Source: Muribaculaceae bacterium (GTDB lineage: Bacteria; Bacteroidota; Bacteroidia; Bacteroidales; Muribaculaceae). Taken from it: a stretch of DNA of 64,000 nucleotides. Of this stretch, positions 1-64,000 are shown piece after piece. The first letter of the stretch is position 1; each line of letters begins with the position of its first letter. The position numbers and the translations under genes were made by a program. Location of the stretch: NCBI GenBank assembly GCA_017964485.1, contig JAGCRW010000053.1, positions 1 through 64,000 on the forward strand. The letters run 5' to 3'. The notes below the pieces were generated by a model. It had not been told where the DNA came from, did no database searches, and saw only the letters and a program-made list of their open reading frames with translations.

Positions 1-2
1 AC

Positions 3-572
3 CGTGAGGCAGAGCCCGAGGATGAGGAGAACTATCAGACTATCTTTGCCGAGAATGAAGGCGCAGTGGTTGCCCCCGCTGCTGGTATGCACTTCAGCCG
101 CGAGTTGCTTAAGCGCATGGAAATCAAGGGCATTCAAGACGAGTATATCACCGTTCACATTGGTTTGGGAAGTTTCAGAAACATTGATGTTGAGGACCTC
201 ACCAAGCACCGTATGGACAGTGAGCAGATACGCATTCCCGATGGTGTTGCCGAGCGCATCAACAAGCGTCGCGACCAAGAGCACAAGGTATGTGCCGTTG
301 GTGTCTCCACCTTGCGCGCTATGGAGAGTTCGGTAAGCATGAATGGCCACATCAAGCCATTTGACGGATGGACCAACAAGTTCATCTTCCCGCCCTATGA
401 CTTCACCACTGCTGAAGCCCTGGTTACCAATTTCCACATGCCATACTCAGTGATGCTGATGATGACCTGTGCATTTGGAGGTTATGACCAGGTGATGGAC
501 GCCTATAAGGTGGCTATCGAAGAAGGCTACAGATTTGGAGCCTACGGTGACGCTATGCTTATAATTGACTAA
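3..572 (+). CDS. queA: S-adenosylmethionine:tRNA ribosyltransferase-isomerase, C-terminal part
   Basis: The reading frame is open from the window edge, so the 5' part of the gene is missing; 189 residues are visible. QueA transfers and isomerises the ribosyl group of S-adenosylmethionine onto 7-aminomethyl-7-deazaguanine at the tRNA wobble position, giving epoxyqueuosine. Recognisable family blocks are VVAPAAGMHF near the visible start (family form AAPTAGLHF), HIGLGSFR, a histidine-rich HRMDSEQ block, EALVTNFHMPYSVMLM, and the ending EEGYRFGAYGDAMLI, which is the normal C-terminus. No frameshift is seen in the visible part. A gap of about 80 bp separates it from the next gene. Confidence 0.96.
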   Translation, partial: REAEPEDEENYQTIFAENEGAVVAPAAGMHFSRELLKRMEIKGIQDEYITVHIGLGSFRNIDVEDLTKHRMDSEQIRIPDGVAERINKRRDQEHKVCAVGVSTLRAMESSVSMNGHIKPFDGWTNKFIFPPYDFTTAEALVTNFHMPYSVMLMMTCAFGGYDQVMDAYKVAIEEGYRFGAYGDAMLIID

Positions 573-636
573 GCTAACCATACGCTACTTTAGATAGTCC
601 ACTCTCCACTCCGTTGTTTCACACCTATATTATCAA

Positions 637-1179
637 TTGGCTATGGTTAGGCTAATGATAAAAATATGGCAATCCACTGCTAGCGAAACAATTAATATCG
701 CTATTGTGTTGATTGCCATTTTTTGTGCCCATAATGCTCAGGCACAGCACTTTGCCATAAATCAGAAATGCGACAGTCTGTGGGTGCTCTCACTAAGCGA
801 CGACAACGGCACGGTTACTGGCACTTGGAAACTGCCATATCCCGTCTATCGCTTTGGCACTGCTGACATCGATGGTGACGGCTCGACCGATGCCGTAGTA
901 GGAGTCTTCAAGGCTTCGCGCTATTTCACCACTCCGAGTCGCCGAGTGTTTATCTTCAAGAATTTCGATGGCAAAGTGCGGCCGTTGTGGCTCGGCAGCC
1001 GACTGGGAGGCGAGTTGGTGGATTTTGCCATTATTGGCAATACGTTACGTGCCATAGAGCAGACCGAGCAGGGCTATGCTGTGAGCGACTACAAGTGGAA
1101 AGGCTTTGGCATGGGATTCCACTCACTAGTTGCCACGTGTGACAATATTGATGAATGTTATAGTTTTCTAGAACAATAA
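637..1179 (+). CDS. Secreted hypothetical protein with one calcium-loop (FG-GAP-like) motif
   Basis: A 180-residue protein not assigned to a named family. A hydrophobic segment followed by AQAQ near residues 20-36 looks like a signal peptide; the ATG at 655 would give a shorter n-region and is an equally good start. After cleavage the protein has a short beta-rich domain with ADIDGDGSTDAVVG (about residues 85-98), an Asp-rich loop typical of FG-GAP/VCBS-type calcium sites. It lies 19 bp upstream of the DUF3160 gene on the same strand, so the two are probably co-transcribed. Export is well supported by the leader; function is unknown. Confidence 0.75.
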   Translation: MAMVRLMIKIWQSTASETINIAIVLIAIFCAHNAQAQHFAINQKCDSLWVLSLSDDNGTVTGTWKLPYPVYRFGTADIDGDGSTDAVVGVFKASRYFTTPSRRVFIFKNFDGKVRPLWLGSRLGGELVDFAIIGNTLRAIEQTEQGYAVSDYKWKGFGMGFHSLVATCDNIDECYSFLEQ

Positions 1180-1198
1180 ACCCTTTTTAAAAACTACA

Positions 1199-3628
1199 AT
1201 GATGAAGAAAATCTTTCTATTACTGTCGGTTGCGCTGCTTACGATGGTTAGCCTGTGGGCTCAGGAAGAGCAGCAACCAGTCAACTTGGTGTTGCCCGGC
1301 AATGGCAATATCGATGTTGAGAAGCTGAATGGCGACATTAACCTTAACATGGACGTGTCGCGGCTTAATCTCTATGAGATTAGAGTGCTCAAAGCCGCTT
1401 TTGGCGCAAGACAAGGCGAACTTATCATGCAGTCGGAATTAAGACGACTCTTTGATGCCACTTCGTGGTATACCGAAATTGCCGAGAAGCGTGCCGGACT
1501 CTATTGGGATGAAGCGTCGGGTGAGATTATTGATGTTGCCTTGCCGCCCATCACCTACACTCCCGAGGAGCAAGCGTTTATCAAGAAGCTTGACCAGGCC
1601 GAGAAAGATCTAATTGCCAATAACCTTATGATCACCGGCACCAAGAGCCATCCTCAAAAGGGACCAAACCTTGCCAACCTTGCTAACCCGATGCAGATAA
1701 AAGAGATGCCTAAAGAACTCGAGAACAGGCTCGCCAACAATGGTTTTGCAATCGTCCCCGATGAGAAGGAGCAGCTGTTCCACATCTACGAGAACAACGA
1801 CTATCACGAATTCCCTAGTTTCGTTACCACCGACCTCTACTTGCAGACCTATCACATGTATTTCGACTATATGCTCCGCAAGATGGAGGAGGGCAAGATG
1901 CTTGGTGTGATGACCGATTACTGTAAGCAGCTCTACACTGCCATGATGCAGAAGGCAAAAACCAGCAAGGGCAACATGCGAGCTGCCGCCCAGCGCGATG
2001 CCGCCTACTTTGCCATCGCTCACACTCTGTTTACAGGCAAATCATCGCTCACAGTGCCACAGAAATATGCCGCCATGGCGCAAAAGGAGATTGCGAATGT
2101 GAAGGCCGCTTCGAGCGAGTATTCCGACTTCCTCGACTACAAGGAAGTGAAATTCATCTACAACATCTACCGTCCGCGCGGACATTACACCCGCAGCGAT
2201 GCCCTGCAGCGTTACTTCATGGGAATGATGTGGTTGCAGAATGCGCCCTTCGGCAGTGACAAGCCCGACCAGTTGCGTGCCGCCTTGCTCATTGCCAACG
2301 AGATAGGTTCGAGCGCAAAGTTCACAAAGATTTATAAGAGTATTGACGAGCCAATCGCCTACTTGATGGGTAACCCCGATAACCTGAGTATGCTGCAGGT
2401 TTATGACATCATGAAGGAAGATGGCGCCACCATTACCAAGTACATGACAAGCGCTAAAGACCTGGATAGAGTGAAGAAGAAAATTGAGGCAAAAGATGAG
2501 GCGCAGACTCGCATACGTCCCAAGTTTGAGCGCAGCAGCCACTGCAAAATCAATCTTATGCCACAGCGCTACCAGCCCGATGGCGAGGTGCTGCAAGAGA
2601 TGGTTGATTATGATAACGAGCCAACTTTGCGCGATGTGCCCAAGGGATTAGACGTCTTTGCCGCAATGGGTGCCAATGGCGCTTATCGCATTCTCACCGA
2701 GGAACTTAAAGAGAATGTGAAGTGGAACAAATATGTTGAAAATATGAACCGCATGCAGGCCCGCATGGGGGAGATTGACTGGTCATCATCGGTTTCTAAC
2801 ATGTGGATGCAGACTCTTAAAGACCTTACCGTCAAGGATCCCAAGATGCCCTATTTCATGAAGAACCAGCCTTGGGAAAAGAAGAATTTGAATACTGCTC
2901 TGGCATCATGGGCCGAGCTCAAGCACGACGCTATCCTCTATGCCAAGCAGCCAATGGGTGCCGAGTGTGGCGGTGGTGGACTGCCCGAGCCATACGTGGT
3001 AGGATATGTGGAGCCTAATGTGGCTTATTGGTCAAAGGCCATAGAACTGCTCGATGCAACCAGCAAAGTGCTGACCAACAATAATATGATGACCGATGAG
3101 ATGGAGTCTATCACAACCCAGATGCGTGAACAGGCACAGTTCCTGCTCAACGTGAGCGAGAAAGAGCTTGCCGGCACTCCGCTTACTGAGGAGGAATATG
3201 CAAAAATTGAGAAAATAGGTTCCGAGTTTGAGTATCTCACACTTCAGATTATGGATGCCGAGCCCGGTACTCGCTGGGATATGGGCGTTACAGGTGCCGA
3301 CCGCAACATTGCCGTGGTAGCCGACGTGTATACTGCCAATGCCGATAACAATCCTGCCAAGAGCGTGCTCTATGAGGCCGTTGGCCCAGCACACAGCATA
3401 TATGTGGTGGTTGAGATTGGCGGATACCTCTATCTCACTCGCGGCGCTGTGTTCTCCTATCGTGAGTTTCAAGAGGATATCGCTGCTCCACGCAAAACCG
3501 ATGAAGAGTGGCAGCAGGAACTCAAGGCCCAACCCAATAAAGGCATCCCCGATTGGATGAAAGAGGTGATTGTGCCTATAGGTAAATCTCTTGATAATGA
3601 GCATCTTTTCTACAGTTCGGGCTGCTAA
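1199..3628 (+). CDS. Exported DUF3160 protein with N-terminal YARHG-like domain
   Basis: An 809-residue protein. Residues 1-22 form a signal peptide ending in WAQ. Residues about 57-93 (IRVLKAAFGARQGELI through FDATSWY) match the YARHG pattern, a small extracytoplasmic domain. From about residue 180 to 790 it resembles DUF3160, with the typical stretch EFPSFVTTDLYLQTYHMYFDY. DUF3160 proteins are large, exported and of unknown biochemical activity. The 3' end overlaps the start of the following CapA-like gene, pointing to translational coupling. Family assignment is from remembered sequence patterns, not a search. Confidence 0.82.
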   Translation: MMKKIFLLLSVALLTMVSLWAQEEQQPVNLVLPGNGNIDVEKLNGDINLNMDVSRLNLYEIRVLKAAFGARQGELIMQSELRRLFDATSWYTEIAEKRAGLYWDEASGEIIDVALPPITYTPEEQAFIKKLDQAEKDLIANNLMITGTKSHPQKGPNLANLANPMQIKEMPKELENRLANNGFAIVPDEKEQLFHIYENNDYHEFPSFVTTDLYLQTYHMYFDYMLRKMEEGKMLGVMTDYCKQLYTAMMQKAKTSKGNMRAAAQRDAAYFAIAHTLFTGKSSLTVPQKYAAMAQKEIANVKAASSEYSDFLDYKEVKFIYNIYRPRGHYTRSDALQRYFMGMMWLQNAPFGSDKPDQLRAALLIANEIGSSAKFTKIYKSIDEPIAYLMGNPDNLSMLQVYDIMKEDGATITKYMTSAKDLDRVKKKIEAKDEAQTRIRPKFERSSHCKINLMPQRYQPDGEVLQEMVDYDNEPTLRDVPKGLDVFAAMGANGAYRILTEELKENVKWNKYVENMNRMQARMGEIDWSSSVSNMWMQTLKDLTVKDPKMPYFMKNQPWEKKNLNTALASWAELKHDAILYAKQPMGAECGGGGLPEPYVVGYVEPNVAYWSKAIELLDATSKVLTNNNMMTDEMESITTQMREQAQFLLNVSEKELAGTPLTEEEYAKIEKIGSEFEYLTLQIMDAEPGTRWDMGVTGADRNIAVVADVYTANADNNPAKSVLYEAVGPAHSIYVVVEIGGYLYLTRGAVFSYREFQEDIAAPRKTDEEWQQELKAQPNKGIPDWMKEVIVPIGKSLDNEHLFYSSGC

Positions 3629-4541
3629 AGTCATAATGATAGCAGTGGCGGCTTCGGTCGCCACTGCCATTCATGCTGGCGACACACTAACGGTGACCTT
3701 CACCGGCGACGTGCTGCTCGACCGTGGCGTGCGGCGCACTATAGAGCGGCATCAAGGTGACGCTAACTGTTTGTTCTCGCCATCGGTAGATTCGGTGTTT
3801 GCCATTTCGCAACTCGTGGTCGCCAATTTGGAGTGCCCTGCCACTTCCATTAAGAGCCCGGTATTCAAAAACTTTATCTTCCGTGGCGAGCCTGAGTGCT
3901 TGCAGGTGCTTCGAGATCATGGCATCACGCACCTCAATCTCGCCAATAACCACAGCATCGACCAGGGCAGGAAAGGACTGCTCGACACCCACGACAACAT
4001 TGTCAAAGCCGGCATGGTGCCGATAGGGGCGGGCACGTGCATGGAAGAGGCGGTGCAGCCAGTGCTTATCGCCACTCACCCCCGCAACGTCTATGTGGTG
4101 GCATCGTTGAGACTCGCTTTGGAGAACTTTCCTTACCTCACCGACCAGCCTTGCGTGAGCCAGGAGAGCTTCGAGTTGCTGGAGCAGAGGGTGCGGCAAC
4201 TGCGTGAGCAAGAGCCAGAGTGCTGCATCGTGGTGTGCCTTCACTGGGGCGCGGAGCATGTGTTGCGGCCTGCCGTGCAGCAGGTTACACAGGCGCATCG
4301 CCTCATTGATGCTGGCGCCGACTGCCTGATATGCCACCACACCCACACGATGCAAACCGTGGAGCAATATAAAGGCGCTTCAATTTACTATAGCATAGGA
4401 AATTTCATTTTCGACCAGAAACGCGATATCAACAGCCGCGCCTGCATGGTGCAACTAACGATAACCCCTACCACAGTAGAGGCTAAGACTATTCCAGTAA
4501 TAATAAGAGATTGTGTGCCAGTAGTAGTAGAAGAGGATTAG
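3591..4541 (+). CDS. CapA-family (PGA_cap) exported metallophosphoesterase-like protein
   Basis: A 316-residue protein with a leader ending near residue 29. It shows the CapA/PgsA metallophosphoesterase pattern in order: TGDVLLDRG (38-46), NLECPAT (79-85), LANNHSIDQG (117-126), HWGAEH (218-223), CHHTHTMQ (248-255) and SIGNFIFDQ (268-276). CapA homologues take part in poly-gamma-glutamate capsule assembly, but no capB/capC partners are here, so the substrate is open. The chosen start overlaps the upstream gene by 38 bp and keeps a basic n-region for the signal peptide; an ATG at 3636 avoids the overlap but leaves a leader with no positive charge. The stop codon overlaps the convergent DUF4834 gene by 4 bp. 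Confidence 0.88.
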   Translation: MIMSIFSTVRAAKVIMIAVAASVATAIHAGDTLTVTFTGDVLLDRGVRRTIERHQGDANCLFSPSVDSVFAISQLVVANLECPATSIKSPVFKNFIFRGEPECLQVLRDHGITHLNLANNHSIDQGRKGLLDTHDNIVKAGMVPIGAGTCMEEAVQPVLIATHPRNVYVVASLRLALENFPYLTDQPCVSQESFELLEQRVRQLREQEPECCIVVCLHWGAEHVLRPAVQQVTQAHRLIDAGADCLICHHTHTMQTVEQYKGASIYYSIGNFIFDQKRDINSRACMVQLTITPTTVEAKTIPVIIRDCVPVVVEED

Positions 4542-4870
4542 ATTTCCTCAAATTCGGCGTCGCTCACTACTTCATCTTGGTATTTTGAGCTGCTGCCACT
4601 TGATGGCTGTTGCTCGGTGGTTTCATTATCATTAGGGCGACCTTTCACTTCCTCAAAGCTCACATCCTCGCCAGTCTCGTCGGTGTAGCGGCGATAGCGT
4701 TCTTTGAGTTCGTTTTGTTTGTCGTTTTTCTGTGCAGCGTCTTGATTCTGGCTGGCCTGGTCCATGGTGCGGTTATATTCGTCTTGGAATTTGCGCACGG
4801 CACGCCACACCTTGATTACAGGTGAGAAGAACAGAAACAACAGCAGTAATATGATAATAAGAAACCACAT
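4538..4870 (-). CDS. DUF4834 family small membrane protein
   Basis: A 110-residue protein with one N-terminal transmembrane segment (about residues 2-18, very Leu/Ile/Phe rich) followed by a charged cytoplasmic tail of low complexity. It matches the Bacteroidota-restricted DUF4834 pattern, including the YRRYTDETGEDVSFEEV block. Function is unknown. It follows pssA on the same strand with a gap of about 64 bp and is probably the last gene of the psd-pssA unit. Confidence 0.8.
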   Translation of the reverse strand: MWFLIIILLLLFLFFSPVIKVWRAVRKFQDEYNRTMDQASQNQDAAQKNDKQNELKERYRRYTDETGEDVSFEEVKGRPNDNETTEQQPSSGSSSKYQDEVVSDAEFEEI

Positions 4871-4934
4871 AGTTCAAATATATCTTTCGCTATAGCAATA
4901 ACTGTGCCAAAGTTGGGGCAATCGTGGCATGCAG

Positions 4935-5648
4935 TTATTTTTCTTCCTTGAAAAGCGCCGACACTAATACATAGAAAATAATAACACAAGCCAGTCCTGA
5001 GATTCCACCCACAATCAAGAATGCCACGGCAGCGATAATCAGAGCATACTGCCTGAAATTCTCCTTGAGCCCGAAGCTGTGAATCTTGAGCGAGAACATG
5101 CGCAGGTTGCACACCATGAGTAACGACATCGCCACGATGAGCGCAAGCACAATCCATGGGTTGATGCTGTGGTGAGTTGCGTAATAGTTGATGAATCCTA
5201 TCCAAAAGATGGCGTTGGCAGGGATGGGAAGACCGGTAAACGTGGTGGTCTGATTAGTGTCGATGTTGAAACGCGCCAGTCGCAGAGCGCCGAAGATGGG
5301 AATCAGCATCGCAGCATAGCACATCCACTGAGGGCACCCGGCTGGGACCATCACGTTAAACAGAATCATTGCTGGTGCCAGCCCAAAAGTCACGCAGTCG
5401 CTCAGCGAGTCAAGCTCTTTGCCAAGTGGCGATACGGCATTAATCAATCGTGCCACAAGACCATCGCAAAAGTCGGCGACAGCACCCAGTGCAATGAATG
5501 CAAATGCCAGCTGGTAGCCTTGCAGTCCCAGTACTGCCGTAGTGGCAAAGGGGTCGAACGACACCACTATTGCCAGCGCCCCGCATAACAGATTCAGGCA
5601 GGTGATGGTGTTAGGAATATTGTTTTTTATGGATTGTAGAATATTCAT
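4935..5648 (-). CDS. pssA: CDP-diacylglycerol-serine O-phosphatidyltransferase
   Basis: A 237-residue membrane enzyme that makes phosphatidylserine from CDP-diacylglycerol and serine, the first committed step to phosphatidylethanolamine. The CDP-alcohol phosphotransferase signature DG(x)2AR(x)8G(x)3D(x)3D is complete: D62-G63, A66-R67, G76, D80, D84. Several hydrophobic segments follow, as expected for an integral inner-membrane protein. It sits directly downstream of psd, the next enzyme of the pathway, in the same orientation, with a heptad-repeat array in the 69-bp gap between them. Confidence 0.95.
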   Translation of the reverse strand: MNILQSIKNNIPNTITCLNLLCGALAIVVSFDPFATTAVLGLQGYQLAFAFIALGAVADFCDGLVARLINAVSPLGKELDSLSDCVTFGLAPAMILFNVMVPAGCPQWMCYAAMLIPIFGALRLARFNIDTNQTTTFTGLPIPANAIFWIGFINYYATHHSINPWIVLALIVAMSLLMVCNLRMFSLKIHSFGLKENFRQYALIIAAVAFLIVGGISGLACVIIFYVLVSALFKEEK

Positions 5649-5671
5649 TTCAATTTTTAATTCAAAAGTTC

Positions 5672-5717
5672 ACAGTTGACTCAGTAACTGAAAACTGACA
5701 ACTGATAACTGAAAACT
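5672..5717. repeat. AACTGAN heptad array between psd and pssA
   Basis: On the + strand the units AACTGAA, AACTGAC, AACTGAT, AACTGAA follow one another at 5686-5713 with a degenerate unit on each side. The same unit is found upstream of cydA (60755-60828) and of the last gene (63746-63780). Here it runs against the direction of the genes. Confidence 0.8.
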
Positions 5718-6386
5718 TTATTTCAGTCTTGCAATCGGTGTGATTCCACCTGTGGTCTTGTCGCCAAGTTTCACCAGTATCTCACTGTTAAGAGGCAGGT
5801 AGATATCTACTCGGGAGCCAAACTTGATAAAGCCAATGAAATCGCTGATGTCAACATCATCATCGGCCTCCACATAGGTGACGATGCGGCGCGCAATGGC
5901 ACCGGCAATCTGGCGCACCAGCACGTCCTCGCCATTCTTCTCGCTCTCGATGACTATCGCCGAACGCTCGTTGTCGGTACTGGATTTGGGCAGATAAGCG
6001 GCAAGGAAGCGGCCAGCATGGTGCTTCACATATTTCACCTTGCCCTTCAGTGGCACCCAGTTGGCATGAACATTAAACACCGACATGAACACCGATAGCT
6101 GGATGCAGTTGCGGTGCAAGTATTCGCCCTCATACACCTCCTCAAGCGCTACTACCTTGCCATCGACACTCGACACGACAACACCATTGCTGTCGCCCTT
6201 GAAGTGGCGCTGCGGCAGCCTGAAGAAATTAAGCACCAACGCAAACATGATGATGCTTATCACCATCAGGATGATGGGGATGGCCTTCAGCTCGATGAAC
6301 ATAAAGGCAAGAACGTTGACTGCCAGTAGTATAAACAGCAAAGCAAAGATAATGTTCTGACCTTCTTGATGTATCTTGACTTTCAT
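5718..6386 (-). CDS. psd: Phosphatidylserine decarboxylase
   Basis: A 222-residue enzyme that converts phosphatidylserine to phosphatidylethanolamine at the inner membrane. Two N-terminal transmembrane segments (about residues 10-50) precede the catalytic domain. The pyruvoyl-forming GS pair lies at residues 190-191 in the stretch FIKFGSRVDIYLP, as in the short psd class (proenzyme cleaved at Gly-Ser). The start was placed at the ATG ending at 6386, giving MKVKIHQEGQ; the frame is open 40 codons further upstream but that part is not family-like and covers a promoter-like box. It is upstream of pssA and likely in one transcript with it. Confidence 0.93.
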   Translation of the reverse strand: MKVKIHQEGQNIIFALLFILLAVNVLAFMFIELKAIPIILMVISIIMFALVLNFFRLPQRHFKGDSNGVVVSSVDGKVVALEEVYEGEYLHRNCIQLSVFMSVFNVHANWVPLKGKVKYVKHHAGRFLAAYLPKSSTDNERSAIVIESEKNGEDVLVRQIAGAIARRIVTYVEADDDVDISDFIGFIKFGSRVDIYLPLNSEILVKLGDKTTGGITPIARLK

Positions 6387-6413
6387 TTTGTGAAAAATCT
6401 TTATTTCAAACTG

Positions 6414-6421
6414 CAAAGATA
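6414..6421 (-). promoter_or_regulatory. Predicted -7 box for psd
   Basis: Read on the minus strand this is TATCTTTG, matching the Bacteroidota -7 consensus TAnnTTTG, about 28 bp before the chosen psd start. It also argues against the longer psd reading frame. Confidence 0.55.
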
Positions 6422-6635
6422 GTGCAAACTGAGAGCAGAACAAAATAAAAAACGAAGTTTTTATATTTTTTATGCCGAGTTGCCGCCTATCTAGGACGTC
6501 AGTCAATGGTAGTAAAAAGTTTTCACATTTTAGTTTCGGATTTCAGATTTTATGTTCTTTTTCAAAAAAAATGAAGAAAAAAAGAACTCACTTTTTCTTC
6601 ATTTTTGTATTTGGTTTGTCGTTGAAAAGGTCGAT

Positions 6636-7715
6636 TTACATAAACTTGTCTCCGAAGTGTGTTTTTGCTTCGTTGACGTAGTTTTTGATTTTCTGCTCGT
6701 CGTTGATAGGTACGATAAGCAGAGCATCGGGGGTGTCGGCGATTACATAGCCGTTGATGCCAGAGACCACTACTAGTTTGTCGCCTTGTGCGGCGATTAC
6801 GTTGTTGTGACTGTCGAAGGCGAGCACTTTGCTGTTTGGAGTAACGTTGGCGTCGCGGTTCTTGGGCGCGTTATCGTAGATGGAGCCCCATGTGCCGAGG
6901 TCGCTCCACCCGAAGTCCACCTTCTCGACGTAAGTGTTGCTTGACTTCTCCATCACGGCATAGTCAACCGACACGTTAGGGCAAGTGCCGTAAAGTTTGT
7001 TTATGATTTCCTGCTCTTGGTTGGTGTTGTAGATGTCGCCAGCATGGTCAAAGACCTCGGCAATCTCGGGCGCGTGAGTGCGCATCGCGTTGATGATGGC
7101 ATCTACGCCCCAGAAGAACATTCCCGAGTTCCAGAAAAACTCCCCGCTCTCGAGAAACACGTTGGCAAGTTCCTTGTTGGGTTTCTCGGTGAAGGTCTTA
7201 ACCTTAGAGAACGCTTCATCGAAATGCTCGCCCTCTTGGATGTAGCCATATCCCGTCTCGGGGCGATTAGGCTTAATGCCAAATGTAACGATGGCATCAT
7301 TTTTCTCGATGAAGTCAAACGCTTTTAGCACGCATTCGTTGAAGTCGTTTTGCCTTAGAATCAGGTGGTCGCTGGGTGCAACCATAATCTTGGCGTTAGG
7401 GTTGATGGCCTTGATGTGCCACGCCGCCCAGGCATTGCAGGGTGCAGTGTTGCGCATCACCGGCTCCAGCAGAATCTGGTTAGGCTTGATGTCGGGCAGT
7501 TGCTCTTGGATGATGCTGGAATAGCGCTCGTTGGTGAGAAGGATAATATTTTCTGTGGGGATTATATCGGCGAGCCTGTCATAAGTGAGTTGCAGCAGGC
7601 TGCGCCCTGTGCCCAGGAAGTCGATAAACTGTTTGGGCATCGCGGTGCGGCTATAGGGCCAGAACCGGCTTCCCACGCCGCCACACATTATTACGCAAAA
7701 TCGGTCTTGTTTCAT
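6636..7715 (-). CDS. manC: Mannose-1-phosphate guanylyltransferase
   Basis: A 359-residue enzyme that makes GDP-mannose from GTP and mannose-1-phosphate. The nucleotide-binding signature GGVGSRFWPYSR (about residues 13-24) and the downstream Lys of PKQF are intact, and the FTEKPN motif is present near residue 170. The length matches the single-domain form; the C-terminal phosphomannose isomerase domain of bifunctional ManC/AlgA enzymes is absent. GDP-mannose feeds glycan and GDP-fucose synthesis. It is about 20 bp downstream of gldE on the same strand. The symbol is used for the activity, not as proof of orthology. Confidence 0.93.
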   Translation of the reverse strand: MKQDRFCVIMCGGVGSRFWPYSRTAMPKQFIDFLGTGRSLLQLTYDRLADIIPTENIILLTNERYSSIIQEQLPDIKPNQILLEPVMRNTAPCNAWAAWHIKAINPNAKIMVAPSDHLILRQNDFNECVLKAFDFIEKNDAIVTFGIKPNRPETGYGYIQEGEHFDEAFSKVKTFTEKPNKELANVFLESGEFFWNSGMFFWGVDAIINAMRTHAPEIAEVFDHAGDIYNTNQEQEIINKLYGTCPNVSVDYAVMEKSSNTYVEKVDFGWSDLGTWGSIYDNAPKNRDANVTPNSKVLAFDSHNNVIAAQGDKLVVVSGINGYVIADTPDALLIVPINDEQKIKNYVNEAKTHFGDKFM

Positions 7716-7735
7716 TGGGTTATTGTTGTGGAGTA

Positions 7736-9030
7736 TTAGTTGTTATTATCGTTGTAGGTTTGATTTACTGTTAAGGTGACTAGTTCAAGTCGTGCACCGC
7801 TCTTCTTGGTGATGTTGACGGTGAACTGGTCTATTGTGTGCTCCTCGCCTTGGTTGGGGATTACCTCCAAGCGGTTGACGATATAGCCTGCAATGGTCTG
7901 GTAGTCATCGCTCTCGGGAAGGTCGAGGTCAAACATCTCGTTGATGCGCTCAATCTCCATGCGTCCTGAGAGTTCGTAGGTGTTCTCGCCAGTCTTGCGG
8001 GCTATGAGTTTGCGGCGGTCGTGCTCATCCTCGATGTCGCCAAATATCTCTTCCACGAGGTCTTCGAGAGTCACCATACCTGCCGTGCCGCCAAACTCAT
8101 CGACCACAATCGCCATGCTCTTCTTCTCTTTGAGCAGGTTCTGCATCATCTTCTTGGCGAGCATGGTCTCGGGGCGATGATAACGGGCTTTATCTGGTCT
8201 TTCCAGTTCACGTCGGGCTTGAATAGCTCGCTCACCTGGATAAATCCCAGCACGTTGTCGATGTCGTCGTGATATACCACGAGTTTCGACAGTCCCGATT
8301 TAGTGAACAGCTTGCTCAATTCTTCGCGGCTGGTCTCGGCGATGTCAACACCTACAATCTCGTTGCGCGGTATCATGCAGTCGCGCAGACGTGTATCGCT
8401 GAAGTCGAGAGCGTTCTCAAAAATCTTCACCTCGCGTTCTACTTCCTTGTTCTCGTCCTCGCTCTTGTCGATGTTTTCTTGAAGATAGTCATCGAGCTCG
8501 CCCACCGAGATAAGCCTTATCTCGTTTTTCTCGTTCTTGATGCCAAAGAGGCGCATAAGGATGCCCGACAGCCAAGAGGTGAACTGTGAGATAGGGTAGA
8601 GTAGCAGATAGAGGAACAGCAGCGGTACGGCAAAAACGCGCAGTGAGCGGTTTGGATTTATGCGGAAGATGTTTTTAGGCAGGAACTCACTCATCACCAC
8701 TACGATGGCAGTGGAGATGAGAGTCTGCACGAGCAGTACCAATGCATCATTGTTGCCGAGCCACCCCTCAAGGGGCTCCTTTAGCAACCACGCGATGCCA
8801 ATACCATAGACCACATGCACGATGTTGTTGCCAACGAGCATTGTGGAGATAAATGTCTCGCGGTGAGCGTAGAAAATATTGAGAATTTGACTCACTAGAC
8901 CGCCCTTCTTGATGTCGATCTCGGTCTTCACTTTGTTAGACGACACAAAAGCGATTTCCATTCCCGAGAAGAATCCCGCGAGCACAAGCGCCGAAATGGT
9001 GAGAATGAGATATGGAGTAAACTGTTCCAC
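7736..9030 (-). pseudogene. gldE: GldE / CorC-HlyC family membrane protein, interrupted by a 1-base frameshift
   Basis: Two overlapping frames (9030 to 8146 and 8164 to 7736) together make one family-length protein of about 431 residues. The first holds a DUF21/CNNM membrane domain (four hydrophobic segments) and the first CBS half; the second continues with the CBS sequence [20 protein letters not shown] and a CorC_HlyC transporter-associated domain. The break is at the G run at 8171-8174: with one extra base the protein reads [14 protein letters not shown], as expected of the family. Either a real inactivation or a homopolymer sequencing error. The family is linked to gliding/secretion accessory functions and to cation efflux. 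It lies between lptC and manC. Confidence 0.88.
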
Positions 9031-9034
9031 TTTC

Positions 9035-9069
9035 TATAGTTAATAGTTCATAGTTAATAGTTCATAGTT
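9035..9069. repeat. TNATAGT heptad array between lptC and gldE
   Basis: Units ending in ATAGT repeat every 7 bp (TAATAGT, TCATAGT, TAATAGT, TCATAGT). It sits immediately upstream of the gldE start and shares the 7-bp period of the AACTGAN arrays but has a different unit. Confidence 0.7.
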
Positions 9070-9103
9070 GAGCTTCGCCAACTGATAACTTAAAAACCTC
9101 ACT

Positions 9104-9772
9104 TTAGTTAAATGTCGGGAAACGGGTGTCATTGACGGGAACTATTGCCTGCACGCGATTGACCTTGTAGGTGGTAATCTTTTCGTTTGACACATAACCA
9201 TACCCCTCAAGTATCTTATCTTGTGCCTGCATTCTGATGAACGAGTCGCTGTAGTATTTGCTGGCTTTACGGTCCCAGAACATCTGGTTGGTCTCTATCT
9301 TGCTGCCATCTTTGCTGGTGATGGTAACCATGCTGTTGAGGCTCCACAGGGCCTTTGCTTCGTCGTAGTAGGCCGAGTCGCAAGTGATTTCACTGCCATT
9401 CTTGTCGTGGATGGTGATGTTGCCGGTAAGGTTGAGCATGCGTGTGTTGCGGTCGTAGTGCGCTGAGTCGCATTTCATCGACATATTCACATTAAAGGTC
9501 TGTTTGTCAAGCTCCTCGGCGATAAGCCCGTCGGGGAACACCCAGTGCGGATGTTCCTGCTCCTCATAGGCAAGCCATGTCTTGGTAGTGATGCGGTATT
9601 TTGTCTGCCCTGAATCGCTGAGCAGAGTCTGCACGTTGCGTGAGACCATGGTGGGCAGTTTTGATGCGTCGATTTGTTGGTTGGCGGCGATACCGCCATC
9701 ATCCTTGCAGCCCGAGGCTATCAAGATGATAATTATGATTGCAATAACAAAAAAATATCTACTTTCTTTCAT
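9104..9772 (-). CDS. lptC: LPS export ABC transporter periplasmic protein LptC
   Basis: A 222-residue LptC-like protein, part of the bridge that moves lipopolysaccharide from the inner to the outer membrane. The N-terminal hydrophobic segment ends in LIASGC, a lipobox, so it may be a lipoprotein rather than a single-pass protein as in enterobacteria. The rest has the repeated beta-strand pattern of the family, e.g. NLTGNITIHDKNGSEITCDSAYYD and VTITSKDGSKIETNQMFWD. It is followed by gldE and preceded by an outer-membrane protein gene, all on one strand. Confidence 0.88.
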   Translation of the reverse strand: MKESRYFFVIAIIIIILIASGCKDDGGIAANQQIDASKLPTMVSRNVQTLLSDSGQTKYRITTKTWLAYEEQEHPHWVFPDGLIAEELDKQTFNVNMSMKCDSAHYDRNTRMLNLTGNITIHDKNGSEITCDSAYYDEAKALWSLNSMVTITSKDGSKIETNQMFWDRKASKYYSDSFIRMQAQDKILEGYGYVSNEKITTYKVNRVQAIVPVNDTRFPTFN

Positions 9773-9778
9773 TATTAA

Positions 9779-9862
9779 TTATCGAGAACGTGAACAGGAA
9801 CGTGATCGTGAACGGATTCCTTAGTCCTTTGTCCTCCTTTATCCTTAATCCTTAGTCCTTTT
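9779..9862. repeat. Two short intergenic repeat tracts
   Basis: The first part (about 9785-9816) repeats GAACGTGA-like units. The second (9819-9861) repeats a 7-bp unit ending in TCCT (TTATCCT, TAATCCT, TAGTCCT). They fill most of the gap between the outer-membrane protein gene and lptC. Confidence 0.65.
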
Positions 9863-9873
9863 TACTTCTTTTT

Positions 9874-11148
9874 TTACCTAATCTTGTTCTTCCAGAACCA
9901 CATCTCATTGAAGTTGACGCTTACGGTGATGTTGAGGTAGTCTTCCTTGATGAGGTTGGTGGGGGTAGTGTAGCGATGGCGCCATTCCACACCCAGGTTG
10001 ACGAGGGTCTTATTGCCCGCCAATGCTGGGAACGAGAATCCCAGTCCCACACCATAGTCCTTCACATTGTTGCCGTTCACGTTCATGTAATCGTTGTTGT
10101 AGAACGCTCCCACACGGTAGGTCATACGGTTTAGGTAATTGCCGCGTGGGTTGGGCAAATAGGACATTCCTGCCGACACTTTCCAGCGGTCGTTCCACTT
10201 GGTTTGGGGTGCCTCAAAGTAATCAATGGGAGTGTATTTGGCTTTGGACCATTGCTGATAGGTATAGTCTATCTCAAAATTCAAGCGGTTGTCGTAAGTG
10301 TAGCTCACACCGGCGCCAAAGGTGTTGGGCAGCTCGTAATTGCCCTTCATCGAAATATTGGCAATAGTGTCATATACGATTATTCTGTTGCCATTCTTGT
10401 CAGTAATGACATCTTGGTTGATGTCGGCCATCCTGCCCATCGCAGTGCCGTGCAGCGATTTCTTGGGTTGGTAGGTGAGGCCAATCACAACCTTATTCTT
10501 TCGTGACAAATTGAATGCATACTGCAATCCTGCACGCATATTCCAGTCTCTTACTTCCAGGTCACGGGTGAACTGTGTGTTGGAGAAGGATGCTACGCTT
10601 GTGGTGTTGGTGGTAGTACCAAAGAGATATGAGAAATTGGCACCTATTGACAGGCCCTTAAATGGCTGGTATCCCACGCCGGCGAAGATCTCAGAGAGGC
10701 CTCCAGCGCCAATGCGTGTGTCTGTGCCATTGGTGATGTCACCACCAAAGCTGTAGCCCACACTAGAGAATGGCACTAAACCGATGGCGCCACCAAGATT
10801 CTTGGCGAGACGGAATTCCATGGTGATGTAGTCGAGACCACCGCCCAGGCTGTAGCCGCTGTTGTTGCCTTCTTTTGACCAGCAGTTGGTCAAGTCAATG
10901 CCCATGTCCCACAAGAATGTGAGGGAATCGACCTGTGAATAGCTGGCGGGGTTCATCACGTTGATTTGTCGTCCGTTTTGCATAGCGATACCCACGCCAC
11001 CCATAGCGCGCTGGATGCCAGTGGCGTTATCGCTGAGGACGCCGTAGCCTAATTTTGAGTAGGGAGTTGTTGATGATTGTGCCATTGCGGGCATGTGGCA
11101 TGCTGCCACAAGCACCATTGTTGATATGATGTATTTAAATATTTTCAT
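9874..11148 (-). CDS. Outer-membrane beta-barrel protein, function unknown
   Basis: A 424-residue exported protein with a signal peptide ending AMAQ near residue 24. The mature part opens with TPYSKLGYGVLSDNATG and has alternating aromatic/polar strands throughout, ending in Trp-Phe-Trp-Lys-Asn-Lys-Ile-Arg; this is a barrel pattern with some likeness to the FadL/PorV group (AMGGVGIAMQNG, NPASY). The start was taken at MKIFKY (ATG ending at 11148) because the frame extends only 9 non-family codons further and a -7 box lies at 11180. It precedes lptC; in related genomes such barrels accompany envelope-assembly genes, but no role is proved. Confidence 0.75.
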   Translation of the reverse strand: MKIFKYIISTMVLVAACHMPAMAQSSTTPYSKLGYGVLSDNATGIQRAMGGVGIAMQNGRQINVMNPASYSQVDSLTFLWDMGIDLTNCWSKEGNNSGYSLGGGLDYITMEFRLAKNLGGAIGLVPFSSVGYSFGGDITNGTDTRIGAGGLSEIFAGVGYQPFKGLSIGANFSYLFGTTTNTTSVASFSNTQFTRDLEVRDWNMRAGLQYAFNLSRKNKVVIGLTYQPKKSLHGTAMGRMADINQDVITDKNGNRIIVYDTIANISMKGNYELPNTFGAGVSYTYDNRLNFEIDYTYQQWSKAKYTPIDYFEAPQTKWNDRWKVSAGMSYLPNPRGNYLNRMTYRVGAFYNNDYMNVNGNNVKDYGVGLGFSFPALAGNKTLVNLGVEWRHRYTTPTNLIKEDYLNITVSVNFNEMWFWKNKIR

Positions 11149-11179
11149 TACTAGATAATGTTGTTTTTCTACCAAAATG

Positions 11180-11187
11180 CAAAGTTA
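11180..11187 (-). promoter_or_regulatory. Predicted -7 box upstream of the outer-membrane protein gene
   Basis: TAACTTTG on the minus strand, 32 bp before the chosen start; matches TAnnTTTG. It could drive the whole run from this gene to lptC and gldE. Confidence 0.6.
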
Positions 11188-11230
11188 GTAAATACTATTC
11201 AATAAACGTGGTTTTCTACATTTTTTAGCA

Positions 11231-11620
11231 TTACTCTTCGTCCTTTTCAGCTTTTTTGTCTTTGGTGAGTTTGGATAGCATCAGGGTGGCATAGATTTGC
11301 AGCACAGCGCCGGCAAGTAGGAAGGCCACCCAGCTGCGTTGCATGTCGGGGTAAGACGAGAAACGGCAATAGGCTGCTATGCAATACACAATGCCCGCCC
11401 ACACGTTCATTCTTGAGAGGCGTTTGATTCTGAAATTGTCGCTAGGGCTGGGGATGAGAAACTGCGCCACCAGAGTGCCAACGGCACCGGCAGCAAGCAA
11501 CCACCGTTGCCACGCTGGCATTGGGGTGATGAAGAGAGGCACAACAGCTGCTGCCAGCAACAATGTCATCGACATGCACAACAAGAAGTTGCCTATATTT
11601 TGTTTGGTGTTTTTGTTCAT
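11231..11620 (-). CDS. Small integral membrane protein, function unknown
   Basis: A 129-residue protein with about four hydrophobic segments and a charged C-terminus (KDKKAEKDEE). No family is recognised. The start was taken at MNKNTKQNIG because the ten upstream codons overlap the end of the septum-formation gene. It begins just 4 bp after the end of the FtsB/DivIC-like gene, so the two form a transcriptional unit. Confidence 0.7.
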   Translation of the reverse strand: MNKNTKQNIGNFLLCMSMTLLLAAAVVPLFITPMPAWQRWLLAAGAVGTLVAQFLIPSPSDNFRIKRLSRMNVWAGIVYCIAAYCRFSSYPDMQRSWVAFLLAGAVLQIYATLMLSKLTKDKKAEKDEE

Positions 11621-11624
11621 TTTT

Positions 11625-11930
11625 TTATCTAATATCAGTTTTATACACATCCTCGTTGGTGCGCTTCATGCCATACTGCTCGCGCGCCAACTTCTCGAGA
11701 TTCTCCTTGTCGGTGTCGAGTTCGCGGAATTTCTTCTCATAATACATGGCAGAGTCCTCTTTGGTCTTGATTTGTGCATTGAGATTATTGATTTCTGATT
11801 TCTGCTTTGAGATTTCCATATAGTTGTATTCTCCAAAGAATAGCATCATAAGGATAAATGCCAAGAAAATCAGAAATGGCAAGTTGAGCCACAGAGGTAG
11901 CCACTTTGGTCGCTTGATTTTTATATTCAT
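11625..11930 (-). CDS. Septum formation initiator family protein (FtsB/DivIC-like)
   Basis: A 101-residue bitopic membrane protein: short basic N-terminus, one transmembrane segment (about residues 14-33), then a coiled coil with heptad-spaced hydrophobics (ISKQKSEINNLNAQIKTKED). The extracytoplasmic end has EKLAREQYGMKRTNEDVY, the family's conserved block after the coil. FtsB/DivIC joins FtsL and FtsQ/DivIB in the divisome. Small size, topology and the AREQYGM block make the call firm; the exact orthologue name is not. Confidence 0.88.
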   Translation of the reverse strand: MNIKIKRPKWLPLWLNLPFLIFLAFILMMLFFGEYNYMEISKQKSEINNLNAQIKTKEDSAMYYEKKFRELDTDKENLEKLAREQYGMKRTNEDVYKTDIR

Positions 11931-12071
11931 TTCGTTCTCGTTTTTACTCGTAAAATTAGAGTGCGAAATTAGTAATAATTCCTAATATCTGCAATAATAA
12001 TCACACGTTTAACAAATATTTAAAAGTAACAAGAAAACTATGCCCAGCGAAGTGGCTAACTAGCAGGCGCA

Positions 12072-12099
12072 ACTTGCGGCAAACTAGCTTGCGGCAAAC
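12072..12099. repeat. 15-bp direct repeat next to the trmD stop
   Basis: The sequence CTTGCGGCAAACT occurs twice, 15 bp apart, immediately beyond the trmD stop codon. No function is apparent. Confidence 0.5.
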
Positions 12100-12783
12100 T
12101 CAAGATTCCTCTAGTAACCCTGGTCTCAGTTTCTTGGTGCGCTCCATGGCTTGCTCCATTTTCCACTCCTCAATCTTGGCAAAGTTGCCGCTGAGCAGGA
12201 TCTCGGGCACCTGCCAGCCGTTGAACTCGGCAGGACGGGTATAGACAGGAGCTTCGAGCAGGTTGTCTTGGAATGAATCGCTTAGTGCGCTCTGTTCGTC
12301 GCCAATGGCGCCTGGAATGAGTCGCACCACTGCGTCGGCAATCACTGCTGCTGGGAGTTCGCCACCAGTTAGCACATAGTTGCCTATGGAGATTTCTCGT
12401 GTGATAAGGTGCTCGCGTATGCGATAGTCCACGCCCTTGTAGTGCCCACACAGGATTATGATGTTCTGCGCTAGTGAGAGCTGGTTGGCGAGTGGCTGGT
12501 CAAACATCTCGCCGTCGGGCGAGGTGAAAATCACTTCGTCGTAGTCGCGCTCGCTCTTGAGGTGCTCGATGCAGCGGAACACTGGCTCAATCTGCATCAC
12601 CATGCCCGCCTCCCCGCCAAAGGGGTAGTCGTCAACCTTGCGGTGCTTGCGCAGCGACCAGTCGCGCAGGTTGTGGATGTGTATTTCTACCAGTCCCTTG
12701 TCTTGCGCGCGCTGCACAATGCTGCAGTGCAGAGGCGATTCCAGCGCCTCGGGCATCACGGTGAGTATGTCAATTCGCATCAT
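12100..12783 (-). CDS. trmD: tRNA (guanine-37-N1)-methyltransferase
   Basis: A 227-residue enzyme that methylates G37 next to the anticodon and so prevents +1 frameshifting. The SPOUT-type knot region is intact: [12 protein letters not shown] and [11 protein letters not shown], with the upstream FGGEAGMVM block that helps bind S-adenosylmethionine. Length is typical. The gene begins ATGATG; either start is possible. It stands alone rather than in the rpsP-rimM-trmD-rplS operon common in other phyla. Confidence 0.96.
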
Positions 12784-12821
12784 AGCTATTTCTTGTTTTA
12801 TTTGTTTTGTTGAGTGAAAAC

Positions 12822-12857
12822 TCCCCCTCTAAGATAGAGGGGGTTGGGGGAGTATGA
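12822..12857. repeat. Left inverted repeat of the DUF559 cassette
   Basis: A 36-bp arm, itself containing an 8-bp stem (CCCCCTCT/AGAGGGGG around AAGAT). It is the inverted copy of 13257-13293, differing only in a 2- versus 3-base spacer (TT versus CAA). It lies 4 bp beyond the stop codon of the nuclease gene. Confidence 0.9.
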
Positions 12858-12861
12858 CCAA

Positions 12862-13260
12862 CTATATTGAATTCTCTCTTTCTTTTTCTTTCTTAAAATT
12901 GATGATAGCATTTATAATGGTTTGTGGCTGTTCAAATACTACCTTATTCTCAAAACGCAAAGTATGAATTCCATATTTTTCACGTAGAAATTTATCTCTC
13001 TCAAAGTCGTTTAATGGTTGAGTGACGTGAAAATGATAATCTCCGTCTAGTTCAATGCATAGCTTGAGTTTTGGACAATAAAAGTCTAGAATGTATTTTT
13101 CTATGCTGAATTGTCGGCGAAAACGCAGACCTTCTACTTGGTTGCATTTTAGCCAATTCCAAAGGCCTTTTTCTGCCATTGTAGAGTTGTTTCGTAATTC
13201 TCTACGCAGATACTTTAATTGCGATGTGTTTTTGAGATGCTCATGACTTTGGGTTATCAT
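12862..13260 (-). CDS. DUF559 (Vsr-like) endonuclease-domain protein
   Basis: A 132-residue protein with the DUF559 pattern: AEKGLWNWLK near residue 30, LRFRRQFSIEKYILDFYCP (residues 44-62), then CIELDGDYHF (about 68-77), which supplies the PD-(D/E)xK-type acidic and ELDGD residues. The family is related to very-short-patch-repair nucleases; activity here is inferred. Start was set at the ATG ending at 13260; the 23 codons upstream read through an inverted repeat and are not family-like. The coding region fits almost exactly between two inverted repeats, and the start codon lies inside the right-hand one. Confidence 0.85.
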   Translation of the reverse strand: MITQSHEHLKNTSQLKYLRRELRNNSTMAEKGLWNWLKCNQVEGLRFRRQFSIEKYILDFYCPKLKLCIELDGDYHFHVTQPLNDFERDKFLREKYGIHTLRFENKVVFEQPQTIINAIINFKKEKERENSI

Positions 13261-13293
13261 ACTCCCCCTTGCCCCCTCTATCTTAGAGGGGGA
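13257..13293. repeat. Right inverted repeat of the DUF559 cassette
   Basis: A 37-bp arm matching the left arm in inverse orientation. Its inner end, GTATGA, contains the ATG used by the nuclease gene. Together the arms define a 472-bp unit (12822-13293). Confidence 0.9.
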
Positions 13294-13347
13294 ACTAGTC
13301 GCCTTATGTCTTTCGCTTTGAGAACCCATTATACAGACAGATTGACA

Positions 13348-15192
13348 TTATTTCTTCTTAGTTTTTTCTTTGTCTTTATTCACCACCTCGTCGTAGTCAT
13401 ATTTGTCATATACAATCCTCTTCTTGGGTTTGTACTGTGGACTGGAAATGTCGCGGGTGGCGTCATAGTACTTGGTCTTGATGCCGCCCAGGCGCAGCAG
13501 CATTACACTCACGTCGAGGCTCACGCCTTTGCGGTCAACAGCGGCGCGCATCTGCTGTACCAGCTCGGAATGCTTGGCGATGAAGGTGTCGCTACACCAC
13601 ACCACAAAGGGCACATCGTTGTCGCAGTGGAAGTAGTCGGGTTCGGCGCGTGTGCCGCCCTGACGCCCGCAGTGGTCGCGGAAGTCGTAAGCTTCATCAC
13701 CATGGTCAGGCAGATAAACCACCACGGTGTTCTTGTCGCGCCAAATGTCGAAGATGGCTTTCATCACAGCATCGTTATAGACGGTGGAGTTATCGTAATG
13801 GGCGATATAATCTTTGACTTCTTTTGTGACATAATCCTCGTTGCGGTGGATGGAGTCGGCAGTAAACACACCGAAACCTTTGCCCCTTGGGTAGCGGTAA
13901 CCAGGGTTCACATGCTGGCCCTTGAGGTGGAAGATATAGAGGTTGTGCTTGCCTGGTTGCACTTTCGAGTTCTCTTTGAAGTCGGCAACCATTTGACCGT
14001 CATACTTGAACGGTATCGACGACATCTCATCATAGCTCAACTTGGCAATTGTGTCGTTGTAGAGGAACGCGTTAACCGAGATAGTGTAGAGCTCGGTCTT
14101 CTGATATTCGCGCTGCATATCCCAAATATACACTTTGTAGCCAGCGTGGCGGAACACTGTGGGGAACATGGGGCTTTCATACCAGTATTCGTTCTTTGTC
14201 ATGTCGTTGAGCGAGAAGAAGTTCTTCTGCACAGTAGAAGTGGCGTTGTAGGGGCTTATCATGTCGTTAAACACGATGAGGTTGCCACGGTCGCGCTCCC
14301 TAATCATGTAGGGCGTGGTGTTGTGCTCATAGCCATAAAGGGCTGCATGGCTCTTGATGTAGCTCTCGCCAAAGACCATAACCACATTCAGTGAGTCTTG
14401 CTCTGTTACCTCAATGGGTGTTTTATATACCTCGCGAGCCACGTCAATGGCTTGGTTCACATCGGCTTTACTAGTGCTCAAGTAGCTGAAGGAGTAAATA
14501 ACACTGCTCACATTATCGAGGGCGTTAGTGCCAAAGTCGGCAACCCAGTTGCTCAGGTCTTTGGAGTGCTTGCAGGTCGCCATCCTAACATAGTTGTGGC
14601 TGTAGTATGCGCCAAAGATGATAAGTGGCAACAGCAGTACGGTCAGAAAAATCTTCATTACCTTGTTGTGAGCCACCCTTATGAACCAATCCTTGAGCCA
14701 CTCGGCAAGTGCCACCACAATGATGATGGCTACCACGATGCCATAGGTGATGAGGCTTGGTGTGGCAAAGGCGTAGGTTGTGATGAACTCGCTCGCCTCG
14801 CTCTCGTTGGTCTCGGCGAGGAGGGTAAATAGGCGTGCGCCAATGCCCATCTCAAAGTTCAGATTCACAAAGATATAAGTCGCCTCAAGCAAGATTACAA
14901 GGAAGTAGATAATGCTCTTATACACCATCTTGATGGGACGCTTCTTGCACAGGTAAAGCCCCAGCGTCAAGATATAGCTCACGAAAGTGCCAAGTGCTAG
15001 GCAGCGCAGGCCGTGATCCCAGTGGTTGCCATCGATATAGAAGCAGCCCACAAGGTAACCAAACGTCACCCCGCAGTTGATGAACCACATTACAAGGAAG
15101 AAGTTGAAGTCCTCGATAATGGGCTTCATCACCCACTTCGCGGCCTTCAAAAGCCAATTCCAAAATGCCTTTATCTTTTCTTTATATTTCAT
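13348..15192 (-). CDS. Phosphoethanolamine transferase-like sulfatase-fold membrane enzyme (paralogue 1)
   Basis: A 614-residue protein: about five N-terminal transmembrane segments (to about residue 205), then a periplasmic alkaline-phosphatase-fold domain. Family residues are visible: metal-ligand Glu in VFGESY, NTTPYM downstream, the probable nucleophile Thr in PYNATSTVQKNFF, and metal-binding Asp-His in LPDHGDEAYD. EptA/MCR-type enzymes transfer phosphoethanolamine from phosphatidylethanolamine to lipid A or glycans; the acceptor here is not known. It is closely similar along its whole length to the protein at 17593-19407, on the opposite strand beyond the argF-arcC pair. Confidence 0.88.
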   Translation of the reverse strand: MKYKEKIKAFWNWLLKAAKWVMKPIIEDFNFFLVMWFINCGVTFGYLVGCFYIDGNHWDHGLRCLALGTFVSYILTLGLYLCKKRPIKMVYKSIIYFLVILLEATYIFVNLNFEMGIGARLFTLLAETNESEASEFITTYAFATPSLITYGIVVAIIIVVALAEWLKDWFIRVAHNKVMKIFLTVLLLPLIIFGAYYSHNYVRMATCKHSKDLSNWVADFGTNALDNVSSVIYSFSYLSTSKADVNQAIDVAREVYKTPIEVTEQDSLNVVMVFGESYIKSHAALYGYEHNTTPYMIRERDRGNLIVFNDMISPYNATSTVQKNFFSLNDMTKNEYWYESPMFPTVFRHAGYKVYIWDMQREYQKTELYTISVNAFLYNDTIAKLSYDEMSSIPFKYDGQMVADFKENSKVQPGKHNLYIFHLKGQHVNPGYRYPRGKGFGVFTADSIHRNEDYVTKEVKDYIAHYDNSTVYNDAVMKAIFDIWRDKNTVVVYLPDHGDEAYDFRDHCGRQGGTRAEPDYFHCDNDVPFVVWCSDTFIAKHSELVQQMRAAVDRKGVSLDVSVMLLRLGGIKTKYYDATRDISSPQYKPKKRIVYDKYDYDEVVNKDKEKTKKK

Positions 15193-15211
15193 TGATTATA
15201 TTACCCTTTCT

Positions 15212-15274
15212 AAAAAATGCGATTAAGCGAGACAAGGTTGAGCTTGCTCAAGACCTTGTGAGCGTGAGCATTTT
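15212..15274. repeat. Dispersed hairpin element, copy 1
   Basis: An imperfect palindrome whose ends are AAATGCGATTAAGCGAGA and GAGCGTGAGCATTTT, with a self-complementary middle (CAAGGT...ACCTTG). A second copy with the same ends and a different middle is at 20471-20533. This copy lies between the -7 box at 15289 and the minus-strand transferase gene, thus in its 5' leader. Confidence 0.75.
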
Positions 15275-15288
15275 ATCCAAAAATCGTG

Positions 15289-15296
15289 CAAAATTA
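15289..15296 (-). promoter_or_regulatory. Predicted -7 box for the transferase gene at 13348-15192
   Basis: TAATTTTG on the minus strand, about 100 bp before the start codon, matching TAnnTTTG. The rest of the 371-bp gap between the two divergent genes is AT-rich; besides this box it holds the hairpin element and the argF promoter. Confidence 0.55.
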
Positions 15297-15493
15297 GTTC
15301 AAACCGAGCGAAATACAAAATGAAAAGCGAAATTTTTCATTTTTATTGCAATAAAAGTCTCGGCAAGTAATTTATCCCACTAAAAGTTGTCAAAATAAGT
15401 GTATTAGTGGCATGAAATCGCCGATTTAATGAGATTGTTTTCTGTTAAAACAAAAAACTCCCTCAAATAATTCTTTTGTTAAGCGAAAATGCT

Positions 15494-15501
15494 TACCTTT
15501 G
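15494..15501 (+). promoter_or_regulatory. Predicted -7 box for argF-arcC
   Basis: TACCTTTG, followed by about 60 bp of AT-rich leader before the argF ATG. A TTTTG tract at 15474-15478 may act as the upstream box. Confidence 0.6.
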
Positions 15502-15563
15502 CGCCGAATTTTGAAAACTACATTTTTACACAATTATATTATTAACTAAAACATTTCAAAACT

Positions 15564-16556
15564 ATGCCAAGAAGTTTATCAGGAAGAAATTTCTTGAAGT
15601 TATTAGACTTCACCACCGAAGAGATTCAGTATTTACTTGAGCTTTCTAAAGATTTCAAGCGTCTAAAACGTACAGGCACTCCCCACAAGTACCTCAGTGG
15701 CAAGAACATCGTGCTCTTGTTTGAGAAGACCTCGACTCGCACTCGCTGCTCGTTTGAGGTAGCAGGCAATGACCTGGGTATGGGCGTTACTTACCTTGAT
15801 CCCGCATCGTCGCAGATGGGCAACAAGGAGTCGCTCGAAGACACTGCTAAGGTGCTTGGCCGCATGTTCGACGGTATCGAGTATCGTGGCTTTGACCAGA
15901 ACATCGTTGAGGACCTGGGCCGCTATGCTGGCGTTCCCGTTTGGAACGGTCTTACTACCGAGTTCCACCCCACTCAGATGCTCGCCGACGTGCTCACTAT
16001 CGAGGAGAACTTTGGTCGCTACAAAGGCCTGAAGATGGTCTTCATGGGTGATGCCCGCAACAATGTTGCCAACTCTCTGATGGTGGTTTCGGCAAAATTA
16101 GGTATCAACTTCGTTGCTTGCGGTCCTAAGGACAACATGCCCGACGAGAAACTCGTTGCCACCTGCCGCGAGATTGCCAAGGAGAACGGCTGCACAATCA
16201 CTCTCACCGACGACGTTAAGGAAGGCACCAAGAATGCCGACGTTATCTACACCGACATCTGGGTATCGATGGGTGAGGCTGCTGAACTCTGGGAGAAGCG
16301 CATCAAATTGCTAAGCCCCTATCAGGTTAACGACGAGGTGATGGCCAACGCTAACCCCGAGGCTATCTTCCTGCACTGCCTGCCTTCATTCCACGACCTT
16401 GAGACTTCTATCGGTCGCGAAATTCACGAGAAGTTTGGCTTGAAGGAGATGGAGGTTACCGATAAGGTATTCCGCAGCCCACAATCTAAGGTGTTTGATG
16501 AGGCCGAGAACCGCATGCACACCATCAAGGCTGTGATGTACGCAACTCTGAAGTAA
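15564..16556 (+). CDS. argF: Ornithine carbamoyltransferase
   Basis: A 330-residue enzyme that interconverts ornithine plus carbamoyl phosphate with citrulline. The carbamoyl-phosphate loop STRTR (57-61), HPTQ (135-138), the SMG loop in DIWVSMGE (231-238) and HCLPSFHD (271-278) are all present, so this is a true ornithine enzyme and not the N-acetyl- or N-succinyl-ornithine form common in Bacteroidota. Its stop is 11 bp before the carbamate kinase gene, which points to the catabolic direction (citrulline to ornithine plus carbamoyl phosphate), supplied by the arginine deiminase at 52114. The symbol arcB would be equally apt. Confidence 0.94.
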
Positions 16557-16567
16557 TTACCACAGAT

Positions 16568-17509
16568 ATGAGCAAACGTCTTGTAATAGCCTTGGGCGGT
16601 AACGCTCTTGGCAAGACTCCTCAGGAGCAACTCGAGCTGGTAAAAGGCACAGCCTCGACCATCGTCGACCTCGTTGAGGAAGGATATGACGTAGTGATTG
16701 GTCACGGCAACGGGCCACAGGTGGGAATGGTGAACCTGGCATTCGAGTACAGCGCCAACAACGGCGGCGGCACTCCTGCCATGCCTTTCCCCGAGTGCGG
16801 CGCCATGACACAAGGTTATATCGGTTATCACCTGCAGCAGGCAGTGGAGCGCGAACTCGCACGCCGAGGCATCAACAAGCCCTGTGCCGCTGTGGTGACT
16901 CAGGTGGTTGTTGACCAGAACGACGCTGCTTTCCAGAATCCCACAAAGCCCGTGGGCATGTTCTACAGCAAGGAAGACGCCGACCGCATAGTAGCCGAGA
17001 CTGGCTACACCTTTGTTGAGGACGCTGGCCGTGGCTACCGTCGCGTAGTTCCCTCGCCAATCCCCGTGAAGATTGTGGAGCTTCCCATCGTGGAGCAACT
17101 CGTGAGTCTGCACAGCGTAGTCATCACCGTGGGTGGTGGCGGCATTCCCGTCATGGAGAAAGGTCCTGGTGACTATGAGGGTGTGGCAGCAGTTATCGAC
17201 AAGGACCGCGCTAGCGCTAAGCTCGCGCTCGACCTTAATGCCGATATGCTCGTCATCCTCACCGCAGTGGAGAAGGTGTCAATCAACTTCAACAAGCCTG
17301 ACCAGAAGGATCTCGACCGCATGACAATCGCCGAGGCACGTCAGTACATCGCCGAAGGCCACTTCGCGCCTGGCAGCATGCTGCCTAAGGTGGAGTCGTG
17401 CATCAGCTTCGTGGAGAATACCACTGGTGGAACTGCCCTCATCACCTCGCTCGACAAAGCCCGCGAGGCCCTCAAAGGCAACACCGGCACAATCCTCGTG
17501 AAAGAGTAA
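16568..17509 (+). CDS. arcC: Carbamate kinase
   Basis: A 313-residue kinase of the amino-acid-kinase fold that uses carbamoyl phosphate to make ATP, the energy-yielding last step of the arginine deiminase pathway. Characteristic blocks are ALGGNALG (residues 8-15), GHGNGPQVG (near 44-52), and VITVGGGGIPV near 190. Length is typical. It is in one unit with argF, closed by a rho-independent terminator 26 bp after its stop. Confidence 0.96.
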   Translation: MSKRLVIALGGNALGKTPQEQLELVKGTASTIVDLVEEGYDVVIGHGNGPQVGMVNLAFEYSANNGGGTPAMPFPECGAMTQGYIGYHLQQAVERELARRGINKPCAAVVTQVVVDQNDAAFQNPTKPVGMFYSKEDADRIVAETGYTFVEDAGRGYRRVVPSPIPVKIVELPIVEQLVSLHSVVITVGGGGIPVMEKGPGDYEGVAAVIDKDRASAKLALDLNADMLVILTAVEKVSINFNKPDQKDLDRMTIAEARQYIAEGHFAPGSMLPKVESCISFVENTTGGTALITSLDKAREALKGNTGTILVKE

Positions 17510-17534
17510 AACAAACTCTATAACACCTATCAAT

Positions 17535-17571
17535 CAGGGCGAGCATCATGCGTTTTGCTCGCCCTGTTTTT
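17535..17571 (+). terminator. Rho-independent terminator of argF-arcC
   Basis: Perfect 10-bp stem CAGGGCGAGC (17535-17544) with GCTCGCCCTG (17557-17566), 12-base loop, then five T. It rules out the longest reading frame of the next gene as the real start. Confidence 0.9.
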
Positions 17572-17592
17572 CACATAAATGACAATGTGTCA

Positions 17593-19407
17593 ATGGCAAA
17601 TCTTACGATGAAGAATATAACAGATAGACTTAGCTCTGCAGTAAGAGTTCTCATGCGACCTGTGTTGCGTGAGTTCAACTTTTTCCTTGCGGTGTGGCTT
17701 ATAAATAGCAGTGCCACATTAGTCTATCTCGTGGGATGCTTTTACCAGCCACACTATAATGCTTGGGTGGCGGTAAGATGTTTGGCGCTTGGCACATTTA
17801 TAGCATATTTACTTGCCCTCATTCTGCACCTGCTGCGCCCACGATGGGCGCGCATCACTTATAAGGCATTGTGCTACACTGTCTTGCTGATCCTGGAGGT
17901 GGTTTATGTCTTTATTGCTCTCAACTTCAACATGACGCTTGGTCCTAGAGTACTGATACTCCTTGCTGAGACCAATGCGCAGGAGTCAGCGGAATTTATC
18001 AAGACCTATTTCTTGAGCGTCATGAGTCAGTGGGCTTACGTCGTCGACGTGGTAATATTTGCAGCAGTTACCGCGCTCGAGTGGCAAAGAATGCGGGTAA
18101 ACAAATTTGCCTGCTCCAAGAGACCTAAAATAATTATCGCAGCACTGATTTTGCCGCTAATGCTTTATGGCGCTTGTCTGTCGCACAATTATGTGAAACT
18201 TGCTCTTTGCAAACACTCCAAAGACCTCAACCATTGGGAACAGGGCTTCAGTGTTAATGCCTTCGACCATGTTACAGGCACTATCTATTCACTCTGTTAT
18301 ATCAATGTGGGCGAGGCAGATATAAATCAGGCTATTGAGGTGACACGAGCTGTTGCCACTACTCCAGTTTCAGTCTCAGAACCTGATTCTCTCAATGTGG
18401 TGCTGGTGCTTGGTGAGAGCTACATCAAGAGTCACTGCGCCCTCTATGGTTATGAACACAACACTACTCCTCATATGATTGCAGAGCGTGAAAAGGGGAA
18501 CCTTATCGTCTTCACCGACATGATCGCACCCTACAACAACACTTACCAAGTTCAAAAGAACTTCTTTTCGCTCAACGACATGTCAAAGGGCGAGATGTGG
18601 TATGAGAAGCCCATTTTCCCCGCTGTGTTCAAGCACGCCGGATTTAAGGTTTTTTTCTGGGACAACCAACGAAACTATGCCAATAAGGAACTTTTTACCA
18701 TTACCGTCAATGCCTTCATCTACAACGACATCATCAAAAGCCTAAGCTATAATGAGATATCAACTGGAAAAATGGATTATGACGGCAACCTGATAACAAA
18801 TTTCCAAAACGCATCAAAAGTGCCACCTGGAAAATACAACCTTTACATATTCCACCTCATGGGCCAGCATGTGCACCCGCAGGGAAGATACCCTGAGGGA
18901 AAAGGATTTGACGTGTTCAATGCCGATTCTGTGAAACGCAACGACTCTTATCTCGACAAAGACAAACGCACTTATATCGCCCAGTACGATAATGCAACCT
19001 ATTACAATGATGCAGTGATGAAACGCATTTTCGATATGTGGCGCTATAAGAACACGGTGGTGGTGTATTTCCCTGACCATGGCGATGAAGCTTACGACTA
19101 TCGAGACCATTGCGGACGCCACACGGTCACCGACCCCGACGCCAAGCTGCTGCATTGCCAAAACGATGTGCCATTCATAGTCTGGTGCAGTGATTACTAT
19201 ATTGCTCACCATCAAGAATTATACTACCAACTCAAAGTCGCCGCCACCCGACAGGGAATGATACAAGATGCCAACCAACTGCTCCTGCGACTTGCTGGAA
19301 TCAACACTCCCTACTACCAGCCGCAGCACGACATCTCCAGTCCATACTATAAGCCGCAGCCACGCATTGTCTATGACAAGTATGACTACGACAAAATAGT
19401 TAGATAG
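17593..19407 (+). CDS. Phosphoethanolamine transferase-like sulfatase-fold membrane enzyme (paralogue 2)
   Basis: A 604-residue paralogue of the protein at 13348-15192, aligning from the first membrane segment (FNFFLAVWLINS versus FNFFLVMWFINC) to the C-terminal IVYDKYDYDKIV. Catalytic features are kept: VLGESY, NTTPHM, the nucleophile Thr in PYNNTYQVQKNFF, and FPDHGDEAYD. Five transmembrane segments lead into the periplasmic domain. The start at 17593 (MANLTMKN) was preferred because the upstream part of the frame is the arcC terminator; 17608 is also possible. Likely transfers phosphoethanolamine to an envelope glycan; the acceptor is unknown. Confidence 0.87.
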   Translation: MANLTMKNITDRLSSAVRVLMRPVLREFNFFLAVWLINSSATLVYLVGCFYQPHYNAWVAVRCLALGTFIAYLLALILHLLRPRWARITYKALCYTVLLILEVVYVFIALNFNMTLGPRVLILLAETNAQESAEFIKTYFLSVMSQWAYVVDVVIFAAVTALEWQRMRVNKFACSKRPKIIIAALILPLMLYGACLSHNYVKLALCKHSKDLNHWEQGFSVNAFDHVTGTIYSLCYINVGEADINQAIEVTRAVATTPVSVSEPDSLNVVLVLGESYIKSHCALYGYEHNTTPHMIAEREKGNLIVFTDMIAPYNNTYQVQKNFFSLNDMSKGEMWYEKPIFPAVFKHAGFKVFFWDNQRNYANKELFTITVNAFIYNDIIKSLSYNEISTGKMDYDGNLITNFQNASKVPPGKYNLYIFHLMGQHVHPQGRYPEGKGFDVFNADSVKRNDSYLDKDKRTYIAQYDNATYYNDAVMKRIFDMWRYKNTVVVYFPDHGDEAYDYRDHCGRHTVTDPDAKLLHCQNDVPFIVWCSDYYIAHHQELYYQLKVAATRQGMIQDANQLLLRLAGINTPYYQPQHDISSPYYKPQPRIVYDKYDYDKIVR

Positions 19408-19432
19408 GGGAAATAATACTCTCTTCAGCCTC

Positions 19433-20212
19433 CTATTGGGCTTGGGCACTTTCTTGCTTGGTCATGAAGGCTTCCATCAGTTTTTGACTCTCTATCATAA
19501 TCTCTTCGGTGATACCTGGAGTCTCTTGACGGAATTTCTTAGAAATAGGCTGGTTTGAGAGTTCGGTAAGATGCTTGATGTCGTCAATAGTAAAGTACTT
19601 AGAATAAATCTTCGTCATAAATTCTGGAAGAGCCTCATAAAGCTGATCAAGCTTGGGTTGAGCATCTGAATCTTCCATATACTGAGCAAAAACAGGTTTC
19701 ATCTGTTCCATTTGCTTGCCATATTCTTCTGCCTCTAAATATTTCTTCATAGCATCTCGGAATTCGCTCGACACAGAGACCTTGGCATTTGGGCTGGCGG
19801 AGCCAGAAACAAATGCCTGACTCTCTTGCATAATCTCTTGATTCATTGTAGGCTGCAACTGAGTCACCTTCTTGAAGATTGAATCTTTATTCAACTCTGT
19901 GAGTTTTTTTATCTCTTCCACACTGAAATGCTTGGAATAGATGCCTGCAACCACTTGAGGCATTTTGGCCTTCATCTCATCAACCAACTCCTGGTTCTCA
20001 TACCCCACCTGGCTGAAATAGGCCGTAAGCATTGTTTCGAGTCTACCTTGATAATCCATAGCCTCGAGAAGCTCTTTCATCGATGCGTCAAATTCCTTAG
20101 CATTAGCAATAGAATCTTTACTCTTTGCCTCCGACTTAGAGGCACCATCTTGCGAGCAACCTGTAAAGGTGAGGGCGAAAACAACCATCACTAGCAAGAA
20201 TAAATTTTTCAT
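19433..20212 (-). CDS. DUF2059-domain lipoprotein with an internal duplication
   Basis: A 259-residue lipoprotein: leader MKNLFLLVMVVFALTFTGC ends in a lipobox Cys. Two similar halves follow, each of DUF2059 type: KAKMPQVVAGIYSKHFSVEEIKKLTEL in the first and YEALPEFMTKIYSKYFTIDDIKHLTEL in the second, each ending with a SQ-rich helix (IMQESQ, IMIESQ). The pattern is an internal duplication of one helical domain. Role unknown. The start was moved to the ATG ending at 20212 because only this gives a compact lipoprotein leader. Confidence 0.82.
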   Translation of the reverse strand: MKNLFLLVMVVFALTFTGCSQDGASKSEAKSKDSIANAKEFDASMKELLEAMDYQGRLETMLTAYFSQVGYENQELVDEMKAKMPQVVAGIYSKHFSVEEIKKLTELNKDSIFKKVTQLQPTMNQEIMQESQAFVSGSASPNAKVSVSSEFRDAMKKYLEAEEYGKQMEQMKPVFAQYMEDSDAQPKLDQLYEALPEFMTKIYSKYFTIDDIKHLTELSNQPISKKFRQETPGITEEIMIESQKLMEAFMTKQESAQAQ

Positions 20213-20265
20213 GTAAGTGCTCATCATCATAGTTTGTTTTATTCTGAGATTTTAATTTCTAAAGA

Positions 20266-20273
20266 CAAAAGTA
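20266..20273 (-). promoter_or_regulatory. Predicted -7 box for the DUF2059 lipoprotein gene
   Basis: TACTTTTG on the minus strand about 54 bp before the start; matches TAnnTTTG. Confidence 0.5.
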
Positions 20274-20380
20274 GAGATAATCTTTTATATGGGCAAAACA
20301 ATAAGGGATTTTTTGCAGCAACCACAAAAAACAAAAATCCGACAACCGTTGATTTTCAACCGATTATCGGACTTTACAGT

Positions 20381-20461
20381 GCCCAAGAAAGGACTCGAAC
20401 CTTCACGCCTCGCGGCACACGCACCTGAAACGTGCGCGTCTACCAATTCCGCCACTTGGGC
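20381..20461 (-). tRNA. tRNA-Leu (anticodon CAG)
   Basis: Read on the minus strand, a 7-bp acceptor stem GCCCAAG/CTTGGGC encloses a D-arm with GGCGGAATTGGTAGACGC, an anticodon stem CACGT/GCGTG with loop TTCAGGT (anticodon CAG), a long variable arm (class II, as for Leu) and the T-arm GGTTCGAGTCC. The 3' CCA is not encoded. Confidence 0.96.
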
Positions 20462-20470
20462 TTTTTGAAT

Positions 20471-20533
20471 AAAAATGCTTTCGCTCGGAAGACATTGCGT
20501 AAGCGTAGCCTTCTCTCGCTTAATCGCATTTTT
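20471..20533. repeat. Dispersed hairpin element, copy 2
   Basis: Same ends as the element at 15212-15274 but in the opposite orientation: AAAAATGCTTTCGCTC at the left, CTCGCTTAATCGCATTTT at the right, with a different middle. It lies between tRNA-Leu and the -7 box at 20541, so it would be in the tRNA precursor leader. Confidence 0.75.
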
Positions 20534-20540
20534 GCGGTTG

Positions 20541-20548
20541 CAAAGGTA
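20541..20548 (-). promoter_or_regulatory. Predicted -7 box for tRNA-Leu
   Basis: TACCTTTG on the minus strand, about 80 bp before the mature tRNA 5' end, with the hairpin element between. Confidence 0.55.
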
Positions 20549-20641
20549 GTTATTTTTTTTTAACTGACAATAGATTTTGTGATTTTTTTCTCAAATCATC
20601 ATCAAATTGCCTATTAATGAGCGTTATCAGTCCATAAAACG

Positions 20642-21739
20642 TCATTCCTTTTCTTCAAAGAGTTTATCGATTTGAACCTTCAGGTGAGATGGCAGCGGCG
20701 GAATGTTGTGGGCCTTCTCATATCGCAGCAGGTCCTCATATGACTTGTCTACATCATTTTCCTTGCGAGTCTGTTTGAACTCTTTCTTATCAATGTAAGC
20801 TGTCTCGGTGACATAGGATTCAAGAATGAGGATGTACTCATTCCCCGACCTACTTGATCTGCCTTTGGAAATCTGCTGCATCATCACTAAATCGCCTATC
20901 GATGAGTATCCATCTTCATCCATGCGATAAACCTCAAAGTAGCTGGTCTCTTTTTCTTCTTGTCTTTTAGCAAGTTCATCCTCCTTTTTCTCTTTCTTTT
21001 TTTCGTTTTTCTCTTTAGCTATGTCTAGATGTCTGTTGAAGAGCCAATGATTAAAAGTCGTGGTTCTCGTGCCTTCTTGTTTGTCCTCATCGATATAGCC
21101 CAGTATTGATACAGAGTCACTTATCACTTTGCGACCGTTGGAGTCGGTCGAGATGTTTAAACCAGCCCAATCGCCCTTGTTGCTAGTGACGAGAGCATAG
21201 GTCGAATTTTTTTGAATCTTGCATCGGTCCTCTATTTTGCCTCCAGCAATTGTGTTTATTAAGAATTTAAGCAGGCCTGTAAAAGCTTTTGAAATGCTCT
21301 TTGATTTGGTTTTTATCTTTTGATTAGCATACTCATAGGTGTTGTCAATGACACCAGCTCTGTAGTAGAGGGGACCTTCTTCGTCAATATAAGTGAGACG
21401 GTAGTAGGTTTGCACATAGAGCAGTTCTTTTGGCCTTACAGCCACATCGGGAAGGGAGTAACTTATCTCCTCCATTGTCACCACCCCGTTGGTCAAGTCG
21501 GCAACATTAACTGTAATGGGTTTGTAGGCGACATGCGAGAAGCAAATCACATTGTTGCCCTTGGTGTCCTGGAGCAAGCCATCGACACTGGTAGTGCCAA
21601 TGAGTGTACCTTGTTCGGTAGTTGCTGTAGCATAAGCCACAGGCACGCCATCGGTGTCTATCACGGTTATTGACTGGGCACATACCTCAATAGCAAATCC
21701 TATCACTATCATTAAAAACAATAATATAATTTTTCTCAT
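20642..21739 (-). CDS. Exported protein with N-terminal carboxypeptidase-regulatory-like domain
   Basis: A 365-residue protein with a signal peptide ending CAQ (residue 22). Residues about 23-95 form a small beta-sandwich of the CarboxypepD_reg-like type (ITVIDTDGVPVAYATATTEQGTLIGTTSVDG, then FSHVAYKPITVNV), the plug-proximal domain often seen in Bacteroidota surface proteins. The rest, including a Lys/Glu-rich helix (about residues 245-268), has no recognised family. No SusC-like barrel follows, so it is a stand-alone protein. Role unknown. Confidence 0.7.
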   Translation of the reverse strand: MRKIILLFLMIVIGFAIEVCAQSITVIDTDGVPVAYATATTEQGTLIGTTSVDGLLQDTKGNNVICFSHVAYKPITVNVADLTNGVVTMEEISYSLPDVAVRPKELLYVQTYYRLTYIDEEGPLYYRAGVIDNTYEYANQKIKTKSKSISKAFTGLLKFLINTIAGGKIEDRCKIQKNSTYALVTSNKGDWAGLNISTDSNGRKVISDSVSILGYIDEDKQEGTRTTTFNHWLFNRHLDIAKEKNEKKKEKKEDELAKRQEEKETSYFEVYRMDEDGYSSIGDLVMMQQISKGRSSRSGNEYILILESYVTETAYIDKKEFKQTRKENDVDKSYEDLLRYEKAHNIPPLPSHLKVQIDKLFEEKE

Positions 21740-21916
21740 AAACGATTAATTGTTAATGTGTTTTTTAAAACGATATTCCAATAATTCTTTTTTTTCATCT
21801 TGCAAAAATAAGTATTATCTTTGACTTGCAATAAATTTCAAATTGAAAAACAGTATTTTTTGCCTTAAACTTCATTTTTTTGCCCCCAATATTAGTGCCA
21901 TTGACCCGAAAAGCAG

Positions 21917-21924
21917 TATCTTTG
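21917..21924 (+). promoter_or_regulatory. Predicted -7 box for the suf operon
   Basis: TATCTTTG, 64 bp before the sufB ATG, with TTG at 21901. A second identical TATCTTTG at 21816-21823 may be another start site. Confidence 0.6.
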
Positions 21925-21987
21925 CAGATTATTTCTACTGTTGTGCGCAACGTGCGCATAGAGCGGAAATTTCTCACTATATTAAAC

Positions 21988-23454
21988 ATGAACGAAAACA
22001 ACAATATAAAAAAGAAACAAGACGAGGAGTCAATTATCAATCAAGCGGCTACTGAGGAATACCGCTATGGCTTTGTGAGCGACTTTGAGACCGATGTTAT
22101 ACCCAAGGGACTCAACGAGGACGTGGTGCGACGCATCAGCCAGCTCAAGAACGAGCCCGAATGGCTGCTGGAATTCCGACTCAAGGCGTTCCGCCACTGG
22201 CAGACGATGACGCTGCCCAAGTGGGGAAAGGTGAACATGCCCGACATCGATTTTCAGGCTATCAGCTACTATGCCGCACCTCAAACCAAGACTAGCGACA
22301 AGAAGGAGATAGACCCCGAGTTGAAGAAGACCTTCGACAAACTGGGCATCCCACTCGAGGAGCAGAAGCGCTTGAGCGGAATGGCGGTTGATGCAGTGGT
22401 CGACAGCGTGAGCGTTCACACTAGCTACCGTGAGCGACTAGCTGAACTGGGAGTGATCTTCTGCTCGATAAGCGAAGCGGTAAAAGACTATCCCGATCTT
22501 GTGAAGAAATATATGGGTTCTGTAGTTCCCTACACCGACAACTTCTTTGCTGCACTGAACTCGGCAGTGTTCAGCGACGGCTCGTTTGTATACATCCCTA
22601 AGGGCGTGCGTTGTCCCATGGAACTGTCGAGCTATTTCCGCATCAACGCGGCGCAGACGGGCCAGTTTGAGCGCACTCTCATCGTTGCCGACGACGACAG
22701 TTATGTGAGTTACCTTGAGGGCTGCACGGCACCTATGCGCGACGAGAATCAGCTGCATGCTGCCATCGTCGAGATTATCGTCGAGGAGCGTGCCGAAGTG
22801 AAATATAGCACCGTGCAGAATTGGTACCCAGGCGACAAGGACGGCAAGGGTGGCATCTACAACCTTGTGACCAAGCGTGGCATATGCCGTGGCGACCACT
22901 CCAAACTGTCGTGGACTCAGGTAGAGACAGGCAGCGCCATCACATGGAAATACCCCAGCACCATTCTTAAGGGCAACAACACCGTGGGAGAGTTTTACAG
23001 CGTGGCGCTCACTCGCAACTACCAAATGGCCGACACCGGCACCAAGATGATTCACCTGGGTAAGAACTCGCGCTCCACAATCGTAAGCAAGGGCATCAGT
23101 GCAGGGCATAGCGAGAACAGCTATCGTGGCATGGTGAAAGTGGCGCCTAATGCCACCAACTGCCGCAATTACACACAGTGCGACAGCTTGCTGCTGAGCG
23201 ACACAAGCGGCGCTCACACCTTCCCAGTCATCGAGGTGGGCAACGACTCGAGCATCGTCGAGCACGAGGCCACCACGAGCAAGATCAATGAGGACCAGAT
23301 TTTCTACTGCAACCAGCGAGGCATCAGCACCGAGGACGCAGTTGGACTCATCGTCAACGGCTACGCCCGCGATGTGATGAGGAAGCTCCCGATGGAGTTC
23401 GCCGTCGAGGCCCAGCGCCTCCTAAGCGTCTCCCTCGAAGGCAGCGTGGGATAA
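21988..23454 (+). CDS. sufB: Fe-S cluster assembly protein SufB
   Basis: A 488-residue scaffold subunit of the SufBCD complex. It contains the beta-helix core with [21 protein letters not shown] and the C-terminal [22 protein letters not shown] block typical of SufB, plus the [11 protein letters not shown] segment. The start was placed at [10 protein letters not shown] (ATG at 21988), the first ATG after the promoter; the 36 upstream codons in frame cover the -7 box. It is followed by sufC after 98 bp containing short AT-rich repeats. Confidence 0.96.
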
Positions 23455-23462
23455 AGTTAATG

Positions 23463-23541
23463 CACAATGCATAATTCATAATTCATAATGCTCAATTATA
23501 TTAATTAGATAATCTAGAATCTATAGAACTTCTAGAACCAA
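23463..23541. repeat. AT-rich repeat tract in the sufB-sufC gap
   Basis: ATTCATAATTCATAATG-type units (about 23470-23490) are followed by three 9-bp CTAGAA-containing units (23515-23541). A similar CTAGATAAT / CTAGAAACT pair lies at 58540-58558 after phoH. Confidence 0.6.
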
Positions 23542-23552
23542 CATAAAAAACA

Positions 23553-24314
23553 ATGCTAAAAATCAAAGATTTACATGCCTCGATTGAGGGCAAGGAGATA
23601 TTAAAGGGAGTGAATCTCACCGTTAAGCCGGGTGAGGTGCACGCTATCATGGGACCTAATGGCAGCGGAAAGAGCACACTCAGCGCGGTGCTTACTGGTA
23701 ATCCCGCCTACACCGTCACTGGCGGCGAGGTGGAATTCTACGGCAAAAACTTGCTCGAGTTCAGCCCCGAAGACCGCGCCCATGAGGGCATATTCCTGAG
23801 TTTCCAATACCCAGTGGAGATTCCCGGCGTGTTGATGAGCAACTTTATGCGCACCGCTATTAACGAGAAGCGCAAATATCAAGGTCTAGAGCCTATGAGC
23901 GCAACTGACTTCCTCAAACTCATGCGAGAGAAGCGCGCCATTGTTGATCTGGACAACAAACTCGCCTCTCGTGCCGTGAACGAGGGATTCTCGGGCGGTG
24001 AGAAGAAGCGCAACGAGATTTTCCAGATGGCAATGCTTGAGCCACGACTGTCAATCCTTGACGAGACCGACAGCGGCCTTGATATCGATGCCCTGCGCAC
24101 TGTTGCCAATGGTGTGAATCGCCTTAAGAGCAATGAGAACGCCACCATCGTCATCACCCACTACCAGCGTCTGCTTGACTACATCAAGCCCGACCAGGTG
24201 CATGTGCTCTATAAAGGTCGCATCGTCATGACTGGTGGACCAGAACTGGCTTTGGAACTTGAGGAGAAAGGTTACGACTGGATCAAGGAACAAGTTGACA
24301 ACAACCAACTATGA
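23553..24314 (+). CDS. sufC: Fe-S cluster assembly ATPase SufC
   Basis: A 253-residue ABC-type ATPase that drives the SufBCD scaffold. Walker [10 protein letters not shown] (34-42), an ABC signature region [10 protein letters not shown] (near 150) and Walker [13 protein letters not shown] with the SufC-specific pattern are present. The last codons overlap sufD by 4 bp (ATGA), so the two are translationally coupled. Confidence 0.97.
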
Positions 24315-25645
24315 ACAATTCGCTAAAGCAATATATCGACTTGCACGACGAGAATTTGGAGGCCATCAACGCCCACTCGGCACCGCAGCTCATTGGCTTA
24401 AGGGATGAGGCTCGCCAAGTGCTCGAGAATGCCGTGCTGCCTCGCAAGGGCAGCGACGACTATGAGGCTACCGACCTCAACGCGGCGCTGGCACCCGACT
24501 ATGGCGTGAACATCAACCACGTGGACCTGTCGCGCGAGTCGACCACTAAGTTCCGCTGTGAGGTGCCAAACTTGAGCACCTGTCTCTACTATGTGTTTAA
24601 CGACACCTTCCGCCGTAGCGCAACTGCTGGTCAGAGCGGCGACCCTGCTAGCGTGGAGTCGTTCCAAGCGACCAAGCACCCCGAAGTGCTGGCAAAACAC
24701 TATGGCACCGTGGCCCGTCTAGAAAACACCTGCACAGCCCTAAACACTATGTTGGCACAGGACGGCGTACTCATCTATGTGCCTAAAGGTGTGGCAACTA
24801 CCAAACCCATTCAGTTGATTAATGTGTTTGATGCCAACGCACGCCTTATGGCAGTGCGTCGTGTGCTCATTGTCCTTGAGGATGACGCTAAGGCTAAGGT
24901 GCTCGTGTGCGACCACACCAAGGGCGACCAGCAGTACCTAAGCCTTGAGACGGTGGAAATCGTCGTGGGTCGCAACGCGCAGCTCGACTACTACCACATG
25001 GAGGAGAGCGATGAGCACACCACCCGCCTATCGCAACTTTGGGTTCGCCAAGAGGAGGGCAGCAACGTGCTTATTGATGGCATCACCTTAACCAACGGTT
25101 ACACACGCAATGACTACCACATCGACGTTGATGGTCAGCACTGCGATACTCACTTGTTGGGTATGGCGATTGCCACGGGTGAGCAGCACGTTGACAACCA
25201 CACGCTTATCAACCACAACGCGCCTCGTTGCCAAAGCAATGAGATGTTTAAATACGTGCTCAACGACAACTCTGTGGGTGCCTTCGCCGGCAAGATTCTT
25301 GTCAAGCCCGACTGCCCCAAGATTGACGCTTATCAGGGCAACCGCAACATAGTGGCGGCTCCCACTGCGCGTATGTACACAAAGCCTCAGCTTGAAATAT
25401 ACACCGATGACGTGAAATGTTCGCATGGCGCAACCGTGGGTCAGCTCGATCAAGAGGCATTGTTCTATATGCAGACGCGCGGCATCTCGCTGCCTGTAGC
25501 GCAAAAACTGCTCATGCAAGCCTTTATGAGTGACGTTATTGATGGCGTGCGCCTCGACACCCTCCGCGACCGCCTGCGCCACCTAGTGGAAATGCGCCTA
25601 AGCGGCGATTCAATGATTTGTGAAAGCTGCGAATTGAAGAGGTGA
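24311..25645 (+). CDS. sufD: Fe-S cluster assembly protein SufD
   Basis: A 444-residue partner of SufB, sharing the beta-helix fold. The C-terminal region [43 protein letters not shown] gives the typical KCSHGAT motif with the conserved His. Length is normal. It overlaps sufC and is followed by sufS after 65 bp. Confidence 0.95.
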
Positions 25646-25710
25646 TAAGATTTGCACAATATTGACCTTTTAGAAAACTAGCTAAACGGCAAAACTGATA
25701 ACTCTATACA

Positions 25711-26919
25711 ATGAACATTTACCAAATACGCGACCAGTTCCCAATTTTGGGGAGGAAAATCGAGGGCAAGCCGTTGGTGTATCTCGATAATGCCGCCACG
25801 TCGCAGTCTCCGCGCTGCGTGGTAGAAACCATCAACGACATGTACTACAACCACAAGTCGAACGTGCATCGTGGAGTGCACACCATATCGCAAGAGGCCA
25901 CCAATATTATGGAGGCTACACGCGAGAAAGTGCGCCAGTTCATCAACGCCAAATCGACGAGTGAGATAGTCTTCACCCGTGGTACCACCGAGGCCATCAA
26001 TCTTGTGGCGTCGTCCTATGGCGACAGCCTCTACACAGGCGACGAGATTATCCTCACCGTCATGGAGCACCACAGCAACATCGTGCCCTGGCAACTGCTC
26101 CAGCGCAACAAGCGCCTCAAGATTCATGTGGTGCCCATCGATAGCAAAGGCAACCTCGATATGAACGCCTACGAAGACCTATTCACCGAGAACATACGCT
26201 TCGTGGCAGTCGCTCATGTGTCGAATGTGCTGGGTACTATCAACCCCGTGAAGCAGATTGTGCAGATTGCACATAAATACGGCGTGCCAGTGCTCATCGA
26301 CGGTGCTCAGGCGGCTCCGCACATGAAAATCGACGTGCAGGACCTCGATGCCGATTTCTACTGCTTCTCAAGCCACAAGATGTATGGTCCCGCAGGTATT
26401 GGCGTTCTTTACGGAAAAGAGAAATACCTTTCACGCATGGTGCCATATCAGGGTGGCGGCGAGATGATTGGCAATGTGTCGTTCGAGAAGACGACGTTTG
26501 CCGACCTGCCGTTCAAGTTTGAAGCGGGAACGCCCGATTTTGTAGGCATTGCAGCCTTTGGTGCCGCTATTGACTATATCAACACAATAGGCCTCGACAA
26601 CATTGCTAGCCATGAACAGCTGTTGCTCGATGCTGCAACTAGCCAACTCATGGAGATTGAGGGAATGCGCATTTTTGGTACCAGCGACAACAAGGAGGGC
26701 GTGATTTCCTTCCTTGTGGGCGACATCAACAGTTATGACATGGGACTGTTGCTCGACAAACTCGGAATTGCCGTGCGCACTGGCCACCACTGTGCCCAGC
26801 CACTGATGAAACGCCTGGGCGTGACAGGCACCGTGCGCGCATCCTTCGCCCTTTACAACACCCTTGAAGAAGTCACCGCCTTTACTCAAGCCGTAGCCCG
26901 CGTAGCTAAGATGTTCTAA
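25711..26919 (+). CDS. sufS: Cysteine desulfurase SufS
   Basis: A 402-residue PLP enzyme that supplies sulfur from cysteine to the SufBCD complex. The PLP lysine is K223 in SSHKMYG, the conserved VMEHHSN block is near 118-123, and the persulfide cysteine is C361 in RTGHHCAQP, as in class II (SufS/CsdA) enzymes. No sufE or sufU lies in this window, so the sulfur-acceptor partner must be encoded elsewhere. Last gene of the suf cluster. Confidence 0.95.
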   Translation: MNIYQIRDQFPILGRKIEGKPLVYLDNAATSQSPRCVVETINDMYYNHKSNVHRGVHTISQEATNIMEATREKVRQFINAKSTSEIVFTRGTTEAINLVASSYGDSLYTGDEIILTVMEHHSNIVPWQLLQRNKRLKIHVVPIDSKGNLDMNAYEDLFTENIRFVAVAHVSNVLGTINPVKQIVQIAHKYGVPVLIDGAQAAPHMKIDVQDLDADFYCFSSHKMYGPAGIGVLYGKEKYLSRMVPYQGGGEMIGNVSFEKTTFADLPFKFEAGTPDFVGIAAFGAAIDYINTIGLDNIASHEQLLLDAATSQLMEIEGMRIFGTSDNKEGVISFLVGDINSYDMGLLLDKLGIAVRTGHHCAQPLMKRLGVTGTVRASFALYNTLEEVTAFTQAVARVAKMF

Positions 26920-26951
26920 TCAATGCATAATGATGAAGGAATAATTCCTTT

Positions 26952-26987
26952 CTCCGACGTATCCGACCTGTCTGACTCGTCCGATAA
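26952..26987. repeat. Four 9-bp units (TCCGACNNN) upstream of the HD-domain gene
   Basis: TCCGACGTA, TCCGACCTG, TCTGACTCG, TCCGATAAA follow in tandem just before the ATG at 27000. The 9-bp period is shared with the parC 5' coding repeats. Confidence 0.7.
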
Positions 26988-26999
26988 AAACAACACATT

Positions 27000-27614
27000 A
27001 TGACCCACGAAGAATACTCAATCGCTATCGCTAGCTTATCCGATGTGATTGAGAAGATTAAGCGTTCGGCGCATGAACTGCATGATAGCGTAAACCAGAC
27101 CTACGATAAGGTGCATCCCTACGGCTTCCACCTCGATATGGTGGTGGATGCTGTGTATAACTACGGCCACGAGGTGTGCGCCAGCGAGAGCGACATATTG
27201 CCATTATTCTTCGGCACCTATTACCACGACAGCATTGAGGACGCTAGGCTCACCTATAATGATGTCATGGAAATAGCTTTACAATTCATGAGTCAAGACC
27301 AGGCGTTCATGGCGGCAGAGATTGCTTATGCCCTCACCAACGACAAAGGCCGCACCCGCGCTGAGAGGGCCGGGGAGAAGTACTATCAGGGCATTCGCGA
27401 GACACCTTATGCTCCCTTTGTCAAACTCTCCGATAGATTGGCAAATATCACTTACTCTTTCACCCACACCAACGAGGCCAACGCCCACATGAAAACAGTC
27501 TATAGCAATGAACTCCCGCATTTCCTTGAAGCAATAAATCCCAAATCCGATGACTCACGCTTTAGCCTTCCACAAGCGATGATAGATAAAATAATACATT
27601 TCGTAAATGACTAA
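27000..27614 (+). CDS. HD-domain phosphohydrolase resembling (p)ppGpp hydrolases (MESH/SAH-like)
   Basis: A 204-residue single-domain protein. The metal-site pattern of the SpoT/MESH1 hydrolase fold is visible: His39 or His44, HDSIED (H76, D77, E80, D81) and KLSDRLANI with D145. Size fits a small alarmone hydrolase without synthetase or ACT/TGS domains. By family such enzymes remove the 3'-pyrophosphate of (p)ppGpp or, for MESH1, NADPH 2'-phosphate; which applies is not known. Transcribed after sufS but separated by 80 bp with a 9-bp repeat array; a strong terminator follows. Confidence 0.75.
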   Translation: MTHEEYSIAIASLSDVIEKIKRSAHELHDSVNQTYDKVHPYGFHLDMVVDAVYNYGHEVCASESDILPLFFGTYYHDSIEDARLTYNDVMEIALQFMSQDQAFMAAEIAYALTNDKGRTRAERAGEKYYQGIRETPYAPFVKLSDRLANITYSFTHTNEANAHMKTVYSNELPHFLEAINPKSDDSRFSLPQAMIDKIIHFVND

Positions 27615-27620
27615 ATAACA

Positions 27621-27651
27621 AAAAAGGTGCCATTTGATTGGCACCTTTTTT
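27621..27651. terminator. Bidirectional terminator between the HD gene and gyrB
   Basis: Perfect stem AAAAAGGTGCC / GGCACCTTTTT with an 9-base loop (27632-27640); the A-tract and T-tract make it work on both strands, suiting the convergent genes. Confidence 0.9.
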
Positions 27652-27686
27652 AGTTCATTTTACTCTTTAAATTCCTTTCAAAAGAA

Positions 27687-29687
<2,001 letters not shown>

Positions 29688-29774
29688 TCAGCAAATCTCC
29701 AACGTAAACTCCCGTTTTTCAGGAACTTACAAGTGCCTCACAGGACCCGTTTTGAGACTTGCGCTAAAAACATA

Positions 29775-29782
29775 CAAAATTA
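29775..29782 (-). promoter_or_regulatory. Predicted -7 box for gyrB
   Basis: TAATTTTG on the minus strand, 118 bp before the gyrB start, matching TAnnTTTG. Confidence 0.5.
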
Positions 29783-29858
29783 CAAAAAAATGCGTACCTG
29801 GCATAATATTTAAATCATAAAAAAAGTGAATATTTTGCCCATTTTTCCACATAATTTC

Positions 29859-29866
29859 TATTTTTG
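29859..29866 (+). promoter_or_regulatory. Predicted -7 box abutting the DUF6377 start codon
   Basis: TATTTTTG ends only 4 bp before the ATGATG at 29871, so transcription would begin at or next to the start codon (leaderless message). Confidence 0.5.
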
Positions 29867-29870
29867 CACT

Positions 29871-31484
29871 ATGATGAAATTGAGGGGCATAATTCTGCTG
29901 GTTTTGGTATTGTGTGGCGCAGTTTTTTTTGCTTGTGCCAACGATTATTTTGCGCATCTCGACAAGTTGATTTCAGAGCACGACTCACGCATCGCAAGCA
30001 AGAAAACGGCTATAGACAAAATCAGGAAGTCGCTGCCAGAGCACGCAACTGATGCTGCCACGCTCAGAAAAGAGTATGACATCAATACTGCCCTTTACAA
30101 GGAGTATCTTGAGTTTCAGAACGACTCAGCACAGAAATATGCTCGCCGCAATATCGAGATTGCGAAGTCACTTGGTGACAGTTCTAAAGTTATCGACAGT
30201 CGCCTCAACCTGACGCACCTGCTCAACAAGGCCTACCTGCTCGATGAAGCCGAATCATTAGTCCACGACATCGACACCACCAGTATGAGTAAGGAGCAGA
30301 AGCTGTTTTATTTCAAAATCCTCTCAGATATGTGTATGTTCAGGATGGAATTTAACAAGGGCAGCAGCTACGAGGCTCTCTACCAGGAGAAACTCACCGA
30401 CTATCGCCTGAAAATCTCCACCCTGTCGGAGCCTGGCAGCGAGCGCAAAATGCTATATCACGCCAACTACCTAAACGACATCGGCAAGACACAAGAGGCC
30501 ATCGCCCTACTAGAAGAAATGCTTAAGGACTACCAGAGCGGCGATCGCACCTTTTCGGTAATTACAAGCAGCTTAGCGTTCTACTACAGCATTCTGGGTG
30601 ACCGTGAGAAGCAAAAACAGCTGCTGGCCATGAGTGCTGCCAGCGACATAGAAGGCTGTATAATGGAGAACTCGGCACTTAGGCAGCTAGCCGACATCCT
30701 CTTCGATGAGGGAGATGTCGACCGAGCCTACCGGTATATCAACATCAGCGTGTCGGACGCTAACTTCTACGGCACTCGTCTGCGAAACGTGCAGGCGTCG
30801 CAGCTAGTGCCGCGCATTATCAAGGCCTATCAGGAGAAACAAGAGAAGAACTACCGCAATATGCGCAATTTCATTATTGCGCTGAGTGTGCTGGCGCTTT
30901 TGCTCATAGCAGGTGTCGTTGCCCTCACCATGCTCTACAAGCGCTATCGACGCCTTAGCGAGAGCCGCAAACGCATAAACGAGAAACTAGAGAGCACTAA
31001 CCAGCAGCTCCAGGAGCGCGACAAGATCAAGGAGCAGTACTTGGGGCGTTTCCTCACCTTCAGCAGTTCGCTTATCGACAAAAACGAAGTACAGCGCAAG
31101 GCCTTGAATCGCCTGGCAATGGAGAACAAAGATAAAGAACTGAAATCGCAGCTCAAGAGTCCGCACTTCGAATACGAGAACGCCAAACTTTTCTACCAGA
31201 ATTTTGATTCTGCATTCCTAAATATCTATCCCAATTTCATCGAGGCAGTAAACAGACTCATGGAGCAGGGCCAGCAAATCGAACCTAAAGAAGGCGAACA
31301 GCTCTCCCGCGAATTGCGCATCCTCGCACTTATCCGCCTTGGCATCACCGACAACAAAGAGATTGCCAGCATCCTGCGGGCATCTATCGCTACAGTCTAT
31401 ACCTATCGCTCTCGCCTAAAAGCTCGCGCAATCAATAAAGACACCTTCGAAGACGACATAAAGCGCATTCAGGCAATGTCGTAA
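29871..31484 (+). CDS. DUF6377 family membrane-anchored TPR/HTH transcriptional regulator
   Basis: A 537-residue protein. Signal peptide or first membrane anchor (residues 1-25), then TPR-like helical repeats to about 315, one transmembrane segment near 330-353 (NFIIALSVLALLLIAG), a coiled coil (RINEKLESTNQQLQERDK), and a C-terminal LuxR-type helix-turn-helix (LRILALIRLGITDNKEIASIL through SRLKARAI). This is the DUF6377 layout in Bacteroidota: periplasmic or outer-membrane sensing coupled to a cytoplasmic DNA-binding tail. Target genes unknown. A 3' fragment of a closely related gene remains at 32602-32752. Confidence 0.85.
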   Translation: MMKLRGIILLVLVLCGAVFFACANDYFAHLDKLISEHDSRIASKKTAIDKIRKSLPEHATDAATLRKEYDINTALYKEYLEFQNDSAQKYARRNIEIAKSLGDSSKVIDSRLNLTHLLNKAYLLDEAESLVHDIDTTSMSKEQKLFYFKILSDMCMFRMEFNKGSSYEALYQEKLTDYRLKISTLSEPGSERKMLYHANYLNDIGKTQEAIALLEEMLKDYQSGDRTFSVITSSLAFYYSILGDREKQKQLLAMSAASDIEGCIMENSALRQLADILFDEGDVDRAYRYINISVSDANFYGTRLRNVQASQLVPRIIKAYQEKQEKNYRNMRNFIIALSVLALLLIAGVVALTMLYKRYRRLSESRKRINEKLESTNQQLQERDKIKEQYLGRFLTFSSSLIDKNEVQRKALNRLAMENKDKELKSQLKSPHFEYENAKLFYQNFDSAFLNIYPNFIEAVNRLMEQGQQIEPKEGEQLSRELRILALIRLGITDNKEIASILRASIATVYTYRSRLKARAINKDTFEDDIKRIQAMS

Positions 31485-31566
31485 GGTGAAATTGCAGTTG
31501 TGGCCTGATTACTCGGCACTATCAAAAGATTTCAGGCAGAATCATTGATTGTAATGAATTTTGTTG

Positions 31567-31574
31567 TAATTTTG
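31567..31574 (+). promoter_or_regulatory. Predicted -7 box for the AT-rich gene
   Basis: TAATTTTG, 33 bp before the ATG at 31607, with TTTTG about 10 bp further upstream. Confidence 0.55.
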
Positions 31575-31606
31575 GCGCAAATTAATATATTCTAAAACCA
31601 ACAAAT

Positions 31607-32458
31607 ATGAAAAAGATTATATTATCGCTTTTGGCAATGGTAGCCGTGTTTGGAACAATGAGGGGGCAATCTAGTACTATAGAATTCAACAATGTCAATA
31701 CTGATAAATGTCATGTTGACACTATTGAAATTTCGCTGGATAGTCTTTTGAAAGGATTTCATAGTTTAGAGATATTGGGATTACCTCAAAGCCTACCTGA
31801 AGATGGTGGTACAAATATTCTATGCGATAGTCATTACGATTCTTATATCAGCAATGGTTTAAATCCTGATGATAATCCTCCTGTATCAATGTACCTTACT
31901 GATAATTATTATTATAATTGGCATGATATTGCTATTGCCATCTCAAAATTATTAAAAAAGAATGGCATGTATGAATATGGAGTTGACAGGCTTCTATGTA
32001 TCTGTTCAATGATTGACCCATTAAAAACGCTTAATTGTGAACAAGGTGACACATTATATTTTATTGAAAGTATAGACCTTCAAGAAACATTTTATTTGCG
32101 CTTTTGGGTCAATTCGAATATTTCCAAGAAGCAATGTTATCAAACAGAATGGACAAAAACACACTCACCAATACTTAATGAATATACATCTTCATTAGTA
32201 GATTACCAGGACAAGCTCATTCTGAAGTGGAATAAAGACAGATTAATAGAAGAATCAAACTTCATCAACAAATGGTTCCCTACTATAAATAAACTTCCCA
32301 CAAGGAGTGTTTTCAGGATAATTCTTAAAGAAAGAACTAGATTTATAATTGATTTTTTTAAGTATGATGGCTACATAACTCTAGAAAAAGATTATATTGA
32401 AGATTATAAACAGGACTATGTGCCATTTCCAGAAATACCATCTCAGTATATTCATTAA
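31607..32458 (+). CDS. Exported hypothetical protein, AT-rich
   Basis: A 283-residue protein with signal peptide MKKIILSLLAMVAVFGTMRGQ. No family is recognised. It contains a YYYNW aromatic patch and ends VPFPEIPSQYIH. The DNA is markedly richer in A and T than its neighbours, with Asn, Lys, Ile and Asp codons dominant, which suggests recent acquisition. It lies between the intact DUF6377 gene and the fragment of a second one, as if placed into that paralogue pair. A terminator follows at 32494. Confidence 0.75.
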   Translation: MKKIILSLLAMVAVFGTMRGQSSTIEFNNVNTDKCHVDTIEISLDSLLKGFHSLEILGLPQSLPEDGGTNILCDSHYDSYISNGLNPDDNPPVSMYLTDNYYYNWHDIAIAISKLLKKNGMYEYGVDRLLCICSMIDPLKTLNCEQGDTLYFIESIDLQETFYLRFWVNSNISKKQCYQTEWTKTHSPILNEYTSSLVDYQDKLILKWNKDRLIEESNFINKWFPTINKLPTRSVFRIILKERTRFIIDFFKYDGYITLEKDYIEDYKQDYVPFPEIPSQYIH

Positions 32459-32493
32459 TTCAATATATTACAGGTTTTATTGCTTTTAACATG

Positions 32494-32525
32494 AAAAACT
32501 GCGGCAAATAGTCGCAGTTTTTTTG
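32494..32525 (+). terminator. Rho-independent terminator of the AT-rich gene
   Basis: Stem AAAAACTGCG (32494-32503) with CGCAGTTTTT (32513-32522), loop GCAAATAGT, ending in a T-tract. Confidence 0.85.
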
Positions 32526-32601
32526 TTTTCTATAGTGTGACAATCTTAATAAATTTGCCACAAATAAAATTTGGCTTCAATGTGTAGCGCCTAAGGCCGT
32601 A

Positions 32602-32752
32602 AGAATTATGATTCTGCGTTCCTAAATATCTATCCAAATTTCATCGAGGCAGTAAATAGACTCATGGAGCAGGGCCAGCAAATCGAACCAAAAGAAGACG
32701 AACAGCTCACCCGCGAGTTGCGCATTCTCGCCCTTATCCGCATCGGCATCAC
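32602..32752 (+). pseudogene. 3' fragment of a second DUF6377 regulator gene
   Basis: This 151-bp stretch aligns without gaps to 31198-31348 of the intact DUF6377 gene, with 12 base differences by hand count. In the same frame it encodes SAFLNIYPNFIEAVNRLMEQ and on to LIRIGIT, then LRT and a stop. Only four residues differ (F to Y, G to D, S to T, L to I), so most changes are silent. There is no start codon and the helix-turn-helix is cut, so it is a dead remnant. The rest of the 356-bp gap holds two terminators and nothing else I recognise. Confidence 0.88.
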
Positions 32753-32765
32753 GTTGCGGACCTAA

Positions 32766-32795
32766 AGAAAAAATGCAGCCCGTTAGGACTGCATT
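32766..32795 (-). terminator. Terminator of the VWA / small-protein unit
   Basis: On the minus strand AATGCAGTCC, loop TAACG, then GGCTGCATT and a run of six T. It lies 20 bp beyond the stop of the gene at 32815-33240. Confidence 0.85.
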
Positions 32796-32814
32796 CATTG
32801 AGTTGTAAGCCTTA

Positions 32815-33240
32815 TTAGTTGTCTTGCGTTTTCTTGATGTACATATATTTTGGGTAGCGGCCGAGTACGAAGAGGGTAACCGGGCAGAGCCAGATCTCGC
32901 GCTCAAAGCCTGGCAGATCATTGACGGTGTAGAAGGAACCGCCTGTGAGTGAATGCTCGCCTTGCACGAGTTCGGCATAGCCTGGCAAATCCTTGCGCTT
33001 GCTGCTTGGAATGACATCAACACATGTAGTCTTGCCGTCATCACTCAAAAAGTCACACAGCTTGTCGGCACCAGCCACCATCAGCAGATTGTGGTGGTCA
33101 AATGGCCAGTTGGGGAAATCGACATACCAGAGTCCGTCATCCTCGTTATTGAACTTGAGGTGATATTCACTTTGCTGGCCAAACACGCTATTGGCAATAG
33201 TTTGCGCACCATTTAATAAATTGCTGATTGAATAAGTCAT
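32815..33240 (-). CDS. Small cytoplasmic protein, possibly DUF6717, partner of the VWA protein
   Basis: A 141-residue protein without signal or membrane segments. It has an aromatic/acidic N-terminal half (EYHLKFNNEDDGLWYVDFPNWPFDHHNL) and a C-terminal basic end (YMYIKKTQDN). It reminds me of DUF6717 but I cannot confirm that. It is 67 bp downstream of the VWA/macro-like gene on the same strand, with no promoter-like box in the gap and a terminator after it, so the two make a two-gene operon. Confidence 0.72.
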   Translation of the reverse strand: MTYSISNLLNGAQTIANSVFGQQSEYHLKFNNEDDGLWYVDFPNWPFDHHNLLMVAGADKLCDFLSDDGKTTCVDVIPSSKRKDLPGYAELVQGEHSLTGGSFYTVNDLPGFEREIWLCPVTLFVLGRYPKYMYIKKTQDN

Positions 33241-33307
33241 AATCTTGTTATTTAAAAAAGGTAATATTGAAAAAGTGAAGAGAGGAGAGAGATGAGCTAG
33301 TTTAAAA

Positions 33308-34555
33308 TTACATCTTCAGACCGAGAATTTTCCAGAACTCGGCTGGCAATGACACGTTCTCGAGGTTGATGCAGCATTTGAACAGGGGTGCCACGTCATT
33401 GATGTCGTGTCTGGCAATGCCGCACCCCACTCGAGTAACAAGGAATCGCATCTCGGGATGCTGGTCGGCAAATTGAGCGAAGCGTTGCACGGCTTCGGCC
33501 ATCTGCTCAATAGGACAAGTGGTTGGGATGGCATAGCTCTTGCCTTGCAGGCCCTCACCTTGTCCCCAAACTGCGCCGAAGCGTGCCATTGCATCACCTG
33601 CTGCCCCACCGCTGTGGAAACCCTGAGGATTGCTGCCAAAGACGAAGATCTCACCTTCATGCAAGTCGTAGATTTGGTCAGGAGTAACGCGGTTCTCGTA
33701 ATACTCGCTTGCCATTTGGCGCTTGCGCCTAATCCATTCCTCCCTTGATTTTCCGCTTCTTTGACGCATTTCCATGTCCATTTTGCGGAAGTAGTTGCGC
33801 TTTGCCGAGCTCTCACGATCCCAGGAGCTTCTCACACCTCTTATGTCATGGCTGAACTCAATCACATTGTTGATTGAAAGATTGAAGCTCACGCCCTTCA
33901 CGTCGTGGTTACTTCCCATGTAGGAGAACGACCAACCCTCTTGCGTGAGTTTCTCGATAAACTCCTTAAGGGCGGCACCGGTCCACTCTTGCGAAGCATT
34001 CTCATAGCCGTCGGTGAGCACTGTCACAACCGCGTTGGCATCATCATCGTCCTTGATGAAGTTATACAACTCGGTGATTGACTGTCCCATGGCGTCATAG
34101 AGTGGGGTACAACCGCTTGGGTTATAGTTGTTGAAATCCTCAACTTCGGCAATTGGTTTGCGATTGTACAAGGTGCGTACTGGCTCGGAATAATTGTTGG
34201 TGTCAAAAGTGACCAAGGTGAGGAAATGTTCCTGGGTGTCGGCAAACTCCTGCTGTGCTCGACGAATGGAGTTGATAGTCTCGTTCACTCCCGATTGTGT
34301 GGCCTCTTTGAGGCTGCTCATAGAGCCGCTCTCATCAACGATGATTAGGTTGTAAATGCGTGCTTTCTTTGCGATGTTCTCTGAATTGTTCATCTCTTGC
34401 TGGTTTTGGTTTGTGTTTTCGCTGTTCATCTCTGTTTGATTTTTGGATGGTTCATTACTCTTATTGGTTCTCTCATTGTTTTCGCCACTGTTACTAGTGG
34501 TTTCTTCGCTGGCATTAATGCAAATTAGTTTCTTGAAAAAGTTAGATAAAATCAT
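33308..34555 (-). CDS. Fusion protein: von Willebrand A domain plus macro-like (A1S_2505-type) domain
   Basis: A 415-residue cytoplasmic protein in three parts. Residues 15-60 are a low-complexity Asn/Glu/Ser linker. Residues about 66-240 are a VWA domain of TerY type with an intact MIDAS: D74-x-S76-x-S78 in DESGSMSS, T150 and D182 (LTDGYEN). Residues about 302-412 (IFVFGSN through LPAEFWKIL) resemble the phage-associated A1S_2505 domain, with GGAAGDAM, GQGEGLQGKSYAIP and TRVGCGIA; these recall macro-like ADP-ribose-related folds, which is inference. No homologous pair is known to me by function. Controlled by three operators immediately upstream. Confidence 0.8.
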   Translation of the reverse strand: MILSNFFKKLICINASEETTSNSGENNERTNKSNEPSKNQTEMNSENTNQNQQEMNNSENIAKKARIYNLIIVDESGSMSSLKEATQSGVNETINSIRRAQQEFADTQEHFLTLVTFDTNNYSEPVRTLYNRKPIAEVEDFNNYNPSGCTPLYDAMGQSITELYNFIKDDDDANAVVTVLTDGYENASQEWTGAALKEFIEKLTQEGWSFSYMGSNHDVKGVSFNLSINNVIEFSHDIRGVRSSWDRESSAKRNYFRKMDMEMRQRSGKSREEWIRRKRQMASEYYENRVTPDQIYDLHEGEIFVFGSNPQGFHSGGAAGDAMARFGAVWGQGEGLQGKSYAIPTTCPIEQMAEAVQRFAQFADQHPEMRFLVTRVGCGIARHDINDVAPLFKCCINLENVSLPAEFWKILGLKM

Positions 34556-34582
34556 GTTAGTTTTATTGTTTTGAAATATGGT

Positions 34583-34654
34583 GTGTAATTTTTACACAAC
34601 AAAATTAGTGTGTAAATTTTACATGACAAAATATTTTACGTGTAAATATTACAC
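34583..34654. promoter_or_regulatory. Three palindromic operators GTGTAA-N3-TTACAC
   Basis: Sites at 34583-34597 (GTGTAA TTT TTACAC), 34610-34624 (GTGTAA ATT TTACAT) and 34640-34654 (GTGTAA ATA TTACAC), with centres 27 and 30 bp apart, so roughly on the same face of the helix. The -7 box lies between the first two. The pattern suggests cooperative repression. The remaining gap up to 35015 is AT-rich and has only the promoter of the next gene. Confidence 0.82.
34600..34607 (-). promoter_or_regulatory. Predicted -7 box for the VWA operon
   Basis: TAATTTTG on the minus strand, between operators 1 and 2; the start site would fall inside operator 1, 40-50 bp before the start codon. Confidence 0.6.
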
Positions 34655-34959
34655 ATTTAATATCTTTTAACATAAACACTATCAAAAACGGTTGTTTTCG
34701 ACAGGTTGAACAAAAATGAAATCTGTTTAGGATAAATGGATATTTCCTTTATTAGTTTTTCATATCTCGTTTCGCTGCAATAAATATACAAAATGCGTGC
34801 CAAAGGTCCAAAAGCCCAGAAATCTGCCATTTTGTTCGAATTTATGATTTTGATTATGCCAACTGACATAATAGTTTAATTACCTATGTTATAAGAATTT
34901 AGTTTTTTAAATGGTTTTGATTTTGAATTGAGGGTGTTTATTTGCCTTATATAATGTGA

Positions 34960-34967
34960 TAATTTTG
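34960..34967 (+). promoter_or_regulatory. Predicted -7 box for the 1289-residue surface protein
   Basis: TAATTTTG with TTTG at 34941-34944 as upstream box; 48 bp before the ATG at 35016. Confidence 0.65.
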
Positions 34968-35015
34968 CAGAGCATAATCGCAACATTTTCATTAACCAAA
35001 TAAACACAACACAAA

Positions 35016-38000
35016 ATGAAGAAACACTTATTCTTATTTCTTGTGGCTATGGTGATGCTCGGTTGGAGCAGCGCTCAGGCTCAAGATGTGGTGGAGGTGA
35101 CTTCTACCTCCACACAAGTGACACAGGACTTCGATGCCATGTGGGATGCTACAGCTGGCGAAGCCCTGCTCGACATGCCTCAAGGGTGGCGAGTAGACCG
35201 CAACATGACGGCGGCTCGCACTGTGGGCAGTTTCGCAAGTGCCTCTACCTCTGTTATGTACACTGGCGGCACTAGCCTTGCCAGCAATGCCAAGAACGGC
35301 ACCTGGAACTTCCTCTCTAGCAGCGTGACTGGCGACTGCTCGGTAGGCGGTCTTTCTACCACCGTTGACAACGGCACCCGCTGTATCAACGTAATGACCT
35401 GTGTGAAGAATGCAGGCGACGAACCAGTGAGCAAACTTACCATTGGCTACGACATCGAAAAATACCGCAACGGTGATAACGCCGCTGGCTTTGCCGTGCA
35501 GCTCTACACCTCGACCGATGGCACCAACTGGACCAGCGCGGGTGATGATTTCTACACCTATTTCGCTCCCGATGCCGCCACTCAAGGCGCCGAAGTTGTG
35601 CCTATCAGCACTACCGCCGTCAATGGCAAGCAGCTTAAGGTGAGCATCGCTGCTGGCGAACAGCTCTATCTTGCCTGGAACATCAGCGTGGCAAGTGGCT
35701 CGAGTCCCAACAAGGCGATGGGCCTATCTATAGATAATGTGGTAATCGACGCCACATTTGCCTCGCAAGATCAGAGCGCTTATATCTATGTGGAAGATAT
35801 GACAAAATGGAGCAGCCTCTACATGGACGGCTCGCTTCCTGAGAGCAGCGCTGTGGTTAACGGCGTAAATTATAAGGTGTGGGCTATTGACATGGATGGC
35901 GCAGAACGCACACTCACCTTCAGCGACGGAGGCAGCAACAACCAGACTATTAGCATCATTGCCAACCGCGACTACTATCTGTGCTTAACAAAAACCGAAA
36001 TTACCGAAATCGAAGATCCCGAGAACTACACTGGTTGGGTTGATCCAAGCCGTCCGCCATTCGTGGCTTCGGGTATCTATCTGCGCGGTGAGGTCAACAG
36101 TTGGGGAGCAGTCGCCGACTGGGAATTCAGCGATGAGGGCGATGGAGTTTACACCCTCTACGACAAGACTCTGAGCGGTGCCTTCAAGGTTGCCGACGCC
36201 AACTGGAGCAGCGCCTGCAACTATGGCAGTAACGGCACTTCGGCAATGATTGACACACCCTATGCCCTCGTGCTTGGCATTAACGACAATATCTCTTGTG
36301 GTGGCAACACCTACGTCTGCAAGAAGATAATCCTCACCATTGCTGACGGCAACGCAACCTTGCTCCTTCAAAGCGATGACGATGAGACAGGTCTCACATC
36401 GGTATATGTGATTGGCGACAATAACGGCTGGAATTATATGGATACCAGCGGTGAACTCCAACTCACTGAGAACAATATCTTCACCGGCCAGGTGACAATG
36501 CCTGCTGGCGAGGATGGATTCAGCCACTGGCGCATCTATCAGCGATTGGGCATGGTAGGCGTGTGGGGCGCAGAGAGCGATCTTACTGGCGACAACACCA
36601 GCGGAACGCTCATCAAGGGTAGCACCGGCAAGGTTTCGACCGCTGCAGGCACCTACGACGTGACCTTCAACCTCAGTACTGGCGAGTACAGCCTCGTGAA
36701 ATCGGCTTCTACTCCCACCACGATGACTCTGCAACCTGCCGATGTGGTACTCGTTCCTGAGTTGCCCGAGGAGGTTAAAGTGTTGTCGCTCAACAACAGC
36801 CTTATCTATTACAACGACCAAGACGCAGTATTCAATGACATCGCTGCCGCTATGGGCAAGAACGCTAACTGGACCAAGCACACCCTGCTCGGCAAGTCGC
36901 TCCAGACACATTGGGAGGAGGGCGACGGAATCGCCGAGGATGGCAATCCTGGTGCCAAGATGCTCGTGCGCAGCGAGGCCTGGAGCCACATCATCTTGCA
37001 AGAGCAGAGTTCGCTCCCACGCACCAATATTGAGGCCTTCCGTGCCAACGTGAAACGCTGGGTTGATTACATTCGCGAATACTGTCCCAATCCTAATGCC
37101 ATCGTTATTGTGCCTATCAACTGGGCTTACAGTGGAGACTGGGCAAACTATACCGCTTTCAACAGCACATTTGTGAAGAACTATCAAGACGTTGCTCTTG
37201 ACTTGGGCGTGACTCTCTGCCCTGTTGGAGTTGCTTACCAAGCAGTCTATGATGCTGAGGGCGCTGATGGCACCAACACTTGGTTCCTTGATGACCGCCA
37301 TCCAACCCTCAAGGCCACCTATATGGCTGCCGCGATGGAATATGGCCTTATCTTTGGCGAAGATCCTGCCTCAATCACCTACGCTCCAAGCGACCTGAGC
37401 GCTAGTGATGCTGCAAGTATGCGCACCTATGCTAGCAACGCCCTTAACGGCTTCACCAACTATGTTGACCACACTGCAGGGCAAGTGCATTACAAGGTGA
37501 CCGTTCGCGACCAATATGGCATGGAGGTAGAGCCTGCCGACCCAGTGGTAATGACACTGAGCGACGGTGGCAACATTGATGAGAACCTCGTCTTCACCAG
37601 CAACGGCACTAACGGCACATTCAGCGTAAACGCCACTACTGGCAATTTCAGCGCCGACGCCACCGTTAAAGTTGCCGCTGCCGAGACCGAAGTGGTGGTT
37701 TTTCCCGCAATCGAACTCAATGAGGAAAATCTCGGCGCAAGCGAGAACTTCGATGCAATGGGCGACGCTGCCACCGCAACTTTGCCCGAGGCTTGGCGCA
37801 TCGACCGCCAAATCACCGCTCCACGCACCGTTGGACGCTTCGACATGGCCGACACACAGACTATGTACAGCGGCGGCGTGAACCTAGCCAGCAATGCCAA
37901 GAACGGAACATGGAACTTTGGTGCCGACGATACCAGCGACCGTGCCCCTGGCGGCATTTCTACAGGTGTTGCCGATGCAACCCGCTGCGTGAACGTTTAT

Positions 38001-38885
38001 GCTCACCTGCTCAACACCGGCAAGAAGAATATCGAGAATGTGAACGTTGCCTACAACGTGGAGAAATACCGCAAAGGCTCTAACGCAGCTGGCTTTGCAG
38101 TTCAACTCTACTACTCGATTGACGGCCGCAACTGGACAAGCGCTGGCGACAAGTTCCGCACCTATTTCGCTCCCGACAGCGAGACAGCAGGTTATGCCAG
38201 TGTGCCTGGCGAGACAGTGGCAGTGAGCGACGTGCTCGACGTACCCATTTCTCGTGGCTGCGACCTCTACCTGGCTTGGAACATCACCGTGGCAAGCGGC
38301 GACGCTGCCAATGCGGCTATGGCGATTGGTATCGACGACTTCAGCATCAGTGGCGAACTCCCCACAATACCCGCCGCTAAGCACTACATCTACGTTGACG
38401 ACCAAACTGGTTGGGACGCATTGGGACTCTATGCTTGGGGTGACAGCGAACTCTTCGGCGCATGGCCTGGCGAGGCAAGTGTTGGTGAGGTAGATATCGA
38501 TGATAACAGGACAACTTACAAAGTGTTCCTGCTCAACACCGAGGGAGGTAACTACCATCTTATCTTCAACAACTGGAATAACGGCAAGCAGCTGCCCGAC
38601 TATGACATCGTTGCCGACCGCGACTACTATTTCCGCATCAATGAGACTTCGGTCACCGAGGTTGACGTGACAACGATAATAGAGAACGTGGTCGACAGCA
38701 AGAAAGTCATCACCATTAGTGGTAATGTAGCCTGCTTTCCGGGAATGATTGAGGTTTACAACATCAACGGCCAGAAGTTGGCAGCAGGCAGCAACGCTGT
38801 GGGACTTGACCAATTCTCACGCGGCATCTACATTATCCGTGCAACCGACGGCAAGCAAGTAAGCACCCTCAAAGTGGCAAGATAG
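35016..38885 (+). CDS. Large exported protein with duplicated module, SGNH/DUF4886-like domain and sorting-type C-terminus
   Basis: A 1289-residue protein. Signal peptide 1-22. Module A (about 37-250) and module B (about 911-1109) are copies of each other: GWRVDRNMTAARTVGSF versus AWRIDRQITAPRTVGRF, then SNAKNGTWNF in both. Between them are two starch-module-like segments and a hydrolase-like domain (about 584-785) similar to DUF4886/SGNH esterases: VLSLNNSLIYYN for the Ser block and DDRHPT for the Asp-His pair. A CBM26-like segment (about 1124-1210) and a tail with IEVYNINGQKL and RGIYIIRATDGKQVSTLKVAR follow, resembling type IX secretion sorting tails. Probably a surface enzyme acting on glycans or esters. 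Confidence 0.78.
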   Translation: MKKHLFLFLVAMVMLGWSSAQAQDVVEVTSTSTQVTQDFDAMWDATAGEALLDMPQGWRVDRNMTAARTVGSFASASTSVMYTGGTSLASNAKNGTWNFLSSSVTGDCSVGGLSTTVDNGTRCINVMTCVKNAGDEPVSKLTIGYDIEKYRNGDNAAGFAVQLYTSTDGTNWTSAGDDFYTYFAPDAATQGAEVVPISTTAVNGKQLKVSIAAGEQLYLAWNISVASGSSPNKAMGLSIDNVVIDATFASQDQSAYIYVEDMTKWSSLYMDGSLPESSAVVNGVNYKVWAIDMDGAERTLTFSDGGSNNQTISIIANRDYYLCLTKTEITEIEDPENYTGWVDPSRPPFVASGIYLRGEVNSWGAVADWEFSDEGDGVYTLYDKTLSGAFKVADANWSSACNYGSNGTSAMIDTPYALVLGINDNISCGGNTYVCKKIILTIADGNATLLLQSDDDETGLTSVYVIGDNNGWNYMDTSGELQLTENNIFTGQVTMPAGEDGFSHWRIYQRLGMVGVWGAESDLTGDNTSGTLIKGSTGKVSTAAGTYDVTFNLSTGEYSLVKSASTPTTMTLQPADVVLVPELPEEVKVLSLNNSLIYYNDQDAVFNDIAAAMGKNANWTKHTLLGKSLQTHWEEGDGIAEDGNPGAKMLVRSEAWSHIILQEQSSLPRTNIEAFRANVKRWVDYIREYCPNPNAIVIVPINWAYSGDWANYTAFNSTFVKNYQDVALDLGVTLCPVGVAYQAVYDAEGADGTNTWFLDDRHPTLKATYMAAAMEYGLIFGEDPASITYAPSDLSASDAASMRTYASNALNGFTNYVDHTAGQVHYKVTVRDQYGMEVEPADPVVMTLSDGGNIDENLVFTSNGTNGTFSVNATTGNFSADATVKVAAAETEVVVFPAIELNEENLGASENFDAMGDAATATLPEAWRIDRQITAPRTVGRFDMADTQTMYSGGVNLASNAKNGTWNFGADDTSDRAPGGISTGVADATRCVNVYAHLLNTGKKNIENVNVAYNVEKYRKGSNAAGFAVQLYYSIDGRNWTSAGDKFRTYFAPDSETAGYASVPGETVAVSDVLDVPISRGCDLYLAWNITVASGDAANAAMAIGIDDFSISGELPTIPAAKHYIYVDDQTGWDALGLYAWGDSELFGAWPGEASVGEVDIDDNRTTYKVFLLNTEGGNYHLIFNNWNNGKQLPDYDIVADRDYYFRINETSVTEVDVTTIIENVVDSKKVITISGNVACFPGMIEVYNINGQKLAAGSNAVGLDQFSRGIYIIRATDGKQVSTLKVAR

Positions 38886-38920
38886 CACAATCTCTTCATC
38901 CATAAAAACACACAACTAAA

Positions 38921-38954
38921 AAGCCCCCGCGTAGCAATGCAGCTGCGCGGGGGA
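38921..38954. terminator. Bidirectional terminator between two convergent surface-protein genes
   Basis: Stem CCCCCGCG / CGCGGGGG (38924-38931 with 38946-38953) plus an inner GTAGC/GCTGC pairing. The minus-strand side has a T5 tract; the plus side is weaker. Confidence 0.75.
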
Positions 38955-38992
38955 CTTTGTAATGTTTTCAGAAAGATGTGCTTACTTCACAA

Positions 38993-40234
38993 TCACTTAA
39001 TCACAACTTTCTTTCCGTTGTGGATGTAGATGCCAGGAACGCTAGGCATGCTGTTGAACTTAACGCCCATGAGGTTGTAGTAAGCGTTGTCGTTCTTAGT
39101 GCCAACACCAACAGTGGTGATAGCCTCAGGATCATTCTTGATGATATTCATCCAGAGAATATAATAACCACCGAGAGATTCTTCTTTAGTTGTATAATCA
39201 ACATAGACTGTAATAGTGTAATTTCCGGCATTATCAACCTTGAAGTTTGCATCGCCCAAAAGATAGATTTCGTTTATGCCATCGTTGATTATCTCATCAT
39301 TGATGAGGAAGTAGCCAACGTTGTTTTCGTCAATGCCACCAAACCACTTCCAGCCTTCACCGTAAGGAGTGATAATCTTGAACTCGGCACCAGCTTCAAG
39401 TTCTACTGTGCCTACATGACTGTGATTATCGTCATCCGCAACGAGTTCTACCATGCCTTCCTCTTGGCTCCAGCCATTGAATGTGCCAACAACATACATC
39501 TCCTCAAATGTAGGATCTTCATTCTCTTCGGGCATAGTCATGGTGTAACTAATTTCGGTAACAGGAAGCTCAACATTAGTGCCGCAGCCGAGTGAGGCGG
39601 TTGAATTGGGCCAATCAGTACCTTGAGCATACTCAAGGAAACTGCTGTTGTTGTTGGTGTAGAGCATAGCCTTGCTGCTTATGCCAGAGGTGTAGAATGG
39701 AGCATAGTCGCTGCCAGTTGTGCAGTTGTCATCATCCTCTGCATCAAACACCATGGTCACAAGCAGACTCTTGCCTGGTGTGAAAGCGAAATCCACCGGG
39801 AACTCGAGAATAACGTCTTCACCATAGTTTTCCAATAGGTCAATGTCTATCTCTGTCTCTGCCAATGGCTCACCGAACTCAAAGAATTGTTTTATTCCTT
39901 GATCATTTTTGGCGAACTCTGTGGCGTCGGTCTCCTGAAGATAAACCTTCACGTTGCGGGAAATTTCCTCAAACGACTCACTATAGAATTTGAACTTCAG
40001 GCCAGTGATCTTCACATTCTCCTTGCCTTCCATATCGGCGAGCAAGTCGGGTGTGTAAATCATCTGACAGCCAGTGTGAGCCAAGTAGAAGTTGGTAGGT
40101 GCCATGTCAAAGTAGGAGCCATTGTAGGCGGAAGCTCCGTCCCAGTCGCCCACATTGATTGTGCCTTCAATCTGTGCCTGGGCACTGAATGCCAATGCAG
40201 CAATCGCTGCGAGAATCATGTAAAATTTCTTCAT
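38993..40234 (-). CDS. Exported protein with sorting-type C-terminus
   Basis: A 413-residue protein with signal peptide MKKFYMILAAIAALAFSAQAQ. The mature part is acidic and beta-rich; a segment from about residue 245 (MYVVGTFNGWSQEEGMVEL) resembles an early-set/glycogen-binding-type fold. The C-terminus (TKNDNAYYNLMGVKFNSMPSVPG and IYIHNGKKVVIK) is a short sorting-like tail. It is convergent with the 1289-residue gene, and the two share a terminator. Function unknown; surface location is inferred from the ends. Confidence 0.75.
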   Translation of the reverse strand: MKKFYMILAAIAALAFSAQAQIEGTINVGDWDGASAYNGSYFDMAPTNFYLAHTGCQMIYTPDLLADMEGKENVKITGLKFKFYSESFEEISRNVKVYLQETDATEFAKNDQGIKQFFEFGEPLAETEIDIDLLENYGEDVILEFPVDFAFTPGKSLLVTMVFDAEDDDNCTTGSDYAPFYTSGISSKAMLYTNNNSSFLEYAQGTDWPNSTASLGCGTNVELPVTEISYTMTMPEENEDPTFEEMYVVGTFNGWSQEEGMVELVADDDNHSHVGTVELEAGAEFKIITPYGEGWKWFGGIDENNVGYFLINDEIINDGINEIYLLGDANFKVDNAGNYTITVYVDYTTKEESLGGYYILWMNIIKNDPEAITTVGVGTKNDNAYYNLMGVKFNSMPSVPGIYIHNGKKVVIK

Positions 40235-40325
40235 AATAAAAACTGATTAAATGGTTAATAAATAACTGTATTTTTTTCAAGAAGTATAATTGTCGGTAAT
40301 TGTCGTCTAACAAATATACTCGTTG

Positions 40326-40333
40326 CAAAGTTA
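40326..40333 (-). promoter_or_regulatory. Predicted -7 box for the gene at 38993-40234
   Basis: TAACTTTG on the minus strand, about 92 bp before the start codon; matches TAnnTTTG. Confidence 0.6.
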
Positions 40334-40674
40334 CAATTAACAAAACTGTTCTGCAAGAAAAATGCATGTATTCTTACTTTTTGCAAACGTCTGATTATTT
40401 GACAGATACAATCAGGCAAAATGTACCTTTCAATTTTTTGGCACAAAATCTTCATCAATTCTCCGAAAATTGAGCAAAAACACCATTGCTTTTAGCCGTT
40501 TTTTTACTATTGTTTCCTTAATATATTATCATCTATCTTCGACCTAACACAAGCGCTCTTAGAAATACTAAGTAAGAACACGATGCAAAATTACTGCTTC
40601 GGCCAACTGCCGGCAATCGCCAAAAATAGGTAATTTTACATAATGCACTAATAGTTGCTTGTGGTTTTTACAAA
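40334..40674. other. AT-rich intergenic stretch with no gene recognised
   Basis: No plausible coding frame, tRNA or strong hairpin was seen. Only the promoter at 40326-40333 lies at its left edge; the gene on the right ends here (minus strand). Confidence 0.6.
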
Positions 40675-42360
40675 TTATCTATTATACTTGAAACTTGAGC
40701 CGCCGAGGAACTCTCGCATAATGCTTGTGGGAGGTATTTCCTTGTCATCTACGGGGATGAAGTAGTGGATGAACTTGAGCAGTCGGTGCGCCTCGGAATA
40801 TTCAGGACAGTTCTTGGGTACCGTGGAGAGGATTAGCTCGGCATGTGGTCGCAACACGGCAAACTCAATGTTGAGCGCTGAGTTGAACATCATGTCGGCA
40901 TTCTCTTGATAAGGTGTAATCCATTTTTCCTCCGATGTGCACACGTTCTTCCAGTGACTGATGGTCTCAGTAGCACTGAAAGCTCCCTTGTTGTAGTCGC
41001 GGATGATGCGGCGGAGCAAGCGGTTGTCGCTGGTTGGTACCCAGTTGTGGTCGTCGAGCGAGATGCTGGTAAGGGTGGAGATAAACACCTTAAACTTCTT
41101 GCTGTCGGGGATGCGCGCGGTGAGCATGGGGTTCAGGGCATGGATACCCTCGATAATAAGCACGGTGTCGTTCTTGAGTTTGAGCTTCTTGCCGTTATAC
41201 TCCCTTTTTCCGGTCACGAAGTTGAACTCTGGAATCTCAACGCGCTCACCACTCATAAGCTTCATCAAGTGGTCTTCAAGCAATTCGCAATCCACGGCCC
41301 TGATATTGTCGAAGTCGTAGTCGCCATTGGGCAGCAGCGGAGTGTCTTCGCGGTTTACGAAATAATCATCAGTAGAGAACGACATCGGGCGCAGTCCGCA
41401 TGCCAGCAGCTGGATTGACAGACGTTTGCAGAACGTGGTCTTTCCCGAACTTGAAGGACCTGTGATAAGCACGAGGCGGATGGGATTCTCCTTGTCGCGG
41501 AAGCGTCGGTTGATTTCCTCTGCAATCTGCACAATCTTTTTCTCTTGTAACGCCTCGCTCACCTGAATGAGCTCAGAGGCATAGCCGTTAAGAATAGCCT
41601 TATTAACGTCGCCAGCGTTAGACTGCCGCATAATCACATCCCAGTGCACTTTCTCGGCAAACATCTCGAAGGTGTGTGGCATGTCACGCATAGGCGACAG
41701 CTGTGTGGGGTTCTCCCAGTCTGGAACACGCAGCAGCAAGCCGTCTTTATACCTAATTACATCCCAAACTTTCAGATATCCAGCCGATGGAACGAGTGGT
41801 CCATAGAAATAGTCGGCAGTATCCTCCAGTGTGAAGTAGTCGCTGTAGATTTGTCCGCTCGACTCAAGTAGTTTCACCTTGTCGGCAAAGCCTCGCTCGG
41901 CAAACACCTTGATGGCTTCTTCGGTGGTCGCCTCATGACGGTGGAACACCATGTCGTTGTCAACAATCTCGTGCATGCGAGCTCTGATGCGCTCAACGTC
42001 CTCATCGGTCACCGGTTCACCATTCTTCTTCCTGAGGTTGCAGTAGTAACCGCCCGAGATTGGGTGCTCAATAAAGAGTTTGCTGCCTGGGCAGGTGTCG
42101 CTGGTCGCCTTATAGAGCACGAAGCACAACGAGCGCACATAAACTCTGAAGCCAGAGCCTCGGCGCGCGTCCATAAACTCCACGTCGCGATTCTGGAACA
42201 GCCTGAATTTCAGGCCTTGTGAGGCATTGTTCACCTTTGCCGAAACCACAGGGTACTGGAACTGCAGGTCATCGGCAAACGCCTTGTAAACGTCAAGCAG
42301 AGATGTTCCCTCCGGAAATTCTCTAACTACATTGTTGTTTTTGCATCTGATCTGTAACAT
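40675..42360 (-). CDS. TGS/SAD-domain uridine kinase-like protein
   Basis: A 561-residue protein. An N-terminal TGS-like segment (1-65) and a threonyl-tRNA-synthetase-like second-domain region (about 70-240, with HEATTEEAIKVF) precede a phosphoribulokinase/uridine-kinase domain starting near 290. Walker A GPSSSGKTT is at 301-309 and STDDYFVNRED follows, as in Udk. Proteins with this fusion occur in Bacteroidota and some Firmicutes and are annotated as uridine kinase; the tRNA-synthetase-like part has no proven role. It lies 12 bp downstream of trmO. Confidence 0.88.
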   Translation of the reverse strand: MLQIRCKNNNVVREFPEGTSLLDVYKAFADDLQFQYPVVSAKVNNASQGLKFRLFQNRDVEFMDARRGSGFRVYVRSLCFVLYKATSDTCPGSKLFIEHPISGGYYCNLRKKNGEPVTDEDVERIRARMHEIVDNDMVFHRHEATTEEAIKVFAERGFADKVKLLESSGQIYSDYFTLEDTADYFYGPLVPSAGYLKVWDVIRYKDGLLLRVPDWENPTQLSPMRDMPHTFEMFAEKVHWDVIMRQSNAGDVNKAILNGYASELIQVSEALQEKKIVQIAEEINRRFRDKENPIRLVLITGPSSSGKTTFCKRLSIQLLACGLRPMSFSTDDYFVNREDTPLLPNGDYDFDNIRAVDCELLEDHLMKLMSGERVEIPEFNFVTGKREYNGKKLKLKNDTVLIIEGIHALNPMLTARIPDSKKFKVFISTLTSISLDDHNWVPTSDNRLLRRIIRDYNKGAFSATETISHWKNVCTSEEKWITPYQENADMMFNSALNIEFAVLRPHAELILSTVPKNCPEYSEAHRLLKFIHYFIPVDDKEIPPTSIMREFLGGSSFKYNR

Positions 42361-42372
42361 TTTGGGAGTATT

Positions 42373-43050
42373 TTATTGAGTTATAGAATCAATTACTTTC
42401 AGTTTTTTTCCATCAACAGTGAAGAGGATGTTGTAGTGGGCGAACCGCATACCGTAAACTTTTGTTGGGTCATCGTGGTAGTGCGGTCGAGGATCGAGTG
42501 CCAGTGTGTGCCGCAGCGCTTCGAGCTGCTGGGGCGTGAAATGCTGAGCAACGTCATCAGGAATCTCCACATCGAGTTGTTGCCAGTCGTTCTTGTCGAC
42601 AAAGCCGCAGCGGGCTTCGGGATAGGCGTCGGCATATGCGATATATGGCTTGATGTCGTAGATGGGTGTGCCATCCATCAAGTCGGCGCCACTCACATGG
42701 ATTACAGGGCCTTGTGGAGTATTAAACTCCACTCGCTCCAGTTTCACCGCCGATAGGCCAAGACGGTTGTGGCGATAAGGCGAGCGCGTGGCGAAGACAC
42801 CAATGCGGGTGTTGCCTCCGAGCCGAGGCGGTCGCACTGTGGGCGATGTGGCAGCGTGCTTGTTGGCCGAAAATTCCCAAATGAGCCAGATGTAGTCAAA
42901 CTCGTCAAGCTCCCTGACGCTGTCGGGGTTACGGAACTGCGGCTCAAACACGATAGTCCCCTCCAGAGCGCTCACAATCCCACTTTGGCGCGGAATACCA
43001 AACTTCTCCTTAAACGGCGAGTGGAATGTGGCGATGGGGGTGATTTCCAT
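42373..43050 (-). CDS. trmO: tRNA (N6-threonylcarbamoyladenosine-37-N6)-methyltransferase
   Basis: A 225-residue TsaA-family protein that methylates t6A37 in certain tRNAs. It begins with EITPIATFHSPFKEKFGIPRQ, has LDEFDYIWLIWEFS, then RPPRLGGNTRIGVFATRSPYRHNRLGLS, the S-adenosylmethionine-binding block of the family, and HVSGADLMDGTPIYDIKPY. Length is normal. It follows the S41 peptidase gene by 5 bp. Confidence 0.93.
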   Translation of the reverse strand: MEITPIATFHSPFKEKFGIPRQSGIVSALEGTIVFEPQFRNPDSVRELDEFDYIWLIWEFSANKHAATSPTVRPPRLGGNTRIGVFATRSPYRHNRLGLSAVKLERVEFNTPQGPVIHVSGADLMDGTPIYDIKPYIAYADAYPEARCGFVDKNDWQQLDVEIPDDVAQHFTPQQLEALRHTLALDPRPHYHDDPTKVYGMRFAHYNILFTVDGKKLKVIDSITQ

Positions 43051-43055
43051 AATGC

Positions 43056-44075
43056 TCAGCTATTTATACGTTGGTGTTGTAAAATCTCAAAAGCTTTCTC
43101 CAGGATTGTGTCTCTGCCCTGTGCCATATCGGATTCTGTCATATCGACCTTGACGTCGGGCTCCACACCAAATTCCGTGAGTTTTCCGTCGGGACCAGTG
43201 ATTGGAGCTGCCGAGAAGCGTATGCTCCAGCCGTTTGGCAGTTCACTGGTGAAGGGCAGGCCGCATCCACCTCCTGTGACGTCGCCCACCACAGTGACAT
43301 TAGGCAGCGACTTCATGATGGAGACGAAATTGTTGGTAGCGCTGAACGAGCCTCGATTGGCTAGCACCACAATAGGCTTGTTGTAATGCACTCGTCCCCG
43401 CGCTGGCTCGAAATAGTATTCAAACGGCTCGGAGAACTCATCATGTCCCTTGCCCGTCTTATGCTGAATGGCACCGGCATAAATGCGCTCGTCGATAAAG
43501 CGCCCCACCAGCGTCTCGACGTTAGTGAGATACCCACCGCCGTTGTTGCGCACGTCGATAATCAATCCGTCGCTAGTGGCCAGGTCGTTAAGTATCACAT
43601 CAAGGTTGCCTTCGCCAATGCCGTTAGAGAAGTCGCCATAATACATATAGGCGTAGTTGTTAGTCAGGATTTGATATTTGATGCCCGAAGCACTATGATA
43701 GTTGAAGTTCAGGTAATACTCATCAATAAGGCGCTCATCGTAGTTGACTGGATATTGCTCCCACACCCAATCGCGCGACACGTCGTAGGGCGAAACCAGG
43801 TTAACATGTCCGTCCTGCAGTTCCTTGAGCATCTCGCTGCACAGTTCAAAGAGTTCGTGGTAAGTGATATCTTTAGATATCCTGCTGCGATAGCGTGTGC
43901 GCACCTCCTGCCAGTCGATGTCTTTGTAGGCGAAAAAGCAGTAATGCTCATCGAGGATTGTCCACAGAGCGTCGAAATTGCCGTAGGGATCGTTCTTCCA
44001 TTCTACTTCCTCGTGGCACGCGGCGAGAGGCAGCAAAGCCACAACGAGCAATAATATGTTTAACAGTCGCTTCAT
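43056..44075 (-). CDS. S41-family peptidase, lipoprotein
   Basis: A 339-residue protein whose leader ends LLPLAAC, a lipobox, so it is probably anchored in the outer membrane or inner membrane facing the periplasm. The S41 core is visible: GLIIDVRNNGGG, then VVLANRGSFSATNNFV with the likely catalytic Ser, and VVGDVTGGGCGLPFT. A short PDZ-free N-terminal helical part precedes it. Overlaps the following DUF3316 gene by 4 bp, indicating one transcription unit. Confidence 0.9.
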   Translation of the reverse strand: MKRLLNILLLVVALLPLAACHEEVEWKNDPYGNFDALWTILDEHYCFFAYKDIDWQEVRTRYRSRISKDITYHELFELCSEMLKELQDGHVNLVSPYDVSRDWVWEQYPVNYDERLIDEYYLNFNYHSASGIKYQILTNNYAYMYYGDFSNGIGEGNLDVILNDLATSDGLIIDVRNNGGGYLTNVETLVGRFIDERIYAGAIQHKTGKGHDEFSEPFEYYFEPARGRVHYNKPIVVLANRGSFSATNNFVSIMKSLPNVTVVGDVTGGGCGLPFTSELPNGWSIRFSAAPITGPDGKLTEFGVEPDVKVDMTESDMAQGRDTILEKAFEILQHQRINS

Positions 44076-44947
44076 TGATAAACCGATGATATTACCTTGT
44101 TGTTCAACTTATTTCTGTTCTTAGCACCTATGTTCAGGAACTCTCCGCCAAGGCCTATCACGAGGTAGTGCCCCATGTCGCGCGTGCTGATGTTGTTAAT
44201 CCACGACGTGCTCACTCGGTTGCGGTAACCAATTCTGAGAATAGTGTTTCCAAAATGCAGGTCGGCCGAAAGCATGTGGTCAAGGTCGAAGCGGTTGCCC
44301 CACCAGCCAAAATGCGCCAGATTGCTGTGGTTGCCAAGATAAATCTCGTAGTAAGCCTCGTCATATTCGGGCGCGAAGAATGCTCCAACAATTGGCACTG
44401 ATGCCTGATAGCGCAAGGTTATGGGCAGTTGCTTGATGTGGGTGTTGTAGATGGCTTGTCCCAAAAGCCCTACGTTCCAGTGAATGCGGGTTGATACCAC
44501 ATTATTGCTGTTGTTGGCGTTATATAGCACGCCACCACGAAATTGAGTGGCGCCGCCAAGTTGGAACTGAAGGCCCTGAGTGAATACATCTTTCCAGCGG
44601 TGCATCATTCCCCAGCGAGCATCCACGATGAGATTGTGCATGGTGTGGTTGCCAGCTGGATTGTGGGTATAGTCGTAGTCAACGCCAATACTTAATTGCC
44701 TTGTCCAACTCTCGGGCGCAAAGCCTGTTGCTTGCTGCGCCTCGTAGTTTAAAGACATAGCGTGGCCGCCATATTTCACTTGCGAGAGGTAGGTGTCGAG
44801 CAACGACATGTGGCCATATTGCGCCGAAAAAATGGCAGCCACAGGCCGCAAAGGTTTCTCGTCACTTTCCTGCGACATCGCGCACTGCCAGCCACACGCC
44901 ATTATAAGCATGAAAAACAAAAGCCGTATGTCAACCTTGCGTGTCAT
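44072..44947 (-). CDS. Exported DUF3316 protein
   Basis: A 291-residue protein with signal peptide ending AMSQ (about residue 25). The rest has repeated aromatic strands (QLSIGVDYDYTHNP, FQLGGATQFRGGVLYN, ITLRYQASVPIVGAFF, YLVIGLGGEF), a beta-barrel pattern of the Bacteroidota DUF3316 family. Function unknown. It is the first gene of the run DUF3316 / S41 peptidase / trmO / kinase and is itself just downstream of parC. Confidence 0.8.
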   Translation of the reverse strand: MTRKVDIRLLFFMLIMACGWQCAMSQESDEKPLRPVAAIFSAQYGHMSLLDTYLSQVKYGGHAMSLNYEAQQATGFAPESWTRQLSIGVDYDYTHNPAGNHTMHNLIVDARWGMMHRWKDVFTQGLQFQLGGATQFRGGVLYNANNSNNVVSTRIHWNVGLLGQAIYNTHIKQLPITLRYQASVPIVGAFFAPEYDEAYYEIYLGNHSNLAHFGWWGNRFDLDHMLSADLHFGNTILRIGYRNRVSTSWINNISTRDMGHYLVIGLGGEFLNIGAKNRNKLNNKVISSVYQ

Positions 44948-44955
44948 TTCAGTTA

Positions 44956-47706
44956 TCAGTTATTATCGTCTTCAAAAAGCCTAGTCTGACCTGTGAGCTT
45001 GTCGAGGACTTCCTGTTGGCTGATGTCGTCGTTGAGTTCCTCGCCTCCTTCGGCAGCAGGTTCTTCGCCTTCTTCCTGAAGATCTTCCTCCACGATGCGT
45101 GGCTCAAGTTCAGTAACTGTCTTAACGTTGTAGTTGGTGAGTCGTTTGCCTTTGGCATGGAAACTCTTGACAGCGATAAATTCCTCGCCGTCAACTATCA
45201 TGTTCTCACGGAAACTGTCGTCGCCGCCAAACTTGACCTCAAAGCGAGGATATTTCTCGTTGGTGAGGAGGATGAGCGTTGATTCGGGGTTATCGCCTAT
45301 CATGCGCTGCTTCTTGTTGCTGTCCTCGAGTGTGAAGCGCTTTAGATAGACATATCCCTGGTCGGCATCGTTGAGAATTGCGGTCCACACCATGCCTGCG
45401 TCATATTTCATAATGCGCATGATGCCCTCCTCGTAGTGGTTGGTCGCCTCGCTGGTGGTGGTGTAGAAGTCGCCATTGTTGGTTATCACAAGCACGCGGT
45501 CATCGCCGGCAAACTTGCCAAGCGAGATGCCGTGGCCCTCATAGTTGAGACGCAGGATGTCCTGGTCGAACCAAACCTCGCGGTCGCCCAAGGTTGAGCG
45601 TCCTTGCTCTTTGAGAGTGATGCGATGTATATCGTTCTTAGTCACCATGTTGCCTCGAGCAGTGCGCCCCTTGATGGCCAGGTCGGCTAAGTCAACGTCA
45701 AACTGCAGTACCCTGAGGTGTTTCTTGGGCTTGAGGGTGATGCGTAGCACCTCGGCCTCGCCGTTAGGGTTGACAGTGAACCAAACCACTTTTGACCCAG
45801 GCTTGCCCTGTGTGATGTCATATTCCTTGTCGCGTGTGACACCTGTCACGGCAAAACGTTTCATGTAGGTAGTGCCTCCACGACCGTCGGTATAGAGGGC
45901 ATTGAAGATGGTGCGTGTGTCGTTGCGCTTGTACACAGCGAGGTGCATCACGTTCTTGCCCACATAAATCTTCTCGGCGACTTTGATGACCTTGTACTTG
46001 CCGTCCTTGTAGAAGATGATGATGTCGTCGATGTCGCTGCAGTTGCACACGAACTCGTCCTTCTTGAGCGAGGTGCCGATAAAGCCCTCCTGACGGTTTA
46101 TGTAGAGTTTCTCGTTGGCCTCAGCCACCTTGCTGGCGACGATGGTGTCGAAGTCGCGAATGGTGGTCTTGCGTGGATGCAGGTGACCATATTTCTTCTT
46201 CAGGTTCTCATACCAGTTGATGGTGTGCTCCACGAGGTGCGCGAGTTTGTAGTCAATGTCGGCGAGTCGCTCATTGAGCATGGCGATGTAGTTGTCGGCC
46301 TTGTCGCTGTTGAACTTGACGATGCGCTTCATCTTGATTTCCATCAGGCGCAGGATGTCGTCGCGTGTGATGGCACGATAGAACTGGGGTTTGAAAGGCT
46401 CCAACCGCTTGTCGATGTGGTTAACTGCAGCGTCCTCATCCTTGGCCTGCTCATAGCCTCGGTCTTTATAGATGCGTTCTTCGATGAAGATTTTCTCGAG
46501 TGAGGCAAAGAACAGCGACTCCATTGTGTCGAGACGCTGTATCTCGAGTTCGCGTCGCAGAATATCCTTGGTGTGGTCCACGCTGAACTGCAGCAGGTGG
46601 GTGGCGGTAAGGAACTGCGGTTTCTCGTCCTTGATGACGCAGATGTTTGGCGAAATGCTGGTCTCGCAGTCGCTGAAGGCGTAGAGCGCGTCAATCGCCT
46701 TGTCGCTCGACGTGCCAGGCTGCAGGGTGACGATAATCTCGGCTGTGGAGGAAGTGTTGTCCTCAACCTTCTTAATCTTGATTTTACCCTTCTCGGCAGC
46801 GCGCAGGATGGAGTCGATGAGTGTGCTAGTGGTCTTGCCATAGGGCAAATCCTTGACAAGAAGAGTTTTGTTGTCAACCTTCTCAATCTTGGTGCGCACC
46901 CTAACGCTGCCTCCGCGCTCGCCGTCGCGGTAGTTGTTCACGTCAACGTATCCGCCGGTGGGGAAGTCGGGATAGAGCTGGAATTCCTCGCCTTTAAGAT
47001 AGGCTACGGCAGCGTCGAGAATCTCGTTGAAGTTGTGAGGCAGAATCTTGCACGACAGGCCCACTGCGATACCCTCGGCACCTTGCGCCAGCAGCAACGG
47101 GAACTTCACGGGAAGAGTGATGGGCTCGCGATTGCGGCCGTCGTAGCTCATGGTCCAGTCGGTGACCTTGTTGTCGAAGGCAACCTCGAGGGCAAACTCG
47201 CTAAGTCTTGCCTCGATGTAACGAGGGGCTGCAGCGCCGTCGCCAGTAAGGATATTGCCCCAGTTTCCCTGAGTGTCGATAAGCAGTTCCTTCTGTCCTA
47301 GTTGCACCAATGCGTCGCCAATGGAGGCATCGCCGTGAGGATGATAGTGCATAGTGTCGCCCACGATACCGGCAACCTTGGTGTAATGGCCGTCATCGCT
47401 CTCTTTCATCACGTGGAGAATGCGGCGTTGCACGGGCTTGAGGCCGTCCTCAATGTGCGGGATGGCACGCTCCAAGATCACATAGCTGGCATAGTCGATA
47501 AACCAGTTCTCATACATTCCCGCGAGGCGCAACTTCTTGTCCTTAAGATTACCCGACGTGGGGCGAGAAGGGCGAGGCTGTGATGCTGCAGACTCACTCG
47601 ACTCAACGGGAGCGCTTGACTCAAGGGAAGAATCTCTAGACTCATTAGACTGATTTAACTCCTTTGACTCATTAACTTCCTCGGGTATGTTATTATCGTC
47701 GTTCAT
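44956..47706 (-). CDS. parC: DNA topoisomerase IV subunit A
   Basis: A 916-residue subunit that cuts and rejoins DNA for decatenation. The catalytic tyrosine is Y163 in AAAPRYIEA, and KPVQRRILHVM and YHPHGDASIG precede it. The C-terminal beta-pinwheel blades follow and the protein ends with an acidic tail (EEGEEPAAEGGEEL). The start at 47706 gives MNDDNNIPEEV. The first 50 residues are a low-complexity tract with repeating X-E-S triplets, encoded by 9-bp repeats. The longer frame to 47754 is not family-like. ParC rather than GyrA because of Bacteroidota-type sequence and the short C-terminal domain. Confidence 0.92.
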   Translation of the reverse strand: MNDDNNIPEEVNESKELNQSNESRDSSLESSAPVESSESAASQPRPSRPTSGNLKDKKLRLAGMYENWFIDYASYVILERAIPHIEDGLKPVQRRILHVMKESDDGHYTKVAGIVGDTMHYHPHGDASIGDALVQLGQKELLIDTQGNWGNILTGDGAAAPRYIEARLSEFALEVAFDNKVTDWTMSYDGRNREPITLPVKFPLLLAQGAEGIAVGLSCKILPHNFNEILDAAVAYLKGEEFQLYPDFPTGGYVDVNNYRDGERGGSVRVRTKIEKVDNKTLLVKDLPYGKTTSTLIDSILRAAEKGKIKIKKVEDNTSSTAEIIVTLQPGTSSDKAIDALYAFSDCETSISPNICVIKDEKPQFLTATHLLQFSVDHTKDILRRELEIQRLDTMESLFFASLEKIFIEERIYKDRGYEQAKDEDAAVNHIDKRLEPFKPQFYRAITRDDILRLMEIKMKRIVKFNSDKADNYIAMLNERLADIDYKLAHLVEHTINWYENLKKKYGHLHPRKTTIRDFDTIVASKVAEANEKLYINRQEGFIGTSLKKDEFVCNCSDIDDIIIFYKDGKYKVIKVAEKIYVGKNVMHLAVYKRNDTRTIFNALYTDGRGGTTYMKRFAVTGVTRDKEYDITQGKPGSKVVWFTVNPNGEAEVLRITLKPKKHLRVLQFDVDLADLAIKGRTARGNMVTKNDIHRITLKEQGRSTLGDREVWFDQDILRLNYEGHGISLGKFAGDDRVLVITNNGDFYTTTSEATNHYEEGIMRIMKYDAGMVWTAILNDADQGYVYLKRFTLEDSNKKQRMIGDNPESTLILLTNEKYPRFEVKFGGDDSFRENMIVDGEEFIAVKSFHAKGKRLTNYNVKTVTELEPRIVEEDLQEEGEEPAAEGGEELNDDISQQEVLDKLTGQTRLFEDDNN
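47560..47690. repeat. 9-bp repeats inside the parC 5' coding region
   Basis: On the minus strand units such as AATGAGTCA, AATCAGTCT, AATGAGTCT recur with a 9-bp period and encode the X-E-S triplets of ParC residues 12-39. Confidence 0.7.
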
Positions 47707-47762
47707 ATCTTGTTTTGTGGCTTTTCTTGAAATGATGATTCGCAACAGTAGCAATTAATCGG

Positions 47763-47770
47763 CAAAATTA
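47763..47770 (-). promoter_or_regulatory. Predicted -7 box for parC
   Basis: TAATTTTG on the minus strand, 57 bp before the chosen parC start. Confidence 0.55.
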
Positions 47771-48059
47771 GTGCAAACCTAGTGAAAAACCAAATTTATT
47801 TGAGTTTTTCCGAGGTGCCGCCTAATTTATCCAAAATTAATCATTTTTGCTGAAATATCCACGAGAAAAAGTGAAAAACGAGCTTAAAATTTGAAATAAA
47901 GTAGTAAAAAATGAGTAGAAGGTTAAAGAACATTCAGGCAGAATATAGAAACGAATTAGAACTATTTTTTATGTAAATATTGATTTTTAAAATAAAATGA
48001 CTAATTTTGTGTGCAAACTAATAAAGTCAGTAAAATCATTAACTAAATTTTTCGCATTT
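47771..48059. other. AT-rich intergenic stretch with no gene recognised
   Basis: Between the divergent parC and dockerin/SUMF1 genes. I see no coding frame, RNA gene or clear promoter for the right-hand gene. Confidence 0.55.
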
Positions 48060-50183
48060 ATGAAAAAGATACTACTAATTGTATTGTCGTTGACAACTTT
48101 CAGTGTATCGCTGCGAGCGACAGTCAATGGCGATGTTAACGGTGACGGCAATGTGACAAGTGTTGACGTTACTGCGCTTTATAACTATCTTCTAGATGGC
48201 GACAGCAGCGCGATAGTAAATGGCGATGTGGATGGCGATGGATTTATCACCAGCGCCGATGTCACCTATGTATATAACATTCTGCTCGGCAGCTTGCAGC
48301 CCGAATTTGCTCACGTTTATATCCTTGGCGAGGTAAACGGCAACTATTGGTCTGCCAGCAATGGCGTGGAGATGACGACCGAAGACGGCAAAATCTACAC
48401 CGCCGATATCACTACTGAAGGCGATTACAGCTACTGCTATTTTGGCTTCACTACTAAACTTGCCGATCCTGCCAGTGAGACACCTTGGGACGATATCGCT
48501 CCTTACCGATTTGGTGCTGTTAGTGCAGGCGATTACAACTTCATTGTGACCGAGGAACTCCTGGGCACCGAGATTGCTCTAACTAACGAGAATTATTTGG
48601 CTCTACAGATGGCTCATGGCTCTTTCAACTTAAGAATTGATTTGGAGAACATGAAGCTCACTATCACTGGAGAGTTCGCACCTCAAGGTATAACGGAATA
48701 CACTGTCAATGGTGTGAAATTCAAAATGGTGGATGTGGAAGGCGGCACATTTACGATGGGCAACCCCAACTATCAAAGTTCTGATAACACTTCTAACGAG
48801 GGACCAGTGCATCAAGTCACTTTAAGTTCTTACAGCATCGGTCAGACCGAGGTGACGCAGGAACTGTGGCAGGCTGTTATGGGTAGCAATCCAAGCTACT
48901 ACAGCGGCACTAATCTGCCTGTTGAGCAAGTGAGCTGGAACCAATGTCAGGCGTTTGTCGCCAAGCTCAACGAGATGCTGCCAATTGATGGCTATGAGTG
49001 GCGCTTGCCTACTGAGGCGCAGTGGGAATTTGCCGCCCGCGGTGGCAATAAGAGCCAGGGCTACTTGTATAGTGGCAGCAACACCATTGGTGATGTGGCG
49101 TGGTACCAGAACAACAGCAACTCTAAAACTCACCAGGTGGCCACAAAGGCACCCAACGAACTGGACATCTATGACATGAGCGGTAATGTGGAGGAATGGT
49201 GCCAAGACCATTACGCCAATTATTCATCTTCGCCACAAATCGATCCTTGTGTTTCGACTGGTACAGCCAACTTCCTTGTCAACTTGCGTGGAGGTTTCTA
49301 TAGTGCCAACGCCTCCCTATGTCGAAACACACGACGCGACTGCTGGGATCCCGATCAAAGTTATATGGAAATAGGCCTGCGACTCGCCCTTGTGCCAAAG
49401 GATGAAATAGAATTTTGTGTCAACGGCGTGAATTTCAAAATGATAAGAGTCACTGGTGGCACATTTATGATGGGTGCCAGTGATAGTGACAACGAGGCTT
49501 ATTATGATGAACGGCCAGCACATCAAGTGACGCTGAGCAGTTACTACATTGGCCAGACCGAGGTGACACAGGAACTGTGGCAGGCATTGATGGGCGAGAA
49601 TCCCAGTTACTTTGTTGAAAAAGAAATTTTTGTTGACTGGGGCGAGCACTGGGGCGATTTAATCATATATTCTGATGACATTCAGCGTCCAGCGGAACAG
49701 GTCACATTGGACGATTGCCAGGAGTTTGTCGATGTGCTCAGCCTAATGACTGACAAGCATTTCCGTCTCCCTACCGAGGCTGAATGGGAGTTTGCCGCAC
49801 GTGGTGGCAACAAGAGCCAGGGATATAAGTATGCTGGCAGTAACAACATAGATGCCGTGGCTTGGTACGGAGGGATAGAAGAAGACTGGATCCATGGTGT
49901 GGCAGCAACCACACCTAAATCGGTCGCCACTAAATTACCCAACGAGCTTGGCCTCTATGATATGAGTGGCAATGTTGAAGAGTGGTGCCAAGATTGGTAC
50001 GGAAATTATAGCGCAGAAGCACAAATCAATCCTACAGGACCAGCTTCGGGTTCTAGCCGCGTGTGCCGTGGAGGTTCGATTCGTGACAGTGCCAGAAGCT
50101 GTCGCACGTCTGAACGTTCATATTTTTCTAGTAACTGCTCCCAATACATAGGCTTGCGCCTCGTTATGACCCTAGACGAATAA
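48060..50183 (+). CDS. Exported protein: dockerin-like N-terminus and two SUMF1 domains
   Basis: A 707-residue protein. Signal peptide 1-19, then a dockerin-type pair of calcium loops (GDVNGDGNVTSVD and GDVDGDGFITSAD, about 23-77), an SusE/F-like beta segment (about 80-205), and two sulfatase-modifying-factor-type domains in tandem. Both share GQTEVTQELWQA, LPTEAxWEFAARGGNKSQGY and DMSGNVEEWCQD. The fold is C-type-lectin-like; the formylglycine catalytic cysteine pattern is not obvious, so binding is more likely than catalysis. Start at 48060 chosen because it gives the leader MKKILLIVLSL. Confidence 0.82.
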   Translation: MKKILLIVLSLTTFSVSLRATVNGDVNGDGNVTSVDVTALYNYLLDGDSSAIVNGDVDGDGFITSADVTYVYNILLGSLQPEFAHVYILGEVNGNYWSASNGVEMTTEDGKIYTADITTEGDYSYCYFGFTTKLADPASETPWDDIAPYRFGAVSAGDYNFIVTEELLGTEIALTNENYLALQMAHGSFNLRIDLENMKLTITGEFAPQGITEYTVNGVKFKMVDVEGGTFTMGNPNYQSSDNTSNEGPVHQVTLSSYSIGQTEVTQELWQAVMGSNPSYYSGTNLPVEQVSWNQCQAFVAKLNEMLPIDGYEWRLPTEAQWEFAARGGNKSQGYLYSGSNTIGDVAWYQNNSNSKTHQVATKAPNELDIYDMSGNVEEWCQDHYANYSSSPQIDPCVSTGTANFLVNLRGGFYSANASLCRNTRRDCWDPDQSYMEIGLRLALVPKDEIEFCVNGVNFKMIRVTGGTFMMGASDSDNEAYYDERPAHQVTLSSYYIGQTEVTQELWQALMGENPSYFVEKEIFVDWGEHWGDLIIYSDDIQRPAEQVTLDDCQEFVDVLSLMTDKHFRLPTEAEWEFAARGGNKSQGYKYAGSNNIDAVAWYGGIEEDWIHGVAATTPKSVATKLPNELGLYDMSGNVEEWCQDWYGNYSAEAQINPTGPASGSSRVCRGGSIRDSARSCRTSERSYFSSNCSQYIGLRLVMTLDE

Positions 50184-50220
50184 CAAGGAAGAAACAGCCT
50201 GAACGGCTAATTTGAATAAT

Positions 50221-50269
50221 AAAACTGGTCGCAGTTGAGCATGAGACAATGCCCCTGCGGCCAGTTTTT
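50221..50269 (+). terminator. Rho-independent terminator after the SUMF1 gene
   Basis: Stem AAAACTGGTCGCAG (50221-50234) with CTGCGGCCAGTTTT (50255-50268), one G-U pair, ending in T5. Confidence 0.85.
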
Positions 50270-50333
50270 GAGTAGAGTGAAATGAGGCTTGATATTTATG
50301 GCCTTTTGTTTTGGCAATTTGAGTAATAATTTG

Positions 50334-50341
50334 TAACTTTG
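50334..50341 (+). promoter_or_regulatory. Predicted -7 box for pruA
   Basis: TAACTTTG, 56 bp before the ATG at 50398, with TTTTGG at 50310-50315 as a possible upstream box. Confidence 0.6.
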
Positions 50342-50397
50342 CACGCACAACCATAACAGAAACTTATCTTATCTATAAAATACAAACAAAACTAATC

Positions 50398-52023
50398 ATG
50401 AACAATTCAATTATCAATTTTCCCCTTCCAGCCAATGAGCCAGTAAAGGCTTATATGCCTGGATCACCCGAGCGTGTAGCATTAGAGAAAGAACTTGAGC
50501 GTCAGAGCAAGTTAGTGGTTGAGATTCCTATCATCATCGGTGGCAAAGAGATTCGCACCGGCGACATGGGCGAGGTGACTTGTCCACACGACCACAAGCA
50601 TGTGATTGCCCGCTATCACAAGGTAGGCAAGAAGGAAGTGGAGATGGCTGTTGATGCCGCTATGAAGGCTTGGAAAGAGTGGAGCCGCACTCCCTGGACC
50701 ACTCGCGCCGCTATTGTGATGAAGATGGCAGAGTTGCTCGCCACCAAGTATCGTCCCATCATGAACGCCGCTACCATGCTCGGTCAGAGCAAGAACTTCT
50801 TCCAGGCCGAAATTGACTCGGCTTGCGAGACTATCGACTTCTTCCGCTACAATGTGCACTATGCATCTAAGATATATGCCATGCAGCCCAAGGACGGCGT
50901 GGCACAGTTGAACCACACCGAGTATCGCCCACTCGAGGGCTTCATCCTCGCTGTGACACCATTCAACTTTACATCTATCGCCTCTAACCTCTGTATGACT
51001 CCAGTTCTTATGGGTAACGTGGCACTTTGGAAACCTTCAACTACCGCCTTGCTGAGCAACTACTACCTGATGCAGCTCTATAAAGAGGCTGGTCTGCCCG
51101 ACGGCGTAGTGAACTTTTTGCCAGGCAGCGGCGCATTGATTGGCGAGGTTGCAACAGCATCTAAGTACTTCTCTGGTATCCACTTTACCGGCAGTACCGC
51201 TACCTTCCAGTCGCTGTGGAAACAGGCAAGCATGAACGTTGACAAGTATATCTCTTATCCTCGTCTCGTGGGCGAGACTGGCGGCAAGGACTTCATCTTC
51301 GTTCACCCAACTGCCGATCCTAAGGCAGTTGCTACTGCAGCATTCTGCGGAGCCTATGAGTTCCAGGGCCAGAAGTGCTCGGCTGCATCACGCATGTATA
51401 TTCCTAAGAGCATGTGGGCAGGCGTTCTTGAGGACATGAAGGCTATGGCAGCCGAGGTTAAGATGGGCGACGTGATGGATCCAAGCAACTTCATCAACGC
51501 CGTTATCGACAAGGCTTCGTTTGACAAGGCCAAATCTTACATTGACTTCGCTAACGATGCTAAGGATGCCGAGGTTGTTATGGGCGGTAAATGCGATTGC
51601 AGCAAGGGCTGGTTTGTTGAACCTACCGTTATTGAGACCACTAATCCTCACTTCAAGTCGCTTGAGGAGGAAATCTTCGCTCCCGTGCTCACCGTTTATC
51701 CTTATGATGATGAGAAATGGGAAGAGGTCGCTCACTTGTGTGACGAGACCTCGCCTTACGGCTTGACTGGTGCTGTATTCGGCCGCGACCGCATGGCTGT
51801 AGAGAAGATTACCGAGATTTTGAGCTATGCCGCAGGTAATTTCTACATCAACGACAAGCCAACAGGTGCTGTGGTAGGTATGCAGCCCTTCGGTGGTGCA
51901 CGTGCCAGCGGTACTAACGACAAGGCAGGTGGCGAGTTCAACCTCATCCGCTGGATTATCCCACGCGTGATCAAGGAGACTCTTGTATCGCCAACCGACT
52001 ACCGCTATACTTACATGAAATAA
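50398..52023 (+). CDS. pruA: L-glutamate gamma-semialdehyde dehydrogenase (1-pyrroline-5-carboxylate dehydrogenase)
   Basis: A 541-residue aldehyde dehydrogenase that oxidises glutamate semialdehyde to glutamate, the end of arginine/ornithine and proline breakdown. Catalytic Cys327 lies in QGQKCSAAS, Glu293 in VGETGGKDF, and PFNFTSIASNLC gives the NAD-binding site. The long N-terminal part and the GxMQPFGGARASG ending suit the single-domain P5CDH class, without a proline-dehydrogenase domain. Followed after 90 bp by arginine deiminase on the same strand, probably as an operon. Confidence 0.94.
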   Translation: MNNSIINFPLPANEPVKAYMPGSPERVALEKELERQSKLVVEIPIIIGGKEIRTGDMGEVTCPHDHKHVIARYHKVGKKEVEMAVDAAMKAWKEWSRTPWTTRAAIVMKMAELLATKYRPIMNAATMLGQSKNFFQAEIDSACETIDFFRYNVHYASKIYAMQPKDGVAQLNHTEYRPLEGFILAVTPFNFTSIASNLCMTPVLMGNVALWKPSTTALLSNYYLMQLYKEAGLPDGVVNFLPGSGALIGEVATASKYFSGIHFTGSTATFQSLWKQASMNVDKYISYPRLVGETGGKDFIFVHPTADPKAVATAAFCGAYEFQGQKCSAASRMYIPKSMWAGVLEDMKAMAAEVKMGDVMDPSNFINAVIDKASFDKAKSYIDFANDAKDAEVVMGGKCDCSKGWFVEPTVIETTNPHFKSLEEEIFAPVLTVYPYDDEKWEEVAHLCDETSPYGLTGAVFGRDRMAVEKITEILSYAAGNFYINDKPTGAVVGMQPFGGARASGTNDKAGGEFNLIRWIIPRVIKETLVSPTDYRYTYMK

Positions 52024-52058
52024 TCACATCTCTATAAAACGACTAATTCAATCCCTGT

Positions 52059-52092
52059 TCCGCAATCGCCCTTTATAAAGAGCGGTTGCGGA
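52059..52092 (+). other. Hairpin in the pruA-arcA gap
   Basis: TCCGCAATCGC / GCGGTTGCGGA (one mismatch) with an inner CTTTATAAAG palindrome. No T-run follows, so it is more likely an RNA processing or stability element, or an attenuator, than a terminator. Confidence 0.6.
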
Positions 52093-52113
52093 TAGTAGGG
52101 AAAGATATTATTT

Positions 52114-53364
52114 ATGGACAAGAAACAACTGAAGCCTTGTGAAGTAAACGTAAGTTCCGAGACTGGCAGACTCAGGGCTGTGCTGTTGCATCGCCCTGGC
52201 GTGGAGATTGAGCGCATGACACCGCTCAACGCCAATGCCGCGCTCTATAGCGACATTCTTAACAAGCCTATCGTGGACCAAGAATACAGCAACTTTTGTG
52301 GAGTGCTCGAGCGCTGGACTAATGTTTATTATGTGCAGGATATCCTAGAAGAACTGCTCAAGAATGAGGCGGTGAAATCCAAACTGCTGTTCGACAGTTT
52401 GCGTGGTTGCAACCAGAAGACAGCACGGGTTATAGACGAAATCGCTGGTGACGATCCCAAGAAACTCGCTCAAGTGCTTATCGAGGGCTGCGAAGACCCC
52501 AAATGGGACGGTGTGAGCGAGCATCGCTATCTGCTTAAGCCGCTTTACAACTTGTTCTTCACACGCGATGCCTCGTCAACTGTATATAACCGTGTGCTCA
52601 TCAACTCGATGAGCTTTGAGGTGCGCGAGCGTGAGTCGCTGATTTATGAGGCGATTTTCAAGCACTTCTTTGGTGTTGATACCCTCAATGCTATGGCGTG
52701 GAACCCCTACGCACGCACCGAAGGCGGTGATGTGCAGATTGCAAGTGCCGACACTTTGTGCATAGGCCAGGGCATCCGCACCAACCGCAAGGGCATCGAG
52801 TACTTGGCTCAGACCTTCGCCCGTGAGCGCGACCACTTCAATATCATTGCTCAGGAGCTGCCTATGGAGCCTGAGTCGTTCATCCACCTTGACATGGTGT
52901 TTACCTTCCTCGGCAAGCACCAGTGCATGGCTTTTGAGCCTATGCTCAAGAAGCAGGGACTCTTTGCTGGCAAGGACACAACGCTCATAACCATCGACCA
53001 CGGCAAAATCAGCTACAAGCGCATTGACAACATCATCGATGGTCTCACCAGTCTTGGTTGGGACATCGAGCCTGTGATTGGTGGAGGAAGCGACCCCTGG
53101 ACGCAGCTGCGTGAGCAGTGGCACAGCGGCGCCAACTTCTTCTCAATGGGCGACGGCAAGATATTGGGTTATCGCCGCAACACTCACACCATCGAGGCAC
53201 TTGACAAGGCAGGTTTTGCCGTGCTTAATGCCGAGGACATCGTCAGCGGTAAGGTCAACATGAATGACTATGAGAAGTTTGTGGCGGCCTTCCCAGGCAG
53301 CGAACTTCCCCGCGCTGGCGGCGGCGCCCGCTGCATGACAATGCCAATCCTACGTGATGTTTAA
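52114..53364 (+). CDS. arcA: Arginine deiminase
   Basis: A 416-residue enzyme that hydrolyses arginine to citrulline and ammonia. Active-site blocks are FTRDASS (149-155), EGGDVQ (203-208), HLDMVF with H258 and D260, and Cys407 in GGGARCMTMP, the nucleophile. The opening VNVSSETGRLRAVLLHRPG is typical. Its product is used by the ornithine carbamoyltransferase / carbamate kinase pair 36 kb away. It follows pruA in the same direction. Confidence 0.96.
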   Translation: MDKKQLKPCEVNVSSETGRLRAVLLHRPGVEIERMTPLNANAALYSDILNKPIVDQEYSNFCGVLERWTNVYYVQDILEELLKNEAVKSKLLFDSLRGCNQKTARVIDEIAGDDPKKLAQVLIEGCEDPKWDGVSEHRYLLKPLYNLFFTRDASSTVYNRVLINSMSFEVRERESLIYEAIFKHFFGVDTLNAMAWNPYARTEGGDVQIASADTLCIGQGIRTNRKGIEYLAQTFARERDHFNIIAQELPMEPESFIHLDMVFTFLGKHQCMAFEPMLKKQGLFAGKDTTLITIDHGKISYKRIDNIIDGLTSLGWDIEPVIGGGSDPWTQLREQWHSGANFFSMGDGKILGYRRNTHTIEALDKAGFAVLNAEDIVSGKVNMNDYEKFVAAFPGSELPRAGGGARCMTMPILRDV

Positions 53365-53385
53365 AAAACAATTAAGGACAAAAAG

Positions 53386-53416
53386 CACACCCGAGCCACA
53401 TTGTGACTCGGGTGTG
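53386..53416. terminator. Bidirectional terminator between arcA and the glycine-zipper gene
   Basis: Perfect outer stem CACACCCGAG (53386-53395) / CTCGGGTGTG (53407-53416) plus inner CACA/TGTG. T5 follows on the minus side. Confidence 0.85.
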
Positions 53417-53455
53417 TTGTCTTATGCTGTTCACTAGCAACTGTGAACTAACCTT

Positions 53456-54103
53456 TTATCTCTTCCTTGTGCGAATTTGGAAGGAGCTTACGGTGTAGAG
53501 CTGGTCGCCGTTAGAGAAGCTGATGTTAAAGTCAGCAACACCGTTTTTGAGTTTTTTGGTTGCTACAACTTCGGCTTGGTAGCGAACTGCGCGACCTGGA
53601 CCCAACTCGCTGATGATAGCAGTGGGGGAGAGGTAGATTTCCTTGGTGCCCGACACTGTGATCACTGGAGCGATGTCATAAACATACTCGTTGCCCTCGT
53701 TGCGAATCTCGAAGATGAGCTTTGCGTGCTCACCGGCGTCGATGCAGTTGTTGCTCATGCTCTCTGCTAGACGGATGTTCTCAACGTAGATGTCAGAGTA
53801 AGGACTGTAGGAATTGTTCTGATGATAATCATCGTAGTCATAACCATTGTAGTAGTCGCTTGTGCGGCTCTCTTTGTTGGCCTTCGGAGTTGTAGCTGCT
53901 GCTCCTATCACACCGCCAACAACCATACCGGCTAGCCTGCCTGCATTGCTGCCACGCCATCCGCCGGTGATGCTGCCGATTGCTGAGCCAAACATGCCAC
54001 CCACCGATGCGCCAGTGGCTACACCATAAAACTGGCTTGCCGATTGGCAACTGCTCAACACTATCAAAGCGGCACTTAATACTGAAATCAAAGTCTTTTT
54101 CAT
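53456..54103 (-). CDS. Glycine-zipper lipoprotein, function unknown
   Basis: A 215-residue lipoprotein (leader MKKTLISVLSAALIVLSSC). Residues about 30-70 are a glycine-zipper membrane segment (GASVGGMFGSAIGSITGG, GRLAGMVVGGVIGAAA). A Tyr/Asp/Asn-rich linker then leads to a beta-sandwich domain (about 105-213, AGEHAKLIFEIRNEGNEYVYDIAPVITVSG onwards) similar in pattern to CARDB/extracellular-domain modules. Convergent with arcA. Role unknown. Confidence 0.75.
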   Translation of the reverse strand: MKKTLISVLSAALIVLSSCQSASQFYGVATGASVGGMFGSAIGSITGGWRGSNAGRLAGMVVGGVIGAAATTPKANKESRTSDYYNGYDYDDYHQNNSYSPYSDIYVENIRLAESMSNNCIDAGEHAKLIFEIRNEGNEYVYDIAPVITVSGTKEIYLSPTAIISELGPGRAVRYQAEVVATKKLKNGVADFNISFSNGDQLYTVSSFQIRTRKR

Positions 54104-54304
54104 AATAGCTATTATTTTTGTTATCTTTCGGTTTATTTCACGTTGCTAAAGTAGTAATAATCAAAAACTATGCCAAATTTATTAGACAAATAGGCATAAA
54201 AAATCGCCAAATCTAACATTTTTTAGACATTTTTTCTCTCATTTGGTTTAACTGGCATAACACAAATGGTCGTTACATGTGCTTATAATTTAGAAAAATA
54301 GTAT

Positions 54305-54312
54305 TACTTTTG
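54305..54312 (+). promoter_or_regulatory. Predicted -7 box for the acyltransferase gene
   Basis: TACTTTTG, about 17 bp before the ATG at 54330. Confidence 0.55.
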
Positions 54313-54329
54313 CACATATTTTTGTGAAG

Positions 54330-55436
54330 ATGGAGATTTTAAAAGGCGACAGATTGCTAAGCAAGGCTCAGTGCCAGGTGTTGAGGGGGATAGCCATCAT
54401 GGGCATATTCCTGCACAACTTCTGTCACCTGCTGCGTGGCAGCAACGAGGAGAACGAGTTTGAGTTCATCGCTGAGCGCGCTAGTAATATGTGGAATTAC
54501 TGGACAGGGGGCAATATTGACGTGTTTGCGCCCATTCAGCTTTTTGCCTTTTTCGGTCATTACGGAGTGCCCATTTTCCTGTTTCTCAGCGGTTATGGGC
54601 TGGTGATGAAATATGAGCGTGGAAATTCATCAGGTAATGCCTGGCGCTTTTTAAGTTCTCACTGGCTCAAACTCTTCAAGTTGATGATTCTTGGCTTTGT
54701 GCTGACGGTAATCACTTATTTGGCGATTGGCTTGACGTGGCACGGATGGATAGAATATTTTGCTCAAGCCACGATGCTGTCGAATGTCATTCCCAGTATT
54801 TGTGATTCACAGACTCCTTCGCCCTACTGGTTCTTTGGCGTGATGGTTGAGGTGTATGTAATCTACCGGCTCCTGATATTTCCTTTCCACGACAAGCGTC
54901 GGTCGGTGTGGCGATGGCTTATGCCGTTGCTGCTTGTAGTGCTCGCGTGGCTGCCGCAGGTGTTTATGGAGCATCACCGCAATATGATTATCTATGTGCG
55001 CCACAATGCTGCGATTGCCATGCTGCCGTTTGCCATTGGCGTTTTGGCGGCGCGTTATGGTTTCCCACGGCTGCCACGATGGTCGCTTGCTGTGGTGGCT
55101 GTGGTGTCGCTACCACTGTTGGCCTGTGCAAGTCTCAATTACCAATCGTGGCTGTGGACTCCCGTGCTGGTTATAGCCGGCAGCGTTGCGTTTGTAAAGT
55201 TATTTGATCCCTGTAAAGGACTGTGCAATACCATCATGATTTCGCCGCTCCAACAGTTGGGCGTGCTATCGTCAATGATTTTCGTTGTCCACTCCATCCC
55301 AAGAATGCCCATCTACGAGTTGTTCCTCAAGAACCATACTGGTCTAATGCTAATCGACTACGCCTGGCTAGCACTATACATCGTGCTGACACTCGCTTTG
55401 GCGTGGCTCTACAAATTATTGCTGAGCAAGCTATAA
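54330..55436 (+). CDS. Integral membrane acyltransferase (acyl_transf_3 family)
   Basis: A 368-residue protein with about ten hydrophobic segments. The family pattern opens with QCQVLRGIAIMGIFLHNF (conserved R and the His/Asp-like start), then FAFFGHYGVPIFLFLSGYGLVMKYE, which matches the O-acetyl/O-succinyl transferase group that decorates surface glycans. Start ATG at 54330 chosen; GTG at 54324 in frame is possible. Isolated gene; substrate unknown. Confidence 0.85.
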   Translation: MEILKGDRLLSKAQCQVLRGIAIMGIFLHNFCHLLRGSNEENEFEFIAERASNMWNYWTGGNIDVFAPIQLFAFFGHYGVPIFLFLSGYGLVMKYERGNSSGNAWRFLSSHWLKLFKLMILGFVLTVITYLAIGLTWHGWIEYFAQATMLSNVIPSICDSQTPSPYWFFGVMVEVYVIYRLLIFPFHDKRRSVWRWLMPLLLVVLAWLPQVFMEHHRNMIIYVRHNAAIAMLPFAIGVLAARYGFPRLPRWSLAVVAVVSLPLLACASLNYQSWLWTPVLVIAGSVAFVKLFDPCKGLCNTIMISPLQQLGVLSSMIFVVHSIPRMPIYELFLKNHTGLMLIDYAWLALYIVLTLALAWLYKLLLSKL

Positions 55437-55451
55437 TTCAGTCATTTCAAT

Positions 55452-55492
55452 AAAGAAAAAACCAGGCGGCTTGTCGATTGACAAGTCGCCTG
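55452..55492 (-). terminator. Terminator of the ornithine aminotransferase gene
   Basis: On the minus strand CAGGCGACTTGTC, loop AATC, GACAAGCCGCCTG, then a run rich in T. The stem has one G-U pair. Confidence 0.85.
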
Positions 55493-55515
55493 ATGGTTAT
55501 TGTTATGGGAGTATA

Positions 55516-56820
55516 TTACTCCGACATTTCTTCGAAGGTCTTCTTTATGATGTTGACTGCTTGCATGATTTCCTCCTTGTTGATGCACAAGGGAGGAGCG
55601 AAGCGGATGATGTGGTCGTGGGTTGGCTTAGCCAGCAGACCATTGTCACGCAGTTTGAGGCAGATGTCCCAAGCGGTCTTGCCCTTGATGGGGGTAGTCA
55701 CGATAGCGTTGAGCAAGCCGCGTCCGCGCACCTGAACGATGAATGGCGAGTTGATTTTCTTGATTTCCTCGCGGAAGATCTTACCCATCTTCTCGGCATT
55801 CTGGGTGAGTTTCTCCTCCTTAACAACCTTGAGGGCCTCGATAGCCACACGTGCTGCCAATGGGAAACCGCCGAAGGTAGAGCCGTGCTCGCCTGGTTTC
55901 ACGTTAAGCATAATGTCGTCGTCGGCAAGGCAAGCCGAAACGGGGAGAACGCCACCACCGAGGGCCTTACCCAAGATTACGATGTCGGGACGGATGCCGT
56001 CGTGCATCGAGCAGAGCATCTTACCGGTGCGGGCGATACCAGTCTGAACCTCGTCGGCGATGAAGAGCACGTTGTGCTCGTGGCACAGATCGAAGCATTT
56101 CTTCAGGTAGCCGTCATCGGGAACGAAAACGCCAGCCTCGCCTTGGATAGGCTCAGCGATAAAGGCGCACACCTCGTCACCATATTTCTTGAGGGCTTTC
56201 TCAAGAGCCTTGGGATCGTTGTAAGGAATGCGGATGAAGCCAGGAGTGAGAGGTCCATATTCAGCATAAGAGCTTGGGTCATCGCTCATGGTGATGATGG
56301 TCACGGTGCGGCCGTGGAAGTTGCCTTCGCAGCAGATTATCTTAACTTTGTCGTTGGGAATACCTTTTTTCACAACACCCCAGCGGCGAGCGAGCTTAAG
56401 AGCGGTCTCCACGCCCTCGGCTCCAGTGTTCATGGGGAGCACCTTGTCATAACCAAAGAACTGGTGCATAAATTTCTCATACTCGCAGAGCACGTCGTTG
56501 TAGAAAGCGCGCGAGGTGAGGCACAATGTGTCGGCCTGCTCCTTGAGCACTTTTACGATGCGTGGGTGGCAGTGACCTTGGTTCACAGCGCTATACGACG
56601 AGAGGAAGTCAAAATACTTCTTGCCCTCAACGTCCCACACATAGATGCCTTTGCCCTTGTGGAGCACTACTGGCAGTGGATGATAGTTGTGAGCGCCATA
56701 GCGTGCTTCCATGTCCATGCAGCGCTTGCTGGCGGCGTTGGTTGTTTTCTTTGTAGCGGTTTTTTTGCAGGCTGAAGTCTTTTTGCAGCATGCAGGTTTA
56801 GTCTTTTTGGTAGTTGCCAT
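55516..56820 (-). CDS. rocD: Ornithine aminotransferase with Lys/Cys-rich N-terminal tail
   Basis: A 434-residue PLP enzyme converting ornithine and 2-oxoglutarate to glutamate semialdehyde and glutamate. Family blocks: [46 protein letters not shown] and the PLP lysine in ILGKALGGG. The core starts near [14 protein letters not shown] (residue 37); the preceding 36 residues are a Lys-, Thr- and Cys-rich tail absent from most family members. Start at 56820 chosen as the first ATG after a -7 box. Its product goes to PruA, encoded 5 kb away. Confidence 0.93.
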
Positions 56821-56856
56821 GTTAGTTAATTTTATAGTAATTGTGTAGTGAATGTG

Positions 56857-56864
56857 CAAAATTA
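56857..56864 (-). promoter_or_regulatory. Predicted -7 box for rocD
   Basis: TAATTTTG on the minus strand, 37 bp before the chosen start. Confidence 0.55.
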
Positions 56865-56939
56865 CTTCTTTTTTGCCGAAAAAATCAAGATTAGGGAATA
56901 AAATAATGTGCAATTTTTGTTAACACAATTTTTTTTGAC

Positions 56940-56947
56940 TATTTTTG
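56940..56947 (+). promoter_or_regulatory. Predicted -7 box for the gene at 56970
   Basis: TATTTTTG, 22 bp before the ATG. Confidence 0.5.
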
Positions 56948-56969
56948 TAGCTACAAAACATGTCTTACT

Positions 56970-57503
56970 ATGAAAAAGATTCTATTACTACTATTTGCGG
57001 TGATGTCGCTTGCTGCCAGCGCACAGTATATGATCACCGACAAGGGCTACTTCTACAGCCCCGACGGCTTTAAGTGCAAGCATGGCCACATCTATACCAA
57101 GGACATGAAGACACTGGTCAGGACTGGCTGGTACAGCCGCGACGATTGGGACCAGCACTACCTTGTTGAGAAACTCATCGAGATACCATCGGGGGCAGAG
57201 GTTATTCCCAGCAATTTTCTCTACAACCCTGCTGGCGAGGCTGCTACGGGTTACAATTGGCTTTATGCCGTGGTGATTCCAAATTCGGTGCAGTGGATAG
57301 CGCCCGATGCCTTTATGATGTCGCGCGTGGTGTTCTTCACTGGCGAGACACCGGTGGAGTCGGCTCCTGGCATCACTGCCGACCCCAACGCTACCGAGTT
57401 GGCGAGATTCAATGTCGAGGGCCAGCGCATCGACAGTCCTCAGCCCGGCGTGAACATAGTGCTCATGAGCGACGGCACAGCGCATAAAATATTAGTGAAA
57501 TGA
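56970..57503 (+). CDS. Exported hypothetical protein
   Basis: A 177-residue protein with signal peptide MKKILLLLFAVMSLAASAQ. The mature part is not recognised; AVVIPNSVQWIAPDAF resembles one unit of a leucine-rich-repeat-type (LRR_5) surface repeat, and the ending (VEGQRI through VLMSDGTAHKILVK) is like the short C-terminal tails of other secreted proteins in the window. Followed by a hairpin repeat. Function unknown. Confidence 0.7.
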   Translation: MKKILLLLFAVMSLAASAQYMITDKGYFYSPDGFKCKHGHIYTKDMKTLVRTGWYSRDDWDQHYLVEKLIEIPSGAEVIPSNFLYNPAGEAATGYNWLYAVVIPNSVQWIAPDAFMMSRVVFFTGETPVESAPGITADPNATELARFNVEGQRIDSPQPGVNIVLMSDGTAHKILVK

Positions 57504-57507
57504 ATTT

Positions 57508-57535
57508 GTCGTGACGAGACCGTCTCGTCTGCATA
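57508..57535. repeat. GACGAG hairpin, copy 1
   Basis: GACGAGAC-C-GTCTCGTC followed by TGCATAAA, just after a stop codon. Related to copies at 60728-60753 and 63587-63612. Confidence 0.7.
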
Positions 57536-57562
57536 AAATGATTAAAATCAAGCAATAAATTA

Positions 57563-58549
57563 ATGATAGAACGACACGTAATAATTGACAACGTTGACCC
57601 TGTGGTGTTTTATGGGGTGAACAACAGTAACATACAACTTATTCGTAACTTATTCCCTAAACTCAGGATGGCGGCTCGCGGCTCGGTGATAACAGTCATT
57701 GGCGATGAGGCCGAGACCGAGAAGTTTGAGCAGAACATCAAGCAGCTCGAAGAGTATTGCGCCACCTATAATACCTTGCCCGAGGACGTCATCCTCGACA
57801 CCATCAAGGGCTTACCGCCCAAGGAGTTGAAGATGGACGACGTGATAATATACGGCGTGAATGGCAAGCCAATAAAAGGTCGCACGCCAAATCAGCAGTT
57901 GATGGTCAAGACATTCAACGAGAACGACCTGACCTTTGCGCTTGGCCCAGCAGGAACAGGTAAGACCTATCTCGCTGTGGCGCTGGCGGTGCGCGCGTTG
58001 AAAAACCGTGAGGCTCGCAAAATTATCCTGTCGCGCCCGGCGGTAGAGGCAGGCGAGAAGTTAGGCTTCCTCCCAGGCGACATGCGCGACAAGATTGACC
58101 CCTATCTTCAGCCACTCTACGACGCCCTTGAGGACATGATTCCTGGCGCCAAACTCAAGGAATATATGGACACCAACGTAATTCAGATTGCGCCGCTCGC
58201 CTTTATGCGCGGCCGCACTCTCAACGACGCCATCATCGTCCTCGACGAGGCGCAGAACACGACTACTCACCAAATTAAGATGTTCCTCACCCGCCTGGGT
58301 ATGGGCTCGAAGATGGTGGTTACTGGCGACACCACACAGATCGACCTCCCCCGCAGCGTCACCTCTGGACTGATTCAGGCACTCAAGGTGCTCGATGGCG
58401 TGAAAGGCATCGGCAAGATTGAGTTTGGCAAAAAAGACATCGTACGTCACCAACTCGTGCAACGCATAGTCGAGGCCTACGAGAAGCATGATGCACTTCT
58501 CAAGGCAGGGTTTAGTGATGACTTTGATAACGCTAGCACATCTAGATAA
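57563..58549 (+). CDS. PhoH family ATPase
   Basis: A 328-residue P-loop protein. Walker A GPAGTGKT is at 128-135 and the family block AIIVLDEAQNTTTHQIKMFLTRLG with Walker B follows near 225; KIILSRPAVEAGEKLGFLPGD is typical. An N-terminal KH-like region precedes the ATPase. PhoH proteins are linked to RNA metabolism and stress; a specific role is not established. Followed by menG after 33 bp of 9-bp repeats. Confidence 0.93.
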   Translation: MIERHVIIDNVDPVVFYGVNNSNIQLIRNLFPKLRMAARGSVITVIGDEAETEKFEQNIKQLEEYCATYNTLPEDVILDTIKGLPPKELKMDDVIIYGVNGKPIKGRTPNQQLMVKTFNENDLTFALGPAGTGKTYLAVALAVRALKNREARKIILSRPAVEAGEKLGFLPGDMRDKIDPYLQPLYDALEDMIPGAKLKEYMDTNVIQIAPLAFMRGRTLNDAIIVLDEAQNTTTHQIKMFLTRLGMGSKMVVTGDTTQIDLPRSVTSGLIQALKVLDGVKGIGKIEFGKKDIVRHQLVQRIVEAYEKHDALLKAGFSDDFDNASTSR

Positions 58550-58582
58550 TCTAGAAACTTTAATGCCACTAGATTAACGTTT

Positions 58583-59314
58583 ATGGATGTTGAGAAAATA
58601 ACTCCATATAATAACAATGAGCGCAAGTCGCAGCAGGTTGAGGTGATGTTTGACAGCATCGCACCTGCCTACGACTTTATGAACCGGGCCATGACACTGG
58701 GCATTGACCGGTGGTGGCGGCGCGTGGCGGTCAAGATGGTGGGCAAGAGCCATCCGCGACGCATACTCGACGTGGCAACTGGCACGGGCGACTTTGCTAT
58801 TGGGCTTTACAACAAGATAAAACCTGATGCTGTGATGGGCATCGACCTCTCGCAGGGCATGCTCGACGTGGCGCGTCGCAAAGTGGAGAAGCGCGGATTG
58901 CAAGACTTCATCTCGCTGCAGCAAGGTGACTGCTTGGCGTTGCCGTTCAAGGATGGCGACTTCGACGCGGTGACGGTGGCCTTTGGCGTACGCAATTTCG
59001 AGCACCTGCAGCAAGGCTATGAGCAGATGCATCGCGTGCTCAGCTCTGGCGGTGTGTTGTGTGTTGTCGAACTATCAACGCCTCGCAACCGTGTGGTGCG
59101 TTGGTTCTACGACCTCTACACCCTGCACATCATCCCATGGTTTGGCGCTTTGAAGTCGCACGATAAGAGCGCCTATCGCTACCTGCCACAAAGCATCGCT
59201 GCCGTGCCCCAAGGCGACGATATGCTCGCTATTATGCGAGAAGCCGGCTTCAAAAACTGCAAAGTAAAACGCATGACCTTCGGCACTTGCTCAATTTATT
59301 TTGGTGAGAAGTGA
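58583..59314 (+). CDS. menG: Demethylmenaquinone methyltransferase
   Basis: A 243-residue S-adenosylmethionine-dependent methyltransferase of the UbiE/MenG family, the last step in menaquinone synthesis. Visible are VEVMFDSIAPAYDFMN, the SAM-binding ILDVATGTGDFAIG, and FGVRNFEHLQQGYEQMHRVL. Bacteroidota lack ubiquinone, so menaquinone is the substrate. It supplies the electron carrier for the cytochrome bd oxidase encoded downstream. Confidence 0.95.
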   Translation: MDVEKITPYNNNERKSQQVEVMFDSIAPAYDFMNRAMTLGIDRWWRRVAVKMVGKSHPRRILDVATGTGDFAIGLYNKIKPDAVMGIDLSQGMLDVARRKVEKRGLQDFISLQQGDCLALPFKDGDFDAVTVAFGVRNFEHLQQGYEQMHRVLSSGGVLCVVELSTPRNRVVRWFYDLYTLHIIPWFGALKSHDKSAYRYLPQSIAAVPQGDDMLAIMREAGFKNCKVKRMTFGTCSIYFGEK

Positions 59315-59389
59315 AAATAGCCGTGTTCTGTAAGTTGCGATGGCATCGCAACAAACTAATAACGAAATACGAAAAACTAAATAAGAACT

Positions 59390-60370
59390 ATGACAAAGAT
59401 TAAAACAGTTGGTGTGTTGACGTCGGGAGGTGATGCTCCTGGCATGAACGCCGCAATCAGGGCGGTGACACGCGCCGCAATTTCCCACAAATTTAATGTG
59501 AAAGGCATCTACCGCGGTTATCGCGGTCTAGTAGAGGACGAAATCGTTGATTTTCATGCCGAGGATGTGTCAAATATTATCCATCGCGGAGGCACCATCC
59601 TGCGCACAGCGCGGTGCAAGGAGTTTATGACACCCGAGGGTCGCCAGAAGGCCTACGACAACATGCGCAAGCATGGCATCGACGCACTGGTAGTGATTGG
59701 TGGTGATGGCACGCTCACGGGAGCAAAGGTGTTTGCCAGCGAGTTTGACGTGCCCATAGTGGGCATTCCCGGCACCATCGATAACGACCTATATGGCACC
59801 GATCACACCATTGGCTACGACACTGCGCTCAACACCATAATGTGGTGTGTGGACCGCATTCGCGACACTGCCAACAGCCATGAGCGCCTGTTCTTCATCG
59901 AGGTTATGGGACGCGAAGCAAGTTTCCTCGCACTTTTTGGCGCCATCGCCGGTGGTGCCGAGGCGGCAATCATCCCCGAACTTGCTATAAAAGGGGACCA
60001 GCTTGCGAAACTCATTGAGCATGGCTTCCGCACTACCAAGAAGTCGTCGATAGTGCTTGTGGCCGAGAATCCTGTCACAGGCGGAGCTATGCAGCTTGCC
60101 GAGAGAGTGCGTCAAGAGTATCCTCAGTATGATGTGCGCGTCACCATCCTCGGTCACTTGCAGCGCGGTGGTTCACCCACAGCGCAAGACCGCATTCTTG
60201 CATCGATAATGGGCGCCAGTGCCATCGAAGCATTAGTCGAGGGCCAGCGCAACGTGATGATTGGCGATGACGATGAAAAGATGGTCTATGTGCCCTTCAC
60301 CAAAGCCATCAAGTACGAGAAGGCCATCGACAGTCAACTTATTGATACAATTAGGCGTTTGTCGCAATAA
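59390..60370 (+). CDS. pfkA: ATP-dependent 6-phosphofructokinase
   Basis: A 326-residue glycolytic enzyme. The GGDGT (104-108) and PGTIDND (127-133) motifs carry Gly residues where pyrophosphate-dependent enzymes have Asp and Lys, so ATP is the expected donor. Other blocks are SGGDAPGMN (12-20), [10 protein letters not shown] and [15 protein letters not shown]. Length is typical of the bacterial allosteric type. A terminator follows. Confidence 0.95.
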
Positions 60371-60428
60371 TTGCGAAAGTAAGAGGATAGAACCCCGATT
60401 CACAATCCTCTATTCACTTTTTTCAAAA

Positions 60429-60467
60429 AAAGTTACCCTAGGGTAATTTGCCTTTAGGTAACTTTTT
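60429..60467 (+). terminator. Terminator of pfkA
   Basis: Stem AAAGTTACC / GGTAACTTT with an inner GGTAA loop region, ending in T5. It is directly followed by the next promoter. Confidence 0.75.
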
Positions 60468-60468
60468 G

Positions 60469-60476
60469 TATATTTG
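60469..60476 (+). promoter_or_regulatory. Predicted -7 box for DUF4492-cydAB
   Basis: TATATTTG, 28 bp before the DUF4492 ATG. Confidence 0.6.
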
Positions 60477-60504
60477 CAAACGACATTCTTAATGAACTGA
60501 TATT

Positions 60505-60726
60505 ATGGAGAAAAAGAAGGGCTTTTGGGCGCGAGCGGTGGACCTTTATGTAGATGGTTTCCGCTCGATGACGGTGGGCAAGACGTTATGGCTCATCATC
60601 GCCATTAAGCTCTTTATTTTCTTTGTCATAATCAAGATACTGTTCTTCCCCAACTTCCTTGCCTCAAAGAGCGACACCGACGAGGGCAAAGCCCAATACG
60701 TCCGCGAGCAGCTAACAAAGAAATAA
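60505..60726 (+). CDS. DUF4492 small membrane protein
   Basis: A 73-residue protein: amphipathic start (WARAVDLYVDGFRSMTVGKTLW), one transmembrane segment (about 28-48), and a charged C-terminus. It belongs to DUF4492, a family that stands directly before cydAB in many Bacteroidota and Campylobacterota; by position it may be a small accessory subunit of the bd oxidase, like CydX, but that is inference. Confidence 0.85.
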   Translation: MEKKKGFWARAVDLYVDGFRSMTVGKTLWLIIAIKLFIFFVIIKILFFPNFLASKSDTDEGKAQYVREQLTKK

Positions 60727-60727
60727 G

Positions 60728-60753
60728 TAGGGACGAGGCCTGCCTCGTCCGCA
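60728..60753. repeat. GACGAG hairpin, copy 2
   Basis: GGACGAGGC-CT-... perfect arms GGACGAGGC / GCCTCGTCC followed by GCAAA, just after the DUF4492 stop; the same 26 bp recur at 63587-63612. Confidence 0.8.
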
Positions 60754-60754
60754 A

Positions 60755-60828
60755 AACTGAGAACTGAAGACTGAATACTGATAACTGACAACTGACAACT
60801 GACAACTGACAACTGATAACTAATAACT
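60755..60828. repeat. Ten-unit AACTGAN heptad array upstream of cydA
   Basis: Units AACTGAG, AACTGAA, GACTGAA, TACTGAT, four AACTGAC, AACTGAT and AACTAAT, without gaps, ending 3 bp before the cydA ATG at 60832. It fills the whole 5' leader after the GACGAG hairpin. Confidence 0.88.
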
Positions 60829-60831
60829 ATT

Positions 60832-62418
60832 ATGGGTGATTTATTAATGACAGTAGTCGATTGGTCGAGGGCGCAATTTGCGTTGACAGCCTGCTATCAC
60901 TGGCTGTTTGTGCCGTTGACCTTAGGACTGGGAGTAATAATCGGTGTGATGGAGACCATCTATTATCGCACTCGCGACGAGAAATGGCTAGCCACCACCA
61001 AGTTTTGGATGACCGTCTTTGGCGTGAACTTCGCCATTGGCGTGGCAACTGGCATAATCCTCGAATTTGAGTTTGGCACTAACTGGTCAAACTATAGCTG
61101 GTTTGTGGGCGACATATTCGGCGCTCCACTAGCCATCGAGGGCATTCTCGCCTTCTTTATGGAATCGACGTTCATCGCTGTGATGTTCTTCGGTTGGAAG
61201 AAGGTGTCGCCCAAGTTCCACCTCGCCGCAACCTGGCTCACCGCTTTGGGTGCCAGCATCTCGGCGCTGTGGATTCTTGTCGCAAACTCGTGGATGCAAT
61301 ATCCCGCTGGTTGCACTTTCAACCCCGAGACCATGCGCAACGAGATGACCAACTTTTGGGAAGTGGCATTCTCGCCGATGGCGATGGCAAAGGTGTTCCA
61401 CACCGTTACCAGCGCTTGGGCGCTTAGTGGCGCCTTTGTGGTGGGCGTGTGCGGTTGGCTGCTCTTGAAAAAGCGCAACCGCGACCATGTGATGAGGAGC
61501 CTCAAGGTTGGTGGCTGGGTAGGACTCATTGGCATTGTTCTCACCAGCATCAGCGGCGACACCTCGGCAGTTCAGGTCGCCAAGCACCAGCCAATGAAAC
61601 TCGCCGCCATGGAGGGTCTCTACAAAGGCGAGCAGGGACAGGCTATAGTGGCGTTTGGCATACTCAACCCGTCTAAAGAGGTTGGCGACAGCAACGACCC
61701 CTATCTCTTCGACATCTCCATTCCTCACGGCCTCGCGTTCCTCGCAACCCACGACTTCAACGCCTTTGTGCCTGGCATCGAGGACATCATTGAGGGCAAG
61801 TCGATGGATGCCGACGGCAAGGAAATCAACACCGTGTCTTATGCCGACCGCATAGAGCAAGGAAAGATGGCAAAAGACGCCCTCGGAGTGTATCAGGAAG
61901 CGTGCAAAGTGGGCGACAGCATCACCATGCAGGAGCAGGGCAACGCTATTGGAGACAATTTCAAATATCTTGGCTATGCCTATCTCGACAAGCCCGAGGA
62001 AGCGGTGCCAAATGTGCCCCTCACGTTCTACACCTTCCACTTGATGGTGACCATTGGTGGCTATCTTGTGCTGTTCTTCATTGTGGTATTGCTGCTGCTC
62101 TACAAGCCTAAATGGATTCCCTGGAAAGAGAAATTGTCAAAACCCGCTTATTGGCTTGCCATCCTCACCATCCCACTCACTTACCTGTGCTCTATGTGCG
62201 GATGGATAGTCGCCGAAGTGGGACGCCAGCCCTGGACCATTCAAGACCTGATGCCCAACAAAGTTGCCATCAGCGACCTCTCGGCAGGATATGTTCAGAC
62301 CACATTCTGGATCTTCGCTGTGGTGTTCACGGCGCTGCTCATTGCCGACATCAGCATCATCTGCAAGCAGATTTCCAAGAAATCGAAGACCGACCTTAAC
62401 GTAGTAGAAACAAAATAA
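60832..62418 (+). CDS. cydA: Cytochrome bd ubiquinol/menaquinol oxidase subunit I
   Basis: A 528-residue inner-membrane subunit carrying the haem groups. The N-terminal DWSRAQFALTACYHWLFVPLTLGLG has the conserved haem-b595/d ligand His (H23). Later blocks are NSWMQYPAGC and the C-terminal VAEVGRQPWTIQDLMP. The quinol-binding Q-loop is of the short form common in Bacteroidota. Followed by cydB after 18 bp. Confidence 0.97.
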   Translation: MGDLLMTVVDWSRAQFALTACYHWLFVPLTLGLGVIIGVMETIYYRTRDEKWLATTKFWMTVFGVNFAIGVATGIILEFEFGTNWSNYSWFVGDIFGAPLAIEGILAFFMESTFIAVMFFGWKKVSPKFHLAATWLTALGASISALWILVANSWMQYPAGCTFNPETMRNEMTNFWEVAFSPMAMAKVFHTVTSAWALSGAFVVGVCGWLLLKKRNRDHVMRSLKVGGWVGLIGIVLTSISGDTSAVQVAKHQPMKLAAMEGLYKGEQGQAIVAFGILNPSKEVGDSNDPYLFDISIPHGLAFLATHDFNAFVPGIEDIIEGKSMDADGKEINTVSYADRIEQGKMAKDALGVYQEACKVGDSITMQEQGNAIGDNFKYLGYAYLDKPEEAVPNVPLTFYTFHLMVTIGGYLVLFFIVVLLLLYKPKWIPWKEKLSKPAYWLAILTIPLTYLCSMCGWIVAEVGRQPWTIQDLMPNKVAISDLSAGYVQTTFWIFAVVFTALLIADISIICKQISKKSKTDLNVVETK

Positions 62419-62436
62419 AAAGAGGAGGACACAACT

Positions 62437-63573
62437 ATGACACACGAAATGTTACAAAACTACTGGTGGCTGATAATGTCGGTGCTTGGCGCATTGCTGG
62501 TGTTCCTGCTCTTTGTGCAGGGCGGACAGTCAATGCTCATCACTACCAAGAAAGAGAAACGCCCGTTGCTCATCAACTCGCTGGGGCGCAAATGGGAGCT
62601 CACATTCACCACTCTGGTGACCTTTGGCGGAGCGTTCTTCGCCTCGTTCCCGCTGTTCTACAGCACAAGCTTTGGCGGTGCCTACTGGCTGTGGATTCTC
62701 ATCCTTTTCAGCTTTGTCGTTCAGGCGGTTGCCTATGAGTATCGTAGCAAGCACGGCAACGTGTATGGCACTAAGTTCTACGACACCTTATTATTAATAA
62801 ATGGTTTTGCCGGTCCTGTGCTGCTTGGTGTGGCAGTGGCGGGAATGTTCTTTGGCGCCGATTTCACCGTTGAGAAAACCAATATCCTCGACGTTCAGGC
62901 AGCCACCATCTCTAAGTGGGGACCGCATCATGGCCTCGAGGCGATAGCTTGCTGGAAGAACCTTCTCTTCGGCTTTATGGTGTTCTATCTGGCTCGCACT
63001 CTTGCATCGCTCTATTTCATCAACAACATCAACGACGACGAGGTGCAGCGCAATCAGCACAAGCGCCTGTTCATCAATGCCACAATCTTTGTGGTGCTCT
63101 TCCTCGCTGTGGTGGCAGTGATTCTCACTTCGCCTGGAGTGGAGGTTGACGAGGCGGGAGCGATATGGACCCCCAACAAGTATCTCTACAACTACCTGCA
63201 GATGTGGTGGGCACTTGGCGCGTTGCTCTTTGGCGTGGTAATGGTGCTCTTTGGTATCATCAAGTCGCTGCTCAATAAGTCCTATAAGAAAGGCATCTGG
63301 TGGGCTGGCATCGGCGTGGTGCTCGTGGTGATGAGTCTCTTCTGGGTAGTGGGCTACAACCACACCGCCTATTATCCCTCGCTGCAAGATGCGCAGTACT
63401 CGCTCACGCTTGCCAACAGTTCGTCGTCGGAGTTCACCCTCACAGCCATGAGCTATGTGTCGCTGCTTGTGCCGTTTGTCCTTGCCTACATCGTGTGGGT
63501 TTGGCGCAAAATGGACCACACCAAGCTCACCGACGAGGAAATCAACCAAGCCGGCGACGACGAAATCTATTAA
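62437..63573 (+). CDS. cydB: Cytochrome bd oxidase subunit II
   Basis: A 378-residue protein with eight or nine transmembrane segments. It begins NYWWLIMSVLGALLVFLLFVQGGQ and contains GRKWELTFTTLVTFGGAFFASFPLFY, both characteristic of CydB. The C-terminus is short and hydrophilic. No cydCD transporter is seen in the window. Confidence 0.96.
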   Translation: MTHEMLQNYWWLIMSVLGALLVFLLFVQGGQSMLITTKKEKRPLLINSLGRKWELTFTTLVTFGGAFFASFPLFYSTSFGGAYWLWILILFSFVVQAVAYEYRSKHGNVYGTKFYDTLLLINGFAGPVLLGVAVAGMFFGADFTVEKTNILDVQAATISKWGPHHGLEAIACWKNLLFGFMVFYLARTLASLYFINNINDDEVQRNQHKRLFINATIFVVLFLAVVAVILTSPGVEVDEAGAIWTPNKYLYNYLQMWWALGALLFGVVMVLFGIIKSLLNKSYKKGIWWAGIGVVLVVMSLFWVVGYNHTAYYPSLQDAQYSLTLANSSSSEFTLTAMSYVSLLVPFVLAYIVWVWRKMDHTKLTDEEINQAGDDEIY

Positions 63574-63586
63574 TCAAATGTTATGT

Positions 63587-63612
63587 AGGGACGAGGCCTG
63601 CCTCGTCCGCAA
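63587..63612. repeat. GACGAG hairpin, copy 3
   Basis: Same 26 bp as at 60728-60753, again just after a stop codon (cydB). Confidence 0.8.
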
Positions 63613-63633
63613 ATAACTCATTTGATTCTTGTG

Positions 63634-63730
63634 GGGCGCTTCGCTTAAAATTGGATTAAAATTAGTTTTAAAATTTCATGGAAATATTTTTGCTAAAATT
63701 TTCAATGAATTTTAAGCGCGCAGCGCGCCC
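63634..63730. repeat. Long imperfect palindrome after cydB
   Basis: Left arm GGGCGCTTCGCTTAAAATT (63634-63652), right arm AATTTTAAGCG-CGCAGCG-CGCCC (63708-63730), about 55 bp apart; the AT-rich centre is also partly self-complementary. Confidence 0.7.
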
Positions 63731-63745
63731 TCCAAGCATCTAACG

Positions 63746-63780
63746 AACTGATAACTGAAAACTGAATACTGATAACTAAA
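63746..63780. repeat. AACTGAN heptad array before the last gene
   Basis: AACTGAT, AACTGAA, AACTGAA, TACTGAT, AACTAAA, ending 4 bp before the ATG at 63785. Same units as the cydA leader array. Confidence 0.85.
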
Positions 63781-63784
63781 AAAC

Positions 63785-64000
63785 ATGTTTCGATTTATAG
63801 CAATTTTGCTCGCTGTTGCAGTGAGCGTGGCGGGTTTTAATGCCGACGCCAAAAAGAAACGCCGTAGTCACAAGAGCACGGCAAAGAAAACCATTGTGCA
63901 GCCCGAACCTAAGGGCTATCAGGCGCTACAGTGCGATGATGAGGGCGTTATCGACTTTGAGAACGCCAAGTACCCTCCCGAATACCCAGGCGGCGTGGAC
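63785..64000 (+). CDS. Start of a probable energy-transducer TonB-family protein (truncated by the window)
   Basis: 72 codons are visible. A leader (MFRFIAILLAVAVSVAGFNADA) is followed by a very basic stretch (KKKRRSHKSTAKKT) and then the text YPPEYPGGVD at the edge. PPEYPGG is the pattern that opens the TonB C-terminal domain in Bacteroidota. The protein would continue beyond the window, so the call is tentative. Confidence 0.6.
   Translation, partial: MFRFIAILLAVAVSVAGFNADAKKKRRSHKSTAKKTIVQPEPKGYQALQCDDEGVIDFENAKYPPEYPGGVD

What the first reader, a model, noticed from the sequence alone, without database searches (positions are those of the whole stretch)
32766..34654. Two-gene unit: VWA/macro-like fusion plus small protein under one tightly controlled promoter
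The fusion of a TerY-like von Willebrand A domain (intact MIDAS) to an A1S_2505-type, macro-like domain, paired with a small cytoplasmic protein and closed by a terminator, does not match a system I can name. VWA plus macro/ADP-ribose-type domains recur in stress and anti-phage contexts, so a role in sensing or signalling by ADP-ribose or in conflict is possible. It sits next to decayed and AT-rich DNA, an accessory-region sign.
Basis: partly seen in the sequence, partly recalled or inferred. Interest (0 to 1): 0.72.

Follow-up and report, generated by a model that had tools for sequence, protein, structure and literature searches.

The report
NrtR-controlled ADP-ribose response gene pair
The shared promoter of these two neighbouring genes carries three copies of a DNA signal that also precedes this genome's NrtR-sirtuin genes and an ADP-ribosylglycohydrolase gene, so the pair is likely switched on by a predicted ADP-ribose-sensing repressor and would help deal with ADP-ribose-tagged molecules, perhaps during phage attack.

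Summary
The two genes are real. Gene 1 (33308-34555, - strand) encodes a VWA domain with MIDAS residues fused to an A1S_2505-family domain; gene 2 (32815-33240) a DUF6717 protein; a terminator-like hairpin follows. The pairing is real but optional: DUF6717 lies within the fetched flanks in 7 of 42 relatives, and both also occur as one fused chain. The decisive feature is the promoter: three copies of GTGTAAnnnTTACAC bracket a Bacteroidetes-type -33/-7 promoter. Pairs of such sites recur in 25 of 42 relatives' loci versus 1 of 38 lower-ranked loci, with the -7 box at a fixed offset in 27 of 31 pairs. In 27 of 42 loci an NrtR-type NUDIX repressor lies nearby, in 11 an ADP-ribosylglycohydrolase. 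One NrtR was found in this genome, in an NrtR-sirtuin-A1S_2505 operon; operator-like sites precede it, the other A1S_2505 genes and, as predicted, the one ADP-ribosylglycohydrolase found. I conclude that the pair belongs to a dispersed NrtR regulon, likely induced by ADP-ribose, for handling ADP-ribose conjugates: a new variant of predicted NUDIX-repressor/ARG systems (PMC9503650). Binding, inducer, enzymology and any anti-phage role are inferred; Macro homology of A1S_2505 was not supported.

The parts
33308..34555 (-). Gene 1: 415-aa VWA + A1S_2505-domain fusion; residues 1-59 at low confidence (likely disordered) in the model
33770..34363 (-). VWA domain (aa 65-262) with MIDAS D74-x-S76-x-S78 / T150 / D182
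   Evidence: phrog_7371; columns; fold match
33335..33649 (-). A1S_2505-family domain (aa 303-407), signature FVFGSNxxGxHxGGAA ... YAIPT ... VTRxGCGxAxxxxxxxAPLF
   Evidence: NF049995 E 3.1e-38
32815..33240 (-). Gene 2: 141-aa DUF6717 protein
   Evidence: PF20475 E 7.9e-22; phrog_24162; model pLDDT 86.8
34640..34654 (-). Operator-like site O1, upstream of the -33 element
34610..34624 (-). Operator-like site O2, in the -33/-7 spacer (one mismatch)
34583..34597 (-). Operator-like site O3, just after the -7 box, expected to overlap the start of the transcript
34600..34630 (-). Promoter-like TTTG-N19-TAATTTTG (Bacteroidetes -33/-7; consensus recalled)
   Evidence: conserved offset
32771..32796 (-). 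Terminator-like hairpin after gene 2

Best explanation
The window carries a two-gene unit, a VWA-A1S_2505 fusion plus a DUF6717 protein, whose promoter is bracketed by three operator-like palindromes and is likely repressed in trans by the one NrtR-family (NUDIX-winged-helix) protein found in the genome, and predicted to be released when ADP-ribose or a related derivative accumulates. Shown from sequence: the palindromes; their fixed geometry around the promoter; the same kind of site upstream of the NrtR-sirtuin-A1S_2505 genes, of an A1S_2505-DUF1810 gene and of the one ADP-ribosylglycohydrolase found in this genome (90.7% complete); and the recurrent presence of NrtR, ADP-ribosylglycohydrolase and DUF6717 genes near this fusion in relatives. 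Inferred: that NrtR is the protein that binds; that ADP-ribose is the inducer; that the A1S_2505 domain binds or hydrolyses ADP-ribose conjugates; that the VWA domain holds a protein substrate or partner through its MIDAS metal; and that DUF6717 is an accessory subunit working in the same complex. In this model the induced set clears or processes ADP-ribosylated molecules, made by an invader such as a phage or by NAD-consuming enzymes of the cell such as the co-regulated sirtuin.
For: Sites: 2 exact matches in 2.73 Mb, both here. The window-derived motif in relatives: 24 of 83 module genes versus 9 of 263 other ORFs with a site (at most 1 mismatch) within 300 bp upstream (Fisher p 5e-10); 45 sites versus a shuffle mean of 0.1. 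Site pairs in 25 of 42 VWA-A1S_2505 loci versus 1 of 38 lower-ranked loci, and in none of the 42 in 10 shuffle rounds; -7 box at offset 42-49 in 27 of 31 dereplicated pairs, null mean 1.2. One NrtR found in the genome, with a site 11 bp before the called gene start (L119). Three A1S_2505 genes in the genome, each in a gene or gene run with a site upstream. The one ADP-ribosylglycohydrolase was located first; a site was then found about 80 bp upstream with the -7 box at offset 45. Within the fetched flanks of 42 loci: NrtR in 27, ARH in 11, DUF6717 in 7 (BLAST labels). In 31 genomes of the genus, full-length NrtR is present in 12 of 13 genomes with the fusion and in 4 of 18 without (p 0.0002). 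In 7 of 8 genomes whose fusion has no NrtR beside it, NrtR lies elsewhere with an operator-like site. Control: 0 of 12 loci of winged-helix-less NUDIX proteins have a site (L187-L198). The own NrtR matches 'ADPR responsive transcriptional repressor' NF050029, E 1e-41, below its cut-off. Single-chain DUF6717-VWA-A1S_2505 fusions exist.
Against: No binding or enzyme data. NF050029 matches below its equivalog cut-off (143 of 400 bits). A1S_2505 shows no profile similarity to the Macro family (hhalign probability under 1%) and no PDB sequence match. 17 of 42 relatives lack a site pair; by gene class the 300-bp test gave NrtR 13 of 25, fusion 11 of 41, ARH 0 of 11, DUF6717 0 of 6. G448 has the pair and degenerate sites but no NrtR was found, at 97% completeness; 3 of 17 genus NrtR loci have no site (L173, L180, L182). 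DUF6717 was not labelled in 35 of 42 loci, and on 16 viral contigs no module neighbour was labelled. The degenerate own-genome pattern was widened after the C98 site had been seen.
Confidence: 0.62

Rival explanations
1. Housekeeping: the regulon handles NAD-consumption by-products. The co-regulated CobB-like sirtuin would make O-acyl-ADP-ribose, A1S_2505 and ADP-ribosylglycohydrolase proteins would turn it into ADP-ribose, and NrtR would read the ADP-ribose level; the VWA-DUF6717 pair would be a scaffold in that turnover, with no conflict role.
For: NrtR-SIR2-A1S_2505 gene run in this genome, with SIR2 next to NrtR also in L171, L172 and L180; sirtuin keeps its catalytic motifs and matches NAD-dependent deacylase models, below their cut-offs; no PADLOC match of weight; same gene order around the pair in a congener.
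Against: Patchy, rearranging gene sets, A1S_2505 and DUF6717 relatives on viral contigs, and a VWA-plus-partner design that a small-molecule pathway would not obviously need.
Confidence: 0.3
2. [quoted passage not shown]
For: Same ingredients (NUDIX repressor, ARG, vWA, ADPr-processing domain) as in PMC9503650 section 3.8; partly similar gene sets (A1S_2505, VWA, small NUDIX, ARH, in L279 also a sirtuin) on putative proviral contigs L246, L249, L252, L279.
Against: A sirtuin is coupled in the NrtR gene run here, whereas the published search template looked for absence of coupled transferases or sirtuins; neighbours were not systematically scanned for defence genes; no phage data.
Confidence: 0.3
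3. The repressor is of the sugar-responsive NrtR branch (AraR/XylR-like) and the pair answers a pentose, not ADP-ribose.
For: AraR is an NrtR-family regulator in Bacteroides with tandem sites (PMC4666351, passages); AraR_C matches the own NrtR at 28.8 bits, over its cut-off of 23.8.
Against: NrtR_WHD scores higher (65.7 bits); the Nudix box is intact in the own NrtR and in 30 of 53 distinct NrtR-like ORFs by a strict pattern, while the AraR paper reports it impaired in AraR and in NAD-metabolism NrtRs; the targets include sirtuin and ADP-ribosylglycohydrolase genes.
Confidence: 0.08

Closest known systems
ARG-centric systems with NUDIX or WYL repressors (PMC9503650, Viruses 2022, section 3.8)
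   Same: NUDIX-HTH repressor, ADP-ribosylglycohydrolase, vWA, additional ADPr-processing domain, variable gene content
   Different: Reported there from actinobacteria, planctomycetes and diverse proteobacteria; here Bacteroidales, VWA fused to A1S_2505, DUF6717 as partner, a coupled sirtuin, targets at four places in this genome, and an operator motif defined; phosphatase partners were not searched for
NrtR-family regulators (NAD-metabolism NrtR; AraR/XylR of Bacteroides, PMC4666351)
   Same: NUDIX plus NrtR winged helix; more than one site per promoter
   Different: Targets are sirtuin, ADP-ribosylglycohydrolase and A1S_2505 genes, not NAD synthesis or pentose use; Nudix box intact in this genome's copy; operator not compared letter by letter with published ones
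A1S_2505 family phage non-structural protein (NF049995)
   Same: C-terminal domain is a member by score
   Different: Here fused to VWA on the chromosome; no function found in print (listing)
Macro domains (PF01661)
   Same: Motif order and predicted strand/helix order of A1S_2505 can be laid on the Macro core (my reading by eye)
   Different: No profile or PDB sequence support

Membership tests
NrtR regulon | Repressor with NUDIX plus NrtR winged helix in the genome | tested here: met
   PF00293 and PF21906 in the C21 protein
NrtR regulon | Shared palindromic site at target promoters and at the repressor's own promoter | tested here: met
NrtR regulon | Repressor binds the site and ADP-ribose releases it | not testable with these tools
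   needs gel shift or footprint
ADPR-responsive NrtR (NF050029) | Score above the curated equivalog cut-off | tested here: not met
   142.9 bits, cut-off 400
ARG-centric system (PMC9503650) | ADP-ribosylglycohydrolase in the system | tested here: met
   near the fusion in 11 of 42 loci; in this genome one ARH elsewhere with an operator-like site
ARG-centric system (PMC9503650) | NUDIX or WYL one-component repressor | tested here: met
ARG-centric system (PMC9503650) | No coupled ADP-ribosyltransferase or sirtuin | tested here: not met
   SIR2 between NrtR and A1S_2505 in L119
ARG-centric system (PMC9503650) | Coupled phosphatase (in a little over 55% of published cases) | not tested
   not searched for
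VWA domain | Fold and MIDAS DxSxS...T...D | tested here: met
   a strict motif script found all three motifs in 38 of 55 distinct fusion ORFs (the other 17 were not inspected)
Macro domain | Profile similarity to PF01661 | tested here: not met
   hhalign probability 0.1-0.3%
Macro domain | Macro fold | tested here: inconclusive
   A1S_2505 part never folded alone; VWA fills the listed fold matches
A1S_2505 (NF049995) | Score above cut-off 45 | tested here: met
   130.4 bits
DUF6717 (PF20475) | Score above cut-off 27 | tested here: met
   78.3 bits
TY/SseB-type chaperone for DUF6717 | Chaperone fold | tested here: inconclusive

The most novel reading that the evidence does not exclude
Bacteroidales own a dispersed ADP-ribose stimulon: one NUDIX repressor reads ADP-ribose released from tagged molecules and de-represses a scattered set of ADP-ribose processors, among them a new effector class in which a MIDAS-bearing VWA clamp, a catalytic A1S_2505 ADP-ribose-conjugate hydrolase and a DUF6717 subunit find and strip ADP-ribosylated proteins, giving inducible immunity to phages that ADP-ribosylate their host; viruses carry their own A1S_2505 proteins for the same chemistry.
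Probability: 0.22. Interest if true: 0.8.

Novelty: new variant of a known kind. Interest (0 to 1): 0.6.

Why it matters
It turns two unnamed genes into members of a testable regulon with a defined DNA signal, a named candidate repressor and a candidate inducer. It gives a functional context to two families without known function: A1S_2505, with relatives on many viral contigs, and DUF6717, named in no paper of the library searched. It also extends a purely predicted class of ADP-ribose response systems to Bacteroidales, with a sirtuin inside the regulon. If the A1S_2505 domain acts on ADP-ribose conjugates, the viral copies would become candidate counter-ADP-ribosylation enzymes.

Tried and rejected

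Macro homology of A1S_2505: profile comparisons with 10, 82 and 151 A1S_2505 sequences against 21 Macro proteins gave probabilities of 0.1-0.3%, no better than a DUF6717 control. The motif correspondence that I see is a reading by eye. This genome has no PF01661 match.

Solved structures: the caspase rows for the 415-aa protein have E 0.12 or worse; rejected as chance. DUF6717 alone: no hit.

Defence library: PADLOC hits for the pair and for nine partner proteins are weak or off-target.

Sites as a genome-wide count: the degenerate pattern has 6 places against 4 for the reversed control pattern, so the count itself is not enriched; position is the evidence. The C5 and C115 sites, and the 1-mismatch sites on C2, C46 and C98:101715, do not front recognised ADP-ribose genes; the ARH site is a 2-mismatch site outside that pattern.

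The short ORF 34657-34869 has no family match; it and the antisense ORFs over the pair were taken as spurious.

Literature: no paper in the library names DUF6717. The two that name A1S_2505 and the two that name DUF1810 were seen as listings only. Searches for the combined system returned PMC9503650, nothing, or papers not followed up. PMC9503650: section 3.8 whole plus passages. PMC4666351: passages. All other papers: listings. PMC2330246 is not held.

Full report

THE PAIRING. Among 4526 relatives of the first protein (best 120 listed), five listed ones are 549-565 aa chains that carry DUF6717; in the three I read it is N-terminal, before VWA and A1S_2505. The scan of named genomes kept 80 of 548 relatives; the 42 that match over most of the length are L038-L079. 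Within their fetched flanks (up to 6 kb) BLAST labels give NrtR in 27, ADP-ribosylglycohydrolase (ARH) in 11 and DUF6717 in 7 (counted from its listing). In the genus sample 5 of 13 full-length loci have DUF6717 next door (L200 and L206 are cut at contig ends). DUF6717 itself is rare: 2 of 295 genomes of the order, this one included. So the partner is genuine but optional.

THE PROMOTER. Upstream lie three palindromes, GTGTAAnnnTTACAC with at most one mismatch, spaced 27 and 30 bp. Read on the minus strand, the promoter is TTTG-N19-TAATTTTG, which fits the -33/-7 consensus of Bacteroidetes (consensus recalled). O1 lies before -33, O2 fills the spacer and O3 follows -7. That is a layout for tight repression.

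THE SIGNAL IS CONSERVED. The motif was taken from the window and tested on relatives (some of the 42 loci are contigs already glimpsed, for example L041 and L011). Within 300 bp upstream it occurs (at most 1 mismatch) at 24 of 83 module genes (NrtR 13 of 25, fusion 11 of 41, ARH 0 of 11, DUF6717 0 of 6) versus 9 of 263 other ORFs (p 5e-10); some of the nine may share the region. In all there are 45 sites against a shuffle mean of 0.1; 22 of 41 loci had any such site and 19 of 41 two or more (L059 was dropped for lack of an anchor ORF). A pair of sites 24-70 bp apart (at most 2 mismatches) occurs in 25 of 42 of these loci and in 1 of the 38 lower-ranked loci, which are mostly single-domain matches (p 2e-8), and in none of the 42 in 10 shuffle rounds; 17 of 42 lack a pair. 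For geometry I used 71 loci, the 42 plus 29 others, most of them chosen because sites had been seen in them. Pairs spaced 50-58 bp number 52, or 31 after removal of similar ones; the -7 box TAnnTTTG falls 42-49 bp from the upstream site in 27 of 31 (45 or 46 bp in 19), while shuffled spacers give 1.2 on average and 5 at most. The sites therefore bracket a promoter by design.

THE REPRESSOR. Near the gene in many relatives is a NUDIX protein with an NrtR winged helix (PF00293 and PF21906, three proteins scanned), and between or beside them an ADP-ribosylglycohydrolase (PF03747, two proteins, best E 2e-61). L020 has the order partial NrtR-like gene, ARH, VWA, A1S_2505, the last two as separate genes. 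In the window's genome one NrtR was found (genome 90.7% complete), on contig C21, in the order NrtR, sirtuin, A1S_2505, with GCGTAAAACTTACAC just before NrtR and just after a TAATTTTG box, as O3 is in the window. In the genus sample 14 of 17 loci of full-length NrtR (L170-L185, L199) have operator-like sites: directly upstream in 12 (in L178 and L199 inside an over-long ORF call) and upstream of the gene run in 2; L173, L180 and L182 have none. None of 12 loci of NUDIX proteins without the winged helix (L187-L198) has a site, and none of 16 loci brought in by VWA-only matches (L210-L225) has a pair (counted from its listing). Full-length NrtR occurs in 12 of 13 genus genomes with the full-length fusion and in 4 of 18 without it (p 0.0002). 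Eight of the 13 show no NrtR in the fetched 1.5-kb flanks of the fusion (in G661 the contig ends there); seven of the eight carry NrtR on another contig, all seven with an operator-like site; G448 has none.

THE REGULON IN THIS GENOME. There are three A1S_2505 genes: the window gene, the one in the NrtR-sirtuin run, and an A1S_2505-DUF1810 fusion on C98 with GCGTACTTTTTACAC 63 bp upstream. The model predicted that an ADP-ribosylglycohydrolase gene would be a target too. One was found, on C41; a site (2 mismatches, GCGTAAAAACTACAC) lies about 80 bp upstream. At both the C41 and the C98 gene the -7 box is 45 bp from the site, as in relatives. Sites with at most 2 mismatches are expected about 2 times per 64 kb, so one in a given 300 bp has a chance near 0.01 (my arithmetic), before the geometry is counted. 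Caution: the degenerate pattern was widened after the C98 site was seen, and site number alone is not enriched (6 places against 4 for the reversed pattern).

HOW IT LIKELY WORKS. NrtR proteins of Shewanella and Synechocystis lose DNA binding with ADP-ribose (stated in PMC4666351, passages). Here the repressor's nearest named model is the ADPR-responsive repressor NF050029, but well under its cut-off. Its Nudix box is intact, as in 30 of 53 distinct NrtR-like ORFs by a strict pattern, so it might also consume its ligand. The sirtuin and ARH targets fit ADP-ribose chemistry. I infer that a rise of free ADP-ribose or a derivative lifts repression; that A1S_2505 binds or cleaves ADP-ribose conjugates; that VWA, which PMC9503650 regards as a Mg-dependent peptide-binding chaperone, grips the protein; and that DUF6717 is an accessory subunit. 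None of these steps is shown.

WHAT SPEAKS AGAINST. A1S_2505 has no profile similarity to Macro and no PDB sequence match. By eye, its motif and strand/helix order can be laid on the Macro core, but that is not evidence of homology. Anti-phage function lacks direct support: PADLOC gives nothing of weight. DUF6717 relatives on 16 viral contigs have no labelled module neighbours, though one of these contigs carries an A1S_2505 gene far away (L236 and L273 are one contig). Of 361 viral relatives of the first protein the best 80 were kept; 77 of these loci have an A1S_2505 label, and no listed match covers both domains.

COMPARISON. PMC9503650 (Viruses 2022; section 3.8 read whole) predicted ARG-centred systems with NUDIX or WYL repressors, vWA or other chaperones and Macro/NADAR domains, as countermeasures to viral ADP-ribosylation. 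It names actinobacteria, planctomycetes and diverse proteobacteria. The present set works like that, but it carries a coupled sirtuin, which that search template excludes, and in this genome it is dispersed over four places. I therefore call it a new variant and do not file it as a strict member.

On re-reading the calls I corrected the duplicate to 32602-32752 and the C98 distance to 63 bp, added the genus co-occurrence test, and described the control loci and the choice of loci more exactly.

Noticed in passing
window 32602-32752: 151-bp duplicate, 92% identical, of 31198-31348 in the DUF6377 gene (29826-31484); with ORF 31607-32458, which has no family match, it looks like an insertion between that gene and the pair, absent in congener L123.
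   Followed up: partly
L120:3668-5624 and L210-L225: A separate conserved two-gene unit: a VWA-only protein next to a ~390-aa protein without Pfam match, labelled in 11 of 16 VWA-only loci of the genus, without site pairs.
   Followed up: partly
L279, also L246, L249, L252: Putative proviral contigs with an A1S_2505 gene divergent from a VWA gene, and small NUDIX, ARH and (L279) sirtuin genes: a partly similar gene set, host not determined.
   Followed up: no
L084:281-6639: Same-strand run ARH, NrtR, two DUF1810 proteins, A1S_2505-DUF1810, two DUF6717 proteins, VWA; suggests that DUF1810 belongs to the same ADP-ribose toolkit.
   Followed up: partly
L018:2846-3844: A gene that looks like a TIR-domain protein (by eye) lies convergent to an NrtR/VWA-A1S_2505 gene pair.
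   Followed up: no
G448 (L201): Complete pair with degenerate sites but no NrtR found in a 97% complete genome; possible loss of the repressor with decay of its sites.
   Followed up: no
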